In this document: one piece after another, positions 1-64,000 of the stretch
Position numbering within the stretch: the first letter of the stretch is position 1
Layout: each line of letters opens with the position of its first letter
Source: Clostridia bacterium
Lineage (GTDB): Bacteria > Bacillota > Clostridia > Acetivibrionales > STF1-152
Assembly: GCA_028280575.1 (NCBI GenBank)
Contig: JANQLN010000048.1
Location: 62,001 to 126,000, forward strand
Length of the DNA stretch: 64,000 nucleotides
Direction: 5' to 3'
Program-made: the position numbers and the translations under genes
Notes under the pieces: model-generated
What the model was told of the DNA's origin: nothing
Databases searched by the model: none
Seen by the model: only the letters and a program-made list of their open reading frames with translations

Positions 1-1567
1 GCGGTATACCCATGACTTTCTTGAATACTCTTGAGAAGTATTGCGGATCATGGTATCCGACAGTTTGAGAAATTTCCGATATATTTGCATCTGTATTCTT
101 CAGCAATTCACAGGCATTGTTCATTCGTATACATGTCAGGTATTGAAGCACGGTTTTTCCGGTTTCATTTTTTAATATGGTAGATAAATAGTTGGGATTA
201 ATGGAAAATTCACGTGCTATTCTTTTAACTGTTAAATCCTCTCTGTAATAGGTTTTTATAAACCGTATAACTCTGCAAACCATATCTTGGCATTTATTTG
301 CTATGAAATTGGATTGTTCGTCCGTTTGCAGCATATCTACTATAGCAGTATATAAATAATTGACAATGTCGTCCATACTGCTGAAGCTGTCAAATATTTG
401 GCCGGTCAATAGAGCAGGGTCAATCTTGTCGTCTATATCAAGTCCCAGCTTGCTGCAAGCTTTTAAAAATACATTCATTACTTCTGTAAATATAGAACGG
501 ATATGAGCCCCTGAGGCCTCCTTATAATGCTCAATCAGGAAAATGTATTCAAGAATGATCTTTATATTCTTTACATCATAAAACTGTATATATTTGCCCA
601 ATAAATGTAATTTGTTATCCGGAAATGTAAAATTTCGCTTTGTTTCCGCGTCCTCAATCCTGTAAATCCGGTTATTCCCATGAATGAGCCTTAAATCAAA
701 AGCTTTTTTGGTGTCTTTATAGAGTTTTTCATTTACTTTGCTTTGTATACTGCTTATTGCCAAGGTTATGGATATTTTTAAGAACCGGGTAGCTTTATTG
801 TAAATATCAAATACTAATTTGTCACTGTTCTTTTTCAGTTTCTCCATATTTGTGTCTTTCAATATTATAAATAGTTGATTCTTATCTTTATAGTTTGTTA
901 TTTTTAATGCATTATAATTTTCATTAAGCTCATCAATTATATTATTTAAACTGAACCTGACAAGATTCCTGTCTTCATATTTAAACTCCGATTGATAATA
1001 ACTGCTTCCGTCAATGTTAACCAGGATTAATATATACTTATATCCATCCCCGCTCCCGGGAAGATGGATTTCCTTATCCTGCCTTCCTTCTTTGGCAGAA
1101 TGAAAAATTTCATTGATGGATCTCTCAAGCAGCAGCTTTTGTTTGCTTCTCTCCAAATCTTCAACACTTCTTTTAATTATTTTAACTTCCTTTTCATGGT
1201 CCAGCTCATCCAATACACTTTTCATTGTTTTGATAAAGTTACTCTTGTGAATTGGTTTTAACAAATATCCGCTTACTCCCATATTGATTGCCTGCTCGGC
1301 ATATTCGAATTCTGCATACCCGCTTACAATAATAAACTTTGTTTTTGGATATAAAGGCTTCACTTTTTCAATCAGTTGAATTCCATCCAGACAGGGCATT
1401 CGAATATCTGTAATAACAATATGCGGCTTGTAATTTTCAATTATTTCGAGGGCATTTTCTCCATTATCTGCCTCCAGGATATTGGAGAATTCAAAATGAT
1501 ATTTTTTAATTTTTGAAATTATTCCATTTCTTATCCACTCTTCATCGTCAATTACCAAAATATCATA
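1..1567 (-). CDS. AraC-family response regulator (YesN type), 3' end cut by window edge
   Basis: The gene reads leftward from an ATG at 1567 and is still open at base 1. The translated N-terminus is a receiver domain: acidic pair D7-D8, phospho-acceptor D54 in the stretch VITDIRMP, and the conserved Lys in LLKPIHK near residue 104. A long divergent middle follows. The C-terminus is an AraC-type double helix-turn-helix, with INPNYLSTILKNETG and, at the window edge, QYFSRVFKKVMGIP. Only the last few residues are missing. The ATG lies 11 nt after the stop codon of the upstream sensor kinase, whose last codons (GAGGGGTGA) form the ribosome binding site, so the two genes are translationally linked. 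By family knowledge it is the DNA-binding partner of the YesM-type kinase, probably controlling the adjacent sugar importer. Confidence 0.9.
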
Positions 1568-1578
1568 TAACATATTTA

Positions 1579-3402
1579 TCACCCCTCTTGATATCCGTAT
1601 ACAGGAAGCTTGATAATCACCTGCGTACCTGCACCCGTTTTACTCTTTATTTCAATTCCATATTGATTGCCATAAGTCAGCTTGATTCTATCATTTACAT
1701 TTTTGACACCGATGCTTTTCTTATAGTTTTTCAATAATTTCTCCTCTCTTCCATTTACATAATCAGTCAGATTTTTAAGCTGTTCTTCAGACATCCCGCA
1801 GCCGTCGTCCAAAACCTTTATAAACAGGCAATAATCTTTGATATAGGCACATATTTCAAGGTAACCCTTTTCTTTTTTGTTGTAAAACCCATGGACTATT
1901 GAGTTCTCGACAATGGGCTGAAGGATAAATTTCAGGGTTTTGCAGGATTTAATCTTTTCATCCACATTATAAAATACATCAAAGCAGTTTTTAAATCTTA
2001 TTTTTTGTATTTGTATATAATTGTCTATATGTTCAAGCTCCTTGTAAAGCAAAACAAACTCACTTTTTCCACGGTTTATGCTATAGCGGAACATATCTCC
2101 GAGTCCCTCACAAATGTCACATATCTCTTCACAATCATAAACCGTGGCTATGGCATTGATGGATTCCAGGGTATTATACAGAAAGTGAGGATTAATTTGA
2201 AACTGCAGGGCATTGAGTTCTGCCTCTCTTTTTTCCAGCTGTTGAACATAGTTTTTCATTATCAGCTCTTTGACTTTCTCAATCATATCATAAAAGTTAT
2301 GTTCCAATATTCCAATTTCATCTTTACCCGGTATATGGGTATCAATTTCCAAAGATCCCCTTTTAACCATTTCCATTTTCTTGACCAATTCCTTTATCCG
2401 GTTGGAAAATACCCTTGAGAATGCAAGGACCAGGGTAATGATTATAATAAAAAGGCTTATTGCGGATAAGATAATAAGGTTCATAATCTCATCCAATTTT
2501 TCCTTCATTTCATCATAATAATATAAAAAAACTACACTCCAGCCTTGTTTACTTATGGGTTTGTGTATAACAACTTCCTTTTTTCCCGAAATATTTGTAA
2601 AGACTACTCCAAAATTGCTTGCTATAATATTTAAATCATCTTCCTGTTTAAATTTTATTAATTTCTCCTTATTGCTTCCAAAAATAAATTCTCCATTATT
2701 ATCCATAATAAATATGTCTTTATTTTTTTCATTCCAATATTCACTGTCGATTCTAAAGAAAGATTCTGCATCTATATCAATTTTTACAAAACCCATCTGC
2801 TGTTTTAAAATAGCAGAGGTAAAATTATTAATTGGTGCGGTAAAAGAAATAATCTTCTTTTTCCGGCCTGGAGTAATATAAAAAAAAGGTTTTTTCATAT
2901 CTTCCAGGGATATCTTCCTGTACCAGTCATGTCCGTCAACTAATGAAATGCTGCGTATATGTATGCCATCTGATGGAAATTTATCATTATTTGCATACAG
3001 CATGATACTGTCCAATTCCTGAATATCCTTCAATAATATTAGCGAATTAATTTCTTTTTTAATCAGGTTGCTTGTTTCAATTGTTTGATCAATTGTAATT
3101 TTATCCTGTTTAGAGAATAGTTCCTCTATTGTTCTATTAAGAGCAATATTGTCGGCGAATGTCTGATAGATGTCAAATTTATAATTTATATTGTCTATAT
3201 ACTGGCTTACTTCCTGCTGGTAGGATGAACTGAGTTCATTTTCTACGACTTGCTCCATTTTGTAATAGTATAACAAACTCATGCACAATAAGGGAATAAG
3301 GGTGATAACAATGGTAAAAACAATTATTTTATTGGCAATAGACATATCATACATAAATTTTCTATATAAAAAGAATCTACACCGATTCATAACATCCACC
3401 AT
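1579..3402 (-). CDS. YesM-type sensor histidine kinase
   Basis: A membrane sensor kinase of 607 residues, a normal length for the family. It has a transmembrane helix near residues 24-46, an extracellular sensor region to about residue 310, a second membrane helix near 310-335, a HAMP segment, the His_kinase domain with the diagnostic QINPHFLYN motif (phospho-acceptor His near residue 400), and a C-terminal HATPase with the DDGCGM G-box. It autophosphorylates and passes phosphate to the AraC-type regulator immediately downstream. The position next to a CUT1 importer suggests it senses an extracellular saccharide, but no ligand can be read from sequence. MNRCRF, four codons in, is an alternative start. 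It lies downstream of the importer genes but beyond a hairpin terminator, so it may have its own promoter. Confidence 0.93.
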   Translation of the reverse strand: MVDVMNRCRFFLYRKFMYDMSIANKIIVFTIVITLIPLLCMSLLYYYKMEQVVENELSSSYQQEVSQYIDNINYKFDIYQTFADNIALNRTIEELFSKQDKITIDQTIETSNLIKKEINSLILLKDIQELDSIMLYANNDKFPSDGIHIRSISLVDGHDWYRKISLEDMKKPFFYITPGRKKKIISFTAPINNFTSAILKQQMGFVKIDIDAESFFRIDSEYWNEKNKDIFIMDNNGEFIFGSNKEKLIKFKQEDDLNIIASNFGVVFTNISGKKEVVIHKPISKQGWSVVFLYYYDEMKEKLDEIMNLIILSAISLFIIIITLVLAFSRVFSNRIKELVKKMEMVKRGSLEIDTHIPGKDEIGILEHNFYDMIEKVKELIMKNYVQQLEKREAELNALQFQINPHFLYNTLESINAIATVYDCEEICDICEGLGDMFRYSINRGKSEFVLLYKELEHIDNYIQIQKIRFKNCFDVFYNVDEKIKSCKTLKFILQPIVENSIVHGFYNKKEKGYLEICAYIKDYCLFIKVLDDGCGMSEEQLKNLTDYVNGREEKLLKNYKKSIGVKNVNDRIKLTYGNQYGIEIKSKTGAGTQVIIKLPVYGYQEG

Positions 3403-3519
3403 TTTTTTAAATTCTAAATCTTATTACTATAGTATCACAGTCTGCAAGCAAGTACAATTTTTGCTTTTGATGCAAGTATTTCCTATAACAAATATATTTT
3501 TAGGAGTGACAGTAATAAA

Positions 3520-3549
3520 GAGCCTGTGCCAGAATTCTTGCACAGGCTC
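3520..3549 (-). terminator. Hairpin terminator after the solute-binding protein gene
   Basis: A 10-bp perfect stem, GAGCCTGTGC with GCACAGGCTC, around a 10-nt loop that is itself nearly palindromic. On the minus strand it is followed by TTTATTA. It lies 45 nt past the stop of the solute-binding protein gene and separates the importer from the kinase/regulator pair. Confidence 0.7.
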
Positions 3550-3594
3550 CTAAGAATTCCCTTCATAAATTATTCAATCAACATAGCTTCTAAA

Positions 3595-5292
3595 TTACCA
3601 GAGGATATCTTCTCTTGCGCCGCTTTTTCCATCCATGAATTCCCAATACTTTTCAATGTCTCCATCTAACAGGTAATTCCTGTATTCATTCAGAATTTTC
3701 AAAGCCTCTTCCTGTGTTTTGGCAAAGTAAGCTCTTTCAATGTAGTCACGGCGGGTATTCCCATCGGTCAACTCTCTGATTTCTTCATATTTTGGATATT
3801 CTTTTGCAAAATAGGAAGCCCTATATCCTTCATAGAATTTGTAAGGAGAAATTTCTGTTATTATCTTTTCATATACCGGGTCTGGTTTTTGGGCTTCTCC
3901 CGGTGTAAATTCTCCCCATTGGCTCATAGATGGGGTCAACGACATGAATTCCAGATAAACACCGCCTATTCCAATTTTCCTTGTTTCTCCCGCATTCATT
4001 TTTTTAAGCCACTCCGGTTTCACAACCGGTTTGCCGTTGTTCATATCGTAATGTATGCCTTCTACACCATAACGAAGCAGCCTCTTGCCTTCATCACTGT
4101 TCATATAGTTGATAGCTTTTATAACATGTTCTGCAACTTTTGAATTTTTCGGAATAAACCAAGCCGGAGTACCGGCTCTTCCTTTTAACTCGTTCCGATA
4201 AATACTTCCTGAAGAATCTTCAATCGGACCAACCGGCACATATTCCATTTCCGGATGTTCATCCAGTAAGTTCTGTCTGAAAAAATCTCTAAAATGGGGA
4301 TAATGGGCAGCTGAAACTGCATATCTCCCAACGGCATGTTTTTCCTTTGCTATAGTGTCGTTTTGCCTGAATGCTTCCGGATCAAATAATCCTTCTGAAA
4401 CCATTTTGTGCATAAATTTAACTTCCTCATCCATCATGGGTGAGAATACGGTATTCTTCAAGCTGCCGTCCTCATCCCTGAAAAATCCTGAGAAGCTTGG
4501 AACAGAGAAAGACCGGATCATTTCACCGTATGCCCATCCGTTATGCCAGTTTCCGGCCGGAATAACAGGATTGCCGGTGGCATCTTTAAAATCTCCTGCC
4601 TTAACTTCTTTTAAAAACTCATATATTTTTTCAGAGTGATTGAAATCTTCCGGCTTCCACCCTAAGGCTTCCATAATATCCTTACGGGCATATACGGTAT
4701 ATCCCCAGTTAAAAACATCTTCCGGAGCTGCTGCTGTTTGATAAGGGACAACATAAATATTACCATTAAAATCCGGATCTCTTACATCATTTTCATAAAA
4801 ATCTTTTGCTACCATGGTTGATAATGCCGGCTTAATGTTTTCACCATACTGGTCCAGCAGATCATTAAGCGGCAGCAGCATTCCTTGCTTTCCGGCCTTT
4901 TTAATAACACCTGTTTCTCCTCCGTCGCCTCCCCAATAAGGAGCTGCAACTACATCATACGGAACATCTCCGGCCGCAAACATTAAATTTAAATTCTCAA
5001 CTTCCGATGATGTTGCAAACTCAAAATTGAAAACTACATTAGTCGCTTCCTTTATTTTTTTTGCAACCGGGTTGTTTTCTTCATCCTCAAGCCTTCCGGA
5101 GCTGGAGCCGTTCCAGCAGATAAAAGCCTTTACATGTACAGGTTTATCGGATTCATTTCCTGATGATTCCGTTTTTGTACCATTTGGTTTATCATTACCG
5201 GATTCTCTGCCACTTTCACATCCGACCAGCAATGAAAATGCCATTGTTATAGCCAGGAATACTGCCGGCCATTTCTTCATTTTTTCTTTCAT
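3595..5292 (-). CDS. Extracellular sugar-binding lipoprotein of a CUT1 ABC importer
   Basis: A 565-residue exported protein. The N-terminus has a basic start, a hydrophobic core and the lipobox LLVGC with the lipidated Cys at residue 25, followed by a Ser/Gly/Asn-rich linker typical of Gram-positive lipoproteins. The body resembles the large LplA/YtcQ-type solute-binding proteins that feed oligosaccharides to CUT1 transporters: FEFATSSE near the start and the repeated aromatic patches of the C-terminal lobe. A GGGG ribosome binding site precedes the ATG. It is the last gene of the permease-permease-lipoprotein operon and is closed by a terminator. The substrate is unknown; a plant-derived oligosaccharide is plausible from the gene set, but that is inference. 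Confidence 0.92.
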   Translation of the reverse strand: MKEKMKKWPAVFLAITMAFSLLVGCESGRESGNDKPNGTKTESSGNESDKPVHVKAFICWNGSSSGRLEDEENNPVAKKIKEATNVVFNFEFATSSEVENLNLMFAAGDVPYDVVAAPYWGGDGGETGVIKKAGKQGMLLPLNDLLDQYGENIKPALSTMVAKDFYENDVRDPDFNGNIYVVPYQTAAAPEDVFNWGYTVYARKDIMEALGWKPEDFNHSEKIYEFLKEVKAGDFKDATGNPVIPAGNWHNGWAYGEMIRSFSVPSFSGFFRDEDGSLKNTVFSPMMDEEVKFMHKMVSEGLFDPEAFRQNDTIAKEKHAVGRYAVSAAHYPHFRDFFRQNLLDEHPEMEYVPVGPIEDSSGSIYRNELKGRAGTPAWFIPKNSKVAEHVIKAINYMNSDEGKRLLRYGVEGIHYDMNNGKPVVKPEWLKKMNAGETRKIGIGGVYLEFMSLTPSMSQWGEFTPGEAQKPDPVYEKIITEISPYKFYEGYRASYFAKEYPKYEEIRELTDGNTRRDYIERAYFAKTQEEALKILNEYRNYLLDGDIEKYWEFMDGKSGAREDILW

Positions 5293-5339
5293 AAAAATTC
5301 CCCTTCTCTATTTTTATTTAATAAACTCTTATGAGTTCA

Positions 5340-6245
5340 TTATCCTTTAATAGACCCAATCATAATCCCATTCACAAAATACCTTTGTAAAAATGGATAA
5401 ATGAATATAATTGGTATTGTGATAATCATAACAAAAGCCATCCGCAAGGATTCCGGCGTTGTATTGGCAGCCGATACCAGTGACGAACCTTGCCTGTAAT
5501 TTCCTGCTACATCTGTCGATTGCTCAAAATTCGCTTCTGATAATATCTGCTGCAGTATTGTTGCTGCCGGCCTAAGCTTTTTATCTGTCACATAATAAGC
5601 TCCTGTAAACCAATCATTCCAGTGGCCTACCCCTACAAACAAGGTAATGGTTGCAAGCATTGGCAGGGAAAGGGGCAGGTAGATTTTAAAGAAAATTTTC
5701 TGCTCATTATAGCCATCAATGGTTGCCGATTCCCATAGCTCAAAAGGAATGCTGCTTTGAAAATAAGTTCTCATAACAATCAAGTTAAAAAAACTATAAA
5801 CAGCCGGCAGGATATATATCCAGATTGTACTTGTCAAATGCAGCTCTCTCAAAACTATAAAAAATGGAATCATTCCGCCGCTGAATATTGTTGTAACAAA
5901 AAAATAAAATGAAATAGCGGAGCGTCCCGGCAGGTCCTTTCTTGCTAACGCATAAGCGGCCATTGCTGTCAGCAGGACACTTAAAACAGTTCCTACTATG
6001 GTTCTGAACAAAGTAATCATAAATGCATTAACAATAATAGGGTCTTCAAAGGCTTTCATATAATTTGCCAAAGTCCACACTCTAGGCAAAAAATACAGGC
6101 CTCCTTTCAGCGCATCTCTTCCGTCATTTAAAGATTGCACCAGCACATAATAAAAAGGGTAAAAAGTAGCAGCTCCAAGCAAGCTTAATGCTGTGTAGTT
6201 AAATACTCTGAATATTTTTTCTCCTAAGCTTTCCCTGATAACCAT
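5340..6245 (-). CDS. CUT1 sugar ABC transporter permease (LplC/YtcP type)
   Basis: An inner-membrane permease of 301 residues with about six hydrophobic helices (for example LLGAATFYPFYYVLV and the C-terminal MAFVMIITIPIIFIYPFL). The cytoplasmic EAA loop that docks the ATPase is visible as SATIDGYNEQKIFFKIYLP. The C-terminal NGIMIGSIKG ending is characteristic of this subfamily. It starts at an ATG after GGAGG, 13 bp beyond the stop of the other permease, so both are made from one transcript. No ATPase gene is present nearby; related importers usually borrow a shared MsmX/UgpC-type ATPase encoded elsewhere. Confidence 0.94.
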   Translation of the reverse strand: MVIRESLGEKIFRVFNYTALSLLGAATFYPFYYVLVQSLNDGRDALKGGLYFLPRVWTLANYMKAFEDPIIVNAFMITLFRTIVGTVLSVLLTAMAAYALARKDLPGRSAISFYFFVTTIFSGGMIPFFIVLRELHLTSTIWIYILPAVYSFFNLIVMRTYFQSSIPFELWESATIDGYNEQKIFFKIYLPLSLPMLATITLFVGVGHWNDWFTGAYYVTDKKLRPAATILQQILSEANFEQSTDVAGNYRQGSSLVSAANTTPESLRMAFVMIITIPIIFIYPFLQRYFVNGIMIGSIKG

Positions 6246-6258
6246 TTCATTTCACCTC

Positions 6259-7218
6259 CTACCATAATGATGTCCCTGAAAATTTCCTGGCAGAATAGTT
6301 AGCTGTTGTGATAAGAGCCATAGATACCAGGGATTGAAAAAGTCCCACTACCGTGGCATAACTAATGTTTCCTTCTCTTAATCCTGTTTTTAACGAATAG
6401 GTTTCAAGGATTTCTGAAACTGTAAGAGTTGCCGGTGTCTGAAATAACAAGATTTGTTCAAATCCTGCTTTCATGAGATTACCCACACTAAGAATCAATA
6501 GAATACTGATGGTCGGAGCTAATCCGGGCAGTGTGATATGAAGCAGGGATCTCCATTTCCCGGCACCATCAATTGACGCAGCAGCATATAAATTGGGATT
6601 AATGCCACTCAACGCAGCCAGATATATTATTGACCCAAAGCCTACACCTTTCCATACTTCCGTAAATACAACCGTAAGATAGAAGTATCTAGCCTGGCCT
6701 AAATAAAATATGGGCTCTACGCCAAATAATTGACGTAAGTCATTAAAAAATCCTCCATGCGGAGAAAGAAATTTGGTAAAAATCGTTGCAACTACAACCC
6801 ATGAGACAAAATGCGGCAAATAGGATACGGTCTGGACTATTCTTTTGCATTTTGCAATCCTGACTTCATTCAATAATAGGGCAAGAATAATCGGAGCCGG
6901 GAATCCTATCAGCAATTTCATAAAACTGATTAAAAATGAATTTCTTAATAAATTCCAGAACTGGAAATACGAAAAGAACTTATCTACATATCTGAATCCA
7001 ACCCATGGACTATGCCACAATCCCATATCAAATCTGTAGTCCCTAAAAGCTAATGTGATTCCATACATAGGAATATAACCAAACACAAAAAACCAGATGA
7101 CAGGTGGAATAAGGAATAAATACAGTATTCTGTATTTTAATATTTTTTTGAGAATATTATTTTTATAGTTATTTTCCTTTTTTAAAACCATGCTCCCTTG
7201 ACTTAACTGTTCCTTCAT
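6259..7218 (-). CDS. CUT1 sugar ABC transporter permease (LplB/YteP type)
   Basis: First gene of the importer operon. I start it at the ATG at 7218 because GGGAGG lies 6 nt upstream; a longer reading from 7248 lacks a ribosome binding site. The 319-residue protein has a basic N-terminus, six membrane helices (first YLFLIPPVIWFFVFGYIP), and the EAA loop AASIDGAGKWRSLLHITLP. GYIPMYGITLAF is a strong signature of LplB-type permeases, which pair with the second permease and the lipoprotein to import oligosaccharides. A possible promoter with a TATACT -10 box (minus strand, 7256-7261) sits about 40 bp upstream of the start. Confidence 0.94.
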   Translation of the reverse strand: MKEQLSQGSMVLKKENNYKNNILKKILKYRILYLFLIPPVIWFFVFGYIPMYGITLAFRDYRFDMGLWHSPWVGFRYVDKFFSYFQFWNLLRNSFLISFMKLLIGFPAPIILALLLNEVRIAKCKRIVQTVSYLPHFVSWVVVATIFTKFLSPHGGFFNDLRQLFGVEPIFYLGQARYFYLTVVFTEVWKGVGFGSIIYLAALSGINPNLYAAASIDGAGKWRSLLHITLPGLAPTISILLILSVGNLMKAGFEQILLFQTPATLTVSEILETYSLKTGLREGNISYATVVGLFQSLVSMALITTANYSARKFSGTSLW

Positions 7219-7542
7219 AAATTCCCTCCCAAACATCATCCTCGTCACATAATTTAGTATAGTACCATTAACTATTTTTTTGAATGGACAAATAATAAAA
7301 GCAATGTAGATAAAACATAGAAAATTTCATATAATCTTGAAGGAGTTCAAAAAAACATGCTTGACAAGAAAACCATGGATTTTGCCGGCCTTAAAGGGCA
7401 AGATGAGAAACTCACATGGTTTCACAATAAGAGAGTTTTCGAGGATTTTTAAAAGTGAATGGCTCCTTCCCTTAACCAATACAAATGAAAAATCCGGCAG
7501 TCACCGGATAAGTATAACCATTATTAATAGTAATAACTAAAA

Positions 7543-7569
7543 GCACCTTGGCGGGGGGCGCCAAGGTGC
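7543..7569. terminator. Strong hairpin terminator (SIMPL gene end)
   Basis: A perfect 11-bp stem, GCACCTTGGCG with CGCCAAGGTGC, around a five-base loop, flanked by AAAA on the left and TTTT on the right. It can act in either direction. It lies 27 bp downstream of the SIMPL gene stop on the minus strand and separates it from the importer operon. Confidence 0.85.
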
Positions 7570-7595
7570 TTTTAATAATGTAAGTGCCAAAACTC

Positions 7596-8351
7596 TTACT
7601 CTTTTATTTCATATGATACATTTACATTTGCACTTACCTGGATTGAACCGGATTCTACCGGTGTTGACGCTGCCATATCATTTCTTAAGACTTCTGCATA
7701 TTTATATACAGGTGAATAGCTTCCTTGTTCATTTACCGACACCGGCAAATCAAGCTTTACTTCAAGTACATCTGCAATTGTCTGTGCTTTGCCTTTTGCA
7801 TTTTTCAATGCTTCTTCCAGTGCCTGATTGTAATATTCTTCGTTGTTGCTCAAAGCAAACCTGATATTGCTTGCCGTATTGGCTCCTGAATCCGCTACAA
7901 CATCAATTATGGCACCGGTTTCATCAATGTCTCTTATTGTAACTTCAACAGAGTTATTTACCGAATACCCAACAATTTTACTGGTACCGCTCTCCTTGGT
8001 ATAGTCATATTTTGGGTGTATTCTGTAGTTGATTGTCTTAATGTCTTTTTCTGCTATGCCGGCCTGTTTTATAGCCTCAATCACCTTGTTCATAGTATTT
8101 GCATTTTTTTGCTGTGCTTTTTTTGCATCAATATCCTCTGTAACCACTCCAAAGTTGATATATGCCATATCCGGCGGTGCCGTAACAATAGCACTGCCTG
8201 CAACATTTATTGTCCTGGTTGTGCTTTCCTTCTCCTCTGCATAACTCACATTTGCAGGCAAGCCGGAGATTATGAAGCCAAGTGCAAGCAGCATAATCGT
8301 AAGTAAAGAAATAATGGCTATTTTACTTTTGGAAAAACTAAAACTAATCAT
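7596..8351 (-). CDS. SIMPL-domain (DUF541) exported protein
   Basis: A 251-residue protein with an N-terminal signal/anchor helix (residues about 9-32, IAIISLLTIMLLALGFIISGLP) followed by one SIMPL/DUF541 domain. Typical family stretches are INVAGSAIVTAPPDMAYINFGV near the start, the alternating beta strands with KKAQQKNANTMNKVIEAIK, and the C-terminal pattern PVESGSIQVSANVNVSYE. The length fits the family. SIMPL proteins are periplasmic or cell-surface proteins with a BP26-like fold; the biochemical function is not established. It is monocistronic: a terminator follows and a decayed gene precedes it. Confidence 0.9.
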   Translation of the reverse strand: MISFSFSKSKIAIISLLTIMLLALGFIISGLPANVSYAEEKESTTRTINVAGSAIVTAPPDMAYINFGVVTEDIDAKKAQQKNANTMNKVIEAIKQAGIAEKDIKTINYRIHPKYDYTKESGTSKIVGYSVNNSVEVTIRDIDETGAIIDVVADSGANTASNIRFALSNNEEYYNQALEEALKNAKGKAQTIADVLEVKLDLPVSVNEQGSYSPVYKYAEVLRNDMAASTPVESGSIQVSANVNVSYEIKE

Positions 8352-8474
8352 TAAAAATACCTCCTTGTTTTACACAAATTATTTTGTTACATTGTTTTAG
8401 ACTGAATAAAGTAAAATTAAGTTCCATTTTTATTGAATAGAATAGATCTGCTTTCATCATTAAAATGGATGGTA

Positions 8475-8628
8475 TTTGGGCATAATCTGGAGATTATGCG
8501 GTTTTGGGTGAACTTTTCCCGGAAGAACTGATAAGGCATTTGATACACTTGGTTATTTCAATACAATGAATATGGCAGGCAGGATAAAGTGCATGGTTTT
8601 TGGCTCCGTTGGCATGAGAGATTCCTAA
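8475..8628 (+). pseudogene. Acetyl-xylan esterase / cephalosporin-C deacetylase relic
   Basis: The intergenic DNA encodes a degraded stretch of an AXE1-family esterase on the plus strand. From 8512 to the stop at 8626-8628 the frame reads DKAFDTLGYFNTMNMAGRIKC then MVFGSVGMRDS, matching the family pattern xVFxTLSYFDxMNxAxRIKCPVLxSVGLxD. Just upstream, in a different frame, EIMRFWVNF matches the preceding conserved helix (EIxRFLK). A frame change and in-frame stops separate the pieces, and both ends of the gene are missing, so it cannot be functional. The identification rests on remembered family consensus and is not proven. It sits between two unrelated minus-strand genes. Confidence 0.55.
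8480..8499. other. Perfect inverted repeat within the esterase relic
   Basis: GCATAATC-TGGA-GATTATGC forms an 8-bp stem with a 4-nt loop. It is about 160 bp downstream of the clp gene stop and has no T-run on either side, so a terminator role is only possible. Confidence 0.35.
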
Positions 8629-8657
8629 AGGATAATTTATAAAAGCAGCGGTAACAC

Positions 8658-10979
8658 TTATTTCAGAAGCTGCCTGTTTCCTACTATAAGCTTAATATCT
8701 CCATCAATATTGTCAATAATAATTACATCCCCCTGCTGGTAATCTCCCTTCAAATACAGCTCTGCCATCTCATCCTCAATAAATTTCTGAATGACTCTGC
8801 GCAGCGGCCTTGCACCATATTTAGGACTATAGCCCTTTTCTGCCAGCAGCTCTTTTGCAGCCCCGGTAATTTTAAGCTTCATTCCTTTTTCTTCTACATC
8901 CAGCCTTACCTCACTGATCATCAAGTCAACAATCTGTAGCAGCTCGTCCTTTGAAAGCTCGGTAAACACTATAATTTCATCAAGCCTGTTCAAAAACTCA
9001 GGCCTGAAAATATTCTTCATGACATCATTAACTTTACTCTCAAGTGATTGGTATTCGCTCTTATTGAATCCAATACCATTGGATTTAAGGCTCGTTCCTG
9101 CATTGGAAGTCATTATTATAACGGTATTTTCAAAGCTGACCACCCTGCCGTGATTATCGGTAAGCCTGCCGTCGTCAAGTATCTGGAGCAGCATATTAAA
9201 TACATCCGGATGTGCTTTTTCAATCTCATCGAGCAATATGATGGAATATGGCTTCCTTCTAACTTTTTCAGTCAGTTGGCCGGCGTCGTCATATCCCACA
9301 TATCCGGGTGGAGAACCTATCATCTTTGATACGGCATGCTTTTCCATATATTCCGACATATCAAGCCTTATCAGCGCTTCTTCACTTTCAAAAAGTTCGA
9401 CAGCCAGTGCCCTGACAAGCTCGGTTTTGCCTACCCCGGTGGGTCCCACAAATACGAATGAAGAAGGCTTTCTCCTTTTCTTAAATCCCGCCCTGTTTCT
9501 CCTTATAGCCTTTGAAACACTTGATACTGCTTTGTTCTGGCCTATTACCCTTGTGTGCAGCCTGTCTTCAAGATTTAAAAGCTTTTCTGTCTCTACCTGT
9601 GTTATCCTTTGTACGGGAATCTTGGTCCATGATTCAATAACATGAGCAACATCATCAATGGTAATACAATAATCCTTGCTGTTTGCCTCTATTTCCCTTA
9701 TTTTGGTAATCAGTTTGCATTCTCTGACCTTAAGGTCCGCTGCTTTTTGATAATCCTCGATAGAATCTGCAGATACCGCATTTTCCTTGTCGTCCTGCAC
9801 TTTTTTTAATTCATCTTTAAGGGCCTCCAGCTCAACAAGACCATCATTCATTAAATTGACCCTTGAGCCTGCCTCATCAATTACATCTATTGCCTTGTCG
9901 GGAAGATACCTGTCGGTAATGTACCTCTCCGACATCAGTACTGCCGATTCCACTACCTGGTCAGGTATGAATACCATATGGTAGGCTTCATAATAATCCT
10001 TGATACCTTTAACAATTTCAATGGAATCTGCTATTGAAGGCTCTTCAACCAATACCGGCTGGAATCTTCTTTCCAATGCGGAATCCTTTTCGATATGTTT
10101 CCGGTACTCATTTAAGGTAGTGGCACCTATTACCTGTACCTCTCCCCTCGATAAAGCAGGTTTTAGTATATTGGCCGCATTTATTGCACCTTCGGCCTCA
10201 CCCGCGCCCATAATATTATGAAGCTCATCAATAACAAGTATTATATTTCCGCTATTTTTTGCCTCCTCTATCAATCCCTTCATCCTGCTTTCAAATTGTC
10301 CTCTAAATTGTGTACCTGCCACCAGAGCAGTAAGGTCGAGTAAATAAATTTCGGCATTAAACAGCTTAGCAGGCACCTGCCTGTTTGATATTCTGACGGC
10401 CAATCCCTCTGCTATTGCAGTTTTACCCACACCAGGTTCACCTACAAGCACAGGATTGTTTTTTGTCCTTCTGTTGAGAATCTGGACCACCCTGTCTATT
10501 TCACGCTGTCTGCCTATTATCCTGTCAATCCTGTTTTCTGCAGCCATGCTTGTAAGGTTAATGCCATAAAGGCTTAAATATTTCCTTTTCTTTATACTTC
10601 TTTTTTGGGTCTTTGTTCTCGTATTGTTTTTCCCATCGGAATTCCTATCTTCATCCATATTTTTATTGTCTTTAAACTCGTCATTTTTGGGGAAGGCCTT
10701 GTTTATAAGGTTAAAAAAGGGATTCCCGTTCCCTTCCTGCTGAGGCATTTCAGACACAATACCGTCCATATCAATATTATCAAAAAGATTTCCAACCTGC
10801 TTGTTAAGGCTTTCAATATCACTATCCGACATGCCTGTCTGGTCAATCAGCTGGTTGATAGGCTGTATCCCCTGTTTTTTTGCACAGGAAAGACATAATC
10901 CCTCCTGCTCCTGTTTTCCATTTATAATTTTAGTGATAAAAACCACTGCATAATTCTTTTTACAAGATGAACACATCAT
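8658..10979 (-). CDS. clpE: ClpE-like AAA+ unfoldase, Clp protease ATP-binding subunit
   Basis: A 773-residue Hsp100 protein. The N-terminus is a Cys4 zinc finger (C3-x2-C6 and C29-x2-C32) of the ClpE type instead of the double Clp_N repeat of ClpC. A low-complexity linker follows, then AAA-1 with Walker A GEPGVGKT at 180-187 and Walker B VIDELH, a coiled UVR-like middle segment, AAA-2 with GPTGVGKTE and LLDEIEKAH, and the C-terminal D2-small domain ([16 protein letters not shown]). By family knowledge it unfolds proteins for the ClpP peptidase during stress. I see no CtsR direct repeats or CIRCE element upstream; a TATAAT box on the minus strand at 11025-11030 is the likely promoter. The alternative name would be ClpC-like; the zinc finger and length favour ClpE. 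Confidence 0.9.
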
Positions 10980-11024
10980 AATAACAATCTCCTTGCAATC
11001 ATAAAAACTGCTTTACTTTATTTT

Positions 11025-11030
11025 ATTATA
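11025..11030 (-). promoter_or_regulatory. Probable -10 box of the clpE-like gene
   Basis: On the minus strand this reads TATAAT preceded by TGTGT, a TG-containing extended -10 context, 46 bp upstream of the start codon. No good -35 hexamer is visible at 17 bp spacing. Confidence 0.45.
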
Positions 11031-11099
11031 ACACATTACAAACAAACTGGTCTAATTAAAGTACAAGCAATATTTTGCTGTAAAGTCGATTTAAAATCA

Positions 11100-13940
11100 T
11101 TATCCTGCGTTTTCTATATCATTATTGAGCATCTTGCTCAAGTAATTGCCCGTATAGGATTGCTTTTTTGATGCAACCTCTTCAGGAGTCCCCTTTGCAA
11201 CTGTATAACCGCCTTTATTGCCCCCCTCGGGTCCAAGGTCAATTATGAAATCTGCAGTTTTGATAACATCAAGATTGTGCTCTATTACTACTACGGTATT
11301 TCCTGATTTGACAAGCCGCTGCAGTATATTCACCAGCCTGTGGACATCTGCTACGTGAAGTCCCGTGGTGGGCTCATCAAGTATATAGAGGGTGCTTCCG
11401 GTACTTCTTTTTGACAATTCGGTTGCAAGCTTGACCCTTTGCGCTTCTCCTCCTGAAAGAGTTGTTGACGACTGTCCAAGTTTAACATAGCCAAGTCCCA
11501 CATCATTAAGTGTTTTAAGCTTCCTCTTTATTTTAGGTATATTTTTGAAAAATTCAAGAGAATCTTCTATTGTCATATCCAGAACCTGGGATATGTTATT
11601 TCCCTTGTACTTGACCTCAAGTGTCTCTCTATTGTATCTTTTGCCTTTGCAAACTTCGCATGGAACATATACATCCGGCAAAAAATGCATTTCAATCTTT
11701 ATTATGCCGTCTCCGCTGCAAGCCTCACATCTTCCCCCTTTAACATTGAAGCTGAATCTGCCGGGTTTGTATCCTCTGGCCCTTGATTCTGAAGTAGTAG
11801 AAAATAATTCCCGTATATATCCAAATACTCCCGTATAGGTAGCAGGATTGGACCTTGGGGTTCTTCCAATAGGTGACTGGTCTATGTCAATGACCTTGTC
11901 CAGATGCTCAACCCCTTCTATGGAATCATGGTCACCCGGCTTCTTTCTTGCTTTGTTTAAATCATTAGCCAGCCTTTTATACAGGATTTCGTTTACCAAT
12001 GAGCTTTTACCGGACCCCGAAACTCCCGTAACACAGGTGAGAACACCTAAAGGAATTGATACATCAATATTTTTAAGGTTGTTCTCCCTTGCGCCCTTTA
12101 TTGTAAGCCAATTGCCTTCCAAAGACCTTCTTTTTGCAGGAATCCCTATAGATTTTTTGCCGCTCAGGTAGAGTCCTGTGAGGGATTTATCACTTTTCTT
12201 AATGACATTTATATCTCCCTTTGCAACTATGTTTCCCCCGTGGACTCCGGCACCCGGGCCCAAATCTATGATATGGTCTGCTGCATACATGGTTTCCTCA
12301 TCATGTTCAACCACTATTAAAGTATTCCCTAAGTCTCTCATTCGTTTAAGAGTTTTCAGCAGCCGGCTGTTGTCTCTTTGATGCAAGCCGATGCTCGGTT
12401 CGTCAAGAATATATAATACTCCCATAAGGCCTGAGCCAATCTGGGTTGCAAGCCTTATTCTTTGCGCTTCTCCACCTGAAAGTGTACCTGCAGACCTTGA
12501 AAGAGTGAGGTAATCCAGGCCCACATCAACTAAAAATCCAAGCCTTTCATTTATTTCCTTAAGTATCTGGGATGCTATCATTTTCTGTCTTTCATTCAGC
12601 TCTATTGTGTCAAAAAATATTTTTGTATCTTCAACAGACATTACCGATATCTGATTAATATTTCTGCCTCCAACCGTAACCGCAAGACTCTCCTCTTTAA
12701 GTCTTGCACCGTGACATTTAGGACAGGGACTGTTATTCATCAAGCCTTCATAATATCTTTTGGCCCCGTCGGAGCTTGTCTCTTTATATCTTCTTTGCAC
12801 TGTGTTTATAACACCTTCAAAAGAAGACATATATGATCCGCTGCCATGCTCCCTTTCATATTCCACTTTTATTTTTGTGTTTGTTCCGTAAAGGATAATA
12901 TTCATTATTTTATCAGATAGTCTTTTTACCGGTGTATCAAGGCTAAAACCATATTTTTTGGACAGGGCATTAAAAAACATACGGGCATATGCATCTTCAT
13001 TCTGGATGTTCCAGCCGGCTACACAAATTGCACCCTCTGCGAGAGATTTGTTTTTATCCGGAATAACAAGGACGGGGTCTACATTAAGCAGAGTTCCTAA
13101 TCCCATGCATTCCGGACATGCTCCAAATGGATTATTGAAAGAAAACATCCTGGGAGTAAGCTCTTCCATGCTAACTCCACATTCAGTACAGGAAAAATTC
13201 TGGCTCAAAAGCATCTCATCTTTGTTTATTACATCTACAAGCAGCAGGCCGCCGCTTAAATTCAATACGGTTTCTATTGAATCAGCCAGTCTTTTTTGTA
13301 TCGAAGCTTTAATAACAAGCCTGTCCACAACTATTTCTATATTATGCTTTTTGTTTTTATCAAGATCAATTTCATCATTTATATCATAAATAATACCATC
13401 GACCCTAATACGAACATATCCTCCCTTTTTTACATCTTCTATAAGCTTGTGGTATTCACCTTTTCTGCCCCTTACAACTGGTGCAAGAACCTGGATTTTC
13501 GTGCCTTCCTCAAGCTCCATAACCCTGTCAACCATTTGATCCACGGTCATTTGCGAAATCTTCTTTCCGCAAATATGGCAGTGGGGAATGCCAATTCTGG
13601 CATAGAGAAGCCGCAGGTAGTCATATATTTCCGTAACGGTGCCCACTGTAGACCTGGGATTCCTGCTGGTAGTTTTCTGATCTATCGAAATAGCCGGCGA
13701 AAGGCCTTCAATATAATCAACATCCGGCTTTTCCATCTGTCCTAGAAATTGCCTTGCATAGGCTGATAGAGACTCTACATATCTCCTTTGCCCCTCAGCG
13801 TATATGGTATCAAAAGCAAGGGATGATTTGCCCGAACCGCTGAGGCCCGTTATGACAACAAGCTTGTCCCTTGGTATTTCCACATCAATATTTTTAAGAT
13901 TGTGCTCGCGCGCGCCTTTAATATGAATACTGTCTCTCAT
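11100..13940 (-). CDS. uvrA: UvrABC excinuclease subunit A
   Basis: The 946-residue damage-recognition ATPase of nucleotide excision repair, which binds UvrB and distorted DNA. Both ABC cassettes are complete: Walker [10 protein letters not shown] at residues 32-40 and GVSGSGKSS in the second half, signature [12 protein letters not shown] and [12 protein letters not shown], and Walker [13 protein letters not shown] and [12 protein letters not shown]. Zinc-binding cysteines appear as CHICG, CTECG/CPECMG and CEACSGDG with CEVCKG. Length is normal. AGGAGA precedes the ATG. A LexA box on the promoter indicates SOS control. uvrB is not in the window, so the usual uvrBA pairing is absent here. Confidence 0.98.
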
Positions 13941-13978
13941 ATGCTTTTCTCCTGTCTTTAATATTTACTATTTTTTAT

Positions 13979-14007
13979 ATTATACATTTAAACTGTTTTG
14001 AATGCAA
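13979..14007 (-). promoter_or_regulatory. uvrA promoter
   Basis: Read on the minus strand: -35 TTGCAT (14007-14002), exactly 17 bp, then -10 TATAAT (13984-13979). It lies about 40-65 bp upstream of the uvrA start codon. Confidence 0.7.
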
Positions 14008-14017
14008 ACATTTGTTC
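14006..14017 (-). promoter_or_regulatory. LexA (SOS/DinR) box at uvrA
   Basis: GAACAAATGTTT on the minus strand matches the Gram-positive SOS consensus GAAC-N4-GTTC with one mismatch at the last base. It overlaps the -35 element, so bound LexA would block RNA polymerase. uvrA is a classical SOS gene in Firmicutes. Confidence 0.75.
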
Positions 14018-14182
14018 TCATTTTGCGGTATCTGTTTGAAAATACAATAAAAAATCCCCATAAGATTAATGAAGACTTTGGTATTCCTTTTTTATTGTTT
14101 TACATTGAGCATTTCACGTTGTCATTTTTTTATAGAATATACTAAATTCTCCTTATTTGAGACCGATACAACACAAATTGCT

Positions 14183-15679
14183 TCATATTCTGAGTATTTT
14201 CTCAACACACCGTCTCATTTCATTAACTCCACACCTGATATTATGCCTTATTTCTTTGGTATCCAGACCTTTTAAACCTTCCGGCACAACCAAACCGCTT
14301 TTTTCTGCCAGCATATCAAGCAGCTCAAATTCACTTTTTCCTACAACACTTTCCTTCCCTAGGATTGCCGTACATACGCTTTTATTAAATTTAAACGGGC
14401 TTGCCGTAGATGCTATCACTGATTTTGTAACATCCCCCGTTGAAATTACATATTTGTCATAAACGTCAATACCGACTGCCGTATGAGTATCCACTATATA
14501 ATTATACTCTTCATATATACTTCTTATAGTGTTAAGAATCTCATTTTCGTTGGAATACTCAGACCAGAAAATTGAAGCTATTTTATCATGGGTTTCGTCA
14601 TCAATTTTATAAAAACCCTCTTTTGCAAGTTCTTGCATCCACTCCCTAACCCTAGAAAAATTGCGGCCGTTAGCTTCATATAAAAGCCTTTCCAGGTTGC
14701 TGGAAATAAGAATATCCATGGAAGGTGATATTGTCTTTACAAAATCCCTTCTCCTGTCATAGGTTCCTGAAATAATAAATTCAGTCAACACATTGTTTTC
14801 ATTTGAGGCACATATAAGCCTGTTAACCGGAAGCCCCATCCTGTAAGCATAGTATGCAGCAAGAATATTGCCAAAATTGCCTGTTGGCACAACAATATTA
14901 ATAAGCTCACCCATCTCGACTTCTTTTCTTGCAAAAAGATCGGCATAAGTCGAAAAATAGTAAACAATCTGAGGAGCAAGCCTTCCCCAGTTAATAGAGT
15001 TTGCAGAAGAGAACATAAAACCCCTTTGGGCCATCTTTTCTTTTATATCAAAATTTGTAAATATATTTTTTACACCGCTTTGGGCATCGTCAAAATTGCC
15101 TTTAATACCTATGGCGTAGACATTTTCACCCTCCTGGGTAATCATCTGCATTTTTTGAATTTCACTTACGCCTTCATCAGGAAAAAATACAATAATTTTT
15201 GTTCCCTTCACATCCTTAAAACCTTCCAATGCAGCTTTGCCCGTATCTCCGGAGGTTGCTACCAATACTATTATCTCTTTTTCTTCTCCTGTTTTTTTAA
15301 CCGCCCTTACAAGAAGATGGGGAAGTATCTGAAGTGCCATATCCTTAAATGCACTTGTTGGACCATGCCAGAGCTCCTGTATAAACATTTGGTCGGAGAG
15401 CTTGATAAAAGGTACGATTTTATCATGATTAAATTTGCTGCCATATGCCTTTTTTATGCAGGCATTGATTTCTTCCGGCTTGTAATCGTCAAGGTAGGCT
15501 CCCAAAATTAACCCTGCCCTTTCCATATAAGACATATCAGCCATTTGTATTAGCTTTTCCTGGGATACTTTGGCAAGCCTTTCAGGAACAAAAAGTCCTC
15601 CGTCCGGAGCTATCCCTGTTTTTATAGCCTCGGCTGAGGTAATGCCGGCCGCTCCCCCTCTGGTACTTTCATATAACAT
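14183..15679 (-). CDS. thrC: Threonine synthase
   Basis: Converts O-phospho-L-homoserine to L-threonine using PLP. The 498-residue protein is the long (type I, yeast/E. coli-like) form: N-terminal MLYESTRGG, the PLP lysine K112 in GPTSAFKDMA, SGDTGKAALEGF for phosphate binding, and VPTGNFGNILAAYYA. It starts at an ATG after GAGGGG. No other threonine-pathway gene is adjacent and no T-box leader is visible upstream; a TATAAT-like sequence lies in the AT-rich upstream region. The gene ends about 240 bp before uvrA without a clear hairpin. Confidence 0.96.
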   Translation of the reverse strand: MLYESTRGGAAGITSAEAIKTGIAPDGGLFVPERLAKVSQEKLIQMADMSYMERAGLILGAYLDDYKPEEINACIKKAYGSKFNHDKIVPFIKLSDQMFIQELWHGPTSAFKDMALQILPHLLVRAVKKTGEEKEIIVLVATSGDTGKAALEGFKDVKGTKIIVFFPDEGVSEIQKMQMITQEGENVYAIGIKGNFDDAQSGVKNIFTNFDIKEKMAQRGFMFSSANSINWGRLAPQIVYYFSTYADLFARKEVEMGELINIVVPTGNFGNILAAYYAYRMGLPVNRLICASNENNVLTEFIISGTYDRRRDFVKTISPSMDILISSNLERLLYEANGRNFSRVREWMQELAKEGFYKIDDETHDKIASIFWSEYSNENEILNTIRSIYEEYNYIVDTHTAVGIDVYDKYVISTGDVTKSVIASTASPFKFNKSVCTAILGKESVVGKSEFELLDMLAEKSGLVVPEGLKGLDTKEIRHNIRCGVNEMRRCVEKILRI

Positions 15680-16093
15680 AGCAATCCCCTCGTTCCCATT
15701 TCAGATAACAGGTAACAAATAGCGGTAAATCAAGGTTTGATATCTGCCTTATAGTCCCTGTTTTCACTTTGGCACTTCCTGTTTTCTTATTATATGTGTC
15801 CTTTTACCACTATATTATAATATCCCATTTTACATAAAATGAAAAGCCCGAATAATTCCTATTAATTAAATATGAATTTCCGTAACAGATGCCCCTATTT
15901 TTATTACACGGTAATAGGCTGCAGTAACTACAATAAGAATTTATCTGCTGAAGAACCTGTTAACCAGGCAAATAAAAAAGTGCACATCTTGCTGAAAAGT
16001 ATGATATTAAGATTGTATCCAAGTCATGTTAGTAATTCAGGTGGATATTACTCTCCACCTGAATTTAAGAAAAAAAGGAAGCTAAAAAAATGA
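15680..16093. other. Intergenic stretch between thrC and the giant glucan synthase gene
   Basis: The right part holds an inverted repeat (see the separate entry) just beyond the 3' end of the glucan synthase gene; the left part holds the thrC upstream region. A 73-codon plus-strand frame at 15872-16093 has no ribosome binding site and resembles nothing known to me. Confidence 0.5.
16034..16065. terminator. Inverted repeat past the giant glucan synthase gene
   Basis: AATTCAGGTGGA and TCCACCTGAATT form a perfect 12-bp stem with an 8-nt loop, 29 bp downstream of the stop codon on the minus strand. No T-run follows on the minus strand, so it may be a 3'-end stabilising hairpin or a weak terminator. 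Confidence 0.55.
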
Positions 16094-19000
16094 TTATCCT
16101 ATGCCGCTCTTTTTTTCTTCACTTAACACCCTCACAAGGATGCCGTGGTCCTTTCCGTCGTCAATAAGCTTTATTCCTTTTGCATGAATTTCTCTGCCGT
16201 TCATCATTATGGATATCCTGCCATATGTCAATCCCTCATTATTTTCCACATCTATATGGTACCTTGCCTCTCCAAACCTGTATGTGAATGAAAAATGCTT
16301 CCACACACCTGGTATAACAGGATTTACATAAAGATACCTTCCCTTTTTTCTTATTCCCAGCATCCATTCGATACCTGCCTGATACATCCATCCGGCTGAG
16401 CCTGTATACCAGCTCCAGCCTCCCCTTCCCGCGTGAGGATATTTTGAATATACATCTGCACTTACAACATATGGCTCCTGTTTATATTTCATCACTTCAG
16501 AATAATTCTGCGCATGAGTTATAGGATTTATCATATTGAACAGCTTGTATGCAGTATCACCCATACCCAGTTTTGCATATGCTATTACAGCCCATAGTGC
16601 GGCATGTGTATATTGTCCTCCATTTTCCCTGATGCCTGGAAGATATCCCTTTATGTATCCCGGGTCAGGCTCACTTTTGTCAAAAGGCGGATTAAGCAGC
16701 ATAATCAACCTGTCTTCTTCCTGCACCAGGTACCGAAAAAATGAATTCATTGCCTTTTCAACTTTTTCATTGTTTCCCGCGCCTGATATGGCGCTCCAGG
16801 ACTGGGATATGGAGTCTATCCTGCATTCATTGTTATGCCTGGAACCTAGAGTTTCACCATTGTCAAAAAATGCCCTTAAATACCATTCGCCATCCCATGC
16901 ATGTTCATCTATATTTTTTTTGAGCTCTTCGGCTATATCATTGTATTTTTTCACCGTCCCGTGATCTTTTTTTATTTTACATATCCTGCTAAAATCCTTA
17001 ATTACCTTGTAAACAAACCAGCCCAGCCATACACTTTCACCTTTTCCTTCATCCCCAACGCTGTTCATGCCGTCATTCCAATCACCTGAACCCATAAGCG
17101 GCAGTCCGTGTGAACCAAGCTTGATTCCTTTTTCCAGGGCCCGTATGCAGTGCTCGTAAACGCTGCCTTTTTCTTCCGTAATATTCGGAATGGTATATTT
17201 CTCACTCTCACCGGGCGCAAGTTCTTCTCCATACAGGTATGAGACATTTTCATCAAGTATGGATTTATCCCCTGTGTATTTTACATATACAGCAGTTGCA
17301 TAAGGCAGCCATAAAAGATCGTCGGATATTCTTGTCCTAACTCCTTTACCCGAATCATTATGCCACCAGTGCTGGACATCACCTTCCACAAATTGCCGGC
17401 TGCAGCATTTTATTATCTGCTCTTTGGCCAGTTCCGGTTTGCTGTGGAGGAAAGCAAGTGAATCCTGCAGCTGGTCTCTAAACCCGTATGCACCGCCGCT
17501 TTGGTAAAAAGCAGACCTTGAAAACATTCTGCAGCTTAATACCTGATAAAGCAGCCAGCCGTTCATTATTATATTAAATGCTTTATCGGGAGTATTCACC
17601 TGTATTTGCTCAACTATATTACTCCAATACTTTTTCACCCGGTTTAAGACAACCCTTGCAACCTGGTGCCTGGTATATGTCTTGACCATTAACCGGACGG
17701 TTTCAATATCAGTGCACTCACCCAGGATAAAAATTACTTCCCGGCTTTCACCAGGCTTAAGTGTAACTTTAGTTTTTATAGCGGCACATGGGTCCAGGGA
17801 TGCTCCCGCCCTATTTGAAAGCTCCTCGTTAAAAAGTCCCTGTGGCCTGTCAATATGACCTCTTCTTCCTATAAACTCCATATTGTCTCCCGTATATGAA
17901 CTGATCTGTTCACTGGACGATACAAAGGTAATTTGCCCTTTAAATTCCATATTATATGTATTGGCAAAGTAAAGCATGTTGGTTTCAGGGTCTGACCGGG
18001 ATACAATATAAGGTGCTGTTTCCTCCCTGGATGCGCCCATTACCAATTCCGCATATAAATATAGTGACAGCTTTCTTTTTTCATCTCCTGCATTTTCAAG
18101 ATTAACCCTGTAAATTTTAACCGGGTCCCTTTCACCAACATAAAGAGTCATATGCTGCTTAAGACCGTTGCTGTTATGCTCAAATGCAGAATAACCCAAT
18201 CCATGCCTTATCCTGTAAGGCTGATTCCCTCTAATTGGAGCAGGTGTCGGACTGAAGAATTCACCGGTATCATCATCCCTGATGTATATAATTTCAGACG
18301 GTATATCCATAACAGGGTCGTTTGACCATTTTGTCACCTTGTTTTCCCTGCTGTTGATTGCCCATGTATATCCTCCCCCCGAATTGGTGACCATGAATCC
18401 AAAATTTTCATTCGCTATGACATTGGTCCACGGCACAGGAGTCTGCTGGCCTTCATTAAGCAATATTACATATTCCTTCCCGTCAAATGTAAAGCCTCCC
18501 ATTCCATTAAAAAACAAAAGCTCCTCACGGCTTAAGGGTATGTTTTCATATACACGTGCGCTGTTGGATGAAAATTTTCCGGTGTACCAGGCAGCCTCGT
18601 CCATAAGCTGTTTTCTTATACGCCTTGACATAAGCCTGTTCCTTTCACTGAGGACAATTCTTGATACGGATATTAAAAGGTTGATTTCCTCTTCACTCAT
18701 ATGCCTGGCCTTTAAAAGAAATATCCTTGCATTTTTTGAGTGCGGATAATATATTTTACTATTGTTTATAATATCACCGATTCTCTGGTTAAGGGGCTGG
18801 AAATAGTCCTCCTTTTCCTCGTTAAGTATGACAAAGTCAAGCATAATTCCGTTTTTTCTCATGTATTCATAGGCCGACACAACATCTTTTAACGTGTTAA
18901 CCTGCTCATCATTGTTTATTCTAAAAGTCATTATGGGTAAATCCCCGGATATGCCGTATTTCCAAAGGGAGGATTGTCCCAGTGTATTTTTTTCAATTAC

Positions 19001-22000
19001 ATCAACAGGCCCCCTCATAAGCCTTGACGGGTAGTATATACTTCCTACAAGATCCTGAATTGCATTAACCTGTTTCGGACTCAGTCCAAGATACTGCATC
19101 TCAACTTCACTGTCAAACAACGCAAGCTTGAATATATCGTCTATTGAATAACTCTTCTGGTATCTCATAGCCGCATCCAGTGCCTCTTCCCTTGTTTCCG
19201 AAACACCCGTAACGTAAGTAACGACGGCTGACCGTCCCGGAAGCAGTGCGATATTGGCTCTCAAGCTCATAACAGGGTCTAATACATTCCCGGCGGTATT
19301 GGAAAGCGGAAGATCGGATTTCATTACATTCGGATCCCTTAAGGTATTGCCTCTGCCTATAAATTTGTTCCTGTCTGTTTCAAATTCAATGCTGCCGTTA
19401 ATTTTACCTTTAACACACATTGTAGTAAATAAATATAGCTTTTCTCCATTATGGGTCCTGGGCCTTCTGGTTGCCAGCAGGACATTTCCTTCTTCAACAT
19501 ATTCGGTCGATACAAAAAGCTTACTGAAGGCAGGATGTGCCAGGTCTGCTTCATATGTATCAAGGACAGGCTCATAATAGCTGGTAACATCAAGCTTTGC
19601 AGTGTGGGTGCTCCTGTTGGTAAGTGTAATACGCCTTACCTCAACTTCCTCCTGGGGAGATATTGTAGCTTCGGTTTTTGTTTCAATGCACCCGTCAATC
19701 CTGCTGTATTCAACTTTATCAGGAGAAAATGTTACCCTGTACTCCTTCGGCTGCGCCATTACCGGCAGGTAGGCAGAACTCCAGAATTTCTTGGATACGG
19801 TATCACGAATATAAAAGAACATTCCATATGTTTCTTTTTGCAATACGGGCCTCCACCTGTTAACAGCTATGTTGTTCCATATGCTCAAACCATTGCCGTT
19901 ACTGGTAAACATAACAGTATACCTGTTGTTGGACAGCACATGGGCAACGGGATATTTGGGATTGGTTGTTTGAATAACCCTTGAATCATAGCCTTTTTGC
20001 CCCATCTGTGAAGGCTTTATTGTTATAACCTTTTCCTGCTCCTTTTTAATCACAATTCCATAGGGTCTGCATTCTTCCAGCAGTACTTCTATTCCTTTAA
20101 ACATGGGTTCTTTGTGAAATCTTTTTTTCATTACGTCATTATTGAAAAAATTGTCAAGAGAAACCAGGCTCATACCCTGGTGATGAATCATATAGCTCTG
20201 TATAAGCTTGTATTTAAGCTTCCTAGCCTTTTTCTGCACACTCGGGCTTAAAAAATCCAGTGCTTCATAAAACCCGTACTTGCCTTCTGCCCCAATTTCC
20301 TTAAAACGTTTAAGATTTCTATAAGCCATAACAGGCCTGTCCTCTAAGGCAAGCATTGTAGAGTAGGGAGATATTACAAGAGACTTGCGCAGATCGGACC
20401 TGAATCCAAGGTCAGGTATACCAAATGCCCTGTACTGGTAGTTCAAGTTCATATCAAATCTGTAATATCCGGATTCGGAAATTCCCCATGGTATATTCCT
20501 GTACCTGGCAAACTCAATCTGCCTGGCTATTGCGCACCTGTTACTCTGGCTCAGTATCGTATTTGGTATCTGGTTCATAACAATGTTGGGCAGTAAATAC
20601 TCAAACATTGTACCGCTCCATGATATCAAGGTAGGTCTGCCATGTACAAGGGTTAAAGGGCGTCCCAATTTAAACCAGTGCTTTACGGGCACGTCATTTT
20701 TTGCTATGGCTACAAAGCTTGTAAGTCTTGCTTCCGATGCCAAAAGGTCATAATATGAATTATCAGGAGAATTAGCTGATATATTGAATCCGACCCTGAA
20801 AAGATTCCTTTTGCGGTCATATAAAGGTTTAAAGTCCATTTCATTCATAATATTTTCAATACGGCTGCAAAGATGCTTAATATTATCTATATATTCCTCT
20901 GCATGCATATTATTTTCATCAGCCAATTCTAAAAGGCTTGGTATTTGGCTGTTAACTACATGGAAATTGTCAATATCCTGAATATAGTAATCAAGCTGCC
21001 TCTCCATAGCCTTTACCCAGTCTTCATCCATCCATGCTTTAGGCTTTTTATGCAGCAAATCCCTGGTATCAGCAAGAAATTTATTCCACTCTTCCATATT
21101 GTCCGGCACGCCGGCATCTATATGTATATTAGCCAGGGTGCCGCCGTCCAAAATAGCCCGGTAACATTTTTCATCCAGAATCGGGCGCATCTTCAAGTCT
21201 TCAAGGCCATTTTTCAATACAACAAGATAAGCAAACAGATTCCCGCTATCTACAGTTGATATATATTGAGGATTCAGCACCTCAAGATTCCTTGTATTAT
21301 ACCAGTTATAAAAATGCCCGTTCCATTTCTGCAGCCTATTTAAAGTATCCAGAACCTTCTTTAATCTCTCATACAGTTCTGAAAATCCCAGGTATCCCAT
21401 ATCCCATGCGCATAATGTGGAAATAAGCTGCAATCCTATATTTGTGGGTGATGTCCTTCTTGCAAGCACATTTCCCGGGTTCACCTGGTAATTGTCAGGA
21501 GTAAGCCAGTTGTCTTTTTCCTCGAAAAAATCCTCAAAATACCTCCATGTTTTTCTAGCCGTAAGCCTGAGCTCTTTTAGTTGGACAGGATTTAACATTA
21601 CCCTGCCATATCCCAATGGTTTGCTTATCCAATAACCAATAGCAGGGCTTGATATCCAGAAAAATGCAATTAAAATAACCAATATTGTAATTGAGCTGTA
21701 GCTTAAGGCTATTAAGAATATACCTAAAGCAATTCCGGGCCACATTTTTCCAACATATGAATAAATACCGTTTTCCGTACTTCTTTCCGAACTCTCCGCT
21801 GTTTGCCATTCCAGGAGGTTTTTCCTTGATACAAAAAGCCTGTAAAGTGTACGCCCAATTGCGTCTAAAGAAATCCAAGCCCTGTAAGGTATTAATATAA
21901 ACAACAAAAATCCCTGTGCCATAACCATAAAAGCACTTTTTACAAGCTTTGAAAAAAAGGTTCCGGTACCTTTCCTTTTCACTCTTAAGACAATTGTGTC

Positions 22001-24475
22001 CCAGACATTGACAGCAAGTGAAAAAAGCATGCTGAAAAACACAACAGGTATCCATATATATATAGGCAATCTGAAAATAGCTGCCGCCAGCATTATAAAA
22101 CCCAATTGCGCTACGGGAATCAAGCTTCTTCTCAAATTATCTATCATTTTCCATCTCGCCAGTGCCCCCAGGGAATCCCTTCCAAAAATCCATGGAAGCA
22201 GCTGCCAATCTCCTCTTATCCATCTGTGCTCCCTTTTAAAAAAGGAAGCCACCGTAGACGGATATCCATCCATCAGTTCGATGTCCGTGGCAAGTGCGCA
22301 TCTTACATAGCTGCCCTCCAAAAGATCATGGCTAAGCACTTCATTTTCCGGCATATTTCCCCCAAGCACCTTATGAAAAACCTTTACATCATATATACCC
22401 TTGCCTGCAAAAATCCCCTCGGTAAAATTATCCTGGTATACGTCTGAAACAGCGTTAATATAAGGGTCAATTCCTGCCTGGCCTGCAAAGGTCCTGGAAA
22501 ATAATGATGCAATGGCAGACTTCATTCTAATGCCTACCCTTGGCTGAAGAAGTGAATAGCCGTCAACAACTTTTGTCCTATCGCTATTTAGCACAGGATG
22601 GTTTAAAGGATGGGCCATTATTCCGGCCAGTTTTTTTGCACTGTCCTTAGTAAGCTCGGTATCCGCGTCAATGGTAAGAACATATTTGATCGTGTTGAAA
22701 ATCTCCCTATTCCCGATTATAGTATTATAGGATGTGTCCTTGTATCCCAGTATTAATTTGTTAAACTCTTCCAGCTTTCCCCGTTTTCTTTCCCATCCCA
22801 TCCAGCAGCCTTGTTTTTCATTCATTTGCCTGTATCTGTTAAGGAAAAAAAACACTTCCTTCCTTTCATCCCCGGAATATTTACTGTTAAGTCTGTTTAT
22901 CCTCTCCGCTGCATATTCCAGCAGCCCGGCATCTTCAGGTGTTTCTCTCGAACCGGCATCCTTGAAATCTCCAAGCAGGGCAAAATAAAGATTATCACTC
23001 CTGTTGGCAAGGTAATAAGTTTCAAGGTCATCCGTATATTTTTTTATTTGCTTTTTGCTTCCAATTATCACCGGCATTACAACGGCAGTTTTGCACTCAT
23101 CAGGTATTCCTTCCTCAAAATCCATGCTTGGAAGCTTTTTGGTGCAGCTAAGTCTTGTAGCCAGATAATTTATAAACTCTATTGATGCCGTTAAAACAAG
23201 TATGAATGTAAAGACTGCCATTGCAAAATATGTAATCCATCCTGCTTCATAGTTATTTATGGTAAATAAAAGAATATAATAAAGGAAAACTGCAGTTATT
23301 ATAAATAAGCCCGGGAAATATAAAAATCCTTTTCTTTCCTTTATAAAATCCAGCATCTTTTTCAATATATTGGGGTTGTAATCCATAGACTTTTTTAAAT
23401 ACCTGTTGCCTTTACCCAGAAGATAGTAGCCTACATGGCCGCATAGCTTCCTCCTGCCCTGACTAAAGCTGTCTTTACTTAATTCAACAGATTTTTTGGC
23501 AATTTCAATCTCTTCAACCTCGATATCTCTTGAAATAATTTCTATTTCATGATGATAAGCATCCCTTGTTGGAAAATCCATGTTTTCATATACTCTGGCG
23601 GGGTCTTCATTTAAAATCCTTTCAATTACACTTACCTTTTCAAATACCCCTTCCCAATCAATAGCCGACACTTCTATCAAACTGGTAAATGCAGAGCTTA
23701 TTTTAACCTGTAATGATGCCTGGAGCTTGGATTCCATACCTATAATATCGGTTATGTCCACATCCGTATTGCCTTGTTTATCATTTAGCCACCTTTTGAA
23801 TGCATTATCATCCATATCCATCTCCTTAAGCTGATATAGAATATGTGCAATATAGTTTGGATTTGTTAAAACCTCCCTGCCAATCCTTTGAGTAAGCTTT
23901 GACATATAATCGTTATTTCCATTTATATTTTTTTGTGTTATCTCATCAAGTACCCTGTCCACTTTTTGTTTTATCTTGATGCTTTCCATTATATCCGATG
24001 ATATACCGTAAATGCTTTCTATGAGATTGAGCTTCAAAACATTTGGAAATGCCCAGAGCTCAGCCACTGTTAAGGGTTTGACTGTCTGGTATTCGTTCAG
24101 GTAACGTATAATGTCCTCTTCGGCGCAGTGATAGTCGGTTACTTTGAGTATCTCCCTTGCTATGGAATAGATCCTGGGATATCCGTTTAATAGCCCGCCT
24201 TTTATAACCGGGGTCTTCCGGCAGTATCTTCTGTTATAGTTTTCTTTTATCATGCGGGCTTCACGATTTATTACATAATAGTTGTCAATAAGCCACTGGG
24301 CCGCAGGAACCAGGTTAACAAGCTTTTCATGTATATCCCTTAAATAAAAATGAAATTTTCTCAGGCTCTTTACACATCTTCTATTGTATGTAAAAAGAGT
24401 CCTGTTGCATTTCTGCCTCAAGCTTATTTTTTGACTGTATGCAAGATTTTTAATATATCCGCTTGGATTTTCCAT
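16094..24475 (-). CDS. Cyclic beta-1,2-glucan synthase-like protein (GT84-GH94)
   Basis: A 2793-residue membrane protein, the size expected for the NdvB/ChvB family. An N-terminal region of about 390 residues is followed by two membrane helices, a glycosyltransferase domain (GT84) with the acidic LTIDADTEL motif near residue 600 and HRWIRGDWQLLPW, and a second membrane cluster at about 790-945. Next comes a glucoamylase-like domain (SWSGTMFEYLLPN near 1290), then GH94-like beta-sandwich regions and a C-terminal (alpha/alpha)6 GH94 domain with GGAYGFRDQLQDS (about 2330) and DWNDGMNSVG (about 2470), which includes the family's catalytic Asp. In characterised relatives the GT part elongates a beta-1,2-glucan and the GH94 part trims it by phosphorolysis while the chain is cyclised. 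A start at 24475 has GAGAGGG upstream. The exact glycan made here is inference. Confidence 0.88.
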   Translation of the reverse strand: MENPSGYIKNLAYSQKISLRQKCNRTLFTYNRRCVKSLRKFHFYLRDIHEKLVNLVPAAQWLIDNYYVINREARMIKENYNRRYCRKTPVIKGGLLNGYPRIYSIAREILKVTDYHCAEEDIIRYLNEYQTVKPLTVAELWAFPNVLKLNLIESIYGISSDIMESIKIKQKVDRVLDEITQKNINGNNDYMSKLTQRIGREVLTNPNYIAHILYQLKEMDMDDNAFKRWLNDKQGNTDVDITDIIGMESKLQASLQVKISSAFTSLIEVSAIDWEGVFEKVSVIERILNEDPARVYENMDFPTRDAYHHEIEIISRDIEVEEIEIAKKSVELSKDSFSQGRRKLCGHVGYYLLGKGNRYLKKSMDYNPNILKKMLDFIKERKGFLYFPGLFIITAVFLYYILLFTINNYEAGWITYFAMAVFTFILVLTASIEFINYLATRLSCTKKLPSMDFEEGIPDECKTAVVMPVIIGSKKQIKKYTDDLETYYLANRSDNLYFALLGDFKDAGSRETPEDAGLLEYAAERINRLNSKYSGDERKEVFFFLNRYRQMNEKQGCWMGWERKRGKLEEFNKLILGYKDTSYNTIIGNREIFNTIKYVLTIDADTELTKDSAKKLAGIMAHPLNHPVLNSDRTKVVDGYSLLQPRVGIRMKSAIASLFSRTFAGQAGIDPYINAVSDVYQDNFTEGIFAGKGIYDVKVFHKVLGGNMPENEVLSHDLLEGSYVRCALATDIELMDGYPSTVASFFKREHRWIRGDWQLLPWIFGRDSLGALARWKMIDNLRRSLIPVAQLGFIMLAAAIFRLPIYIWIPVVFFSMLFSLAVNVWDTIVLRVKRKGTGTFFSKLVKSAFMVMAQGFLLFILIPYRAWISLDAIGRTLYRLFVSRKNLLEWQTAESSERSTENGIYSYVGKMWPGIALGIFLIALSYSSITILVILIAFFWISSPAIGYWISKPLGYGRVMLNPVQLKELRLTARKTWRYFEDFFEEKDNWLTPDNYQVNPGNVLARRTSPTNIGLQLISTLCAWDMGYLGFSELYERLKKVLDTLNRLQKWNGHFYNWYNTRNLEVLNPQYISTVDSGNLFAYLVVLKNGLEDLKMRPILDEKCYRAILDGGTLANIHIDAGVPDNMEEWNKFLADTRDLLHKKPKAWMDEDWVKAMERQLDYYIQDIDNFHVVNSQIPSLLELADENNMHAEEYIDNIKHLCSRIENIMNEMDFKPLYDRKRNLFRVGFNISANSPDNSYYDLLASEARLTSFVAIAKNDVPVKHWFKLGRPLTLVHGRPTLISWSGTMFEYLLPNIVMNQIPNTILSQSNRCAIARQIEFARYRNIPWGISESGYYRFDMNLNYQYRAFGIPDLGFRSDLRKSLVISPYSTMLALEDRPVMAYRNLKRFKEIGAEGKYGFYEALDFLSPSVQKKARKLKYKLIQSYMIHHQGMSLVSLDNFFNNDVMKKRFHKEPMFKGIEVLLEECRPYGIVIKKEQEKVITIKPSQMGQKGYDSRVIQTTNPKYPVAHVLSNNRYTVMFTSNGNGLSIWNNIAVNRWRPVLQKETYGMFFYIRDTVSKKFWSSAYLPVMAQPKEYRVTFSPDKVEYSRIDGCIETKTEATISPQEEVEVRRITLTNRSTHTAKLDVTSYYEPVLDTYEADLAHPAFSKLFVSTEYVEEGNVLLATRRPRTHNGEKLYLFTTMCVKGKINGSIEFETDRNKFIGRGNTLRDPNVMKSDLPLSNTAGNVLDPVMSLRANIALLPGRSAVVTYVTGVSETREEALDAAMRYQKSYSIDDIFKLALFDSEVEMQYLGLSPKQVNAIQDLVGSIYYPSRLMRGPVDVIEKNTLGQSSLWKYGISGDLPIMTFRINNDEQVNTLKDVVSAYEYMRKNGIMLDFVILNEEKEDYFQPLNQRIGDIINNSKIYYPHSKNARIFLLKARHMSEEEINLLISVSRIVLSERNRLMSRRIRKQLMDEAAWYTGKFSSNSARVYENIPLSREELLFFNGMGGFTFDGKEYVILLNEGQQTPVPWTNVIANENFGFMVTNSGGGYTWAINSRENKVTKWSNDPVMDIPSEIIYIRDDDTGEFFSPTPAPIRGNQPYRIRHGLGYSAFEHNSNGLKQHMTLYVGERDPVKIYRVNLENAGDEKRKLSLYLYAELVMGASREETAPYIVSRSDPETNMLYFANTYNMEFKGQITFVSSSEQISSYTGDNMEFIGRRGHIDRPQGLFNEELSNRAGASLDPCAAIKTKVTLKPGESREVIFILGECTDIETVRLMVKTYTRHQVARVVLNRVKKYWSNIVEQIQVNTPDKAFNIIMNGWLLYQVLSCRMFSRSAFYQSGGAYGFRDQLQDSLAFLHSKPELAKEQIIKCCSRQFVEGDVQHWWHNDSGKGVRTRISDDLLWLPYATAVYVKYTGDKSILDENVSYLYGEELAPGESEKYTIPNITEEKGSVYEHCIRALEKGIKLGSHGLPLMGSGDWNDGMNSVGDEGKGESVWLGWFVYKVIKDFSRICKIKKDHGTVKKYNDIAEELKKNIDEHAWDGEWYLRAFFDNGETLGSRHNNECRIDSISQSWSAISGAGNNEKVEKAMNSFFRYLVQEEDRLIMLLNPPFDKSEPDPGYIKGYLPGIRENGGQYTHAALWAVIAYAKLGMGDTAYKLFNMINPITHAQNYSEVMKYKQEPYVVSADVYSKYPHAGRGGWSWYTGSAGWMYQAGIEWMLGIRKKGRYLYVNPVIPGVWKHFSFTYRFGEARYHIDVENNEGLTYGRISIMMNGREIHAKGIKLIDDGKDHGILVRVLSEEKKSGIG

Positions 24476-24615
24476 ATTTGCCCTCTCATTAAAATTTTCT
24501 TGGTTTATATTTTTTCTTAATTGTACATTTTTAAATCCTCCTCAATATATTTTTCCCATAACCCAAATTTTATTAGCACAACCGGAAAAAACTTTTATAA
24601 ACATAAAAGCGCACA

Positions 24616-24641
24616 AAAAAAGCCTGGTAATATTTTACCAG
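24616..24641 (-). terminator. Rho-independent terminator of the L25 gene
   Basis: On the minus strand CTGGTAA-AATA-TTACCAG forms a 7-bp stem and is followed, after GC, by seven T residues. It lies 75 bp after the stop codon of the L25/Ctc gene and before the start of the glucan synthase gene, so the latter needs its own promoter. Confidence 0.85.
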
Positions 24642-24715
24642 ACTCATCTTTGTCCAGGGATTGCACCGGAAAAGTCCTGCACGCAATCTTTTCGACCGTT
24701 TATTCCGCTCCCGAT

Positions 24716-25342
24716 TTATTCCTCAGCAGCCTCTTCTGTCTCGGATTCAACAGCTTCTCCTTCTCCTTCAACCTCTTCGTCTTCTGCCACCGACCTGGCT
24801 TCAGTCAATGAGCAAATGACATCGCCCGGATCATTTAGCACATCAACGTTTTCAGGAATCTCCAGATCTGCTACGGATATATTGCTTCCCACTTCCAGCT
24901 TTGAAACATCAACACCAATGTGAGAGGGAATATTTTGCGGCAGACACTGTATATCCAGCACATCCATCTGATGGATGAGAACCTGTCCGCCTTTTTCCAC
25001 TTCATCCCTTCCAAGAAGTCTCAACGCAACAGTTGAAGTTATCTTTTCCGTAAGTGAAACCTGCTGCAAATCTATATGTATAAGATTATTAGAAACCGTT
25101 TCATACTGCATTTCCTTTATTATAGAGGAATGCTCCTTGCCATCCACCAGCAGGCTAAAAAATGCATTTTTACCACTCGTAATAAGCAATTTCCGGATGT
25201 CTGACATTTTAACCTGAACCTTTATGGGTTCAATTCCCTTACCATATAACACTGCTGGAACCATACCCGTCTTGCGCAGTCTTTTTACTCTTCCTCCACC
25301 CACTGCGGTCCTTAGTTCCGCATTTAAAGTTATATTTTGCAT
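24716..25342 (-). CDS. rplY: 50S ribosomal protein L25 / general stress protein Ctc
   Basis: A 5S-rRNA-binding ribosomal protein of the long Ctc type: an N-terminal L25 domain (MQNITLNAELRTAVGGG, then GMVPAVLYGKG) and a C-terminal TL5/Ctc beta domain (IPSHIGVDVSKLEVGSNISVADL), ending in a Glu-rich acidic tail. I place the start at the ATG at 25342, with GGGAGG 8 nt upstream; a longer frame from 25432 runs through the promoter and is not credible. The resulting 208 residues fit the family. It is a single-gene unit with a promoter and terminator both visible. Confidence 0.95.
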   Translation of the reverse strand: MQNITLNAELRTAVGGGRVKRLRKTGMVPAVLYGKGIEPIKVQVKMSDIRKLLITSGKNAFFSLLVDGKEHSSIIKEMQYETVSNNLIHIDLQQVSLTEKITSTVALRLLGRDEVEKGGQVLIHQMDVLDIQCLPQNIPSHIGVDVSKLEVGSNISVADLEIPENVDVLNDPGDVICSLTEARSVAEDEEVEGEGEAVESETEEAAEE

Positions 25343-25411
25343 ATCTAATACCTCCCGTATATTCCAAATAAATATACATTTATTAATTCCACATAAATTG
25401 CCAACTGTAAT

Positions 25412-25440
25412 AATATATATTAAAACGGGCACATAGTCAA
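25412..25440 (-). promoter_or_regulatory. Promoter of the L25/Ctc gene
   Basis: On the minus strand TTGACT (25440-25435), 17 bp, TATATT (25417-25412), placing the transcription start about 65 bp before the ATG. Confidence 0.75.
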
Positions 25441-25832
25441 GGGCCGCAAGGATTTTTTACACAGCTCCATGTTTTTCAAAAACAGTCATACCCGGGGTTT
25501 TCGACAGTTGCCAACTAAATAAATGCTTGCAAAGCCTCTAAACAGTGGATTTTGGATGTCAAATTCTCAAAAAAACTTGTTGTATGTGCTGTATGTCGGT
25601 AGTTTGATGACAGTTTTTATTTTTCAAAAGTGCATAGTTTTTTTGTAAAAAACGTCTAAACTTTCCCATCATAACTGCCGAAATAAAAAATAGTGCAAAC
25701 GTCATGTTTGCAGGGGGTAAAAAAGCATGACGCACTTTATAACGGGAGATCTGAAAGACCACTAGGTCTGACTGAATGTGTTATTTGTGCAGAAGTGCCC
25801 ACTATATTATATTGTATGTTTCAAAATAATAT
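25441..25832. other. Gene-free AT-rich stretch with a bulged hairpin
   Basis: No credible open frame in either direction. At about 25692-25735 the plus strand reads AGTGC-AAAC-GTCATG, a 19-nt loop, then CATGAC-GCACT, which folds into an 11-bp stem with an AAAC bulge. A second small hairpin, AGACC-ACTA-GGTCT, follows at about 25755-25770. I cannot match these to a known riboswitch or RNA family. The next gene in the plus direction is more than 10 kb away, so a small RNA or decayed mobile DNA is more likely than a leader. Confidence 0.4.
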
Positions 25833-26126
25833 TTATGGCTTGGTTGGATTTGTATCTAATCCGCTTTTACTATCTTTATCATTAATTGCATCCTGTTTTT
25901 CTATTGTTCCTTTTCCTTGATTATATATAGCACTTGTTTTCTCTTCTCTATATACATTAGAATTATATGATTGATTAATTTGTAATTCTTTAATTAAATT
26001 CTCCATCTCACTTAACCTATTATTATTATCACTTATAAATTTATTAAATGAATATATTGAAATACAAAGCACTAGAATTATACAAATTCCAACAATACTA
26101 ACTACAATTGTAAAATTTTTATTCAT
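25833..26126 (-). CDS. Small single-pass membrane protein, unknown function
   Basis: A 97-residue hypothetical protein: short N-terminus MNKNFTIV, one transmembrane helix (about residues 6-26, rich in I/V/L with two Cys), a short predicted coiled coil (ISDNNNRLSEMENLIKELQ), then an Asn/Lys/Ser-rich hydrophilic tail. I use the ATG at 26126, with AGGTGG 8 nt upstream. It is very AT-rich compared with its neighbours and stands alone on the minus strand in a gene-poor patch. It resembles no family I can name. Confidence 0.6.
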   Translation of the reverse strand: MNKNFTIVVSIVGICIILVLCISIYSFNKFISDNNNRLSEMENLIKELQINQSYNSNVYREEKTSAIYNQGKGTIEKQDAINDKDSKSGLDTNPTKP

Positions 26127-26292
26127 ATCTATTACCACCTTTTTTTGTTCAATATAATATGATTAGATCATACGTTAATGAAAATAGGAAAATAGTGTCC
26201 TCTATTTTCTGTATGCTGTGAGTGTTGCGTACCGAGGCTCTGAGTGCGGGTTTGTTTTCTGCTGGGCTTATTGAAAAAATAACTACGCCATA

Positions 26293-26799
26293 TCAATCGA
26301 TAAATACTGCTGAATACCAATTTTGCTGCTCATTATCGTTTTTTAATGTATTTATCGGAAGCCCGAATTTACGTACTGTCTTAAAAACATCAATACCAAC
26401 GCTGTGAAATGCCGGTCTTGCTTTGTGCGGATTATTGCAATCCATTCCTTTAAACCCGGAACATTCTTTGCATATTGCACAGTCACTTAATGAAAATGCC
26501 ATATAGAATCCGTCCAGAAAAGCTTCTCTTTCGATTTGAAATGATACATCCTGTGATATTTTCTTATCTGTTGAATGAATAATTATCCCCCATGAGTATT
26601 CCAATAAGACCCTTTTGTATTCCCACGGCTTTAAAGAACCAGGTCTTGAGGGACATGTATGACCATTTCCCCAATCTTTGCAGCCGTACATACATTTGAG
26701 TATTGTCCTTGAATCAAATGCTATATCATCCAGGCTGAAAATTTGTGAATGGTCTGCCCCAAGGCTCAATGCCTTATTTTTATAATCATGTTTGTCCAT
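26293..26799 (-). CDS. DUF2284 predicted metal-binding protein
   Basis: A 168-residue cytoplasmic protein with the cysteine pattern of DUF2284: C-(x5)-WGNGHTCP near residues 40-50, then CAICKECSGFKGMDCNNPHKARP around 120-140, and a final conserved motif SVGIDVFKTVRKFGLPI. The cysteine spacing implies a zinc or iron-sulfur site; family members have no established reaction. An ATG with GGGGGT-type sequence upstream gives the start. It is monocistronic within the gene-poor patch. Confidence 0.85.
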   Translation of the reverse strand: MDKHDYKNKALSLGADHSQIFSLDDIAFDSRTILKCMYGCKDWGNGHTCPSRPGSLKPWEYKRVLLEYSWGIIIHSTDKKISQDVSFQIEREAFLDGFYMAFSLSDCAICKECSGFKGMDCNNPHKARPAFHSVGIDVFKTVRKFGLPINTLKNDNEQQNWYSAVFID

Positions 26800-26931
26800 A
26801 TTATGAATACCCCCTTTTTTATTAAACTTTTAGGCATGTTACATACGTATACTATATTTATAATAGTACTTTATTTATAAATTTAATTCAAGCTTAACGC
26901 TATATCCTAAGCAAAGATGCAGTGTAAATTT
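26800..26931. other. Non-coding stretch, nothing recognised
   Basis: AT-rich, with no open frame of interest. It holds the upstream region of the DUF2284 gene. Confidence 0.5.
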
Positions 26932-27084
26932 CTAACCCTGATACCTAAATCCTACTTTACTAAAGCGTCCATGTAATACCTCATAATCTTTAGGCCTTTG
27001 TGTTAATAATGTACCTGCAACATCAAATAATATTGCTCTGTAATTATGTAAATCTTTTAATTCTAAATATTTATATTTTGTCAT
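26932..27084 (-). pseudogene. N-terminal stub of a HAD-superfamily hydrolase
   Basis: A 50-codon frame from an ATG at 27084 to a TAG at 26932. The translation contains RAILFDVAGTLLTQRPKDYE, the HAD motif I (DxxGTL, with the nucleophile Asp kept) at about residues 17-30, and then stops after VLHGRFSKVGFRYQG. Motifs II-IV and some 150 residues of an ordinary HAD protein are absent, so this is a truncated remnant. It follows the nucleotidyltransferase gene on the same strand in a region that also carries a broken loaP-like gene. Confidence 0.6.
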
Positions 27085-27265
27085 TGTTAGTTCCAATTTG
27101 AATTATATAATGGAACGCCATAATTCTACTATAGTCTTTGTCAAGCTTTTGAATTTTTCACTCAACCTTTTCTGCAGATATTCCCTCATTCCCTTTACAA
27201 TTATTGCTTTAAATTACTTGACACAGCTACATCCTCCCTGATTATAATAATCTTAAAGAGCTATA
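27085..27265. other. Gap between HAD stub and nucleotidyltransferase gene
   Basis: Contains a 28-codon minus-strand frame starting with an ATG at about 27193 (MREYLQKRLSEKF, then KSLTKTIVELWRSII) that has an AAAGGGA sequence before it. It is too short to classify and may be a remnant. Confidence 0.3.
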
Positions 27266-28117
27266 CTACTTACTACCAAAATGCCTGTTAACATAATTTA
27301 TAATTAAGTCTTCCAACTCGTATGGATACCGAATGCCGTTTGAATCACAAATGAGTCTTGCGTCTTTTGAAAACACGTCCATCTGCATTTTAAAATCCTC
27401 TTTCATAGTAGATATTACAGGAGCCCCGAAATAGGAAAGCATCTCCTGCTTCTTAGCCTTATCCAGATTTTTGTTTATGCTTTCGGGCCACCATGACCAA
27501 TCCCCTTTTTTTATAAACATTCTCAATATTTTAAGATGAACTTCCCACATCTCATCTCTTGCATAAATTAATTTGAAAACATCTTCTCTCATAAAATATT
27601 TTACGGAAATAAACACAAAAAGCCAATACTTTTCTATCTCACTTTTTACGTATGAATGATCAATTTTTGTTTCGGCCGTTTTTACTTGACTTCTAAATTT
27701 TAAGATCTTATTTTCTACCGCATTGTTTTTATCGAATATTATGTCCTCTTTTTTGCACCCACTTAAAAAGACGTTTGCCATTCCCTCATAGACATTTGAC
27801 TCTTTGATTATTGTTAAATCATATTGATAAATATCACCAAACTCCAATAAGATTGCATAATTTTTAATGCTATCGTCATTGAAGCCTTCTGCCCACCACA
27901 AATGTATGTCAGGACATATATTTATGAAGATACCCTTTAATTCTTCATCTACCTCACTGAAGCTTTCTTCCTTTACCAAAAATACAGGATCCACATCTGA
28001 ATATATATCCTCACTATTTTTTGCAATGGAACCAAAATGCCATGCACCAATAATACGGGGATCATTTTGAAAAACCTCAATTGTCCTGTCAAAAATTTCT
28101 TTTAATGCTTTATTCAT
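27266..28117 (-). CDS. Nucleotidyltransferase-fold protein (antibiotic-adenylyltransferase-like)
   Basis: A 283-residue protein. The N-terminal domain shows the pol-beta nucleotidyltransferase signature: GAWHFGSIAKNSEDIYSDVD at about residues 24-43, with the GS pair and the metal-binding SDVD Asp residues. A second acidic strand follows (YQYDLTII), and the C-terminal half is helical, as in aminoglycoside or lincosamide nucleotidyltransferases. These enzymes transfer a nucleotide to a small molecule; the substrate cannot be read here and a resistance role is unproven. It stands next to the broken loaP-like gene, whose remnant 3' tail overlaps its start by 4 bases in one reading. Confidence 0.72.
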   Translation of the reverse strand: MNKALKEIFDRTIEVFQNDPRIIGAWHFGSIAKNSEDIYSDVDPVFLVKEESFSEVDEELKGIFINICPDIHLWWAEGFNDDSIKNYAILLEFGDIYQYDLTIIKESNVYEGMANVFLSGCKKEDIIFDKNNAVENKILKFRSQVKTAETKIDHSYVKSEIEKYWLFVFISVKYFMREDVFKLIYARDEMWEVHLKILRMFIKKGDWSWWPESINKNLDKAKKQEMLSYFGAPVISTMKEDFKMQMDVFSKDARLICDSNGIRYPYELEDLIINYVNRHFGSK

Positions 28118-28268
28118 TTAAACACCCTTTCATATTTATTACTCAAAAAAGTGATGACAATAATTGTAAAAAAGCTTTCAAGCTTCTTATGGATATTCTG
28201 TATAAAAATGATTGGCTTTAAAAATTTTAATGGACCACGTATTAATCTGCAAATACAGCTTTCTATTG

Positions 28269-28796
28269 CTAAATTTTCGACACAATCTCCAACGCTACGT
28301 TTACCCGTCGCAGATCTCCCATAAAATCCATTTCTATCTCCGCTACGTCTTTTATGCCTGTCAATCTTCTTTATAACACTTTCTCTACCTTTTAAAGGCC
28401 CTGAAGTAATAAATACATTATCTCCTTTTATAAATCCTATGGATTCTTCTACAATATACTCATTATCACAAAAACCCATCAAAAAACTTCTCTCATTTTC
28501 ATCTAATTTTATGTAATTTAGATTTTATTACCAAGTAACTTAAATATACATTTAGAAAACCTGACAAATCTATAAGTCTGTGGTTATAAATGCACTTCCC
28601 TCAATTATGGACTCTGTAAAAACATACCCAGGGAACATAGGTTTAAGGTTTTTACGGACAAACTTTGAATTTTTAAAAATCAATTCTACTTGAGGAACAA
28701 ATGCAACAGATTCTTTTTTATCATAAAGCTTGTTCAAGAAACTACATGCAGTCTGCTCTCTACCTGTTGTGCATAAAACACAAACCAATTGCTCAT
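28269..28796 (-). pseudogene. Frameshifted LoaP/NusG-like transcription antiterminator
   Basis: Read with frame changes, this segment encodes a full-length NusG paralogue of the LoaP type. An ATG at 28796 has a GAGGGGAG ribosome site and gives MSNW; a frameshift near 28785 joins this to VLCTTGREQTACSFLNKLY and KPMFPGYVFTES (NusG N-terminal domain). In-frame stops follow near 28570. After another frame change come NYIKLDENERSFLMGFCDNE and the KOW domain GDNVFITSGPLKGRESVIKK, then RHKRR. A third frameshift near 28346 leads to VAEIEMDFMGDLRRVNVALE and a stop at 28269-28271. At least three lesions make it non-functional. LoaP normally promotes read-through of long polysaccharide or secondary-metabolite operons. 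Confidence 0.8.
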
Positions 28797-29317
28797 TCTA
28801 CATTGCTCCCCTCTTAAAATATAGACAGTATAACCAATAACACCTTATTTAGTGCTTCACAAGGCTTTTCAAATATACAAATGTGAAATAGGAATATAAA
28901 ACAGAACAATAATTATAACCTTTTTGAACTCATACTTAAGTATTGTAATTACAATAAATATAGTGAACCTTTATTTATAAAACTATTACTTTCATAAATT
29001 AATGAAATAGGAAAACTCAATTAATTCAGAGCTCATTTGGCATATTATACTTTGAACATAGCTTCGCCCCTTTCGTCCATAATAATCGCACTATCCCATA
29101 ATACTATATGTTCTCACGTTTGCACTAACGCGGCCAAGCGACGATTAGTTTAACTAAGATACTTTAATGTAAAGCATTTTCGACAACTTATGTGGAAATA
29201 TTTATCTTACGGTATTATATATCATCCTCCATAACATGTCAATACTAACTTTATTGGTTTATGCTTGAATAATTTGTAGTATTTTGTCGTTTTTTTTAAT
29301 TATTCTACCGTCAAAAT
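28797..29317. other. Long AT-rich gap upstream of the broken loaP-like gene
   Basis: No open frame worth reporting in either direction. It contains many AT-rich promoter-like sequences but no clear hairpin or recognisable gene remnant. It separates the eroded patch from the transporter operon. Confidence 0.5.
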
Positions 29318-30964
29318 TTATGACTGGACATCATTAGAAAAAATGTTTTTAATTTTCATCCAAATTCTTTGAATCCAGGTTTTTTCATCATTTTCTTCAT
29401 TTATTTGCATAAATTCTCCCGGTTTTTTAATTACAGGTGTTTTCATGATAAACTGTACGGAATTGATTTTCAGCCTGCTGTCTGCAAAGGAAATTGCTGC
29501 CCCCGGATCATCTGTCTTCAACTCTTCTTCCAGCCCTGCTTTCATTTGCAGTATACCGTCGGCAAATTTTTGCTGTCCCTCGGAGAGCTTTTGTATTTCG
29601 CCGGGTATGGCTTTTACATTTTCGTGCAAAGCGGATGCACCGTTACCGCTTTCTTTAATACCGCTGAAAATACCTTTACTGCCTGCGTATAAGCCATCAT
29701 ATCCCTGCTGGAGCTGGGCCATTCCATCGGGCAATAAAGAAGCCCTGTCTTTTAATTCCTGGAATCCGGCAGTTATCCCATCCATTCCCTTAGAGTACTC
29801 ATTCAGGCCGGCATTGGCCTTTTCAAAACCATTGAGCAGGTCTTTTATCGCTTCATTTTCTCTTATTATACCCTGTCCAAGGGCCTTCATGCCCGGGTCG
29901 CTGCTTTCAAGGAGTACTCCGGCAGCCTGCAGCATCTGTTCATTACCTGTGCCAAGCTGCTTAAGTCCGTAGTACAGTTCTCTATATCCTGCTTCCAGTG
30001 AAGCCGTATTTTTATTAAGCTGCTGCAATCCGGTGTTACTCTTATCAATACCTTCTGCAAGCGAATCAAATCCTGTTTTATATTGCTGTAAGCCTTTTGA
30101 ATAATCGTTCATACCTTTATCTATTTCATTTGCACCGGAATTCAGCCTGTAAATTCCGGTTTTCAGCTCTTCTACACCATCTGACAAGCTGTTCATACCA
30201 TTTTCCAGCGCCTTTGTACCCTGAGCCATTTCCGCCATGCTGCCGTTCATTTCACCAAGGCCCTCAATCATACTGTCAAATCCGGAAGGGGCTTCAAGCG
30301 GATAATCCAGTAATGTAATTTGTATTGATCCCATTTCAAAATCTACCGCATCAAGATAAATTGCAAAGCTGCTGTCCTGTCCAGGCAAAACCGTATATGA
30401 TAAATTTGCTGAAGTTCCGGTAATTATACTGGCAGCGCCTTCTGCCTTTATTGTTCTTGCCCTGTTCAGATCAACCGGCACTTGTATTTGTGTCATATAC
30501 TTGCTGCTGTGTTCTTCGTCACATAGTTTGTTCTGTTTTACACCAATACGGATTTCAAGCTTTCCCGAGCTTCCCGGCAGCTTTTCAAAAGAAATTTCCT
30601 CTCCCTCCAGAAAGTATCGAATAGAAAAATTTACAGGAAGCTCTTTTTCAAGGGTAGCTTCATAATAAAAATCTCCTGAAAAATCTTCTCCAACCGCCCA
30701 TTTTATAACGTCTTTTAATACCACCGGCACCATATGGGAATTTAATGCCTTTATATCTTTAAATTCACCGTAATCAACTATTTCAGGTCCGCCGGCATCT
30801 ATATGCCTGTTTACCGCCTTAATGTAATTCACACTCCCATTTTCATTTAACATGACATAAATGGTTTCATCCTTGTTTACATATTCACTTTGTGCCATAA
30901 CACCTGATGCAATAGCAGGTATAAGCATAATTATAACAATCATAAATATAATCCTATTTTTCAT
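29318..30964 (-). CDS. Exported protein with Leu-Gly heptad repeats, MMPL partner
   Basis: About 548 residues. A signal peptide (MKNRIIFMIVIIMLIPAIAS...MAQ) is followed by a beta-rich domain of about 190 residues and then a long helical region in which x-x-x-L-x-x-G heptads recur (for example MNSLSDGVEELKTGIYRLNSG and GLQQLNKNTASLEAGYREL) to about residue 480. Such repeats occur in YhgE/Pip and other proteins paired with RND/MMPL transporters. I use the ATG at 30964; a GTG at 30973 overlapping the transporter stop (GTGA) is the alternative. It is cotranscribed with the MMPL gene, which suggests an extracytoplasmic accessory subunit; that is inference. Confidence 0.8.
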   Translation of the reverse strand: MKNRIIFMIVIIMLIPAIASGVMAQSEYVNKDETIYVMLNENGSVNYIKAVNRHIDAGGPEIVDYGEFKDIKALNSHMVPVVLKDVIKWAVGEDFSGDFYYEATLEKELPVNFSIRYFLEGEEISFEKLPGSSGKLEIRIGVKQNKLCDEEHSSKYMTQIQVPVDLNRARTIKAEGAASIITGTSANLSYTVLPGQDSSFAIYLDAVDFEMGSIQITLLDYPLEAPSGFDSMIEGLGEMNGSMAEMAQGTKALENGMNSLSDGVEELKTGIYRLNSGANEIDKGMNDYSKGLQQYKTGFDSLAEGIDKSNTGLQQLNKNTASLEAGYRELYYGLKQLGTGNEQMLQAAGVLLESSDPGMKALGQGIIRENEAIKDLLNGFEKANAGLNEYSKGMDGITAGFQELKDRASLLPDGMAQLQQGYDGLYAGSKGIFSGIKESGNGASALHENVKAIPGEIQKLSEGQQKFADGILQMKAGLEEELKTDDPGAAISFADSRLKINSVQFIMKTPVIKKPGEFMQINEENDEKTWIQRIWMKIKNIFSNDVQS

Positions 30965-30969
30965 AGTTA

Positions 30970-33051
30970 TCACTCACTCCTTAAGTTAAATTTATTAACG
31001 GCCGGCCACCTGACGGATGTTTTTCTTATAACTTTATCCGCTAAAATAAGGAAACCCGGAAGAACAAACATCACGCAAAACATGCTTATCAAAGCTCCCC
31101 TGCCTATTAGCAGGCACATCTCCGAAGCTGTTTTTATAGAAGCCATTATTGCTACCGTGAAAGTTGCGGCCACAAGTATACTCCCGCTTGTAAGAATTGA
31201 TTTGCCCGTATCCTGCAGTGTTTTTTGTGCTGCCCGGACAGGCCCGGCATGTTGAAGGTTTTCCCTGTAACGTGAAATATAGAGTATTGCATAATCCACA
31301 GTTGCCCCAAGCTGAATCGCACCAATAATAATGGAGCTTAAAAAGCTTACGGGTTCGTCTGTAAAATAAATGATCCCCATATTAATCCATATTCCCAGTT
31401 CAATAACAAATACTGCAATTAAAGGTATTGTTAAGGATTTGAATGTAACCAGAAGGATTAAAAATATGAACAAAGCCGACAGTATGTTGGTTCTTAAAAA
31501 ATCGCTGTCAGTAATATCCTTAAGATCCTTATATGAGAATGTTTCTCCTGCTATATACCAATCATCGTAATATTTGTCCACCAGGCTTCTGATATCGGCA
31601 GCCGCTTCGAAAGACCGGGAGGATTCCCTGTCATATTTTATATCAAAAGTAATCATGGAATAATTGTCGGATTGTATTTCTTCAACCAGGTTTGCAGGTA
31701 TCATCATTTCAGGAATTTCAGTTCCAAGGCTGCTGTATATCCCGGATATACCGGCGGTAAAAGGCAGGCTTTCAATATCTTTTAACATTTGTGCCTCTTT
31801 TACCTTATCCCCTTTAGGTACTAAAAGAATGTTTTGATTTGAAGCTCCGTAAATCCCTTCTTTCTCATTTATAGACATTATTACCCTATCATCACCGGGC
31901 AGCATATTTTCACTGCCGTAATAATAATCAACTTTTAATTGTGCCGCAAAAAATAGGGCGGCGATAAGTACCACTGCTAAAACAATGATATGCCTAAACC
32001 GTAACGATAGCTTTGAAATCTTTTTAAATTCAAGCTTTAGCACCTTATGTGTATATTTCTCAATCCACCTGTGGAATAAAATTACCAGGGAAGGAAGTAG
32101 CGTGAGTACTGAAATCAGACTCAATACAATTCCCTTGGCAAGAACAAGTCCCATGTCCTTTCCGACGCCAAAATTCATAAAGATAAGTGCGGTAAAACCC
32201 GCTATTGTTGTAACCGCACTTGCAACTATGGAAGGATAAGATAATTTCATACTGTTTATCATAGCCTGTTTTACTTCCACTCCCTTTTCCCTTTCTTCGT
32301 GGAACCTGTGGAGAAGAAAGATAGAATAGTCCATAGATACGGCGAGCTGCAGAAGACTTGCCGCGGCAAATGTAGTCTGTGATATTTCACCTTTAAATAT
32401 ATTTGATCCCATATTTATAAGTATTGCCGCTCCGATTGAAACCAAAAATAAAAGCGGTTCAATCCAGGAGCGGGTAGTGGAAAAAAGAATAATAAGTATA
32501 AGAATTACCGCTACAGTCATATACGCCGGTATTTCCCTGCCTGTTCTTTCTACAATACTTTCAGATACTGCTGCAGGTCCGCTTATGAAGCCTTTTTCTC
32601 CCGCTATGTTTTGTATTTTTCCAATTGCATCATGACTTATTTTGTGATCATTGCCATTTGTAAGCATAATTGAAAGTAATGCAGTATTATTTTTATAGAA
32701 CCTGTTAATATATTCTATGTCAATAAACTCTTCAGGTATATTAATGCCGGTATAATCATCAAGCCATATTACATCCCCGACACCGTCTATTTTTAGAATT
32801 TCTTCTTTCATGCTGCTTACTTCAAATATGCTTTTATCTTTTACAAGCAAAGAAACATTACCATTTATATCAAATTCATGCAGCAGTTTTTCTGCGGCCT
32901 GTTTTGAATTCGTATCCGGGGGCAGGTATTTTGTATTGTCAATATTTACCTTTACTCCTAATGACAACACCCCGGATACAATGCTTAAGACAGCAAAAAT
33001 GGCAACAATCAAACCGGTATGCCCGGTCACAAAACTTCTTATATTATTCAT
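30970..33051 (-). CDS. MMPL/RND-family membrane transporter
   Basis: A 693-residue transporter with 12 predicted membrane helices in two symmetric halves, each with one helix, an extracellular domain and five helices. Family landmarks are the first helix GLIVAIFAVLSIVSGVL, FAAASLLQLAVSMDYSIFLLHRFHEE (proton-relay Asp in MDYSIFL), and the matching second-half segment IQLGATVDYAILYISRYRE. It uses the proton gradient to move lipophilic compounds or lipids; the substrate is unknown. An AGGGGGG ribosome binding site precedes the ATG. Its stop codon overlaps the possible GTG start of the heptad-repeat gene. Confidence 0.93.
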   Translation of the reverse strand: MNNIRSFVTGHTGLIVAIFAVLSIVSGVLSLGVKVNIDNTKYLPPDTNSKQAAEKLLHEFDINGNVSLLVKDKSIFEVSSMKEEILKIDGVGDVIWLDDYTGINIPEEFIDIEYINRFYKNNTALLSIMLTNGNDHKISHDAIGKIQNIAGEKGFISGPAAVSESIVERTGREIPAYMTVAVILILIILFSTTRSWIEPLLFLVSIGAAILINMGSNIFKGEISQTTFAAASLLQLAVSMDYSIFLLHRFHEEREKGVEVKQAMINSMKLSYPSIVASAVTTIAGFTALIFMNFGVGKDMGLVLAKGIVLSLISVLTLLPSLVILFHRWIEKYTHKVLKLEFKKISKLSLRFRHIIVLAVVLIAALFFAAQLKVDYYYGSENMLPGDDRVIMSINEKEGIYGASNQNILLVPKGDKVKEAQMLKDIESLPFTAGISGIYSSLGTEIPEMMIPANLVEEIQSDNYSMITFDIKYDRESSRSFEAAADIRSLVDKYYDDWYIAGETFSYKDLKDITDSDFLRTNILSALFIFLILLVTFKSLTIPLIAVFVIELGIWINMGIIYFTDEPVSFLSSIIIGAIQLGATVDYAILYISRYRENLQHAGPVRAAQKTLQDTGKSILTSGSILVAATFTVAIMASIKTASEMCLLIGRGALISMFCVMFVLPGFLILADKVIRKTSVRWPAVNKFNLRSE

Positions 33052-33139
33052 GTATACCCCCCTTAAAACTATTTCTAAAGTATTACATGAATAATGGCAG
33101 GAATAAACTATTTTTGCAGGTAATTTATATAATGTAATG

Positions 33140-33160
33140 GGGTGATTTGCACCATCACCC
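33140..33160 (-). terminator. Hairpin overlapping the stop codon of the LuxR-type gene
   Basis: GGGTGA and TCACCC form a 6-bp stem around a 9-nt loop; on the minus strand the stem starts in the last codon and stop of the regulator gene. There is no T-run, so it may only attenuate transcription into the MMPL gene. Confidence 0.4.
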
Positions 33161-34117
33161 TTTAAGGTGATTGGGCATGGTATGGGATTCCCGGATCTTA
33201 TGAAGAAGCTGGACCTTGTTTGAAACAGAGCATTTTTTATAGATACTTTTCACATGTGATTTAACAGTATTGATTGATATGTAAAGAATATCACCGATTT
33301 CCATATATGTTTTCCCCTCCATTAAAAGGTCCAGTACCTCTTTTTCCCTGTCTGAAAAACCATAAATCTGAACAACATTGCTTTTATCCAGGGAAACATC
33401 GGTGCTGATTTCATAGCTGTGAAAATAGTGCATGGTGATATAATAAAAGGACAGCAGGCTGAAAGTAAGATAGGAAATATGGGTAAACTGGAATGTAAAG
33501 CTTTTCAAAAACATAATATCCAGTGTGGTATATGCAATTTGAGGCATAAAAGATATGAGGAAATATCTTGCCAGCTTTATCCTGCCGGAATTTCTAATCT
33601 CTTTTAAATAGAACAGCATCACCACTGCCAGTATAAATGATGCCAGGGAACCTACAGGATAAATAATCCATAAAACGGTTATAAGTGTATCTACAAGATT
33701 ATCCAATGCATTTAATGTTACAAAGTATACACTGGCCAGTAAAAAAACAATGGACAGGGAAATTGTAATGATAATTCCTATTCTTTTCCTTGCAACAGAT
33801 ATGGGGTAAAACGACAGGCCATACCTGCAAGCCGTTGTTATTGAAAGGGCAATAACAGCAATAGTTAATATTGCAAAAAAATATGCTATCCATTCAATTT
33901 TTGCCACGCTGCCGCCGGCATAGTATGTCTCATAATACTTTACACAATAGGAATACGAGTATGAAATCAAAAAGCATATAGAGGTGGGAATAATCAATCC
34001 CATTGTCCTTCCAATAAATGCGTCCCGGGTTTTTATATAAAGAAATATACAAAACAAAGCAATAGAAACCATTATAGAAGTTTCGACAAACCTGAACAAA
34101 TCCAGTGCAATATTCAC
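33155..34117 (-). CDS. Membrane-embedded LuxR-type transcriptional regulator
   Basis: A 320-residue protein with an unusual plan: about seven hydrophobic helices in residues 5-230 (first FVETSIMVSIALFCIFLYI), then a C-terminal LuxR/FixJ helix-turn-helix at about 250-315 (FSDREKEVLDLLMEGKTYMEIGDILYISINTVKSHVKSIYKK). The DNA-binding domain is typical of GerE/NarL proteins, but here it is tethered to the membrane and has no receiver domain. It starts at a GTG with GGGAGG 5 nt upstream; the overlapping ATG is out of frame. It sits 15 bp after the aldo/keto reductase gene and just before the MMPL operon, so it likely senses membrane or lipid state and controls that transporter. This role is inference. 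Confidence 0.85.
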   Translation of the reverse strand: MNIALDLFRFVETSIMVSIALFCIFLYIKTRDAFIGRTMGLIIPTSICFLISYSYSYCVKYYETYYAGGSVAKIEWIAYFFAILTIAVIALSITTACRYGLSFYPISVARKRIGIIITISLSIVFLLASVYFVTLNALDNLVDTLITVLWIIYPVGSLASFILAVVMLFYLKEIRNSGRIKLARYFLISFMPQIAYTTLDIMFLKSFTFQFTHISYLTFSLLSFYYITMHYFHSYEISTDVSLDKSNVVQIYGFSDREKEVLDLLMEGKTYMEIGDILYISINTVKSHVKSIYKKCSVSNKVQLLHKIRESHTMPNHLKG

Positions 34118-34132
34118 ATTAACCTCCCGGGG

Positions 34133-35254
34133 TTATTCCTTATAAATTTCGTTTTCCAAAACTAATAATTCCTTCAATCTCTCAATTATGGGAAGATGCT
34201 GTGTACATTCTTCTTCACATTTTCCGCATTCCACACAGTCCCCCGCCCTGGCACTGCTTGAAGCCAAAATTCCCCATCCATGGCTGAATCCTATTTCTTT
34301 TTTGAGTTTTTCATCATTTGATCCAAAAATTTGCTTATCATTGTAATGCTGCATATAGGCAGGAATATTTATGCCCTGTGGACATACGTCACAGTATCCG
34401 CAAGCGGTACAGGCCTTATCCATATTACTTCCTAGTCTTTTCTTAATGCTTTCAAGCTCCTCATCTGTAAAAGAACCTGCATTATCTGCTATTTTGCACG
34501 CCGTATCAATATGTTCCCTTGTAGTAAATCCATTTAAGGCAACCGTAATCTCAGGACACGCTATGACAAATCTAAGAGCTGCTTCCGTAGGGGTTTCACC
34601 ATCCTCGGAAAGAAAAGCAAGCCTGCTCTCATTTTGGGGAATCATGCCGCCGCCCAGGGGATTCATGGCAACTACTCCATAACCCATTTCATAGGCTGCA
34701 GCCACTCCATCCCACCTGTATGGGAAGTTAAGTATATTCACACCCAGCAAAACACCTTCCATTTTATCCTGCTTTAAAATATTTTTTATTTCACTGCCGG
34801 GCTGATGTGATGAAAACACAATATGGCCGATAAGCCCTTCCTCCTTGCACTGCATAAGCCCCTCATACTGGCCTCCGGGCTTCATTGCAAGCTCATAATG
34901 CTCCATTTTTCTAAGGCACCATACATGATAAAAATCTATTTTATCTACTTTCAGGCGTTCCAGAGATTTTTTAACCGCATCCCTGGCTTTTTGTGCTGTA
35001 TCAAACTTTACCGGCATGCCCTTGGTGGAAACAAAAAAACCGTCCTTCATATCCTTGAAGGCCAGCCCGTAAATATCTTCACTTTTGTCCTCGCAGTAAC
35101 CGGGTGCAGTATCAAAGTAGTTAATTCCCTTATCAAACGCATATTTAATAAGCCCGGCATTCTCTTCGTTGCTTCTTTTTAAATCAAACCTCATTCCGCC
35201 AAATCCTACCGCCGAGACTTTTTCTCCTGTTTTTCCATACTCTTTATATATCAT
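34133..35254 (-). CDS. Aldo/keto reductase with C-terminal 2[4Fe-4S] ferredoxin domain
   Basis: 373 residues from the ATG at 35254, which has GGGAGG 8 nt upstream. A longer frame from 35308 lacks a ribosome site. The N-terminal TIM barrel carries the AKR catalytic set: FDTAPGY with D48 and Y53, the Lys in STKGMP, and the His in DFYHVW. Toward the C-terminus are two Cys clusters, CTACGYCDVCPQGINIP and CVECGKCEEECTQHLP, each fitting a [4Fe-4S] site. This fusion is common in anaerobes and suggests ferredoxin-linked reduction of an aldehyde or ketone; the substrate is unknown. The membrane LuxR-type gene follows after 15 bp, so they share a transcript. Confidence 0.93.
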   Translation of the reverse strand: MIYKEYGKTGEKVSAVGFGGMRFDLKRSNEENAGLIKYAFDKGINYFDTAPGYCEDKSEDIYGLAFKDMKDGFFVSTKGMPVKFDTAQKARDAVKKSLERLKVDKIDFYHVWCLRKMEHYELAMKPGGQYEGLMQCKEEGLIGHIVFSSHQPGSEIKNILKQDKMEGVLLGVNILNFPYRWDGVAAAYEMGYGVVAMNPLGGGMIPQNESRLAFLSEDGETPTEAALRFVIACPEITVALNGFTTREHIDTACKIADNAGSFTDEELESIKKRLGSNMDKACTACGYCDVCPQGINIPAYMQHYNDKQIFGSNDEKLKKEIGFSHGWGILASSSARAGDCVECGKCEEECTQHLPIIERLKELLVLENEIYKE

Positions 35255-35338
35255 TTTAAAATCCTCCCGGAAATTTTTTATTGCAACTGCATCTTTTAAT
35301 TTTACCATAAATAATCAATGTATGGGAGCCTTTTTGAG

Positions 35339-35361
35339 TTTCCGGCTATTATATTGCCGGA
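35339..35361 (-). terminator. Hairpin after the AraC-type gene
   Basis: TTCCGGC and GCCGGAA form a 7-bp stem with a 9-nt loop, about 18 bp past the AraC gene stop on the minus strand. The following sequence (ACTCAAAAAGG) has no T-run, so termination is uncertain. Confidence 0.45.
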
Positions 35362-35379
35362 AGTGTTTATAAATTATTT

Positions 35380-36222
35380 TTAATCAAACATCCTGTTGAT
35401 AAACTCCCTTGGAGGTATTCCCGTAATTTTCTTAAACAATTTGGAAAAGTGGGCGGGGTCTTTCATTCCGATTTCGAAACAGGTTTCCTTTACATTAAGG
35501 CCGTCCGCAAGTAAATTACAGGCATACTGTATCTTCTGGTTAAGCAGGTACTTATAAGGCGGCAGACCCGTATGGCGCAAAAACTCTTTTCTCAGCAATG
35601 CATAGCTTATTCCGTAAACAGCCGCTTCCTTTTTAAAATCAATATTAATTAACGGGTCTGAATCTATTTTTGCTACTACCTCTCCGATAATAGAAAAATT
35701 TGTCCTTTTATCTTCCCTTTTTATATTTCTTTCAATCTTTTGAAGAAACTCAAAAAAAAGTACGGCGCATTTATCATGACGGTTTTGCTCAGCCTGTGCA
35801 AACAACAATTCAAAAAGCCGTAATATTTCATCATTTATGCTTATGTTGAACAGTCCGCATGCATTTTTATTATAAATGCCCTTTGTTGCATTAAACAACA
35901 AAGCTTCGGCAGTTATTCCCTTAAAGACAATCCAGTATTCATACCACTCCTCTTCCAGCTCAGGCCCATATCTGTGCCAGACGCCGGAAGGTATAATAAA
36001 CATATTTCCCGGCACCAGCTGCCTAAGTCCCGTTGAAGCAGATTCTAGCTTGCCCTTCCCCTCAAGAAGGCAGACCAGGATATTATCCTTTCTGATCCAG
36101 TTATCCTCCCGGATAGTTGAAAACTTGTTCCGGTAGCTCCATCCGCACTCAAAAATTGTAATCCCCAGAGATGGCCTTGGATTTACAAGTTTTTTAAATA
36201 TTCTCTCCTTTGGTTTTATCAT
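35380..36222 (-). CDS. AraC-family transcriptional regulator (cupin sensor)
   Basis: A 280-residue regulator. The N-terminal half is an AraC-type cupin sugar-sensing domain (LVCLLEGKGKLESASTG, then LVPGNMFIIPSGVWHRYGP). The C-terminal half carries the two helix-turn-helix motifs, FKKEAAVYGISYALLRKEFLRHTGLPPYKYLL and GLNVKETCFEIGMKDPAHFSKLFKKITGIPPREF. It is transcribed divergently from the GH106-like gene with a 121-bp shared control region containing a TATAAT box for each direction. By family behaviour it probably activates that glycosidase when the matching sugar is present. Confidence 0.92.
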   Translation of the reverse strand: MIKPKERIFKKLVNPRPSLGITIFECGWSYRNKFSTIREDNWIRKDNILVCLLEGKGKLESASTGLRQLVPGNMFIIPSGVWHRYGPELEEEWYEYWIVFKGITAEALLFNATKGIYNKNACGLFNISINDEILRLFELLFAQAEQNRHDKCAVLFFEFLQKIERNIKREDKRTNFSIIGEVVAKIDSDPLINIDFKKEAAVYGISYALLRKEFLRHTGLPPYKYLLNQKIQYACNLLADGLNVKETCFEIGMKDPAHFSKLFKKITGIPPREFINRMFD

Positions 36223-36245
36223 TCCAAATGCTCTCCAAATATCAA

Positions 36246-36251
36246 ATTATA
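36246..36251 (-). promoter_or_regulatory. -10 box of the AraC-type gene
   Basis: TATAAT on the minus strand, 24 bp upstream of the start codon; the hexamer 17 bp upstream, TGAATA, is a weak -35, consistent with an activator- or self-regulated promoter. Confidence 0.45.
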
Positions 36252-36274
36252 CATGTTATTTATCAATATATTCA

Positions 36275-36303
36275 TTTGATAAGCCTTTAAAGTGTATTAT
36301 AAT
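36275..36303 (+). promoter_or_regulatory. Promoter of the GH106-like gene
   Basis: TTTGAT (36275-36280), 17 bp, TATAAT (36298-36303) on the plus strand, 40 bp upstream of the ATG. The AT-rich DNA left of it is where the divergent AraC regulator would be expected to bind. Confidence 0.6.
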
Positions 36304-36343
36304 CATATTATATTGTCAATATTCCAAACGAGGTGTTTATATT

Positions 36344-39325
36344 ATGATCAATAAGGATAAATTTAAAAACCCTGATTCAATTTATAGAAGTGCTCCTTTC
36401 TGGTCTTTAAATGATAAACTGGAAGCAACGGAGCTGAAACGCCAAATCAATGAATTCAAGGATAAGGGAATAGGAGGTGCGTTCCTTCACCCAAGGGGCG
36501 GTATGTCAACCGAATATTTAAGCGACGAGTATTTTGACGCTATAAGAACCTGCCTGGAAGAGCTGGAAAAGCTTGATATGATAGGATGGCTTTATGATGA
36601 GGACAGGTTTCCAAGCGGTACGGCCGGAGGAAAAGTTCTTGAGGAGAATATTGATTTTTCTCAAACATATATTGTACCGGAATTAACGGATGGGGATACT
36701 TTTGAAAACGGTACAAACCCCATTGCAATATTTGAGATAAAAGACGGCTGTTATAGGGTAATACCTTCCGGTAAAGCTATATCAGGCGAAAAAATAATGT
36801 GCATATACCTTAAGCAACAGCAAAAATTCCACAGATTCAATAATCAAAGCTATGTCGACGTCTGCAGCAAGGAGGCTGTGGACTGCTTTATCAAACTTAC
36901 ACATGAAAAATATTTTGAGAACTTCGGTGATTATTTTGGGAACACAGTAAAATCATTATTCACCGATGAACCAAATTTCCAGCCGGGAGATAAGAAGGGA
37001 TTGCCCTGGACTAAGGATTTTAATATAAAATTTGAAAAAAAATTCGGATACAGCCTTATATTAAGGCTGCCTGAATTGTTTCTAAATGTGGGAGACTTTC
37101 AAAAAACAAGATTTGACTACTGGGATCTTATATCCGGTCTTTTTGTTGAATCATATTCAAAAAATATTTTTAATTGGTGTGAAAAAAAAGGGATTGCATA
37201 TACTGGACACCTTTGGGAGCATACATTCCCTTCCCCTGTTTACCAGGGAAGCGTCATGCCTCATTATGAATATATGCAGATTCCAGGAATAGACATGCTT
37301 TTTGTAAGTGACAGTAACTCAGTAAAGATGTACGGAAACGACTTTAACGTAAAGGAAGTTTCTTCCGTTGCCAATCAGCTGGGAAGGAAAAGAGTGCTTT
37401 CAGAAACCCATGGAGCTTCAGGATGGGGACTTGATTTTAAATATCAAAAAAGGGCAACAGACTGGCAGTTTGCCCTGGGTATTAACCTTTTCTGCCAGCA
37501 CCTCTCCCTGTATTCCATGACAGGATACAGAAAACGGGATTTCCCCCAGTCCTTCCTTGACCACCAGCCATGGTGGAAGGATTACAAAATTCTCGGGGAT
37601 TACATGGGCAGATTGTCATATGCACTGTCCCAGGGTGAATACCAGGCGGACGTTCTTGTGCTGCATCCCTCCAGTTCAGCCTGGACAGCATTTGCCACGC
37701 TGGAAGATGACAAAAGGCTAAAGGAAATCGACGAATCCATTTTCAACCTGGTAAAAAGGCTCAACCAGCTGCAGATAATGTTTGACCTTGGAGACGACAT
37801 TCTTATTACAAAATATGGAAAAGTAACGGGTAATATATTCTCTGTGGGCAATATGGATTACAAAATTGTCGTATTGCCTGAAATGGATATAATACGCGGG
37901 ACAGTCCTTAAACTGCTAAAAGAGTTTCTTGATAATGGAGGAATTATAATAACTACAGGTAAAACGCCTCATCTTGTTGATGGAAGCAGTTCGGAAGAAT
38001 TAACGGATTTTTTCAGCCGGGAAAGTATAATTAAAACCGGTAATGATAAAAAGTCACTTGCCGGCACACAGGCTTTAATGGCCATAGAAAGAATCATACT
38101 TAAAGAATCTGCTGAAAAGGACATTTCAAACATATACGGCCATATTAGAAGACAGGACAATAAAAAGACCGTTTTTCTTTGTAATCTGGACATAAGCCAG
38201 GATGTCGTTCTTAAGATGTTCATAGAAGAGCCTAATTACATTGAATGCTTTGACGGTGAAACGGGCAAATCTAAAGAGTGCCAAATTTATTCAAATGATA
38301 GGGGATATTTTATTGAAATTACACTGGATGCCCTTAACTCGGCCCTGTTTTTGATAGATGAGGAAAAGAGGGTCAAAGTGAAAAAACAGATATCCCGTGT
38401 ACCGGTTAAAAATGTGGTGAACCTGGATAACTGGACTGTTAAGCCCCTTGACATGAATGCTTGGAATCTGCAGTTTTGCAGGACGTCTATTGATGACGGC
38501 CCATATGGAAAAACAGGTGATGTGCTGGCAATAGACGACAGCTTAAAGCAAGGCTTGGGGATAGAACCGGGAAATGTTAATATGAGGCAGCCCTGGATGT
38601 ATACGGATGAGGAAAAAAACAATACCCACCGCATAAAGGCCGAATATCCTTTCATCATCGGGACATTACCTTCCGGCTCACTTATGGCTGCCGTAGAGCT
38701 TCCCCGCATATTTAAAGTTTTTATTAATGACAATCCCGTATTACCTTCAAATGGCTTTTATAAAGACAGGGCTTTTACCCTTTATGATATAAAGCCCTAT
38801 GCAAAAGCAGGTGAAAATATTATACGCCTTGAATCCGGCAAATATGGTGTACTTGTAAATCTTGAAAGCGTTTATATCGTAGGAGATTTTTCACTTTCAT
38901 ATAAAAACGGGGCCCATTCAATTATTGAAAAAACCGTACTGCCCACAGGAAATATAGTCAATCAGGGCTATCCTTATTACTCCGGAGTAATTTCATATAC
39001 CTGTACCACCCGGATCAACAAGGAATTTGACAGGGCAATCATCTGCCTTGAGAATTTTCAAGGTGTTACAGCGGTTGTAAAGGTTAACGATAAAAAGGCC
39101 GGTGTTTTTGGATGGAAGCCATATTCGGCCGACATAACGGACTATGTGGAAAAGGGCGTGAATACTATAACCGTTGAGGTTTCCAATTCACTTCAAAACC
39201 TGTTGGGTCCATTTGGCAAAGACAGCAACCAGAACCTGGTGACACCTGATTCGTTTTATTCACTAAAGCATGAAGTCTTTCTTCCTGTGGGTTTTGATGG
39301 AAAAGCTGCAATTGCCTTTTATTAA
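36344..39325 (+). CDS. GH106-like glycoside hydrolase (alpha-L-rhamnosidase family)
   Basis: A 993-residue cytoplasmic enzyme (no signal peptide). The N-terminal half has motifs of the Glyco_hydro_106 group: GIGGAFLHPRGGMSTEYLSD, GWLYDEDRFPSGTAGGKV, and further on LFTDEPNF and ETHGASGWG, which contain acidic residues likely to be catalytic. The middle holds a GATase-like domain (VLVLHPSSSAWTAF, ILLKEFLDNGG-type strand). The C-terminal 250 residues look like a GH2-type beta-sandwich carbohydrate-binding domain (EFDRAIICLENFQGVTAVVKVN). Members remove terminal rhamnose or related sugars from plant glycans, but this divergent member could act on another sugar. An ATG follows CGAGGTG. Divergent from its presumed AraC regulator; a hairpin terminator follows. 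Confidence 0.8.
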   Translation: MINKDKFKNPDSIYRSAPFWSLNDKLEATELKRQINEFKDKGIGGAFLHPRGGMSTEYLSDEYFDAIRTCLEELEKLDMIGWLYDEDRFPSGTAGGKVLEENIDFSQTYIVPELTDGDTFENGTNPIAIFEIKDGCYRVIPSGKAISGEKIMCIYLKQQQKFHRFNNQSYVDVCSKEAVDCFIKLTHEKYFENFGDYFGNTVKSLFTDEPNFQPGDKKGLPWTKDFNIKFEKKFGYSLILRLPELFLNVGDFQKTRFDYWDLISGLFVESYSKNIFNWCEKKGIAYTGHLWEHTFPSPVYQGSVMPHYEYMQIPGIDMLFVSDSNSVKMYGNDFNVKEVSSVANQLGRKRVLSETHGASGWGLDFKYQKRATDWQFALGINLFCQHLSLYSMTGYRKRDFPQSFLDHQPWWKDYKILGDYMGRLSYALSQGEYQADVLVLHPSSSAWTAFATLEDDKRLKEIDESIFNLVKRLNQLQIMFDLGDDILITKYGKVTGNIFSVGNMDYKIVVLPEMDIIRGTVLKLLKEFLDNGGIIITTGKTPHLVDGSSSEELTDFFSRESIIKTGNDKKSLAGTQALMAIERIILKESAEKDISNIYGHIRRQDNKKTVFLCNLDISQDVVLKMFIEEPNYIECFDGETGKSKECQIYSNDRGYFIEITLDALNSALFLIDEEKRVKVKKQISRVPVKNVVNLDNWTVKPLDMNAWNLQFCRTSIDDGPYGKTGDVLAIDDSLKQGLGIEPGNVNMRQPWMYTDEEKNNTHRIKAEYPFIIGTLPSGSLMAAVELPRIFKVFINDNPVLPSNGFYKDRAFTLYDIKPYAKAGENIIRLESGKYGVLVNLESVYIVGDFSLSYKNGAHSIIEKTVLPTGNIVNQGYPYYSGVISYTCTTRINKEFDRAIICLENFQGVTAVVKVNDKKAGVFGWKPYSADITDYVEKGVNTITVEVSNSLQNLLGPFGKDSNQNLVTPDSFYSLKHEVFLPVGFDGKAAIAFY

Positions 39326-39349
39326 GCGGTTTGTGCCTTAATCAATTCT

Positions 39350-39397
39350 AAGTAAGGAGCATACTTATTATTCATACTTCTAAATTTAGTATGCTCC
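39350..39397. repeat. Dispersed repeat, copy 1
   Basis: Shares AAGTAAGGAGCA (12/12) and then a 36-nt block (32/36 identical) with copy 2 at 47394-47457. In this copy the two blocks are directly joined and form the terminator hairpin. Confidence 0.6.
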
Positions 39398-39399
39398 TT
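39354..39399 (+). terminator. Terminator of the GH106-like gene (dispersed-repeat copy 1)
   Basis: AAGGAGCATACT and AGTATGCTCCTT form a perfect 12-bp stem with a 22-nt loop, followed by TT. It starts 28 bp after the stop codon. The same sequence, rearranged, recurs at 47394-47457. Confidence 0.75.
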
Positions 39400-39559
39400 T
39401 TAAAAAATCATAACATAAGCAAAATGCTCTTATTATAATTTTCTCTTTGTTTTGCATTTTATTGAAAACACAATTTAGCCGTTAAATAATGTACTCACAT
39501 CTTAAGAAGTTAAATCATATTATTTAATGTATTTAATAAATTGTAAGCAGGAGATAATT

Positions 39560-40429
39560 TTGGTACAAACCAGGGAATTAAACAGAGTTTATAAAAATGC
39601 ACATCCAATACATATTAATACGGGCTCCAAGCTGGTTTTTTTCAGCGACGTGCACAGGGGTGACGGAAGCGCTTTTGACGATTTTGCTAAAAACAGCCAG
39701 CTTTATTTGACGGCACTGAATTACTATTATAAAAAAGGATATACATACATAGAAGTTGGTGACGGCGACGAGCTTTGGGAAAACAGGCACTTTGAAGTAA
39801 TAAGTGAAACCCACCCGGAAGTATTTGAATTGTTTTCAAAATTCAACAATTTGAATAGAATACATATGGTGGTTGGAAATCATGACCTTGAAAAGCTCTC
39901 TTCTTCGTTTAAAAATAAGCTTCCAAAAGAACTTGGCAGCATGGTAATGCGTGAAGGTATAAAGCTTTTGCGTCCGGGCAAATCCAATGAAATACTGGTT
40001 GTACACGGTCATCAGGATGATCTGTTCAACGACTATTTATCAGGTTTCACTAAATTTATTGTAAGATATATTGCAAAACCGCTGCAAATACTTTTCTGTT
40101 TCAGAAATCCCCTAAGCCCGGCAGTCAACTCAAGGCTGAAAAACGCGGTAGAAAACAGGATGGCAGGCTGGATTAAAGAAAAAGGCTGCCCCATAATAGC
40201 AGGGCATACACATCGTCCGTGCTTTCCTGTGGAAAAAAGTGTACCCTATTTAAATTGCGGAAGCTGCGTCAAGAATAATTTGATAACATGCATAGAAATA
40301 AACGGTAATAATATTTCCCTCATTAAATGGTGTATAAAATCCCAGGAAAACGGCACATTATATGCAGCCAGGAAAAACCTTACAGGAGAGAAAAGGATAG
40401 ACGGACTCTTTGATTTTAACTTCCCTTAA
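39560..40429 (+). CDS. Metallophosphoesterase
   Basis: A calcineurin-type phosphoesterase of about 290 residues. The dimetal-site motifs are present in order: SDVHRGDG, VGDGDELWEN, VGNHDLEKL, VVHGHQDD and AGHTHRP. The fold and the DxH...GD...GNHD...GH...GHTH set resemble UDP-diacylglucosamine pyrophosphatase (LpxH) and bacterial phosphodiesterases; the substrate is unknown. I place the start at a TTG at 39560 because AGGAG lies 6 nt upstream. An ATG at 39527 in the same frame has no ribosome site but cannot be excluded. The stop overlaps by 4 bp with the convergent mtnA gene. Confidence 0.87.
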   Translation: MVQTRELNRVYKNAHPIHINTGSKLVFFSDVHRGDGSAFDDFAKNSQLYLTALNYYYKKGYTYIEVGDGDELWENRHFEVISETHPEVFELFSKFNNLNRIHMVVGNHDLEKLSSSFKNKLPKELGSMVMREGIKLLRPGKSNEILVVHGHQDDLFNDYLSGFTKFIVRYIAKPLQILFCFRNPLSPAVNSRLKNAVENRMAGWIKEKGCPIIAGHTHRPCFPVEKSVPYLNCGSCVKNNLITCIEINGNNISLIKWCIKSQENGTLYAARKNLTGEKRIDGLFDFNFP

Positions 40430-41466
40430 AAGCAGCAACCGGAAAGGTTCCCGATGCTGTCTTTAAAGGCCGGGTATAAAACGGCTTTTTCCGTAATAAT
40501 AGCAGTTATATATTCATTTGGAGTTATATCAAAAGCGGGATTTCTTACTTCTATGCCTTCGGGAGCTATACATATATCCTTTATATGTGTTACTTCACGC
40601 TTATTACGCTCCTCTATTGGAATATCCTCTCCTGACAAAATATTGAAATCAATAGTTGATATAGGAGCTGCCACATAGAATGGAATATTGTTTTCCCTTG
40701 CCAGGACGGCAAGTGAGTATGTACCGATTTTATTGGCGGTATCGCCGTTTGAAGCAATCCTGTCCGCTCCAACAATGCAGGCATCAATTTCACCCTGCTT
40801 CATAAAAAAACCTGCCATATTGTCGCAAATAAGCGTTACGGGTATACCGTCCTCCTTTAGCTCCCATGAAGTCAGCCTGGCACCTTGCAGGTATGGCCTT
40901 GTTTCATCTGCAAATACATGTATTTTCCTGCCTTTTTCATGGGCGGCACGAATGACGCCAAGTGCCGTGCCATAGTCGCAAGTAGCCAGGGCACCTGCAT
41001 TGCAATGTGTCAAAACAGTACTGCCGTCCTTTAATAGTTTGCTTCCATTTGCCCCAATGAGGCGATTGGTATCAACATCCTCCTTATCCATTTCTATGGC
41101 TTCATCCGTTATTACTCTCTTGATATGGGATATACTTGAATTTTTAAATTCCAAAGCCTTTCTCCGTATACGTTCAAGAGCCCAGAAAAGGTTTACAGCA
41201 GTTGGTCTTGTATCCTTTAATGTCCCAATTATTTCGTCAAGCTTATTAAAAAAAACATCCTTATCTTCAGTTTCAACAGCATTTGCACCTATTACCGCTC
41301 CATAGGCTGCAGTAATGCCAATAGCAGGTGCACCCCTTACAATCATATCCTTTATGGCTCCTGCTACTTCCGTATATGTGTTATACTCATTCCATATTGT
41401 TTTGGCAGGAAGCCTGGTCTGGTCAATAAGTCTTAATGCTCCGTTTTCAAATTTTATAGGCCTCAT
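40426..41466 (-). CDS. mtnA: S-methyl-5-thioribose-1-phosphate isomerase
   Basis: Isomerises 5-methylthioribose 1-phosphate to the ribulose form in methionine salvage. 346 residues from the ATG at 41466 (GGGAGG 6 nt upstream); a longer frame from 41541 has no ribosome site. Signature residues: RGAPAIG at 44-50, the catalytic Cys155 in THCNAGALATCDYG, and Asp235 in VGADRIASNGDTANKIG. Other methionine-salvage genes are not adjacent. Close relatives (eIF2B-alpha-like ribose-1,5-bisphosphate isomerases) share the fold, but the Cys/Asp pair and length fit MtnA. Confidence 0.95.
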   Translation of the reverse strand: MRPIKFENGALRLIDQTRLPAKTIWNEYNTYTEVAGAIKDMIVRGAPAIGITAAYGAVIGANAVETEDKDVFFNKLDEIIGTLKDTRPTAVNLFWALERIRRKALEFKNSSISHIKRVITDEAIEMDKEDVDTNRLIGANGSKLLKDGSTVLTHCNAGALATCDYGTALGVIRAAHEKGRKIHVFADETRPYLQGARLTSWELKEDGIPVTLICDNMAGFFMKQGEIDACIVGADRIASNGDTANKIGTYSLAVLARENNIPFYVAAPISTIDFNILSGEDIPIEERNKREVTHIKDICIAPEGIEVRNPAFDITPNEYITAIITEKAVLYPAFKDSIGNLSGCCF

Positions 41467-41559
41467 TAAACTCCTCCCGTACACTTTAATTTTAAAAACC
41501 ATTTTTATTATAACACAATAATGAGCATTTTTATTTAACAAGCTTAAATATAGTTTTCA

Positions 41560-43236
41560 TTATACATAATAAGGAAGAGACATTTTGACCCAATCGTCAC
41601 AATAGTAACCGTAATGGCTTTCAACAGACTTTTTCTTAAGGTCAAACAGAGATACGCAACCTTTAATTTTTAATTCCCTAAAGTCGCTGCTCCTGGGATT
41701 TTTGCCGTAGTATCCCGGATATTTTCCATATGGAGCCAGGTAATCTATCAGCCTTTTTGCCGAATCATAATTTATATATCCTTCTTTTTCTATAGTACTT
41801 ATCATCTGATTATTGAGCTCGTCATACCTCCACTGGATATCGTTAATCCTGTTACCTACAACCTTTGAAGCCCATGGGTGCATTGAATAGTAGCGCATTT
41901 CGGGAATGATGAAATGATTGGTGGTCAAAACAAGATTATTGTAGTTTTCTCTCTGGGGTGCAAAGTAAAAGGCAGACGGGCAGTTTTTTCCGTCCCATGA
42001 TTTATTAATATATCCCTTTTCCCCAAAAGCGCTATCTGAAAACGTTTTATTAAAGCCGGATTGCTTGTTGTAAAATTCTAAAAGCCCTTTATTATACTTA
42101 AGGTACTCAACAGGATACCTGTAATCATTCCAGCGTACCATGAGGCCATTTCGGAATTTGGCAGATTTATGTTTGTCTATAAAATCCATATCAGGAAGGT
42201 ATTTTAAATAATCTTTTGATGCAAATTCCATAAGCTCTAATTTATCACTTGTTGAGCTTGCCTCAACAATACATGCCCTGTCATTATACCCGTCAGCAAC
42301 TATATAATTCCATGATACACCTCTTTTTGTTTTTTCAATTATATCCACCGCTTTAGCTGCGCTGCTGCCAAACTGTGAAACCATACGTGTCAAAAGAATT
42401 GAATTTGTTCCTACCTTTGCCGGATTGCAGTTGCCGGCTACCGACATGTCCACACCTGATGCAACTCCTCTTATATTCATACCGGATATGCTTCCCGCCA
42501 TTCCCGGGGCTGTAACACTTATGAACGGCAGTGGTTTTATATTCCTTTCCACAACCGGGTTATAGATAATGTGAGCTGCCACATCCTGGAATACACCTGC
42601 AGTAGGAAACATAAAATCTCTTCCGAAATAATGACCCCTGCCTGCCGACGACCCAAATACGGAAAAACCATTACAAAGGATTGGTACTTTGAAATTTTGG
42701 GGTTTCAAGCCCTTTCTGCTTTTAAATAATAAATCCCCGGAATACACTATGGAACACAGTATATCAATTCCGCTATTTAAGACATAGAGCCTTTTCATAT
42801 CCACCCTGGTTTCGGGATCAGCTTCCTTGCAGCCTTCATGTATACCGTGTAATTCCTCCCGTATTTCATAGGGAAGCTCATTAAAAGTATCTTTAAAAAG
42901 ACCATCTACCAAGGATAAAAGGGAATCCTCTATAATCCCCCTTTGGGAGCCGCTATTGACAAAATCCGGTATTACCTTTCGAATAAAATCGTTTGTCATC
43001 CGTGAAATTTCCTTCTCTGCCATAAGTCCCATTAAATATCCCATCTGATAACTTGTGCCCTCAAGATAATATGCCCTTTTTTTCTTTTTTGTATCATAAT
43101 TAAAAGCTGTTTTATGTTCGGCCACTATTCCTGTTCTATTAAATTTTTCAATTTTTTCTATAATTTTAAAGCCATCTCTTTCAAACCCCGCAGCAGCTTT
43201 GTCAAAACTTTTGCGGGTGTAAGTTTTCCACCTCAT
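41560..43236 (-). CDS. C45-type autoproteolytic acyltransferase/hydrolase
   Basis: A 558-residue protein of the N-terminal-nucleophile group related to acyl-CoA:6-aminopenicillanic acid acyltransferase and phospholipase-B-like hydrolases. The motif CNGFSVFGSSAGRGHYFGRDFMF at about residues 165-190 places a Cys at the expected cleavage and nucleophile position, and the N-terminal helix YYLEGTSYQMGYLMGL is the GxxxGxxxG segment of the family. Downstream, AGNCNPAKVGTNSILLTRMV and VADGYNDRACIVEAS match the substrate-pocket strands. No clear signal peptide is seen. It stands alone on the minus strand, 93 bp upstream of mtnA. The substrate is unknown; the family label is based on remembered motifs. 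Confidence 0.8.
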   Translation of the reverse strand: MRWKTYTRKSFDKAAAGFERDGFKIIEKIEKFNRTGIVAEHKTAFNYDTKKKKRAYYLEGTSYQMGYLMGLMAEKEISRMTNDFIRKVIPDFVNSGSQRGIIEDSLLSLVDGLFKDTFNELPYEIREELHGIHEGCKEADPETRVDMKRLYVLNSGIDILCSIVYSGDLLFKSRKGLKPQNFKVPILCNGFSVFGSSAGRGHYFGRDFMFPTAGVFQDVAAHIIYNPVVERNIKPLPFISVTAPGMAGSISGMNIRGVASGVDMSVAGNCNPAKVGTNSILLTRMVSQFGSSAAKAVDIIEKTKRGVSWNYIVADGYNDRACIVEASSTSDKLELMEFASKDYLKYLPDMDFIDKHKSAKFRNGLMVRWNDYRYPVEYLKYNKGLLEFYNKQSGFNKTFSDSAFGEKGYINKSWDGKNCPSAFYFAPQRENYNNLVLTTNHFIIPEMRYYSMHPWASKVVGNRINDIQWRYDELNNQMISTIEKEGYINYDSAKRLIDYLAPYGKYPGYYGKNPRSSDFRELKIKGCVSLFDLKKKSVESHYGYYCDDWVKMSLPYYV

Positions 43237-43467
43237 TTTATAACCTCCAACTAATACTACAGCGAAAAAACCTTGTAGAGCTTTAGAAAACAGCCGGTAT
43301 ATTTTTATTGTTATTTTATAACATTAATAATATAATTTTCCACTATAGTACTAAACAAATATAATATGCCCATACTTATATATACGCAAAAGATATATAT
43401 ATTTGTTCCTGTTGAAACAACTTTATTGCGCACCATTTTAAATTAAGCTGCATTATATGACAGTTCA

Positions 43468-43707
43468 TTATAATGCTTCCACAAACCACTTGCCCTCTTC
43501 AAACCACAGGAAGGTTTCCTTTGAACAAATACGGCACCTGTAGCGTATGCCCTGGCCTCCGGCTTTTAAAGAGGCGGCCCGCCGTATATCCAGTACCCTG
43601 TCCACACTAAATTTTCTTCCGTCTTCCCATATTATAAGAATGGGAATTTTTTGGCCTTCCCTTGTGTACCTGACCAATACTTCCACATATGCTTTTCTCA
43701 TCCACAT
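43468..43707 (-). CDS. Small conserved protein downstream of dinB
   Basis: A 79-80-residue cytoplasmic protein, MWMRKAYVEVLVRYTREGQ... ending CRICSKETFLWFEEGKWFVEAL. It contains a Cys-x2-Cys pair (CRIC) and a final aromatic-acidic strand. I start it at the ATG at 43707 because AAGGAG lies 5 nt upstream; MRKAYVEV (6 nt later) is the alternative. It begins 14 bp after the dinB stop and so shares the dinB transcript, and therefore probably SOS control. Small proteins of this size occur next to translesion polymerase genes in other bacteria, but I cannot name the family. Confidence 0.75.
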   Translation of the reverse strand: MWMRKAYVEVLVRYTREGQKIPILIIWEDGRKFSVDRVLDIRRAASLKAGGQGIRYRCRICSKETFLWFEEGKWFVEAL

Positions 43708-43721
43708 TACCACTCCTTTTT

Positions 43722-44978
43722 TTAAATGTGTCCCTTGAAAAATGATATAGGGTGTATGACATGGTCTTCTACAGGATTGATATTAAGACCGTTTTCCCTT
43801 TTTTTCCTCAGCAGCAGTGCTCTTTGCACCGAATAGTGGCCAAATCGGGAACGTATACTGTCAATACTCCTGTCCAGAAGTTCCCTTTTTGCCTTTCTGC
43901 CGTCGGAGAAAAGGGAGAGCTGTACATACTCGTTTGCTGTTACCAGATTTGCAGCCCTTACTCCCAGCAGTCTTATGTTTTTTGACCAGTCCCAGTTCCG
44001 GGTAAATATTTTAAATGCCTTTTCCGCAATAAGCGAGGATGTATATGTATAATCATCAAAACCTGCCTGTCTTTCAATAAGGCTCAAGTCGTTTGCCTTT
44101 ATTGAAATTTGTACGGTTTTCCCTTTCAGATTGTGTTTTCTAAGCCGCTTTCCAACACTTTCCGACAGGACATAAATCAACATTTTTACATCCTCGTCAC
44201 ATGTTAAATCTCTCGGGGCAGTAAGAGAATTACCAATACTCTTTATTATCCCATCATGGTCCGTCTTGTTTACCGGAGTAGCATCATAACCGTTTGCAAA
44301 AGCCCAAATAGTCTCACCCCACTTGCCCAATAATTTTACAAGGAATGCCATGTGTGTATTGGCAAGGTCTCCTATGGTAAATATACCTATCCTGTTAAGC
44401 TTTCTTTTTGTAGCCGGGCCTACGTATAAAAGCTCATTTACAGGAAGGGGCCACACGGTATCCTTAAAATTATCCCGGTTAATAACAGTAACTTCGTCCG
44501 GTTTTTTTAAATCAGAACCCAATTTAGCAAATATTTTATTATAGCTTACACCTACAGATACAGTAATTCCCAGTTCGTTTTTAATCTTTTCTTTTATTTT
44601 ATGGGCTAATGACTCTCCATTTCCAAAAAGCCTGGTGCTTTCCGTTATATCCATCCAGCATTCATCAATGCCAAAGCTTTCTATTTTGTCGGTGTAATTC
44701 CTGTAAACAGACATAGCCAGCTCCGAAAACCTCAAATACCGTGAATAATTGGGAGGCAGCAAAACCAGGTTTGGACATTTGCTTTGAGCCTCCCAGATAG
44801 CCTCACCGGTTCTAACTCCAAATCTCTTTGCTATCTCATTTTTGGCTAAAATGATACCGTGCCGTGTAGATTGTTTACCGCATACAACCACAGGCTTTTT
44901 CTTCAACTCAGGTCTGTAAAGGCACTCCACCGAAGCGTAGAAGCTATTCAAGTCGCTGTGCAGTATTACTCTTCCCAT
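43722..44978 (-). CDS. dinB: DNA polymerase IV (Y-family translesion polymerase)
   Basis: 418 residues from the ATG at 44978, which has GGAGG 6 nt upstream; a longer frame begins inside the promoter. Y-family motifs: VILHSDLNSFYASVE with the metal-binding Asp, YSRYLRFSELAM, the SFGIDECWMDIT motif with the catalytic Asp-Glu, and VSVGVSYNKIFAKLGSDLKKP. Thumb and little-finger domains follow. It bypasses DNA lesions at replication forks. A LexA box lies over its transcription start. It is the first gene of a two-gene unit with the 79-residue protein. Confidence 0.96.
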   Translation of the reverse strand: MGRVILHSDLNSFYASVECLYRPELKKKPVVVCGKQSTRHGIILAKNEIAKRFGVRTGEAIWEAQSKCPNLVLLPPNYSRYLRFSELAMSVYRNYTDKIESFGIDECWMDITESTRLFGNGESLAHKIKEKIKNELGITVSVGVSYNKIFAKLGSDLKKPDEVTVINRDNFKDTVWPLPVNELLYVGPATKRKLNRIGIFTIGDLANTHMAFLVKLLGKWGETIWAFANGYDATPVNKTDHDGIIKSIGNSLTAPRDLTCDEDVKMLIYVLSESVGKRLRKHNLKGKTVQISIKANDLSLIERQAGFDDYTYTSSLIAEKAFKIFTRNWDWSKNIRLLGVRAANLVTANEYVQLSLFSDGRKAKRELLDRSIDSIRSRFGHYSVQRALLLRKKRENGLNINPVEDHVIHPISFFKGHI

Positions 44979-44999
44979 TTCCGGCCTCCCAACTTTAAA

Positions 45000-45011
45000 G
45001 AACAAATGTTC
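45000..45011 (-). promoter_or_regulatory. LexA (SOS/DinR) box at dinB
   Basis: GAACATTTGTTC on the minus strand, a perfect GAAC-N4-GTTC palindrome-class site, 22 bp upstream of the dinB start and just downstream of the -10 box, an ideal position to block transcription. Confidence 0.85.
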
Positions 45012-45020
45012 GTATATATT

Positions 45021-45049
45021 ATTATATGCAGGAAATCCAAAAATGTAAA
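45021..45049 (-). promoter_or_regulatory. dinB promoter
   Basis: Minus strand TTTACA (45049-45044), 17 bp, TATAAT (45026-45021). The LexA box at 45000-45011 covers the expected start of transcription. Confidence 0.75.
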
Positions 45050-45170
45050 AGGTAATAAATTCTTGAGCAAAAATTGTTATGCATGTTAAGAATTTGATAT
45101 ATTATTGACGGCAAATTTTAAAAAGTATTTCTATAATATTTAGTTGATTTAAAACAGTAAAAATAAAAAT

Positions 45171-45194
45171 GGTCCCTGCCATAAAACAGGGACC
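45171..45194 (-). terminator. Terminator after the holin-like gene
   Basis: GGTCCCTG and CAGGGACC make a perfect 8-bp stem with an 8-nt loop, followed on the minus strand by ATTTTTATTTTTA. It lies 9 bp past the holin-like stop codon. Confidence 0.85.
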
Positions 45195-45202
45195 AAATGA
45201 AT

Positions 45203-45484
45203 TTACTTAGCTAATTCTTTCTTAATGTTATCAAACAATCCCATAGAGGCCATAGACACCACAACGGCATTCAGCAGCGTCAACACTATATTTTCAAGCT
45301 CAAGGCTGCCGTTGAATATCTGATATGCAAATAGTATTATTACAGATATCAAATACACTATGTACCTTGTAGGTATCTTCCATACCTTGTCCGCCTGCAG
45401 CTTAAAAAACTGTACCAATATTGTCGTTATGGCTACTGCTCCCGCAAAAGTGCCCAGGTATTCCCAGGTCAAAAATCCATTCAT
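45203..45484 (-). CDS. Small holin-like membrane protein
   Basis: 93 residues from the ATG at 45484, preceded by AAAGGAGC. It has about three hydrophobic stretches (GTFAGAVAITTILVQFF, YIVYLISVIILFAYQIF, and NIVLTLLNAVVVSMAS) and a charged C-terminus (DNIKKELAK), the plan of phage-type holins. Its ATG overlaps the stop of the amidase gene (ATGA), so the two proteins are translationally coupled, as in endolysin-holin pairs. No other phage gene is nearby. The holin assignment rests on size, topology and partner, not on a recognised motif. Confidence 0.7.
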   Translation of the reverse strand: MNGFLTWEYLGTFAGAVAITTILVQFFKLQADKVWKIPTRYIVYLISVIILFAYQIFNGSLELENIVLTLLNAVVVSMASMGLFDNIKKELAK

Positions 45485-46119
45485 TTTACCAGCTCCTTTA
45501 ATCTTTTCATAAGAGCACTGTATTTCTCTTTCCAATCAACCTGATTTTCAATGTCAAAATATTCACTTATACCACTGCATATTTCACTTGCGCATTCTTC
45601 CCTGTATGCTCCTGTCAAAAGTAATTTAGCATCTGTTACGCTGTCCATGAAGCCGCATTCAACCAGTATAGCAGGCATCCGTGTGTATTTAAGCACATAA
45701 AATCCTGCTTCCTTTATCCCCCTGTCCCTTAACTGTGTACCCTGAATTAAGTGCTTATGGATTATTTGAGCAGCTTTTTTTCCTTTCACCGATCCATAGT
45801 AATGAAAAGTTTCTATACCTCCATGATTGCCCCATACACCCTTATAGGCATTTGCGTGGATGGATACAAACAAATCTGCTTTAGCCTCATTGGCCGTAAC
45901 CGTACGCTGTTTTAAGGATATATCTTCATCACCAAGTGCCGCCATTATAGTTTCAACTCCATATTCTTCAAGCTTGATTTTAAGTAATTCGGCTACTGCT
46001 CTATTAAACTCATTTTCATACATAAATCTTCCATCTTTAAATTTTGGCGTACGTTTCCCTGCGGTGTCCATACCATGACCATCGTCAATAGCCACAAGAA
46101 ATCTTTTATTAGGTTTCAT
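45481..46119 (-). CDS. N-acetylmuramoyl-L-alanine amidase (Amidase_3)
   Basis: Cleaves the amide bond between muramic acid and the stem peptide of peptidoglycan using zinc. From the ATG at 46119 the protein has 212 residues with the zinc-site series: DDGHGMDTAGK (His), YENEFNRAVAELLK (Glu), VSIHANAYKG (His), and the catalytic Glu in VECGFMD. The frame stays open upstream to a TTG at 46218 with no ribosome site; that 99-nt extension is a partial duplication of the gene's own codons (see findings). A tight GAGG lies only 3 nt before the ATG, so the start is less certain than usual. No signal peptide is visible, as in endolysins that need a holin. Confidence 0.85.
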   Translation of the reverse strand: MKPNKRFLVAIDDGHGMDTAGKRTPKFKDGRFMYENEFNRAVAELLKIKLEEYGVETIMAALGDEDISLKQRTVTANEAKADLFVSIHANAYKGVWGNHGGIETFHYYGSVKGKKAAQIIHKHLIQGTQLRDRGIKEAGFYVLKYTRMPAILVECGFMDSVTDAKLLLTGAYREECASEICSGISEYFDIENQVDWKEKYSALMKRLKELVK

Positions 46120-46133
46120 TTTCCTCACATCCC

Positions 46134-46181
46134 CAAATTTGATTTTAAGTAATGCTGCTATAGCATTATTAAACTCATTTT
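46134..46181. repeat. Partial duplication of the amidase coding sequence
   Basis: 48 bp that match 45969-46016 inside the amidase gene at 40 of 48 positions, in the same orientation and reading frame. The translation, NEFNNAIAALLKIKF, parallels NEFNRAVAELLKIKL of the functional domain. Confidence 0.75.
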
Positions 46182-46336
46182 TACTCATGAATGTTCCATA
46201 CATCATCTCTGCAAGCAAAAAAGCTGTTTAAACGCTACAACAGCTAATGGGAGATATATAAAGTAACCGTAATTCATGTTTATAATATTTGTACGATTAG
46301 GGTAAGTTCAAAATAAATGTGTCCAAAACATAAAAA

Positions 46337-46365
46337 CGGCTTCCAAGTTAATTCCTTGGAAGCCG
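46337..46365 (-). terminator. Terminator of the tRNA operon
   Basis: CGGCTTCCAAG and CTTGGAAGCCG form a perfect 11-bp stem around a 7-nt loop, followed on the minus strand by TTTTTAT. It lies just past the tRNA-fMet gene. Confidence 0.9.
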
Positions 46366-46374
46366 CTATTTTAG

Positions 46375-46451
<77 letters not shown>

Positions 46452-46465
46452 ATATTATTATATTA

Positions 46466-46554
46466 TGGTGCCGGAGACCGGAATCGAACCGGTACGGGAT
46501 TTTAGTCCCGCAGGATTTTAAGTCCTGTGCGTCTGCCAATTCCGCCACTCCGGC
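46466..46554 (-). tRNA. tRNA-Leu (UAA)
   Basis: An 89-nt class II tRNA with encoded CCA and a long variable arm (CGGGACTAAAATCCCG). Anticodon UAA within GGACTTAAAATCC. Acceptor GCCGGAG pairs with CTCCGGC. First gene of a two-tRNA operon. Confidence 0.97.
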
Positions 46555-46581
46555 GAATATAGCTCTATGGCGACTTTACCT

Positions 46582-46610
46582 ATTATAATATATTCATATT
46601 GCTCTGTCAA
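46582..46610 (-). promoter_or_regulatory. Consensus promoter of the tRNA-Leu/fMet operon
   Basis: On the minus strand TTGACA (46610-46605), exactly 17 bp, TATAAT (46587-46582): a perfect sigma-A promoter starting about 25 bp before tRNA-Leu. Confidence 0.93.
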
Positions 46611-46745
46611 TAAAAATCTGTTTGAATTTCTCCTGTAAATTTCTAGGAAAAGACAAGTATATGGATATTTAAATTGTTTTTTCATGTATCATTACAAAAA
46701 ATACGCATTCAAGCTTTAAAGGCGGGTTCGTAAAATAATATACAA

Positions 46746-46769
46746 GGAACAATTACCATAAATCGTTCC
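46746..46769 (-). terminator. Possible terminator of yabR
   Basis: GGAACAATT and AATCGTTCC form a 9-bp stem with one mismatch and a 6-nt loop; the minus strand continues TTGTATATTATTTT. It lies 50 bp beyond the yabR stop. Confidence 0.5.
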
Positions 46770-46818
46770 CCTAGAATCCTGATACGGTATTAACACACTA
46801 CTTGCCAATTATTTTTTA

Positions 46819-47238
46819 TCAAGCATGCTTTCTGCTGTATCCCCTGCCTCCTCTTTTTGAATCAAAGCTCTTTTTGAGGTCCAAAAGCTTTTCATCACTG
46901 TCCTTCATAAATTTTGACAGTTTATCTTCAAAGGACATGGCTAAATCAGTATCCTTTTTACTCCAATCAATTTCTGCAGGCGGCCTTTTGGTAAAACGGG
47001 GTTTGCCTTCAGCTTTTCTTATAGACAAACTTATCCTGCCCTTATCATCCATAGATAGGATTTTTACTTTTACTTTTTGGTTTTCCTCCAGATGATCACT
47101 GATATCCTTAACGTATTCGCTGGATATCTCCGAGATGTGTACCAAGCCCTTATTACCTTCGGGAAGCTCCACAAAAGCACCGAATTTCGTAATACCTGAC
47201 ACTTTACCTTCAACAACCTTACCAATTTCCAGGGGCAT
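46819..47238 (-). CDS. yabR: S1-domain RNA-binding protein YabR
   Basis: 139 residues. The N-terminal 70 residues are a complete S1 OB-fold (MPLEIGKVVEGKVSGITKFGAFVELPEGNKGLVHISEIS..., ending KGRISLSIRKA), and the rest is a charged Lys/Asp-rich linker ending SKRGGRGYSRKHA. Single-S1 proteins of this type bind RNA and lie after divIC in Firmicutes; the molecular role is not settled. AGGAGG precedes the ATG. It is 260 bp downstream of divIC with a repeat element between, so it may be transcribed separately. Confidence 0.94.
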   Translation of the reverse strand: MPLEIGKVVEGKVSGITKFGAFVELPEGNKGLVHISEISSEYVKDISDHLEENQKVKVKILSMDDKGRISLSIRKAEGKPRFTKRPPAEIDWSKKDTDLAMSFEDKLSKFMKDSDEKLLDLKKSFDSKRGGRGYSRKHA

Positions 47239-47393
47239 AAAACAAAAACATCCTCCTTAAATAATTAAATTACTTAAAGCTCATGGTTTTTCAACCATTA
47301 AGCTCTTTGTCCTGTAATAAGCTGATTATATAGCATAAACGTATTTACAGTCAAGAAATATTATTTCTCAAGCAATTCGCTTGTATCTGTTTC

Positions 47394-47457
47394 AAGTAAG
47401 GAGCACACTAAATGTTGTATATACTTATTATTTATACTACTAAATTTTGTATGCTCT
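47394..47457. repeat. Dispersed repeat, copy 2
   Basis: Same 12-nt and 36-nt blocks as copy 1 at 39350-39397, but split by a 16-nt insertion at 47406-47421. The inserted ACTAAATGTTGTAT is itself a near-repeat of ACTAAATTTTGTAT in the right block. The hairpin stem of copy 1 is degenerate here. Confidence 0.6.
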
Positions 47458-47502
47458 ATTATAACTAAATACTCTTTTTCGTCTTTTTTGTAAAACCAAT
47501 CT

Positions 47503-47781
47503 TCAATCATTTATATCAATAAATATACGTTCGTTTTCCTTAATTAGTCCCAATTCTTCCCTGGCTATTTTTTCAACATACTCATCCGAGCCTACAATCT
47601 GCATTAATTCCTTAAGCTCCCGACTGGTTTTTTCCTCCTGCGCTATTTTTTCATTCAGCTCATCAAGCTCATTCTGCCTGGCGTAGAATAGTCTTTGCTG
47701 GTTTATAAAAGTTACTGCAAAGTACAACAAAAAACACATAAACAAAATGAACCATATTTTAGACCCCTTGGATTTTGTCAT
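47503..47781 (-). CDS. divIC: Septum formation initiator DivIC/FtsB-like
   Basis: A 92-residue bitopic division protein: a cytoplasmic start MTKSKGSK, a membrane helix (about residues 9-25, IWFILFMCFLLYFAVTF), an extracytoplasmic coiled coil (ELDELNEKIAQEEKTSRELKELMQ), and the conserved C-terminal VEKIAREELGLIKENERIFI. DivIC/FtsB forms a complex with FtsL and DivIB at the division site. Its place after yabQ is the standard Firmicute order. Confidence 0.93.
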   Translation of the reverse strand: MTKSKGSKIWFILFMCFLLYFAVTFINQQRLFYARQNELDELNEKIAQEEKTSRELKELMQIVGSDEYVEKIAREELGLIKENERIFIDIND

Positions 47782-47892
47782 TTGTGAATTACCCCTTATA
47801 ACCGAAAACCGTGATTAAAAATGCATAATCAAAGATTTCCGTTATTCATATTTAATTTTAAACAAAACTACCTTATACTTTATTATTCTATG

Positions 47893-48435
47893 CTAAAACA
47901 TTAATTCCTGCTTCTTTTTAAGTTTTTTTCTGGAGTTTTTAAATGTTTTCCTGTATATTGCAGCTTTTACCAAACCAGCTTTAGTCTTTATTTTTATAGC
48001 TTTCCATACCTTTTTCACTAACGATGAAAAATATTTTAAAGGATATGACAAAATTCCGGCAGTAATTTTAAAAGGGTATATAAGTATCGAATAGATTATA
48101 TATATTGCTTTGCCTAACCCTTTGAGAACGGCAAGAAAGGCGGTCATAATGATTTTACTTAATAGGACAATATATAAAGCTACTCCGATTAATGCGCCTA
48201 TGAACAAAAATCCCCTGATTTCACCTTCATTGCTTATATATATGGTGAGAAACATTATAACAGCAACAATGATCCAGTATAAAATATCCTCTACATATAC
48301 AAGCAAATCATGGCTTTTTACCGTTTTTCTTCTTATCCTGAAAAGGTCATACAAGAATGCTACGGCAATCCCACTCCCTATTGACCATAGAAAAACATAA
48401 GCCTGGTTGGAAACTGAAACAGGCATTAAAAACAC
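47893..48435 (-). CDS. yabQ: Spore cortex biosynthesis protein YabQ
   Basis: 180 residues with about four membrane helices in the N-terminal two thirds (VFLWSIGSGIAVAFLYDLFRI is the family's opening) and a Lys-rich C-terminal tail. YabQ is a forespore outer-membrane protein needed for cortex formation in Bacillus. It begins 5 bp after yabP, with which it is cotranscribed, and precedes divIC. Confidence 0.94.
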   Translation of the reverse strand: MFLMPVSVSNQAYVFLWSIGSGIAVAFLYDLFRIRRKTVKSHDLLVYVEDILYWIIVAVIMFLTIYISNEGEIRGFLFIGALIGVALYIVLLSKIIMTAFLAVLKGLGKAIYIIYSILIYPFKITAGILSYPLKYFSSLVKKVWKAIKIKTKAGLVKAAIYRKTFKNSRKKLKKKQELMF

Positions 48436-48440
48436 ATCCT

Positions 48441-48731
48441 TTATCTAAACATTCTGCTGAAAAAACTTGAATTCCTGTTTGAGCTTTCTCTATCATTATA
48501 CTCACAGCTTACAATATCACCTTCGATATCAAGTTCAGAACTGTCCAGATTCAATTTATTAATGTGAAGATCATCTCCCCTGACAATTAACAAACCAAGC
48601 TCAGTTTCTATAACTACACATTCGTCATTGAAGCTTTCAACATCAATTACACCTGTAATACTAAGCTTTTCCCTGTTTTCCAAAATCAAATTTTGCACTT
48701 TTGGTTTTGAAATCTTTTTTTCATCCAGCAT
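48441..48731 (-). CDS. yabP: Sporulation protein YabP
   Basis: 96 residues of the YabP/YqfC fold: NLILENREKLSITGVIDVESFNDECVVIET then GLLIVRGDDLHINKLNLDSSELDIEGDI. In Bacillus it is made in the mother cell under sigma-E and is required for spore-coat/cortex assembly. GGGG upstream of the ATG. It heads the yabP-yabQ pair and has a sigma-E-like promoter upstream. Confidence 0.95.
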   Translation of the reverse strand: MLDEKKISKPKVQNLILENREKLSITGVIDVESFNDECVVIETELGLLIVRGDDLHINKLNLDSSELDIEGDIVSCEYNDRESSNRNSSFFSRMFR

Positions 48732-48854
48732 AATTTACACCCCTTTTTTGGCTTCCGATCATTTATCCATATTCCCTTTGTCCAAAAGACCTTCTATGAA
48801 ACGTGTTCAATTCTTACAATCTGGCTTTGCAAAGATTCTGCTAAAAGCCTATAT

Positions 48855-48883
48855 TGTGTATGGAATTTTACGTTTACATATTA
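48855..48883 (-). promoter_or_regulatory. Sigma-E-like promoter of yabP-yabQ
   Basis: Minus strand TAATATG (48883-48877), 14 bp, CATACACA (48862-48855). This matches the mother-cell sigma-E consensus (KMATATT, 14-15 bp, CATACANT) at 6 of 7 and 7 of 8 positions. It predicts a leader of about 115 nt. Confidence 0.55.
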
Positions 48884-48992
48884 ATAGATATGCATGTACA
48901 AATAAAAAAATAACCCCTTTGGTATTACAGCAAAAACTTTTGTAAAGCAATTTGCTACTTATAGGATTAATATGAGAGTCTTTAATTTTTAT

Positions 48993-49038
48993 AATATGAC
49001 TTTTGAAAAGATTACATTTAAATTTCAAAAGTCATATT
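48993..49038 (-). terminator. Long hairpin after yabO
   Basis: AATATGACTTTTGAAA and its exact complement form a 16-bp stem with a 14-nt loop, 13 bp beyond the yabO stop. The minus-strand sequence after it is AT-rich (ATAAAAATTAAAG) without a clean T-run. Confidence 0.6.
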
Positions 49039-49051
49039 TTATAGAATACTA

Positions 49052-49294
49052 TCATGATAATAATTTATACATTTGCCTGGAATCATCCTTTTTTACATGC
49101 TCCTTTAAGGATAATATTTCAACCTTTGATATGCTGTTGCCGAATCGTATCTCTACTATGTCACCGGCTTTAACTTCCGTACCGGGCTTTGCGATTTTCT
49201 CATTAACCTTTACTCTTCCCTGGGAACACGCCGCATTGGCTATTGTTCTCCTTTTAATTAACCTTGAATTTTTAAGATACTTGTCTATTCTCAA
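49052..49294 (-). CDS. yabO: S4-domain RNA-binding protein (Hsp15/YabO type)
   Basis: 80 residues with a single S4 domain: MRIDKYLKNSRLIKRRTIANAACSQGRVKVNEKIAKPGTEVKAGD (read in family order), the alpha-L-type RNA-binding surface rich in Arg and Lys. Bacterial relatives (Hsp15, RqcP/YabO) act in ribosome-associated quality control on the 50S subunit. It follows hup after 64 bp and closes the mazG-hup-yabO unit. A GGGGGG ribosome site precedes the ATG. Confidence 0.93.
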   Translation of the reverse strand: MRIDKYLKNSRLIKRRTIANAACSQGRVKVNEKIAKPGTEVKAGDIVEIRFGNSISKVEILSLKEHVKKDDSRQMYKLLS

Positions 49295-49321
49295 GCCTTC
49301 CCCCCCTCATATATTAGACAA

Positions 49322-49340
49322 CAGGGGCCCATGGCCCCTG
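49322..49340 (-). terminator. GC-rich hairpin between hup and yabO
   Basis: CAGGGGC-CCATG-GCCCCTG gives a 7-bp G:C-rich stem with a 5-nt loop, 19 bp past the hup stop. On the minus strand it is followed by TTGTC with no T-run, so it may lower rather than stop transcription into yabO. Confidence 0.5.
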
Positions 49341-49358
49341 CAACTATGTGTAGCTTTC

Positions 49359-49631
49359 CTATTTTACCTTTTCTTTTAACGACTTACCTGCTTTAAATAC
49401 AGGAACATCCGCAGCTTTAATAGTAATTTCTTCACCTGTTTGCGGGTTCTTACCTTTTCTGGCTGCTCTATGTCTGACTTCAAATGTGCCAAAGCCTACA
49501 AGCTGTACTTTGTCTCCATCTTCCAATGCCTCTTCAACACTGCCAACAAATGCATTAAGCGCCTGTTCGGTATCCTTTTTTGACAGTTCGGCCTTTTCAG
49601 ACATTTTTGCAATAAGTTCCGATTTGTTCAT
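49359..49631 (-). CDS. hup: DNA-binding protein HU
   Basis: The 90-residue histone-like protein: [28 protein letters not shown] for dimerisation, [26 protein letters not shown] with the family's GFGTFE signature and the minor-groove-binding arm, and a final [10 protein letters not shown]. It packages the nucleoid. AGGAGG precedes the ATG. Located between mazG and yabO as in many Clostridia. Confidence 0.97.
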
Positions 49632-49685
49632 ACAAATTCCCTCCTTTATTTAAATCGTCAGTTTTATAAACCAACGTTCCACCCT

Positions 49686-50522
49686 TTATAAATGCTTTTT
49701 TGATTCTTCCCAAAATACATCCATATCATCAAGGCTCATATCAGTTAATTCCCTGTTATTTTCACCTGCTTTTTTTTCAACATATTCAAACCTTCTGATA
49801 AATTTATTAACCGTTCCTGTCAAAGCAATTTCAGGCTGCACCTTTAAAAAACGTGAAATATTTACTACCGAAAAAAGTAAATCTCCCAGCTCATCCTTTA
49901 TTCTTTCCACATTTTTACTCAAGTATACTTCTTTAAGCTCATCAAGTTCTTCATGGACTTTTTTAAAAACATCCTCAATATTATCCCAGTCGAAACCAAC
50001 CTGTGAAGCTTTTTGCTGGACTTTATAGCTTCTCATTAGCGCAGGCAGGTTGGGCGGAACATCCTTTAGCATACCCGAATGCTTATCAAAGCCCTTTTCC
50101 TCCTTTTTAATTGCTTCCCATTTATCCACAACATCATCGGCAGTTTCTGCCCTGTCACTACCAAATACATGCACATGCCTGCTTACCAGCTTCTTACTTA
50201 TACCGTCTACAACATCATATATATTAAAATCCTTATTCTCATCAGCTATCTGGGAATGAAATATTGCCTGCAAAAAAAGGTCTCCAAGCTCCTCACACAG
50301 TTTATCACTGTTTTTTAAATCTATTGCTTCAAGGACTTCATAACATTCTTCTATCAAATATTTCTTCAGGCTTTCATGATCCTGTTCCCTGTCCCAGGGG
50401 CAGCCTTTTTCACTTCTTAAAATACGCATTATTTCAAGCAAATCCTCAAATCCGTATCTATCCTTTTTCAATATTTTTACCTCCTGCTTGAGCAATCTGC
50501 TAAACACAAATTCCTTATTCAT
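49686..50522 (-). CDS. mazG: Nucleoside triphosphate pyrophosphohydrolase MazG
   Basis: 278 residues with the two MazG domains: LRSEKGCPWDREQDHESLKKYLIEE...EVLEAI with EELGDLFLQAIFHSQIA, and a second, shorter domain (VHEELDELKEVYL, KDELGDLLFSVVNISRF). The EExxE...ExxD metal-binding patterns are intact in both. It hydrolyses NTPs to NMPs and pyrophosphate, clearing abnormal nucleotides. First gene of the mazG-hup-yabO unit. Confidence 0.95.
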   Translation of the reverse strand: MNKEFVFSRLLKQEVKILKKDRYGFEDLLEIMRILRSEKGCPWDREQDHESLKKYLIEECYEVLEAIDLKNSDKLCEELGDLFLQAIFHSQIADENKDFNIYDVVDGISKKLVSRHVHVFGSDRAETADDVVDKWEAIKKEEKGFDKHSGMLKDVPPNLPALMRSYKVQQKASQVGFDWDNIEDVFKKVHEELDELKEVYLSKNVERIKDELGDLLFSVVNISRFLKVQPEIALTGTVNKFIRRFEYVEKKAGENNRELTDMSLDDMDVFWEESKKHL

Positions 50523-50680
50523 TAAAAAATATCCATTTACAAAAATAGATTTATTCTTATTCCATGCTTTTCCCTTTTCTTAAGTATATCTTTCAAACCT
50601 AAGCAATGCAAGTATTTGCAAAATATTATTGTGGATTTATTATCAAAAATAATGTAAAATTAAAATAAATGGGGGATTTT

Positions 50681-52048
50681 ATGAAGCTAAAGGTTTTCCA
50701 AAAAATAATACTTCTCAACCTGTGCCTGCTCATACCGACCGTACTGTGTATTACGTTTGTCTTCATACAGCTTAGCAACCATACTTCCTTCGGCAGCAAA
50801 GCAGTTTTTGCATTTTCGTTAGCCATAGGATTATTGTTTAATCTTTTGGCCAGTATACCGCTGTCAATCAATTTTTCAAAACCCATATTACACCTTCAGC
50901 GGTCGGTTAAAAAAATTGCCCACGGTGAATATAATACCCGTATAAATATTCGTTCCAATGATGAAATAGGTAAATTGGCATCTGATTTTAATACAATGTC
51001 CAGGGAAATCGAAAAAAGGATTAATATAATAGATTTTGAAAGACATAAGCTGAACACTGTTTTAGAAAGCATGGGAGAAGGAGTTGTCGCATTAAACTCC
51101 AGAAGCAAGATTATAGCCGTAAATTCCAGGGCCCTTTCACTTATGGACAAAAAGATGACAGTTGAGCTTAAGGCTCTCGCTGAAAAAGTATTGAAAAAAG
51201 GCAGCAGGATTACAAGAGAGCTCAAAAATAACAATCATCATCTAATGGTTTGTGCTACACCGCTGGATAGTGTTAAAAGCATTGGGATGGGTGTTGTAAT
51301 TATACTGAATGATATAACTGAACTCAGGGTTTTAGAGGAAAAACAAAAAATATTTATGTCTAATGTTTCACATGAATTGAAAACTCCTTTAACGACAATT
51401 CAAGGCTATGTTGAACTTTTGAAAAAAAATACCAGCGATGAAATATTTGATATGTCCGTCAATTATCTTGAAAGTGCAAGTGAAAGGCTGACCCGGTTGG
51501 TAAACGACCTGGTTGAACTGTCTACAATGAAACAGCTAGAATTTTCTCTCAAGCCCAAAAAAACGGATTTGGCAGGGCTGATTAGAGATATCGCAGGCCA
51601 GATGTCTCTCAAAGCTCAAAAGTTTGGCATTTCGATAAAATGCAGTCTTATGGATACCGCTGTTATAATTGCTGATCCTGTGCGTATAAAGCAGGTGCTG
51701 GTAAACATTATAGATAATGCCATTAAGTATTCTCAGGGAGATAGAATATATATAAATATGAGGGATACCAGGCATGGTAAAATTGAACTGGCAATAACGG
51801 ATAACGGAGTTGGTATATCTGCTGATAATCTTAAAATGGTATTTGAACCTTTTTATAGAATAGATAAAGCACGGGCTAGAAATATCGGGGGAAATGGGCT
51901 GGGTCTTGCCATAAGTAAGGAAATAGTTGAAAAACACGGAGGAAAAATAGAAATTGCCAGTGTTGAAGGCAAAGGTACAAAATTTATTATTACGCTTCCA
52001 CCCTGGGATAAAAACCCATTTGAATTCTACGGAGAAGAAATCACCTGA
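50681..52048 (+). CDS. Orphan sensor histidine kinase (WalK/PhoR-like)
   Basis: 455 residues from the ATG at 50681, which has GGGGG 5 nt upstream; a start at 50669 has none. Order: membrane helix (about 9-30), very short external loop, second helix (about 42-62), HAMP (residues about 62-115), a PAS-like domain (HKLNTVLESMGEGVVALNSRSKIIAVN), the phospho-acceptor His231 in MSNVSHELKTPL, then HATPase with N-box IIDNAIKYSQ, G1 ITDNGVGIS and G2 GGNGLGLAISK. No response-regulator gene is adjacent. A terminator lies 170 bp downstream. A possible promoter is TTGCAA (50616-50621), 16 bp, TATTAT (50638-50643). Confidence 0.92.
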   Translation: MKLKVFQKIILLNLCLLIPTVLCITFVFIQLSNHTSFGSKAVFAFSLAIGLLFNLLASIPLSINFSKPILHLQRSVKKIAHGEYNTRINIRSNDEIGKLASDFNTMSREIEKRINIIDFERHKLNTVLESMGEGVVALNSRSKIIAVNSRALSLMDKKMTVELKALAEKVLKKGSRITRELKNNNHHLMVCATPLDSVKSIGMGVVIILNDITELRVLEEKQKIFMSNVSHELKTPLTTIQGYVELLKKNTSDEIFDMSVNYLESASERLTRLVNDLVELSTMKQLEFSLKPKKTDLAGLIRDIAGQMSLKAQKFGISIKCSLMDTAVIIADPVRIKQVLVNIIDNAIKYSQGDRIYINMRDTRHGKIELAITDNGVGISADNLKMVFEPFYRIDKARARNIGGNGLGLAISKEIVEKHGGKIEIASVEGKGTKFIITLPPWDKNPFEFYGEEIT

Positions 52049-52218
52049 GTTTTTAACGGCAACAATTTAATTTTTCCATTCTTAAAATTCTTTTCACCTT
52101 ATAGTTCAATATAGGCATTTAAAAAAAAGTCAAATTTTTTTCAAAAAAGTGAATAAAATTCATTTGCTGGTCAATAATATAAATGACCTCACAAAATACA
52201 TTTTGACCCCCTTTACAT

Positions 52219-52257
52219 GGGTTAGCCAACACATCTTACAGGCTAACCCTTTTTTTT
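52219..52257 (+). terminator. Strong terminator 170 bp past the sensor kinase
   Basis: GGGTTAGCC and GGCTAACCC form a perfect 9-bp stem with a 13-nt loop, followed by eight T residues on the plus strand. The T-run overlaps the stop codon of the convergent HD-domain gene. Confidence 0.88.
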
Positions 52258-52873
52258 AATCAAAACCAAGCTCATAAGCCAGATTTTTCATAAATTGCTC
52301 TACAAAATCTATTCTTTCCTTGTAAAGCTTTTTACCATAACGCGTTTTTAAATATTTAATAGAGTCTGCAAGTTCTTCAAAATATATTTTGTGACGTTCG
52401 TATACCTTTTCATATGTGGGTTCAGGCTCAAATGCTACGGCCATACTATCCCATATCACCGAAATAGCTCCGGCCTCATCCAGAAGATCCGCATCCATTA
52501 GTATTTTATCTTCCAAACTGAGCTTTAAATCAGGATTGTTTTTACTGGAGTGTACTTTTACCGCATGTATAATTTTTTTACTCTTGCTTTTAGAATATCC
52601 CCGTTCCTCAAGGTAAGCGGCACAGATATCCGCACTTACCAAAGCATGGGGCCTTTTATCCTTCCGGCTCTTGCCAACATCATGAAACAATGCGGAAATT
52701 GCTACCACATCCCTATCCCCTTTCTCTCGCTCATTAATTCTAAGAGCCCATTTATATACTCTCAAAATATGCTTGTATCTGTCCCGGAAAGGAAATCTGG
52801 GATGGCTGTCGGTAGCAAACCTATCCCCGTCTATAAAAAACTTTTCAACATATTTCTTTATATCTTCATACAT
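52256..52873 (-). CDS. HD-domain protein (predicted phosphohydrolase)
   Basis: 205 residues from the ATG at 52873 (CGGAGA upstream); an open extension to 52954 lacks a ribosome site. The HD superfamily motifs are seen in order: H in YKHILRVYKWALRI, HD in ALFHDVGKSRKDKRPHALVS, and the later Asp in LMDADLLDEAG, which together bind divalent metal. Such proteins hydrolyse phosphate esters of nucleotides; the substrate is not predictable. It is convergent with the sensor kinase and 100 bp downstream of the aminopeptidase gene. Confidence 0.88.
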   Translation of the reverse strand: MYEDIKKYVEKFFIDGDRFATDSHPRFPFRDRYKHILRVYKWALRINEREKGDRDVVAISALFHDVGKSRKDKRPHALVSADICAAYLEERGYSKSKSKKIIHAVKVHSSKNNPDLKLSLEDKILMDADLLDEAGAISVIWDSMAVAFEPEPTYEKVYERHKIYFEELADSIKYLKTRYGKKLYKERIDFVEQFMKNLAYELGFD

Positions 52874-52972
52874 TTTTATCTCCGCACGAAATACTTTGAC
52901 ATAGCCACCTAGTGTAACATGTAAAATTACACTTCTATTTGCAAAGTAATCCACAAGTAAATTCTGGTTTTT

Positions 52973-54097
52973 TCATCTGAGATTTTCAGGGTTAAGGCAC
53001 CTTAGCTCTTCCACAACAAAAAGCCCGTCCTTGCGTATCAGCCTGTCGTCAAACCAGATTTCTCCTCCTCCGTACTCAGGTCTTTGGATATAAACAAGGT
53101 CCCAATGGATGGCCGACCTGTTGCCGTTGTCACATTCATCATAGGCCCTGCCAGGTGTAAAATGAATGCTTCCCTTGATTTTTTCATCAAATAAGGTATC
53201 CTTCATAGGTGTTTCTATGTACGGGTTTAACCCAAAAGAAAATTCTCCTATATATCTTGCCCCTTCGTCCGTATCCAGTATCTTGTTTATTCTTTCAGTA
53301 TTATTTGCTGACGCATCAATAATTTTACCATCTTTAAATTCAAACCTGATATTTTCAAAGGTAACCCCTTGATATACAGCAGGCGCATTATATGCCAATA
53401 CACCATTAACGGAATCTCTTACCGGTGCCGTATATACCTCTCCGTCAGGTATATTCCTCTCCCCGTCACATTTAACTGCAGGAAGCCCCTTTATTGAAAA
53501 ACAAATATCTGTTCCCTTCCCGATTATTCTAACCCTGTCCGTCTTCTCAATGTATTCTACCAGATTGTCCATAGCTTTCGACATTTTTGAATAATCAAGG
53601 TTACAAACATTAAAATACATATCTTCAAACATCTCCGTTGCCATGTCGGCAAGCTGTGCCATTGAATGGTTGGGATATCTAAGTACACACCATTTGGTGT
53701 TTTTGACTCTTTCCTCAAAATGTACGGGGGTACTGAAATGTTCCATATAAGCATTCATTTTTTCTCCCCCGACAGAACCCAATTCGCTTACATTGGACGA
53801 AGCTCTTATACCTATATATGCATCCATCCTTTTCATCCTGGCAAGCTCCCATTGTGCCATGTCATTGAGCTGCTCAACGGTGCTTTCATTTAATATCAAT
53901 CTCGTAATTTCATTGTTCTTAAGAGTTACAAAAGGGATTCCTCCTGCTTCATAAGCTTCATTTACAAGCTCTTTAACCAGTGGAATGCAATCAACTCCTA
54001 CACCTTCAATAAGTATCCTTTCACCTTTTTCCAACCTGGTGGAATAACCAATCAGGTTTTTCGCCAATTTATTCATTCTAATATCCTTCATATACAC
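52973..54097 (-). CDS. M29-family aminopeptidase
   Basis: A 374-residue cytoplasmic metallo-aminopeptidase (AmpS/AmpT family, thermophilic aminopeptidase group). Family landmarks: GERILIEGVGVDCIPLVKEL at the start, IRASSNVSELGSV, the metal/catalytic region FSFGLNPYIETPMKDTLFDEKIKGSIHFTPG, and SAIHWDLVYIQ near the C-terminus with conserved Glu, His and Asp. It removes N-terminal residues from peptides. The ATG at 54097 is used; MKDIRM and MNKLAK, a few codons later, are alternatives. It lies 31 bp downstream of pepF and probably shares its transcript. Confidence 0.93.
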   Translation of the reverse strand: MYMKDIRMNKLAKNLIGYSTRLEKGERILIEGVGVDCIPLVKELVNEAYEAGGIPFVTLKNNEITRLILNESTVEQLNDMAQWELARMKRMDAYIGIRASSNVSELGSVGGEKMNAYMEHFSTPVHFEERVKNTKWCVLRYPNHSMAQLADMATEMFEDMYFNVCNLDYSKMSKAMDNLVEYIEKTDRVRIIGKGTDICFSIKGLPAVKCDGERNIPDGEVYTAPVRDSVNGVLAYNAPAVYQGVTFENIRFEFKDGKIIDASANNTERINKILDTDEGARYIGEFSFGLNPYIETPMKDTLFDEKIKGSIHFTPGRAYDECDNGNRSAIHWDLVYIQRPEYGGGEIWFDDRLIRKDGLFVVEELRCLNPENLR

Positions 54098-54128
54098 CCT
54101 CCATTTTCAGATAGCAATAAATCCGTAT

Positions 54129-55931
54129 TTATATATAGTTTTCCAGCTCATCCAGTGTTTCTTCAAATACATTTAACGCATCCAATATTGGTTTCGGATC
54201 TGTCAAATCAACGCCCGCCTTCTTGAGCAGCTCCAGGGGACAGGAAGAGCTTCCGCTGCTAAGAAAATTGAGATACCGGTCAACAGCCCCGCTGCTGCCA
54301 TTTAGTATTTGCTCTGACAATGAGGCAGCCGCAGAAAACCCGGTAGCATATTTGTATACATAAAAACTATTGTAAAAATGGGGTATTCTCGCCCATTCAA
54401 TTTCAATGTCATCATCAATTACTACACCCTGTCCAAAGTATTTCCTGTTCAAATCCTTATACACAGAGCATAAAAGCTCTGACGTCAATGCTTCTCCGTC
54501 CGATTCCTTCCCGTGTATTATCTTTTCAAATTCTGCAAACATTGTCTGCCTGAAAACAGTTCCTCTGAACGATTCAAGATAATGGTTCAAAAGATATGCC
54601 TTGAATTTTATATCCTCCGAATTATCTATCATGTGTCGTACAAGCAGTGATTCGTTAACCGTAGAAGCAACCTCCGCAACAAATATTTTGTACTCTGAAT
54701 ATATGAACGGCTGGGCAGCATTAGTATAATAGGAATGCATGGCATGACCCATTTCATGGGCCAGCGTAAATACATCGTCAACAGTTTCCTGATAATTAAG
54801 CAAAACATAAGGATGTGTAAGATACGACCCCCATGAGTATGCACCGCTTGTCTTCCCCCTGTTTTCACAAACGTCAATCCATCCGTTTGAAAATGCTTTC
54901 TCCAGGTCTTTGGCATATGTATTTCCAAGCGGGTTTAACCCCTCTTTTACCATACTTGCAGCTTTTTCATAAGGTATATTATCAACAGGCTTATCCACAA
55001 TTGGTACATAAACATCGTACATATGCAGGCTGTCCAGCTTTAAAGCCCTTTTTCTCAATTCAAGATACCTGTACATCAAATCAAGTTTGTTACTAATGGT
55101 ATTTATAAGATTGTCATACACTGATATGGTAATATTATCCTCATCTAAAGAGGCTTCAAGTGAAGAATTATACTTTCTTAAGGATGAATAAAACCTGTTG
55201 CGTTTTACGTTTGCGGAAAGCATGGAGGCAACAGAGTTTTTCATGGAATAATATGAACTGTACAACCCGTGGAAGGCATCCTTTCTAACTCTCCTGTCAA
55301 CACTCTCAAGCAGCTTTTTGTATCTGCCCTTCGTCAGCTCTATATTTTCTCCGTCCTCATCTTTTATAGTCGGAAATTTTATATCTGCATTATTGAACAT
55401 GGTGAATATATCTGAAGATGTGTTACCTATTTCCGACGACAGGGCAAGTATTTCTTCTTCTCTTTCGGAAAGAATATGGTTTGCGCGTCTTCTTATTTCC
55501 TTAAAATATTGAGTAAATATTTTTAATTTATCCATTTCAAGATAGCCGTTATGAGTATGTTCATCCATCTTGGTTATTTCGGGCACCATAAATGACACGG
55601 CTGCATAAACCTGAGTGGAAAGCATCATTGCCCTGTCTGTCATAGCCTGGTATACAGGGTTGGCGTTATCCTCATCCCTTCTCATCCTTGCATAAACAAA
55701 AAGCTTTTCATTAAGCGAAACAAGCTCTTCAAAATCCCTAAAGAAATCCAATAAAACATCCGCACCGTCAGAAAGCTTTCCTTTATATCCTGATATTTGA
55801 GCCATCAACTTTTTAATTTTGGCATAATCCTCTTCCCACAGCTCATTATCATTATATATATCTTCGAGCCTCCATTTATAAGTACTGTCTATTTCTTCCC
55901 TCTTAGGCAAAACATTGTTATTATTTTCCAT
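54129..55931 (-). CDS. pepF: Oligoendopeptidase F
   Basis: An M3B zinc metallopeptidase of 600 residues, the normal size. The active site HEMGHAMHSYY (HExxH, near residue 392) with the downstream Glu in FVAEVASTVNE is intact. The N-terminal helical domain is typical (STYKWRLEDIYNDNELWEEDY). It degrades peptides of about 7-17 residues in the cytoplasm. I use the ATG at 55931, with GGAGG 5 nt upstream. The M29 aminopeptidase follows, forming a peptide-recycling pair. Confidence 0.95.
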   Translation of the reverse strand: MENNNNVLPKREEIDSTYKWRLEDIYNDNELWEEDYAKIKKLMAQISGYKGKLSDGADVLLDFFRDFEELVSLNEKLFVYARMRRDEDNANPVYQAMTDRAMMLSTQVYAAVSFMVPEITKMDEHTHNGYLEMDKLKIFTQYFKEIRRRANHILSEREEEILALSSEIGNTSSDIFTMFNNADIKFPTIKDEDGENIELTKGRYKKLLESVDRRVRKDAFHGLYSSYYSMKNSVASMLSANVKRNRFYSSLRKYNSSLEASLDEDNITISVYDNLINTISNKLDLMYRYLELRKRALKLDSLHMYDVYVPIVDKPVDNIPYEKAASMVKEGLNPLGNTYAKDLEKAFSNGWIDVCENRGKTSGAYSWGSYLTHPYVLLNYQETVDDVFTLAHEMGHAMHSYYTNAAQPFIYSEYKIFVAEVASTVNESLLVRHMIDNSEDIKFKAYLLNHYLESFRGTVFRQTMFAEFEKIIHGKESDGEALTSELLCSVYKDLNRKYFGQGVVIDDDIEIEWARIPHFYNSFYVYKYATGFSAAASLSEQILNGSSGAVDRYLNFLSSGSSSCPLELLKKAGVDLTDPKPILDALNVFEETLDELENYI

Positions 55932-56085
55932 AGCAACCTCCAAATAAAATATAGATTGTTATTATTATATACATAATAAATTGTTTTTTCCATAATTCTC
56001 AAAAAAAAATCCAGCTTTTTTAAGTGGCATTTCAAATGCATTTTTATCCTTTTTTAAAGCTTTTAACATCCTATCCGGAGCAGTT

Positions 56086-58362
56086 TCACTTAATCAAAAG
56101 CCTGTAAATCAATATTACTGCCTTAGCTCTGCTTATGCCCTTTTTAGGATTTAATTTGTTATATTCATCAGCATCAATAAGGTTTCCGCCAATAAGCTGG
56201 GCAATGCTTTGCCTTGCATACGGGGATATTTCCCTGCTGTCCTTTACTGAATCAAGTATCTCTAATTCCGTATAACCAAGAGGTTGGCCTACTAGCTGTA
56301 ATACTCTGCATATTATTACTGCCATATCTTCTTTTTTAAGGTTTTCATCAGGCCTGAACATGTCGTTTTCATCACCTGTTATAATACCGGCATTGGCAGC
56401 AGATATTATTTCATTGTAATACCAGTATCCATATGTAACGTCATTGAACGAACCTATTGGATATTCTTCTATTTTAAACGCCCTCACAACAAAACATATA
56501 AATTCTGCTCTGCTTATATCTCTGTCGGGCATGAATTTCCCGCTCTCACTTCCTTTTACAACCCCCATGCCTGCAAGGACTTCAACAGCATCATGGGCTT
56601 CATGTTCCTTTCCCACATCATCAAAGCCTATAGGCCGGGGTGTATTTAAATATACTGAATTTGACCATTTGCTAAATCCTGTCTTGTTGAATGCACGAAT
56701 CCTGTATGCATATAGTGTACCGCCGCCGGCCTCAAGATCCGTATAAGCTTCAGAATCAGAAGCTAAACCGGCAATCTTAAAATAGTTTCCCCTTTCTTTT
56801 TTCCTCTCTAGAATAAAACCATCCTCGTTATCGGACTTATCATCCCAATATAAGCTTACCTTTCCTGGGGATAATGCCCTGGCTTTTAAATATTCAGGAG
56901 CCCGGGGAATACCTGTGTGGACTTCTATTTCTTCGCTGTATGCAAATAAATTCATGCTGCTGCTGTAAACCTTGATTCTGTAGTAGTATTTTGTATATGG
57001 AGAAATAGTGCTGTCATGATAGTATGACAGGCCGGGTGATACCGCTCCTATCGTAATCCAGGCCCCGTCATCTGTCCTTCTTTCTATTTTATAGCCGCTT
57101 CTGGTATAGGCACCATGATTCCATGTCAATTTAATTTTCTTATCGGTTAAAACGCTGTAGTTAATTTTTTGAGGAGGTTTATAGCTGGCAATATATGCCT
57201 TGACTGCTTCGGAAAAAGCCGAATAGGCATTTTTATATTCCACAAAAACCCTGATTTTATACATGTAGCTTCCCGATTCCAAATCTTCGTCCCTGAATAC
57301 TCTGGCATTTCGCGGTAAAACAGCTGCCAGCTTCCACTCTTTTTCATTGCTGCCTTTTCTCCATAATTCAAAATTGCCTTCAAGGTTTTTATTATCCACC
57401 CATGACAGCTCAATGGATGTACCGCCTAAGCTGTTGGCTTTTAAATTCTCCGCAGGATTAACATATTCCATGTGTATTTTGAGTTCATCGCTGTAAGCAG
57501 ATGTACTCTGTCCATCTATGGCCTTTACCCTATAAATATAAACATGCCCTTCCGTAAGAGAGTCGTCATACCACCATTCTACATTTTTACCTGTTATTGC
57601 TAATTGCTTGTATTCACCGTCATTTTCTTTTCTTTCAATAACAAAATTGGTTTCATCTGAGTTGTCATCCCAAGTAAGGTATATCATAGTATCGGACATA
57701 GGGTATCCGTAAAGATTTCCAGGTGCGGTAATCAGTGTATAAACAGGTGTTCCATATATGGATGGATAGTATGATGATTGAATATCTGAGCTAAAAATTG
57801 CCTTTGCCCTGTAATAATACAGCGTATCTTCCTTAAGGCCTTTGTCCCTGAAAGAAGTATCTCCGTCAAGCAGATGCGCCGCCTGCTCCCAAGTGCTTTC
57901 GCCGTTTTGCCTTCTTTCTACTATAGTCGCATGATTGACAGCCTCCGGATAGACTACTTCAACATCAACCTGGGAAGATGATACGGCTGTCAATTTTATA
58001 TTTTCCAGGTATGCCAGTTCCTCTGTGTTTACAGTTACCTCATCGGTATATATAAAAGTACTCCCGGAAGAGTCTACGGCCTTGATTCTAAATGTATAGA
58101 TATACCTGGGAGAAATACCGTAAACATTGTAATGTTCAGTATTTGCATTAACAGTTGCTATGGTAGAATAACTTCCGCCTCCCAGCCTTCTTTCAACCTT
58201 GTAATTTTGCTCGTTGTCCATATTGTCTTCCCACTCAAGCCTTACATGATATTTGGACCTGACAGTTAAGCTCAGTTTAGAGCCGGGCTGTGCCGATACA
58301 ATATTTGCAGTCAATATTTGCAGTACTAATAAAAAAAGCACATATATATATCTTTTATCCAT
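56086..58362 (-). CDS. Surface protein with fibronectin-III modules and SLH domains
   Basis: 758 residues. A signal peptide (about 1-24, RYIYVLFLLVLQILTANIVSAQ) is followed by about six fibronectin type III modules of 90-100 residues (repeated KVERR/VIERR...YYYRVKAI strands, spanning about 25-590). Three SLH repeats then follow to the C-terminus (FDDVGKEHEAHDAVEVLAGMGVV, FNDVTYGYWYYNEIISAANAG, and the more divergent last copy). SLH domains anchor the protein to secondary cell wall polysaccharide, and the FN3 array acts as a spacer or ligand-binding stalk. No catalytic or dockerin domain is present. It is monocistronic. Confidence 0.94.
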   Translation of the reverse strand: MDKRYIYVLFLLVLQILTANIVSAQPGSKLSLTVRSKYHVRLEWEDNMDNEQNYKVERRLGGGSYSTIATVNANTEHYNVYGISPRYIYTFRIKAVDSSGSTFIYTDEVTVNTEELAYLENIKLTAVSSSQVDVEVVYPEAVNHATIVERRQNGESTWEQAAHLLDGDTSFRDKGLKEDTLYYYRAKAIFSSDIQSSYYPSIYGTPVYTLITAPGNLYGYPMSDTMIYLTWDDNSDETNFVIERKENDGEYKQLAITGKNVEWWYDDSLTEGHVYIYRVKAIDGQSTSAYSDELKIHMEYVNPAENLKANSLGGTSIELSWVDNKNLEGNFELWRKGSNEKEWKLAAVLPRNARVFRDEDLESGSYMYKIRVFVEYKNAYSAFSEAVKAYIASYKPPQKINYSVLTDKKIKLTWNHGAYTRSGYKIERRTDDGAWITIGAVSPGLSYYHDSTISPYTKYYYRIKVYSSSMNLFAYSEEIEVHTGIPRAPEYLKARALSPGKVSLYWDDKSDNEDGFILERKKERGNYFKIAGLASDSEAYTDLEAGGGTLYAYRIRAFNKTGFSKWSNSVYLNTPRPIGFDDVGKEHEAHDAVEVLAGMGVVKGSESGKFMPDRDISRAEFICFVVRAFKIEEYPIGSFNDVTYGYWYYNEIISAANAGIITGDENDMFRPDENLKKEDMAVIICRVLQLVGQPLGYTELEILDSVKDSREISPYARQSIAQLIGGNLIDADEYNKLNPKKGISRAKAVILIYRLLIK

Positions 58363-58509
58363 CCTGTAATCATTCCCTATCTGCCTTTGAAAAATGCTTC
58401 CGCCTTTTTAAGGCGGCTTTTACATAATACCCTATTTATATATCGGATACTTACACTAAAAAATCAAGGATAATAGCTAAAAAAATGGGAAATCTCAAAT
58501 TTCGAACGG

Positions 58510-58538
58510 TTGACAAAGGTATAAATTAATAGTAGAAT
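58510..58538 (+). promoter_or_regulatory. Promoter of tRNA-Arg
   Basis: TTGACA (58510-58515), 17 bp, TAGAAT (58533-58538), placing the start of transcription about 10 bp before the tRNA. Confidence 0.85.
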
Positions 58539-58555
58539 GTATTTTGCCGATATAA

Positions 58556-58632
58556 GCGCCTGTAGCTCAGTAGGATAGAGCACCAGTTTCCTAAACTGGG
58601 TGCCAGGGGTTCGAATCCCTTCAGGCGCACCA
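58556..58632 (+). tRNA. tRNA-Arg (CCU)
   Basis: A 77-nt cloverleaf with encoded CCA. Acceptor GCGCCTG/CAGGCGC, anticodon stem CCAGT/ACTGG around TTCCTAA, giving anticodon CCU for AGG codons, and T-loop TTCGAAT. A single-gene unit with its own promoter and terminator. Confidence 0.97.
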
Positions 58633-58636
58633 GAAT

Positions 58637-58686
58637 AGACAAATCTGTTTTTTTAATATAGTTAAAAGTGGGTTTGTCTTTTTTTA
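58637..58686 (+). terminator. Terminator of tRNA-Arg
   Basis: AGACAAA and TTTGTCT form a 7-bp stem closing an AT-rich loop of about 29 nt, followed by six T residues. Confidence 0.7.
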
Positions 58687-58909
58687 TGTTTAAATATAAT
58701 ACGACTAAAAGTGACATTCCCTATGGTTTGGTTATTCAGAGCGCAGGGATATAGATGCAGCAAAAATATTCACTATCTTTGTCCCCGTAAGGCACTATTA
58801 CCATTATGTATGTTTTTTTATCCAATTATTTCTATCATTCACACTTATTTGTATAATAAATATCTATTTGTATATAATAAATAAGACTTTTAAAAATGGA
58901 GTATAGTAT
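58687..58909. other. Short non-coding gap before the flavoprotein gene
   Basis: No open frame or hairpin recognised. Confidence 0.4.
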
Positions 58910-59992
58910 ATGAAAGTGGCAATAATTGGTGCAGGTATGTCAGGTTTATCCTGTGCGATTGAACTTAAAAAACATGGAATAAATCCTACAATATATGAAA
59001 AGCTTCCGGACTTTGGAGACGTTAAATGCGATATGTGTGTAAGCTTAAAAATTTTTAACAACATATATGGCAATATTTTTAAAAGCCTGTCCAGGAAAAA
59101 CAATTTGGAATTGGACTATAGGTATAAACTCAAAAAAATAATTATAAATACTGCTAATAATCATTTTAAAATCAAGGGCTCATTAGGACACATTGCAGCA
59201 AGAGGTATCTGGGATCCGGATAGCATAGGTAAACAATTGGGAAGGCTCCTAAACTTACCTGTTTTGTTCAATACACCTGTAAAAATAGATGATATAAAAG
59301 GCGAATACGACCATATAGTTGTTGCTACAGGGGTATGTAATATAGCAAAGCAATTAAACAATTGGGAGGATATATTCACCGCATATTACACGTCAGCCTT
59401 TGCTCCGGGTGAATTTCAAACAGATACAATCATATACTGGTGTAACAAAAAGTACGCAAAAAATTCATTTGCGTACCTTGTACCGGTTAATGAAAAACTT
59501 GCTTATATTTCACTAATTGTTGACGGGATAAAGCAAAGTGAGCTTGACTATTACTGGAGTAAATTTCTTTCAATGGAAAATATAGATTATAAAATTTTTA
59601 GGAAAAAAAACTCCGTCCATACATGCGGAACTGTTTTTGAATTTAAAACCAGGGACAATATATACTTTGTTGGCAACAGCGGCGGCTTTACTGATAATTT
59701 TATGGGATTTGGCATGCATAATGCGGTGATAAGCGGTATAACCGCAGGAAAATGTATAGCACAAAACCTTGATTTCAACAAGCTTGCAATAAATATTGCA
59801 AAACCTGTAAAAGCATTAAAGGAATATAGGAATTTTATAGAGAACTTTACAAATAAGGATTACGATAACCTGGCTTCCTTTTTGAAAATACCCGTTATAA
59901 AGCAAATGATATACAATAATCCTTTTTTTAAAGTCAGTCATATGTCTCCTGTTATCAAGCTGTTAAACAATATGATTTTTAGAATAAAATAA
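58910..59992 (+). CDS. FAD/NAD(P)-binding flavoprotein, geranylgeranyl-reductase-like fold
   Basis: 360 residues. The N-terminal Rossmann motif MKVAIIGAGMSGLSCAIELKKHGINPTIYE (GxGxxG at 7-12, Glu30) binds FAD. A second dinucleotide-site strand is VGNSGGFTDNFMGFGMHNAVISGITAGK near 250-280, the FAD-ribityl loop seen in the geranylgeranyl reductase/PHBH group. The middle (FNNIYGNIFKSL, IYWCNKKYAKNSFAYLVPV) is variable. Reaction and substrate are unknown; reduction of a polyprenyl chain is one possibility by fold. It begins a plus-strand run followed by hemerythrin and faces the tocopherol-cyclase-like gene. Confidence 0.82.
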   Translation: MKVAIIGAGMSGLSCAIELKKHGINPTIYEKLPDFGDVKCDMCVSLKIFNNIYGNIFKSLSRKNNLELDYRYKLKKIIINTANNHFKIKGSLGHIAARGIWDPDSIGKQLGRLLNLPVLFNTPVKIDDIKGEYDHIVVATGVCNIAKQLNNWEDIFTAYYTSAFAPGEFQTDTIIYWCNKKYAKNSFAYLVPVNEKLAYISLIVDGIKQSELDYYWSKFLSMENIDYKIFRKKNSVHTCGTVFEFKTRDNIYFVGNSGGFTDNFMGFGMHNAVISGITAGKCIAQNLDFNKLAINIAKPVKALKEYRNFIENFTNKDYDNLASFLKIPVIKQMIYNNPFFKVSHMSPVIKLLNNMIFRIK

Positions 59993-60076
59993 TTTTGTAA
60001 AGCAATATGCCTTAGCTTCTTGTTAGCTTGTGTTATTATTGTGGTAGGTATAAAAAAAAGTTATGGGGGTATTTTT

Positions 60077-60490
60077 ATGTTTAAGTGGAAACCGGAATTC
60101 AGTGTAAATGTAGAGGAAATTGACAAACAGCACAAAAGGCTATTTGAATTGGGCGGCAGGATTTATGATATAGCTTCATTAAAAGATAGCTTCGACCACT
60201 ATGATGAAATAATGGAGGTCCTTGACGAGCTCAGAAGTTATACCGATTATCATTTCAAGTATGAAGAAAAGCTTATGACAAGATATAACTTTGAAGGTTA
60301 TGAAGAACACAGCTTTGAACACCTTTTTTTTATGAAAAAGCTTGACAGGATTGAAAAAAAAGATATTGATTCCGCCCAAAATGAAACTGCTCTTGACCTT
60401 GTTAAATTCGTAGCAAACTGGATAGAAGACCATATATTGAAAAGTGATATGAAATACAAGGATTTTTTCAATTCAAAAGGCATACGCTAA
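60077..60490 (+). CDS. Bacteriohemerythrin
   Basis: 137 residues from the ATG at 60077, which follows ATGGGGGT; the frame open to 60020 has no ribosome site. The non-heme di-iron ligand set of bacterial hemerythrins is complete: His19 (DKQH), His59 and Glu63 (DYHFKYEE), His78 and His82 (HSFEH), His119 and Asp124 (EDHILKSD). Such proteins bind and carry O2 and are common in anaerobes as oxygen sensors or protectors. It starts 84 bp after the flavoprotein gene on the same strand, and a shared transcript is plausible. Confidence 0.95.
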   Translation: MFKWKPEFSVNVEEIDKQHKRLFELGGRIYDIASLKDSFDHYDEIMEVLDELRSYTDYHFKYEEKLMTRYNFEGYEEHSFEHLFFMKKLDRIEKKDIDSAQNETALDLVKFVANWIEDHILKSDMKYKDFFNSKGIR

Positions 60491-60537
60491 GGATTGAATC
60501 ATCCTTTTCATATATCATTAAAAAAACTATATGATCC

Positions 60538-61503
60538 TTAAAAATCAATATTTTCTGACATTTCCATTCCTGAGTTCTTTCCCACTCCGCTATATATTAC
60601 TGCGTTGTTTGTTTTCGATAATGTAAATTTTATGGTTGAAGAAAGACTCTCCTCAATTCTTCCGCTCATTTCACCATGTTTTGGGGATGCCAAAGCTGCT
60701 GAATCAATCATCAGCAAATCTATAGTTAACTGGTATTTTTTATCTTCAACGGTAAAACTAACATTTTTGCCGTTAACCATAAAAGATTTAATATGTGCAT
60801 TAGTGTATGTGGAAAACTTAAATATTTTGCCATTGATAAATACTCCAATAATAAATCCTGTAAAACTTTTATTTAACCAGGGAATCTTGGCAATCGAACC
60901 TGTTATTGATACACTGTCGTCTTCAAAATGATTTGATTGAAACCATATCCACCACCGAGGAAAGGACCTGCCCCAATCCTTTTCAACATAACCCTTCCCG
61001 TTTTTAAAATCAACCGGTCTACTGTTTAAATTTAGAAATCCTTCTAAGTTGCTGCTTGTACTGATAATGCCATGGTAGCACTCCATAAACGGTACAAACC
61101 TATACCACCCCATAGCACCCGGAGAAAAAAAGGAAACAGGCCATTTTACCATATCCAATAGCCTTACGCTGCCCCGGAGCTTCAAAGAATTGTCCTCAAT
61201 ATTCAGCTCAACGCCATTTCCACTAAATGTGTTGTCCTCAATACTTATATGAAAAATGTTCCCGGCATAAACAAATGCATCGGGGGAGTATTTTATATAA
61301 TATGATTTTCGCATCTTCCAATCAAGGACCTGAATAAAACAATGGGACTGTTTTTTATCACCGGTTAGCGATATTCCAGGGATCAAAGCCACAATGTTTT
61401 CTCCGGATGAATCCACCAGTTTAAAATACCATCCCTCAAAATACTTTTTTTTGTCCAGGCCTCCCTGGAACACTTCAGGTTTCCATATTTTTATTAAACT
61501 CAA
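60538..61503 (-). CDS. Tocopherol-cyclase-like protein (PF14249)
   Basis: 321 residues with the tocopherol-cyclase family start KPEVFQGGLDKKKYFEGWYFKLVD, the ISLTGDKKQSHCFIQV strand, VKWPVSFFSPGAMGWYRFVPFMECYHGI, and KGYVEKDWGRSFPRWWIWFQ. In plants the enzyme closes the chromanol ring of vitamin E; bacterial members of the family act on other or unknown substrates, so the label is structural. No signal peptide. It is convergent with the hemerythrin gene and divergent from tadA. Confidence 0.85.
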   Translation of the reverse strand: MSLIKIWKPEVFQGGLDKKKYFEGWYFKLVDSSGENIVALIPGISLTGDKKQSHCFIQVLDWKMRKSYYIKYSPDAFVYAGNIFHISIEDNTFSGNGVELNIEDNSLKLRGSVRLLDMVKWPVSFFSPGAMGWYRFVPFMECYHGIISTSSNLEGFLNLNSRPVDFKNGKGYVEKDWGRSFPRWWIWFQSNHFEDDSVSITGSIAKIPWLNKSFTGFIIGVFINGKIFKFSTYTNAHIKSFMVNGKNVSFTVEDKKYQLTIDLLMIDSAALASPKHGEMSGRIEESLSSTIKFTLSKTNNAVIYSGVGKNSGMEMSENIDF

Positions 61504-61669
61504 AAAATCATCTCCTTTGATAAAAATATACCCTAATAATACATTCTTTAAAACATTCTTGCGATTTTTACTTCCTGCTGGTATTATTTAAGTAGATAAA
61601 AATTGCAGTTCATTCTATAATAGCAGCAAATTGAACTTTATAAGCAATTTGCTCAATAGGAGACAAGCT

Positions 61670-62131
61670 ATGAGCAGTACGCCCCAGTTTTTTATGAGCC
61701 AGGCCTTATTGGAGGCACAAAAGGCATATGATATAAACGAAACACCTGTTGGAGCAGTAATTGTAAAAAATAATGAGATAATATCAACGGGTTTTAATGA
61801 AAGGGAATTAAAACAGGACCCTATATGCCATGCAGAGATTTCTGCTATAAAAAAGGCATGCAAAGCATTGGGTACCTGGAGGCTTAATGAGTGCGACCTT
61901 TATGTAACCCTTGAACCCTGTCCCATGTGTGCCGGTGCAATGATTCAATCAAGGATAGGAAAACTGTATTATGGGGCAACGGATTTAAAAGCGGGAGCTG
62001 CCGGGTCTTTGTTCAATCTCTTCTCAATTAAAGGCTTTAATCATGAAGTTGAAGTATATGGAGGTATTCTTGAAGAGGAGTGTTCATTTATCCTCAAAGA
62101 TTTTTTTATGAATTTAAGAAAAAATATATAA
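61670..62131 (+). CDS. tadA: tRNA-specific adenosine deaminase
   Basis: Deaminates the wobble adenosine of tRNA-Arg(ACG) to inosine. 153 residues from the ATG at 61670, preceded by AATAGGAGAC; the frame open to 61631 lacks a ribosome site. The zinc and catalytic residues are intact: His54 and Glu56 (CHAEI), Cys84 and Cys87 (EPCPMC). The C-terminal EECSFILKDFF is typical of TadA. It is not next to the SRP RNA gene, which often follows it in Bacillus. Confidence 0.95.
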   Translation: MSSTPQFFMSQALLEAQKAYDINETPVGAVIVKNNEIISTGFNERELKQDPICHAEISAIKKACKALGTWRLNECDLYVTLEPCPMCAGAMIQSRIGKLYYGATDLKAGAAGSLFNLFSIKGFNHEVEVYGGILEEECSFILKDFFMNLRKNI

Positions 62132-62455
62132 TTTTATGTTTACATGTGAAAAATATGGGTAAGTATATATCGGATAATAAAAGTGCTTTATAATAAACCA
62201 AGGGAGATGGTTCCAATGAAGACGGAATGCTTTAATAAAGGCTTTAAACGGTAAAAGTAAGAGGTTAAATTTACCTTAAAGACCCCCTCTTAGGGATTTA
62301 AATACCGCCAATTAAAGACCTTTAGCTTGTCAAAAGTGAATATTTTCCTTGTCAGATAGGGACCTGTTTTTAGCAGGTCCCTACAAATTTCAAACCATCC
62401 TTTTTATCCTGTTTGTTACATCCCCTGCAAATTCTTTTATGTATTCCATAAATAT
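62132..62455. other. Intergenic region after tadA
   Basis: 324 bp. It holds a possible 12-residue frame with a ribosome site at 62216-62254 (MKTECFNKGFKR) and a hairpin terminator at 62357-62383 for the ROK-fold gene. Nothing resembling SRP RNA. Confidence 0.5.
62357..62383 (-). terminator. Hairpin after the ROK-fold gene
   Basis: TAGGGACCTG and CAGGTCCCTA form a perfect 10-bp stem with a 7-nt loop, 73 bp past the stop codon of the ROK-fold gene on the minus strand. No clear T-run follows. Confidence 0.65.
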
Positions 62456-63865
62456 TTACTCCTTTACAATTTCGGGCAGGCTTGCAGCAGCTATGGACTG
62501 TCCTACTCTTCGCTCATTTTCACCGGGTATATGCAAATTGATTTTATCCCAAAGCTCAGGAAATACTTCCCTAAGAACTTTCCGGGCACCTTTTACTATA
62601 AGGTCTCCACCCTCGCCTGATGTAACACGTCCAAGTATTAGCAGGTTCCTTATTTCATAAAACCCGGCATAGTACGCTATGGCATAGCCGAGATATGTCC
62701 CTATGGTTTTGAATATGTCCCCAGCCCCTTCATGCCCTTCCTCAAGTAATTTTTGCACGGCTTTAAGCTTCCCGGCAGGTGTAAGAGACTCATCAAGGTC
62801 TATTCCTGCTTTTGGTGCAAGCTTTATAACAGAATCCTGTGAAAAATATTTTACCCCGCACCCAAAGTCTCCCGACCATTCATCTACCATGGCATGGGCA
62901 TTATAATCCACAGGAACAAATGCAAGCTCATTGAGCCATCCGGTAATATTGCCTGCTTCATCCACAAATCCGGCGGCTTCGCTTGTTCCCATTGCAATCC
63001 CCAGAACACAATTGTCCTCAAGGCTCATTGCTCCGGCAAGGGCGGTAACATCCCCGTCATTTGCAATTTGAACCGGAGCATTTCCCATTTCAGCTGCAAT
63101 ATCCAAAAACATGTTTTTTACCTTCTCCTCAAAAAGCTTTTCAGGCACATTAATGAATAAGGACGCAGCCATAACACGGTTATTAATATATATTCCGGCA
63201 CTGCTTATGCCAATTGCATCCACCCTGGGCATGTGAGAAGCAGCCGTTTTCATTGCCTTTAATATTTCTTTGTAATGGTAATCAGGATTTTCATTTATTT
63301 TGGGATGCCAGACAATTTCTTCGCTGTAAACGGCTTTTCCATCAATTACGGCAGACACCTTCCTGTCGCTTCCGCCTGCATCAAAACCAATCCTGCAGCC
63401 GTCCAAATGCCTGCCGACAGGCTTTGTTTTTTCATTTGAGCCTGGTACTTTTTCAAAATCCGTTGCGATAACGGTAAAAGGTTTTTCATATACCCTGCTC
63501 ATAAAATTTGCATCAAATTCCTTCTCTCCCCCAACCGTATATAAGCTTTTTATATATTCACCAATATACCGAGGTCCCCCTATTACAACCTTCCAGCCTC
63601 CCTTAATCCATAGAAGCGTTTTTAACAGGCGTTCTATATAGAAAAGATTATCCTTTTTCAAACCTTCATCACCGCCGCCGTAAACCTGGGTGATGAATGT
63701 TGAATTTAAACCTTCTCCCCGTTCTATTGCAATTTTAACATTAACAACCTTATCTGAATTTTTCACAAACCTGATAAATTCCCTATTCTCAATTACAGCC
63801 GGTCTGTAGTCCCTATCAAGAGCAGGAACTACGGCAAGCCTGGTTTTAAATCTTTCAAAAGCCAT
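62456..63865 (-). CDS. ROK-fold sugar kinase-like protein with N-terminal extension
   Basis: 469 residues from the ATG at 63865, with GGAGG 9 nt upstream; a longer frame from 63970 crosses the promoter region. Residues 1-150 are an unfamiliar N-terminal domain (AVVPALDRDYRPAVIENREF). From about 155 the ASKHA/ROK fold follows: the phosphate-1 loop IGFDAGGSDRKVSAVIDG, DAIGISSAGIYINN, ANDGDVTALAGAM and LGIAMGTSEAAGFVD. The zinc-binding Cys motif of classical ROK kinases is not seen. It likely phosphorylates a sugar or related compound, but the extension and missing motif make the substrate uncertain. A hairpin follows the gene. Confidence 0.82.
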   Translation of the reverse strand: MAFERFKTRLAVVPALDRDYRPAVIENREFIRFVKNSDKVVNVKIAIERGEGLNSTFITQVYGGGDEGLKKDNLFYIERLLKTLLWIKGGWKVVIGGPRYIGEYIKSLYTVGGEKEFDANFMSRVYEKPFTVIATDFEKVPGSNEKTKPVGRHLDGCRIGFDAGGSDRKVSAVIDGKAVYSEEIVWHPKINENPDYHYKEILKAMKTAASHMPRVDAIGISSAGIYINNRVMAASLFINVPEKLFEEKVKNMFLDIAAEMGNAPVQIANDGDVTALAGAMSLEDNCVLGIAMGTSEAAGFVDEAGNITGWLNELAFVPVDYNAHAMVDEWSGDFGCGVKYFSQDSVIKLAPKAGIDLDESLTPAGKLKAVQKLLEEGHEGAGDIFKTIGTYLGYAIAYYAGFYEIRNLLILGRVTSGEGGDLIVKGARKVLREVFPELWDKINLHIPGENERRVGQSIAAASLPEIVKE

Positions 63866-64000
63866 ACCTTGGAACCTCCATTTAATTTGTATAGTGGTAT
63901 ATACCTCTATATTAGTATTATACGGGTAAATCAAATTCAAATCAACGGCTTTTTTTATTTTTACATCCATAAGGGGCCCTATGATTTACATAGAAGCCCC

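Follow-up and report, generated by a model that had tools for sequence, protein, structure and literature searches.

The locus analysed here raises the question of whether a transcription factor embedded in the membrane directly controls the exporter encoded beside it. The locus lies within a window of 64 kb, by which we mean the whole stretch of DNA that was analysed, and its initial annotation had proposed a membrane factor that both senses and regulates. Comparing the locus with related genomes, we consider it likely that a one-component membrane sensor controls an MMPL exporter pair directly, through an operator of the form TCACC-N6-GGTGA. Polytopic DNA-binding membrane proteins have rarely been linked to a defined operator and target, and the case combines a small regulator family and a short, testable site with an exporter pair that is common across the class and instances in which the site would act in trans.

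Gene content and layout

Three open reading frames (ORFs) occupy positions 29318-34117 of the minus strand, in the order regulator, MMPL transporter and heptad-repeat protein, and all three were recovered where they had first been annotated (Table 1). The second ORF is an MMPL transporter as claimed, matching PF03176 in two stretches (E 2.7e-63; 214.4 bits against a cut-off of 20.5). The description of the third as an exported protein of x-x-x-L-x-x-G repeats that overlaps the transporter stop also held, with a TIGR03057 (xxxLxxG repeat) match of 28.8 bits against a cut-off of 18.6, 12 of 14 LxxG motifs in register and an overlap of 4 nt. However, the transporter does not follow the regulator at once, as had been stated; instead, a gap of 103 bp (33052-33154) separates the two genes, with the operator-like element at its edge, and no minus-strand terminator was listed between the regulator and the transporter start. 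On the other side, the regulator starts 15 nt past an aldo/keto reductase gene, which is perhaps cotranscribed with it and remains a candidate member of the set.

Table 1. Features of the locus, in window coordinates
Feature	Position	Strand	Basis
Aldo/keto reductase with 4Fe-4S motifs, upstream neighbour of the regulator	ORF 34133-35308, likely start 35254	minus	
Membrane-embedded LuxR/NarL-type regulator, 320 aa, GTG start	33155..34117	minus	ORF, Pfam, AlphaFold
Predicted seven-helix membrane domain, residues 2-236	33410..34114	minus	AlphaFold, positive-inside loops
LuxR/GerE helix-turn-helix, residues 254-306	33200..33358	minus	Pfam PF00196
Operator-like inverted repeat TCACC-TTAAAG-GGTGA, ends with regulator stop codon	33155..33170	minus	sequence comparison
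Third half-site TCACCC, 9 bp beyond repeat	33140..33145	minus	sequence comparison
MMPL/RND transporter, 693 aa	30970..33051	minus	ORF, Pfam
Exported xxxLxxG heptad (coiled-coil) partner, 551 aa	29318..30973	minus	ORF, NCBIfam

Domain structure of the regulator

The GerE helix-turn-helix (HTH) of the regulator was well above its cut-off (E 1.1e-14; 54.2 bits against 23.5). The Pfam scan found no receiver family in the protein, the N terminus of which is a helical membrane domain, and the NCBIfam matches were confined to the C-terminal part (among the matches listed, 25 of 35 families). The regulator is a LuxR/NarL-type HTH protein but not a two-component NarL/FixJ response regulator. A first AlphaFold model from 4 rows was too poor (pLDDT 60.9) and was superseded by one from 14 rows (mean pLDDT 79.8, pTM 0.67), in which seven helices (residues 2-30, 33-65, 71-101, 108-137, 141-173, 177-203 with a break at 191-192, and 212-236) are followed by the HTH; a plain hydropathy scan detected only five of these seven predicted helices. 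Lysine and arginine residues numbered 3, 4 and 4 in loops 1-2, 3-4 and 5-6 and 1, 0 and 1 in the other loops, which points to an N terminus outside and a C terminus inside the cell, with a cytoplasmic HTH. The seven-helix, receiver-less architecture read from the sequence at the outset was borne out in this way, and by prediction the regulator is a membrane-integrated one-component protein with membrane and DNA-binding domains in a single chain.

Foldseek returned nothing below E 1e-3 for the regulator model (best E, 6.7e-3). VIA-align placed G protein-coupled receptors (GPCRs) at the top, with a Z score of 17.1 for 7xp6_R (221 residues at 3.6 A), a likeness that is suggestive only, since in the aligner's own benchmark mostly helical models typically reach a best Z of 14.

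The MMPL-coiled-coil pair and its usual neighbours

MMPL loci were drawn from three sets: the order, where 20 of 58 genomes qualified at E 1e-40 (the window's own included), the class, where 101 of 391 did so at E 1e-100, and named genomes, from which the top 80 of at least 585 were taken. The resulting 186 loci (18 order, 88 class and 80 named) were reduced to 178 by removing one without an MMPL ORF at the cut-off applied and seven duplicates with identical proteins; near-identical loci were kept, and the window was not counted. Three distant loci of the order (L076-L078) and the class matches in G292, G280, G081, G297, G189, G217 and G396 were left out of this count. Flanks ranged from 1.5 to 6 kb, shorter at contig ends, and the neighbour counts hold within them. 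Labels such as f1, f55, g145 and G218 are internal numbering.

A coiled-coil gene lay on the same strand no more than 1.5 kb downstream of the MMPL gene in 169 of the 178 loci, and in 167 of the 172 where 1 kb or more was available. TetR-like genes were assigned with our own four-seed HMM, and Pfam was used to check two members. They occurred within 1.5 kb upstream in 129 of the 168 loci that offered 800 bp or more of sequence there, 80 of them divergent and 49 co-directional. The MMPL gene and its coiled coil are a widespread unit, mostly flanked by TetR, and the window is exceptional in its regulator. The one relative covered from the window's own family (G001, locus L075) has a TetR gene divergent to its MMPL gene. 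No TetR family was found among seven window proteins scanned in Pfam, including those of the reductase and AraC-type genes upstream and of the adenylyltransferase-type gene downstream. Conservation of the three-gene order had been suggested as a check and was absent: among the 178 other loci, no protein related to the window regulator (phmmer E 1e-3) was encoded beside the MMPL gene within the fetched flanks. A scan of genome contigs with the regulator as query likewise turned up no such arrangement.

In the transporter, the pairs D241-Y242 and D586-Y587 were invariant across 14 sequences. Asp-Tyr pairs form the proton relay of MmpL3, and the best PDB relatives of the window protein are MmpL4 and MmpL5. 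The distant loci L076, L077 and L078 encode MMPL proteins that are arranged differently: in one, some 850 residues form a loop between helices, and in two of the loci the gene is followed by one for a protein of 1388 or 1440 aa with a membrane segment at each end.

Relatives of the regulator and the repeat at their 3' ends

Full-length relatives of the regulator were few in the genomes searched. Three genomes from one family of another class had relatives with 32-33% identity, and six genomes from one family of the window's class had relatives with 30-36%; remoter ones occurred once in G291 (22%) and three times in G024 (19-21%). Their neighbours differ. A DegV gene adjoined the regulator in all three genomes of the other-class family (Pfam confirmed in one), together with DUF554-like and ClpB-like genes recognized by eye, and an SDR/epimerase gene stood directly 3' of the regulator in five of the six genomes of the family from the window's class, the sixth ending at a contig end (two SDRs were checked in Pfam). 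In the five corresponding loci (L306-L310), the SDR is of the epimerase/3-beta-HSD kind, and the exact repeat described below lies in between, at the end of the regulator gene, in three. The three G024 proteins (L079, L080 and L081) are membrane LuxR proteins beside other genes, and after one of their genes come two that encode large polytopic proteins (856 and 841 aa).

At the 3' end of the regulator gene, the stop codon is overlapped by a 16-bp inverted repeat, TCACC-N6-GGTGA, in seven of the ten close members, the window counted. Its carriers are the window and three genomes each of g145 and f173, which makes three separate lineages, and the copy in Table 1 is the only such site in the window. 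In g145 the repeat runs 7 nt beyond the stop codon and in the others both end together, and the reading frame differs; with the frame shifted against the repeat, it is the DNA and not the peptide that has been conserved. Half-sites were kept while spacers and flanks varied, and in an alignment read by eye the HTH recognition region looked near-identical in the repeat-bearing members. Three g88 regulators have only the GGGTGA half at the 3' end, without the exact repeat, and the exact repeat was absent from the 3' ends of the four remoter members (G024 and G291).

The 5-6-5 layout over 16 bp is compatible with the 7-2-7 sites of NarL (PMC9314961), a likeness of geometry. Two inverted half-sites within 16 bp would therefore suit a NarL-type HTH dimer.

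Another candidate, the dyad GGGTGAT-N7-ATCACCC, was rejected as the operator. The genome has one exact copy and, with up to one mismatch allowed, three copies in total, and shuffles of that stretch gave a perfect repeat of at least 7 bp in 11% of cases, so that the dyad by itself means little. We now read it as the inner half-site of the putative operator together with the third half-site.

The repeat upstream of MMPL genes in other genomes

The repeat was first seen at the 3' ends of regulator genes and was then searched for in 16 whole genomes. G218 and G313 each had just two exact sites, at the regulator and, on another contig, upstream of the MMPL gene. One of the four sites in G238 and one of the three in G173 also lay upstream of an MMPL gene, and in G149 a 9/10 match did so. 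When 250 bp of upstream sequence were scanned at 183 MMPL loci (the 178 and five re-fetched copies; 44,821 bases, some stretches being shortened by contig ends), these five genomes and no other were returned, and the other 173 MMPL genes had no exact or 9/10 site within that distance. Fisher's test for the repeat upstream of MMPL gave 7e-10, with a grouping that was chosen afterwards. In 1.69 Mb of other DNA from MMPL loci, there were 0 copies of TCACC-N6-GGTGA, and spacers of 3 to 10 gave 0-2 each.

In the window and the relatives, the repeat ends about 66-118 bp before the MMPL start codon, depending on the start chosen, and no -10/-35 promoter was found at a constant distance from it. A third half-site, TCACC, followed 6-9 bp beyond the repeat in five of six MMPL upstream regions, the window included; G149 has TAACC. 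The regulator was on a different contig from the MMPL gene in four of the five repeat-bearing relatives (G218, G313, G149 and G173), which in draft genomes means at least several kilobases apart and no more. G218 and G313 are drafts that are 77% and 71% complete, and as close relatives they count as about one case. In a tree of 65 MMPL proteins, the window joined G149 and G173 (100/99), with G218, G313 and G238 on a branch of their own (100/100), so that the repeat precedes two MMPL lineages. Because it precedes the exporter even where the two genes sit on separate contigs, the regulator probably controls the exporter. The initial proposal that the membrane factor regulates the transporter thus gains support from the repeat at both places, even though the gene order suggested as its check is not conserved.

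Co-occurrence was followed in the family of G218, all 11 genomes of which were searched for both regulator and MMPL. Eight have MMPL. Four (G218, G313, G149 and G173) combine the regulator with the repeat (9/10 in G149) and have no TetR neighbour; G238 (91% complete) has the repeat at its MMPL gene and no TetR neighbour, and the regulator was not found in it. The remaining three (G196, G258 and G295) have a TetR neighbour and neither the repeat nor the regulator. G122 and G278 (89% and 69% complete) have the regulator and no MMPL match, and G095 has neither gene. Repeat-bearing MMPL genes in this family are restricted to the two genera that have the regulator.

The bare pattern is not clearly enriched genome-wide, and the case rests on position, not number. 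Counts of the pattern against its reversed control were 4 and 3 in the window's genome, 7 and 0 in G003, where the MMPL gene has a TetR-type neighbour instead, and 0 and 5 in G004. Twelve non-comparison genomes had 41 copies in total, of which 7 were at the regulator, 4 at MMPL and 30 elsewhere. Twenty of the copies elsewhere were inspected, leaving out six in G637, four in G707 and ten in the comparison genomes G003, G015 and G023; 17 lay within ORFs, one lay upstream of a sulfotransferase-family gene in G173 and two non-coding copies (G000:C74 and G637:C102) resembled terminator hairpins, so that the pattern alone is not specific. The copy in G173 (L347, 1501-1516; contig G173:C107) is about 67-110 bp upstream of the sulfotransferase-family gene, a possible further target of the regulator.

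Alternative readings of the repeat

The two terminator-like copies bear on the reading that the repeat is an RNA hairpin in the transcript, an attenuator or a degenerate terminator, with the regulator binding elsewhere. The repeat could fold into a hairpin of 5-bp stem and 6-nt loop, and several relatives have terminator-like hairpins after the regulator. However, the copies at the MMPL genes lack a following T-run, and where the upstream gene is divergent, as in G238, G149 and G173, the repeat cannot end its transcript. The half-site letters are conserved beyond mere pairing, the third half-site repeats them identically, and an Rfam scan of the element in L306, L281, L309, L318 and the window (not of the relatives' MMPL upstream regions) returned no family. 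We regard a hairpin as improbable.

Slightly less probable still is that the regulator serves the aldo/keto reductase or a regulon elsewhere and stands by the transporter through chance. The short distance to the reductase (15 nt, against 103 bp to the transporter), the lack of the three-gene order at all 178 other loci and the varied neighbours of the regulator relatives would fit this view, which is at odds with the sharing of the repeat by MMPL genes on other contigs where the TetR neighbour is absent. That another LuxR/NarL-type response regulator binds the repeat, the membrane protein sharing the site only as its relative or competitor, is very unlikely: genomes encode several NarL-type HTH proteins and G238 has the repeat with no membrane regulator found, but the repeat lies at the membrane regulator's own 3' end in three separate lineages and, in the G218 family, at MMPL genes of regulator-bearing genera only.

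Proposed mechanism

In the reading that we favour, direct control of the exporter pair by the membrane regulator, the protein would stay in the cytoplasmic membrane, where its seven-helix domain would read a membrane or membrane-soluble signal and hold or free the HTH dimer accordingly. The cytoplasmic NarL-type dimer would then bind TCACC-N6-GGTGA. In the window, the putative operator stands at the end of the regulator gene and ahead of the MMPL-coiled-coil pair, and we therefore propose that the regulator controls export directly; in the relatives, it would act in trans on the MMPL pair from a gene elsewhere. Once bound, it would alter transcription of MMPL and the coiled coil. By likeness to DadR and NarL, our guess would be an activator, although it may repress instead. 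The transporter, presumably proton driven, would move a hydrophobic or lipid-like compound outward, and the secreted coiled-coil partner would extend or shape the exit path. Known MMPL pumps transport lipids or hydrophobic compounds. The role in membrane stress or lipid export suggested at the outset, with a lipid-like cargo, may apply here.

A bolder reading, which we hold tentatively and think rather doubtful, takes the protein as a GPCR-like seven-helix receptor that is itself a transcription factor. The regulator and its 3' operator would form a movable cassette that captures a downstream gene (the exporter, an SDR/epimerase or a DegV-type gene) and would additionally act in trans on the exporter pair. 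Direct control of the pair, the preferred reading, would offer a handle on the sensing and export of hydrophobic compounds in Gram-positive anaerobes and a compact membrane sensor for engineering.

Relation to known systems

Membrane one-component regulators, LuxR HTH domains, MMPL pumps and heptad proteins are all known kinds. A seven-helix LuxR regulator with an operator at its own 3' end and a trans link to MMPL was not found in the literature searched, which covered few subscription papers. CadC and ToxR are likewise DNA-binding receptors that stay in the membrane; unlike the window regulator, they cross the membrane once and combine a winged HTH of the OmpR type with a periplasmic sensor domain.

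Similar in architecture are DadR, HcdR and CadR of Eggerthella lenta, LuxR activators with 12 transmembrane segments that target metabolic enzymes (PMC9734109). They too join a polytopic membrane domain to a C-terminal LuxR HTH in a one-component protein encoded beside or away from its target, but the Coriobacteriia LuxR regulators have 10-12 helices against the seven predicted here (PMC9734109). NarL shares the 16-bp inverted repeat arrangement for a LuxR/NarL-type HTH protein (PMC9314961) and differs in its receiver domain (PMC4549865), which the window regulator lacks.

For the pump, a close regulated system is FarR-FarE of Staphylococcus aureus, a TetR regulator with an MMPL/RND fatty-acid efflux pump (PMC12671165). 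Both systems have an MMPL-type RND pump with its own local regulator in a Gram-positive host, and the layout of FarR-FarE, TetR divergent beside MMPL (PMC12671165), is the commonest among our loci (80 of 168). In contrast, the window has a membrane-embedded LuxR-type regulator in place of TetR and a coiled-coil gene after the pump. MmpS5-MmpL5 of mycobacteria is also an MMPL pump working with a heptad-repeat coiled coil located beyond the membrane, deletion of which abolishes pump function; in that account, however, the coiled coil is part of MmpL5, whereas in the window it is a separate secreted protein (PMC12501195). By analogy, the window partner may do the job of the built-in coiled coil of MmpL5. 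On inspection, no MmpS-like gene was noticed beside the window transporter.

Neighbouring features downstream of the pair

Several features of the minus strand lie beyond the coiled-coil gene. A perfect consensus promoter, TTGACA-17-TATAAT (12/12), is located at 29214-29242, between the coiled-coil gene and a remnant of a LoaP-type NusG antiterminator (28114-28810), about 400 nt before the latter; Rfam gave no match to the promoter region at gathering scores. The C-terminal part of the remnant matches NF033641 (E 6.9e-15, residues 3-47, below the cut-off), and the DNA upstream of it contains many stops in the one frame read. Farther on are a streptomycin adenylyltransferase family protein (27266-28117; PF04439, E 5.4e-10) and a 2793-aa ORF (16094-24475) that by eye resembles a cyclic beta-glucan synthase/phosphorylase.
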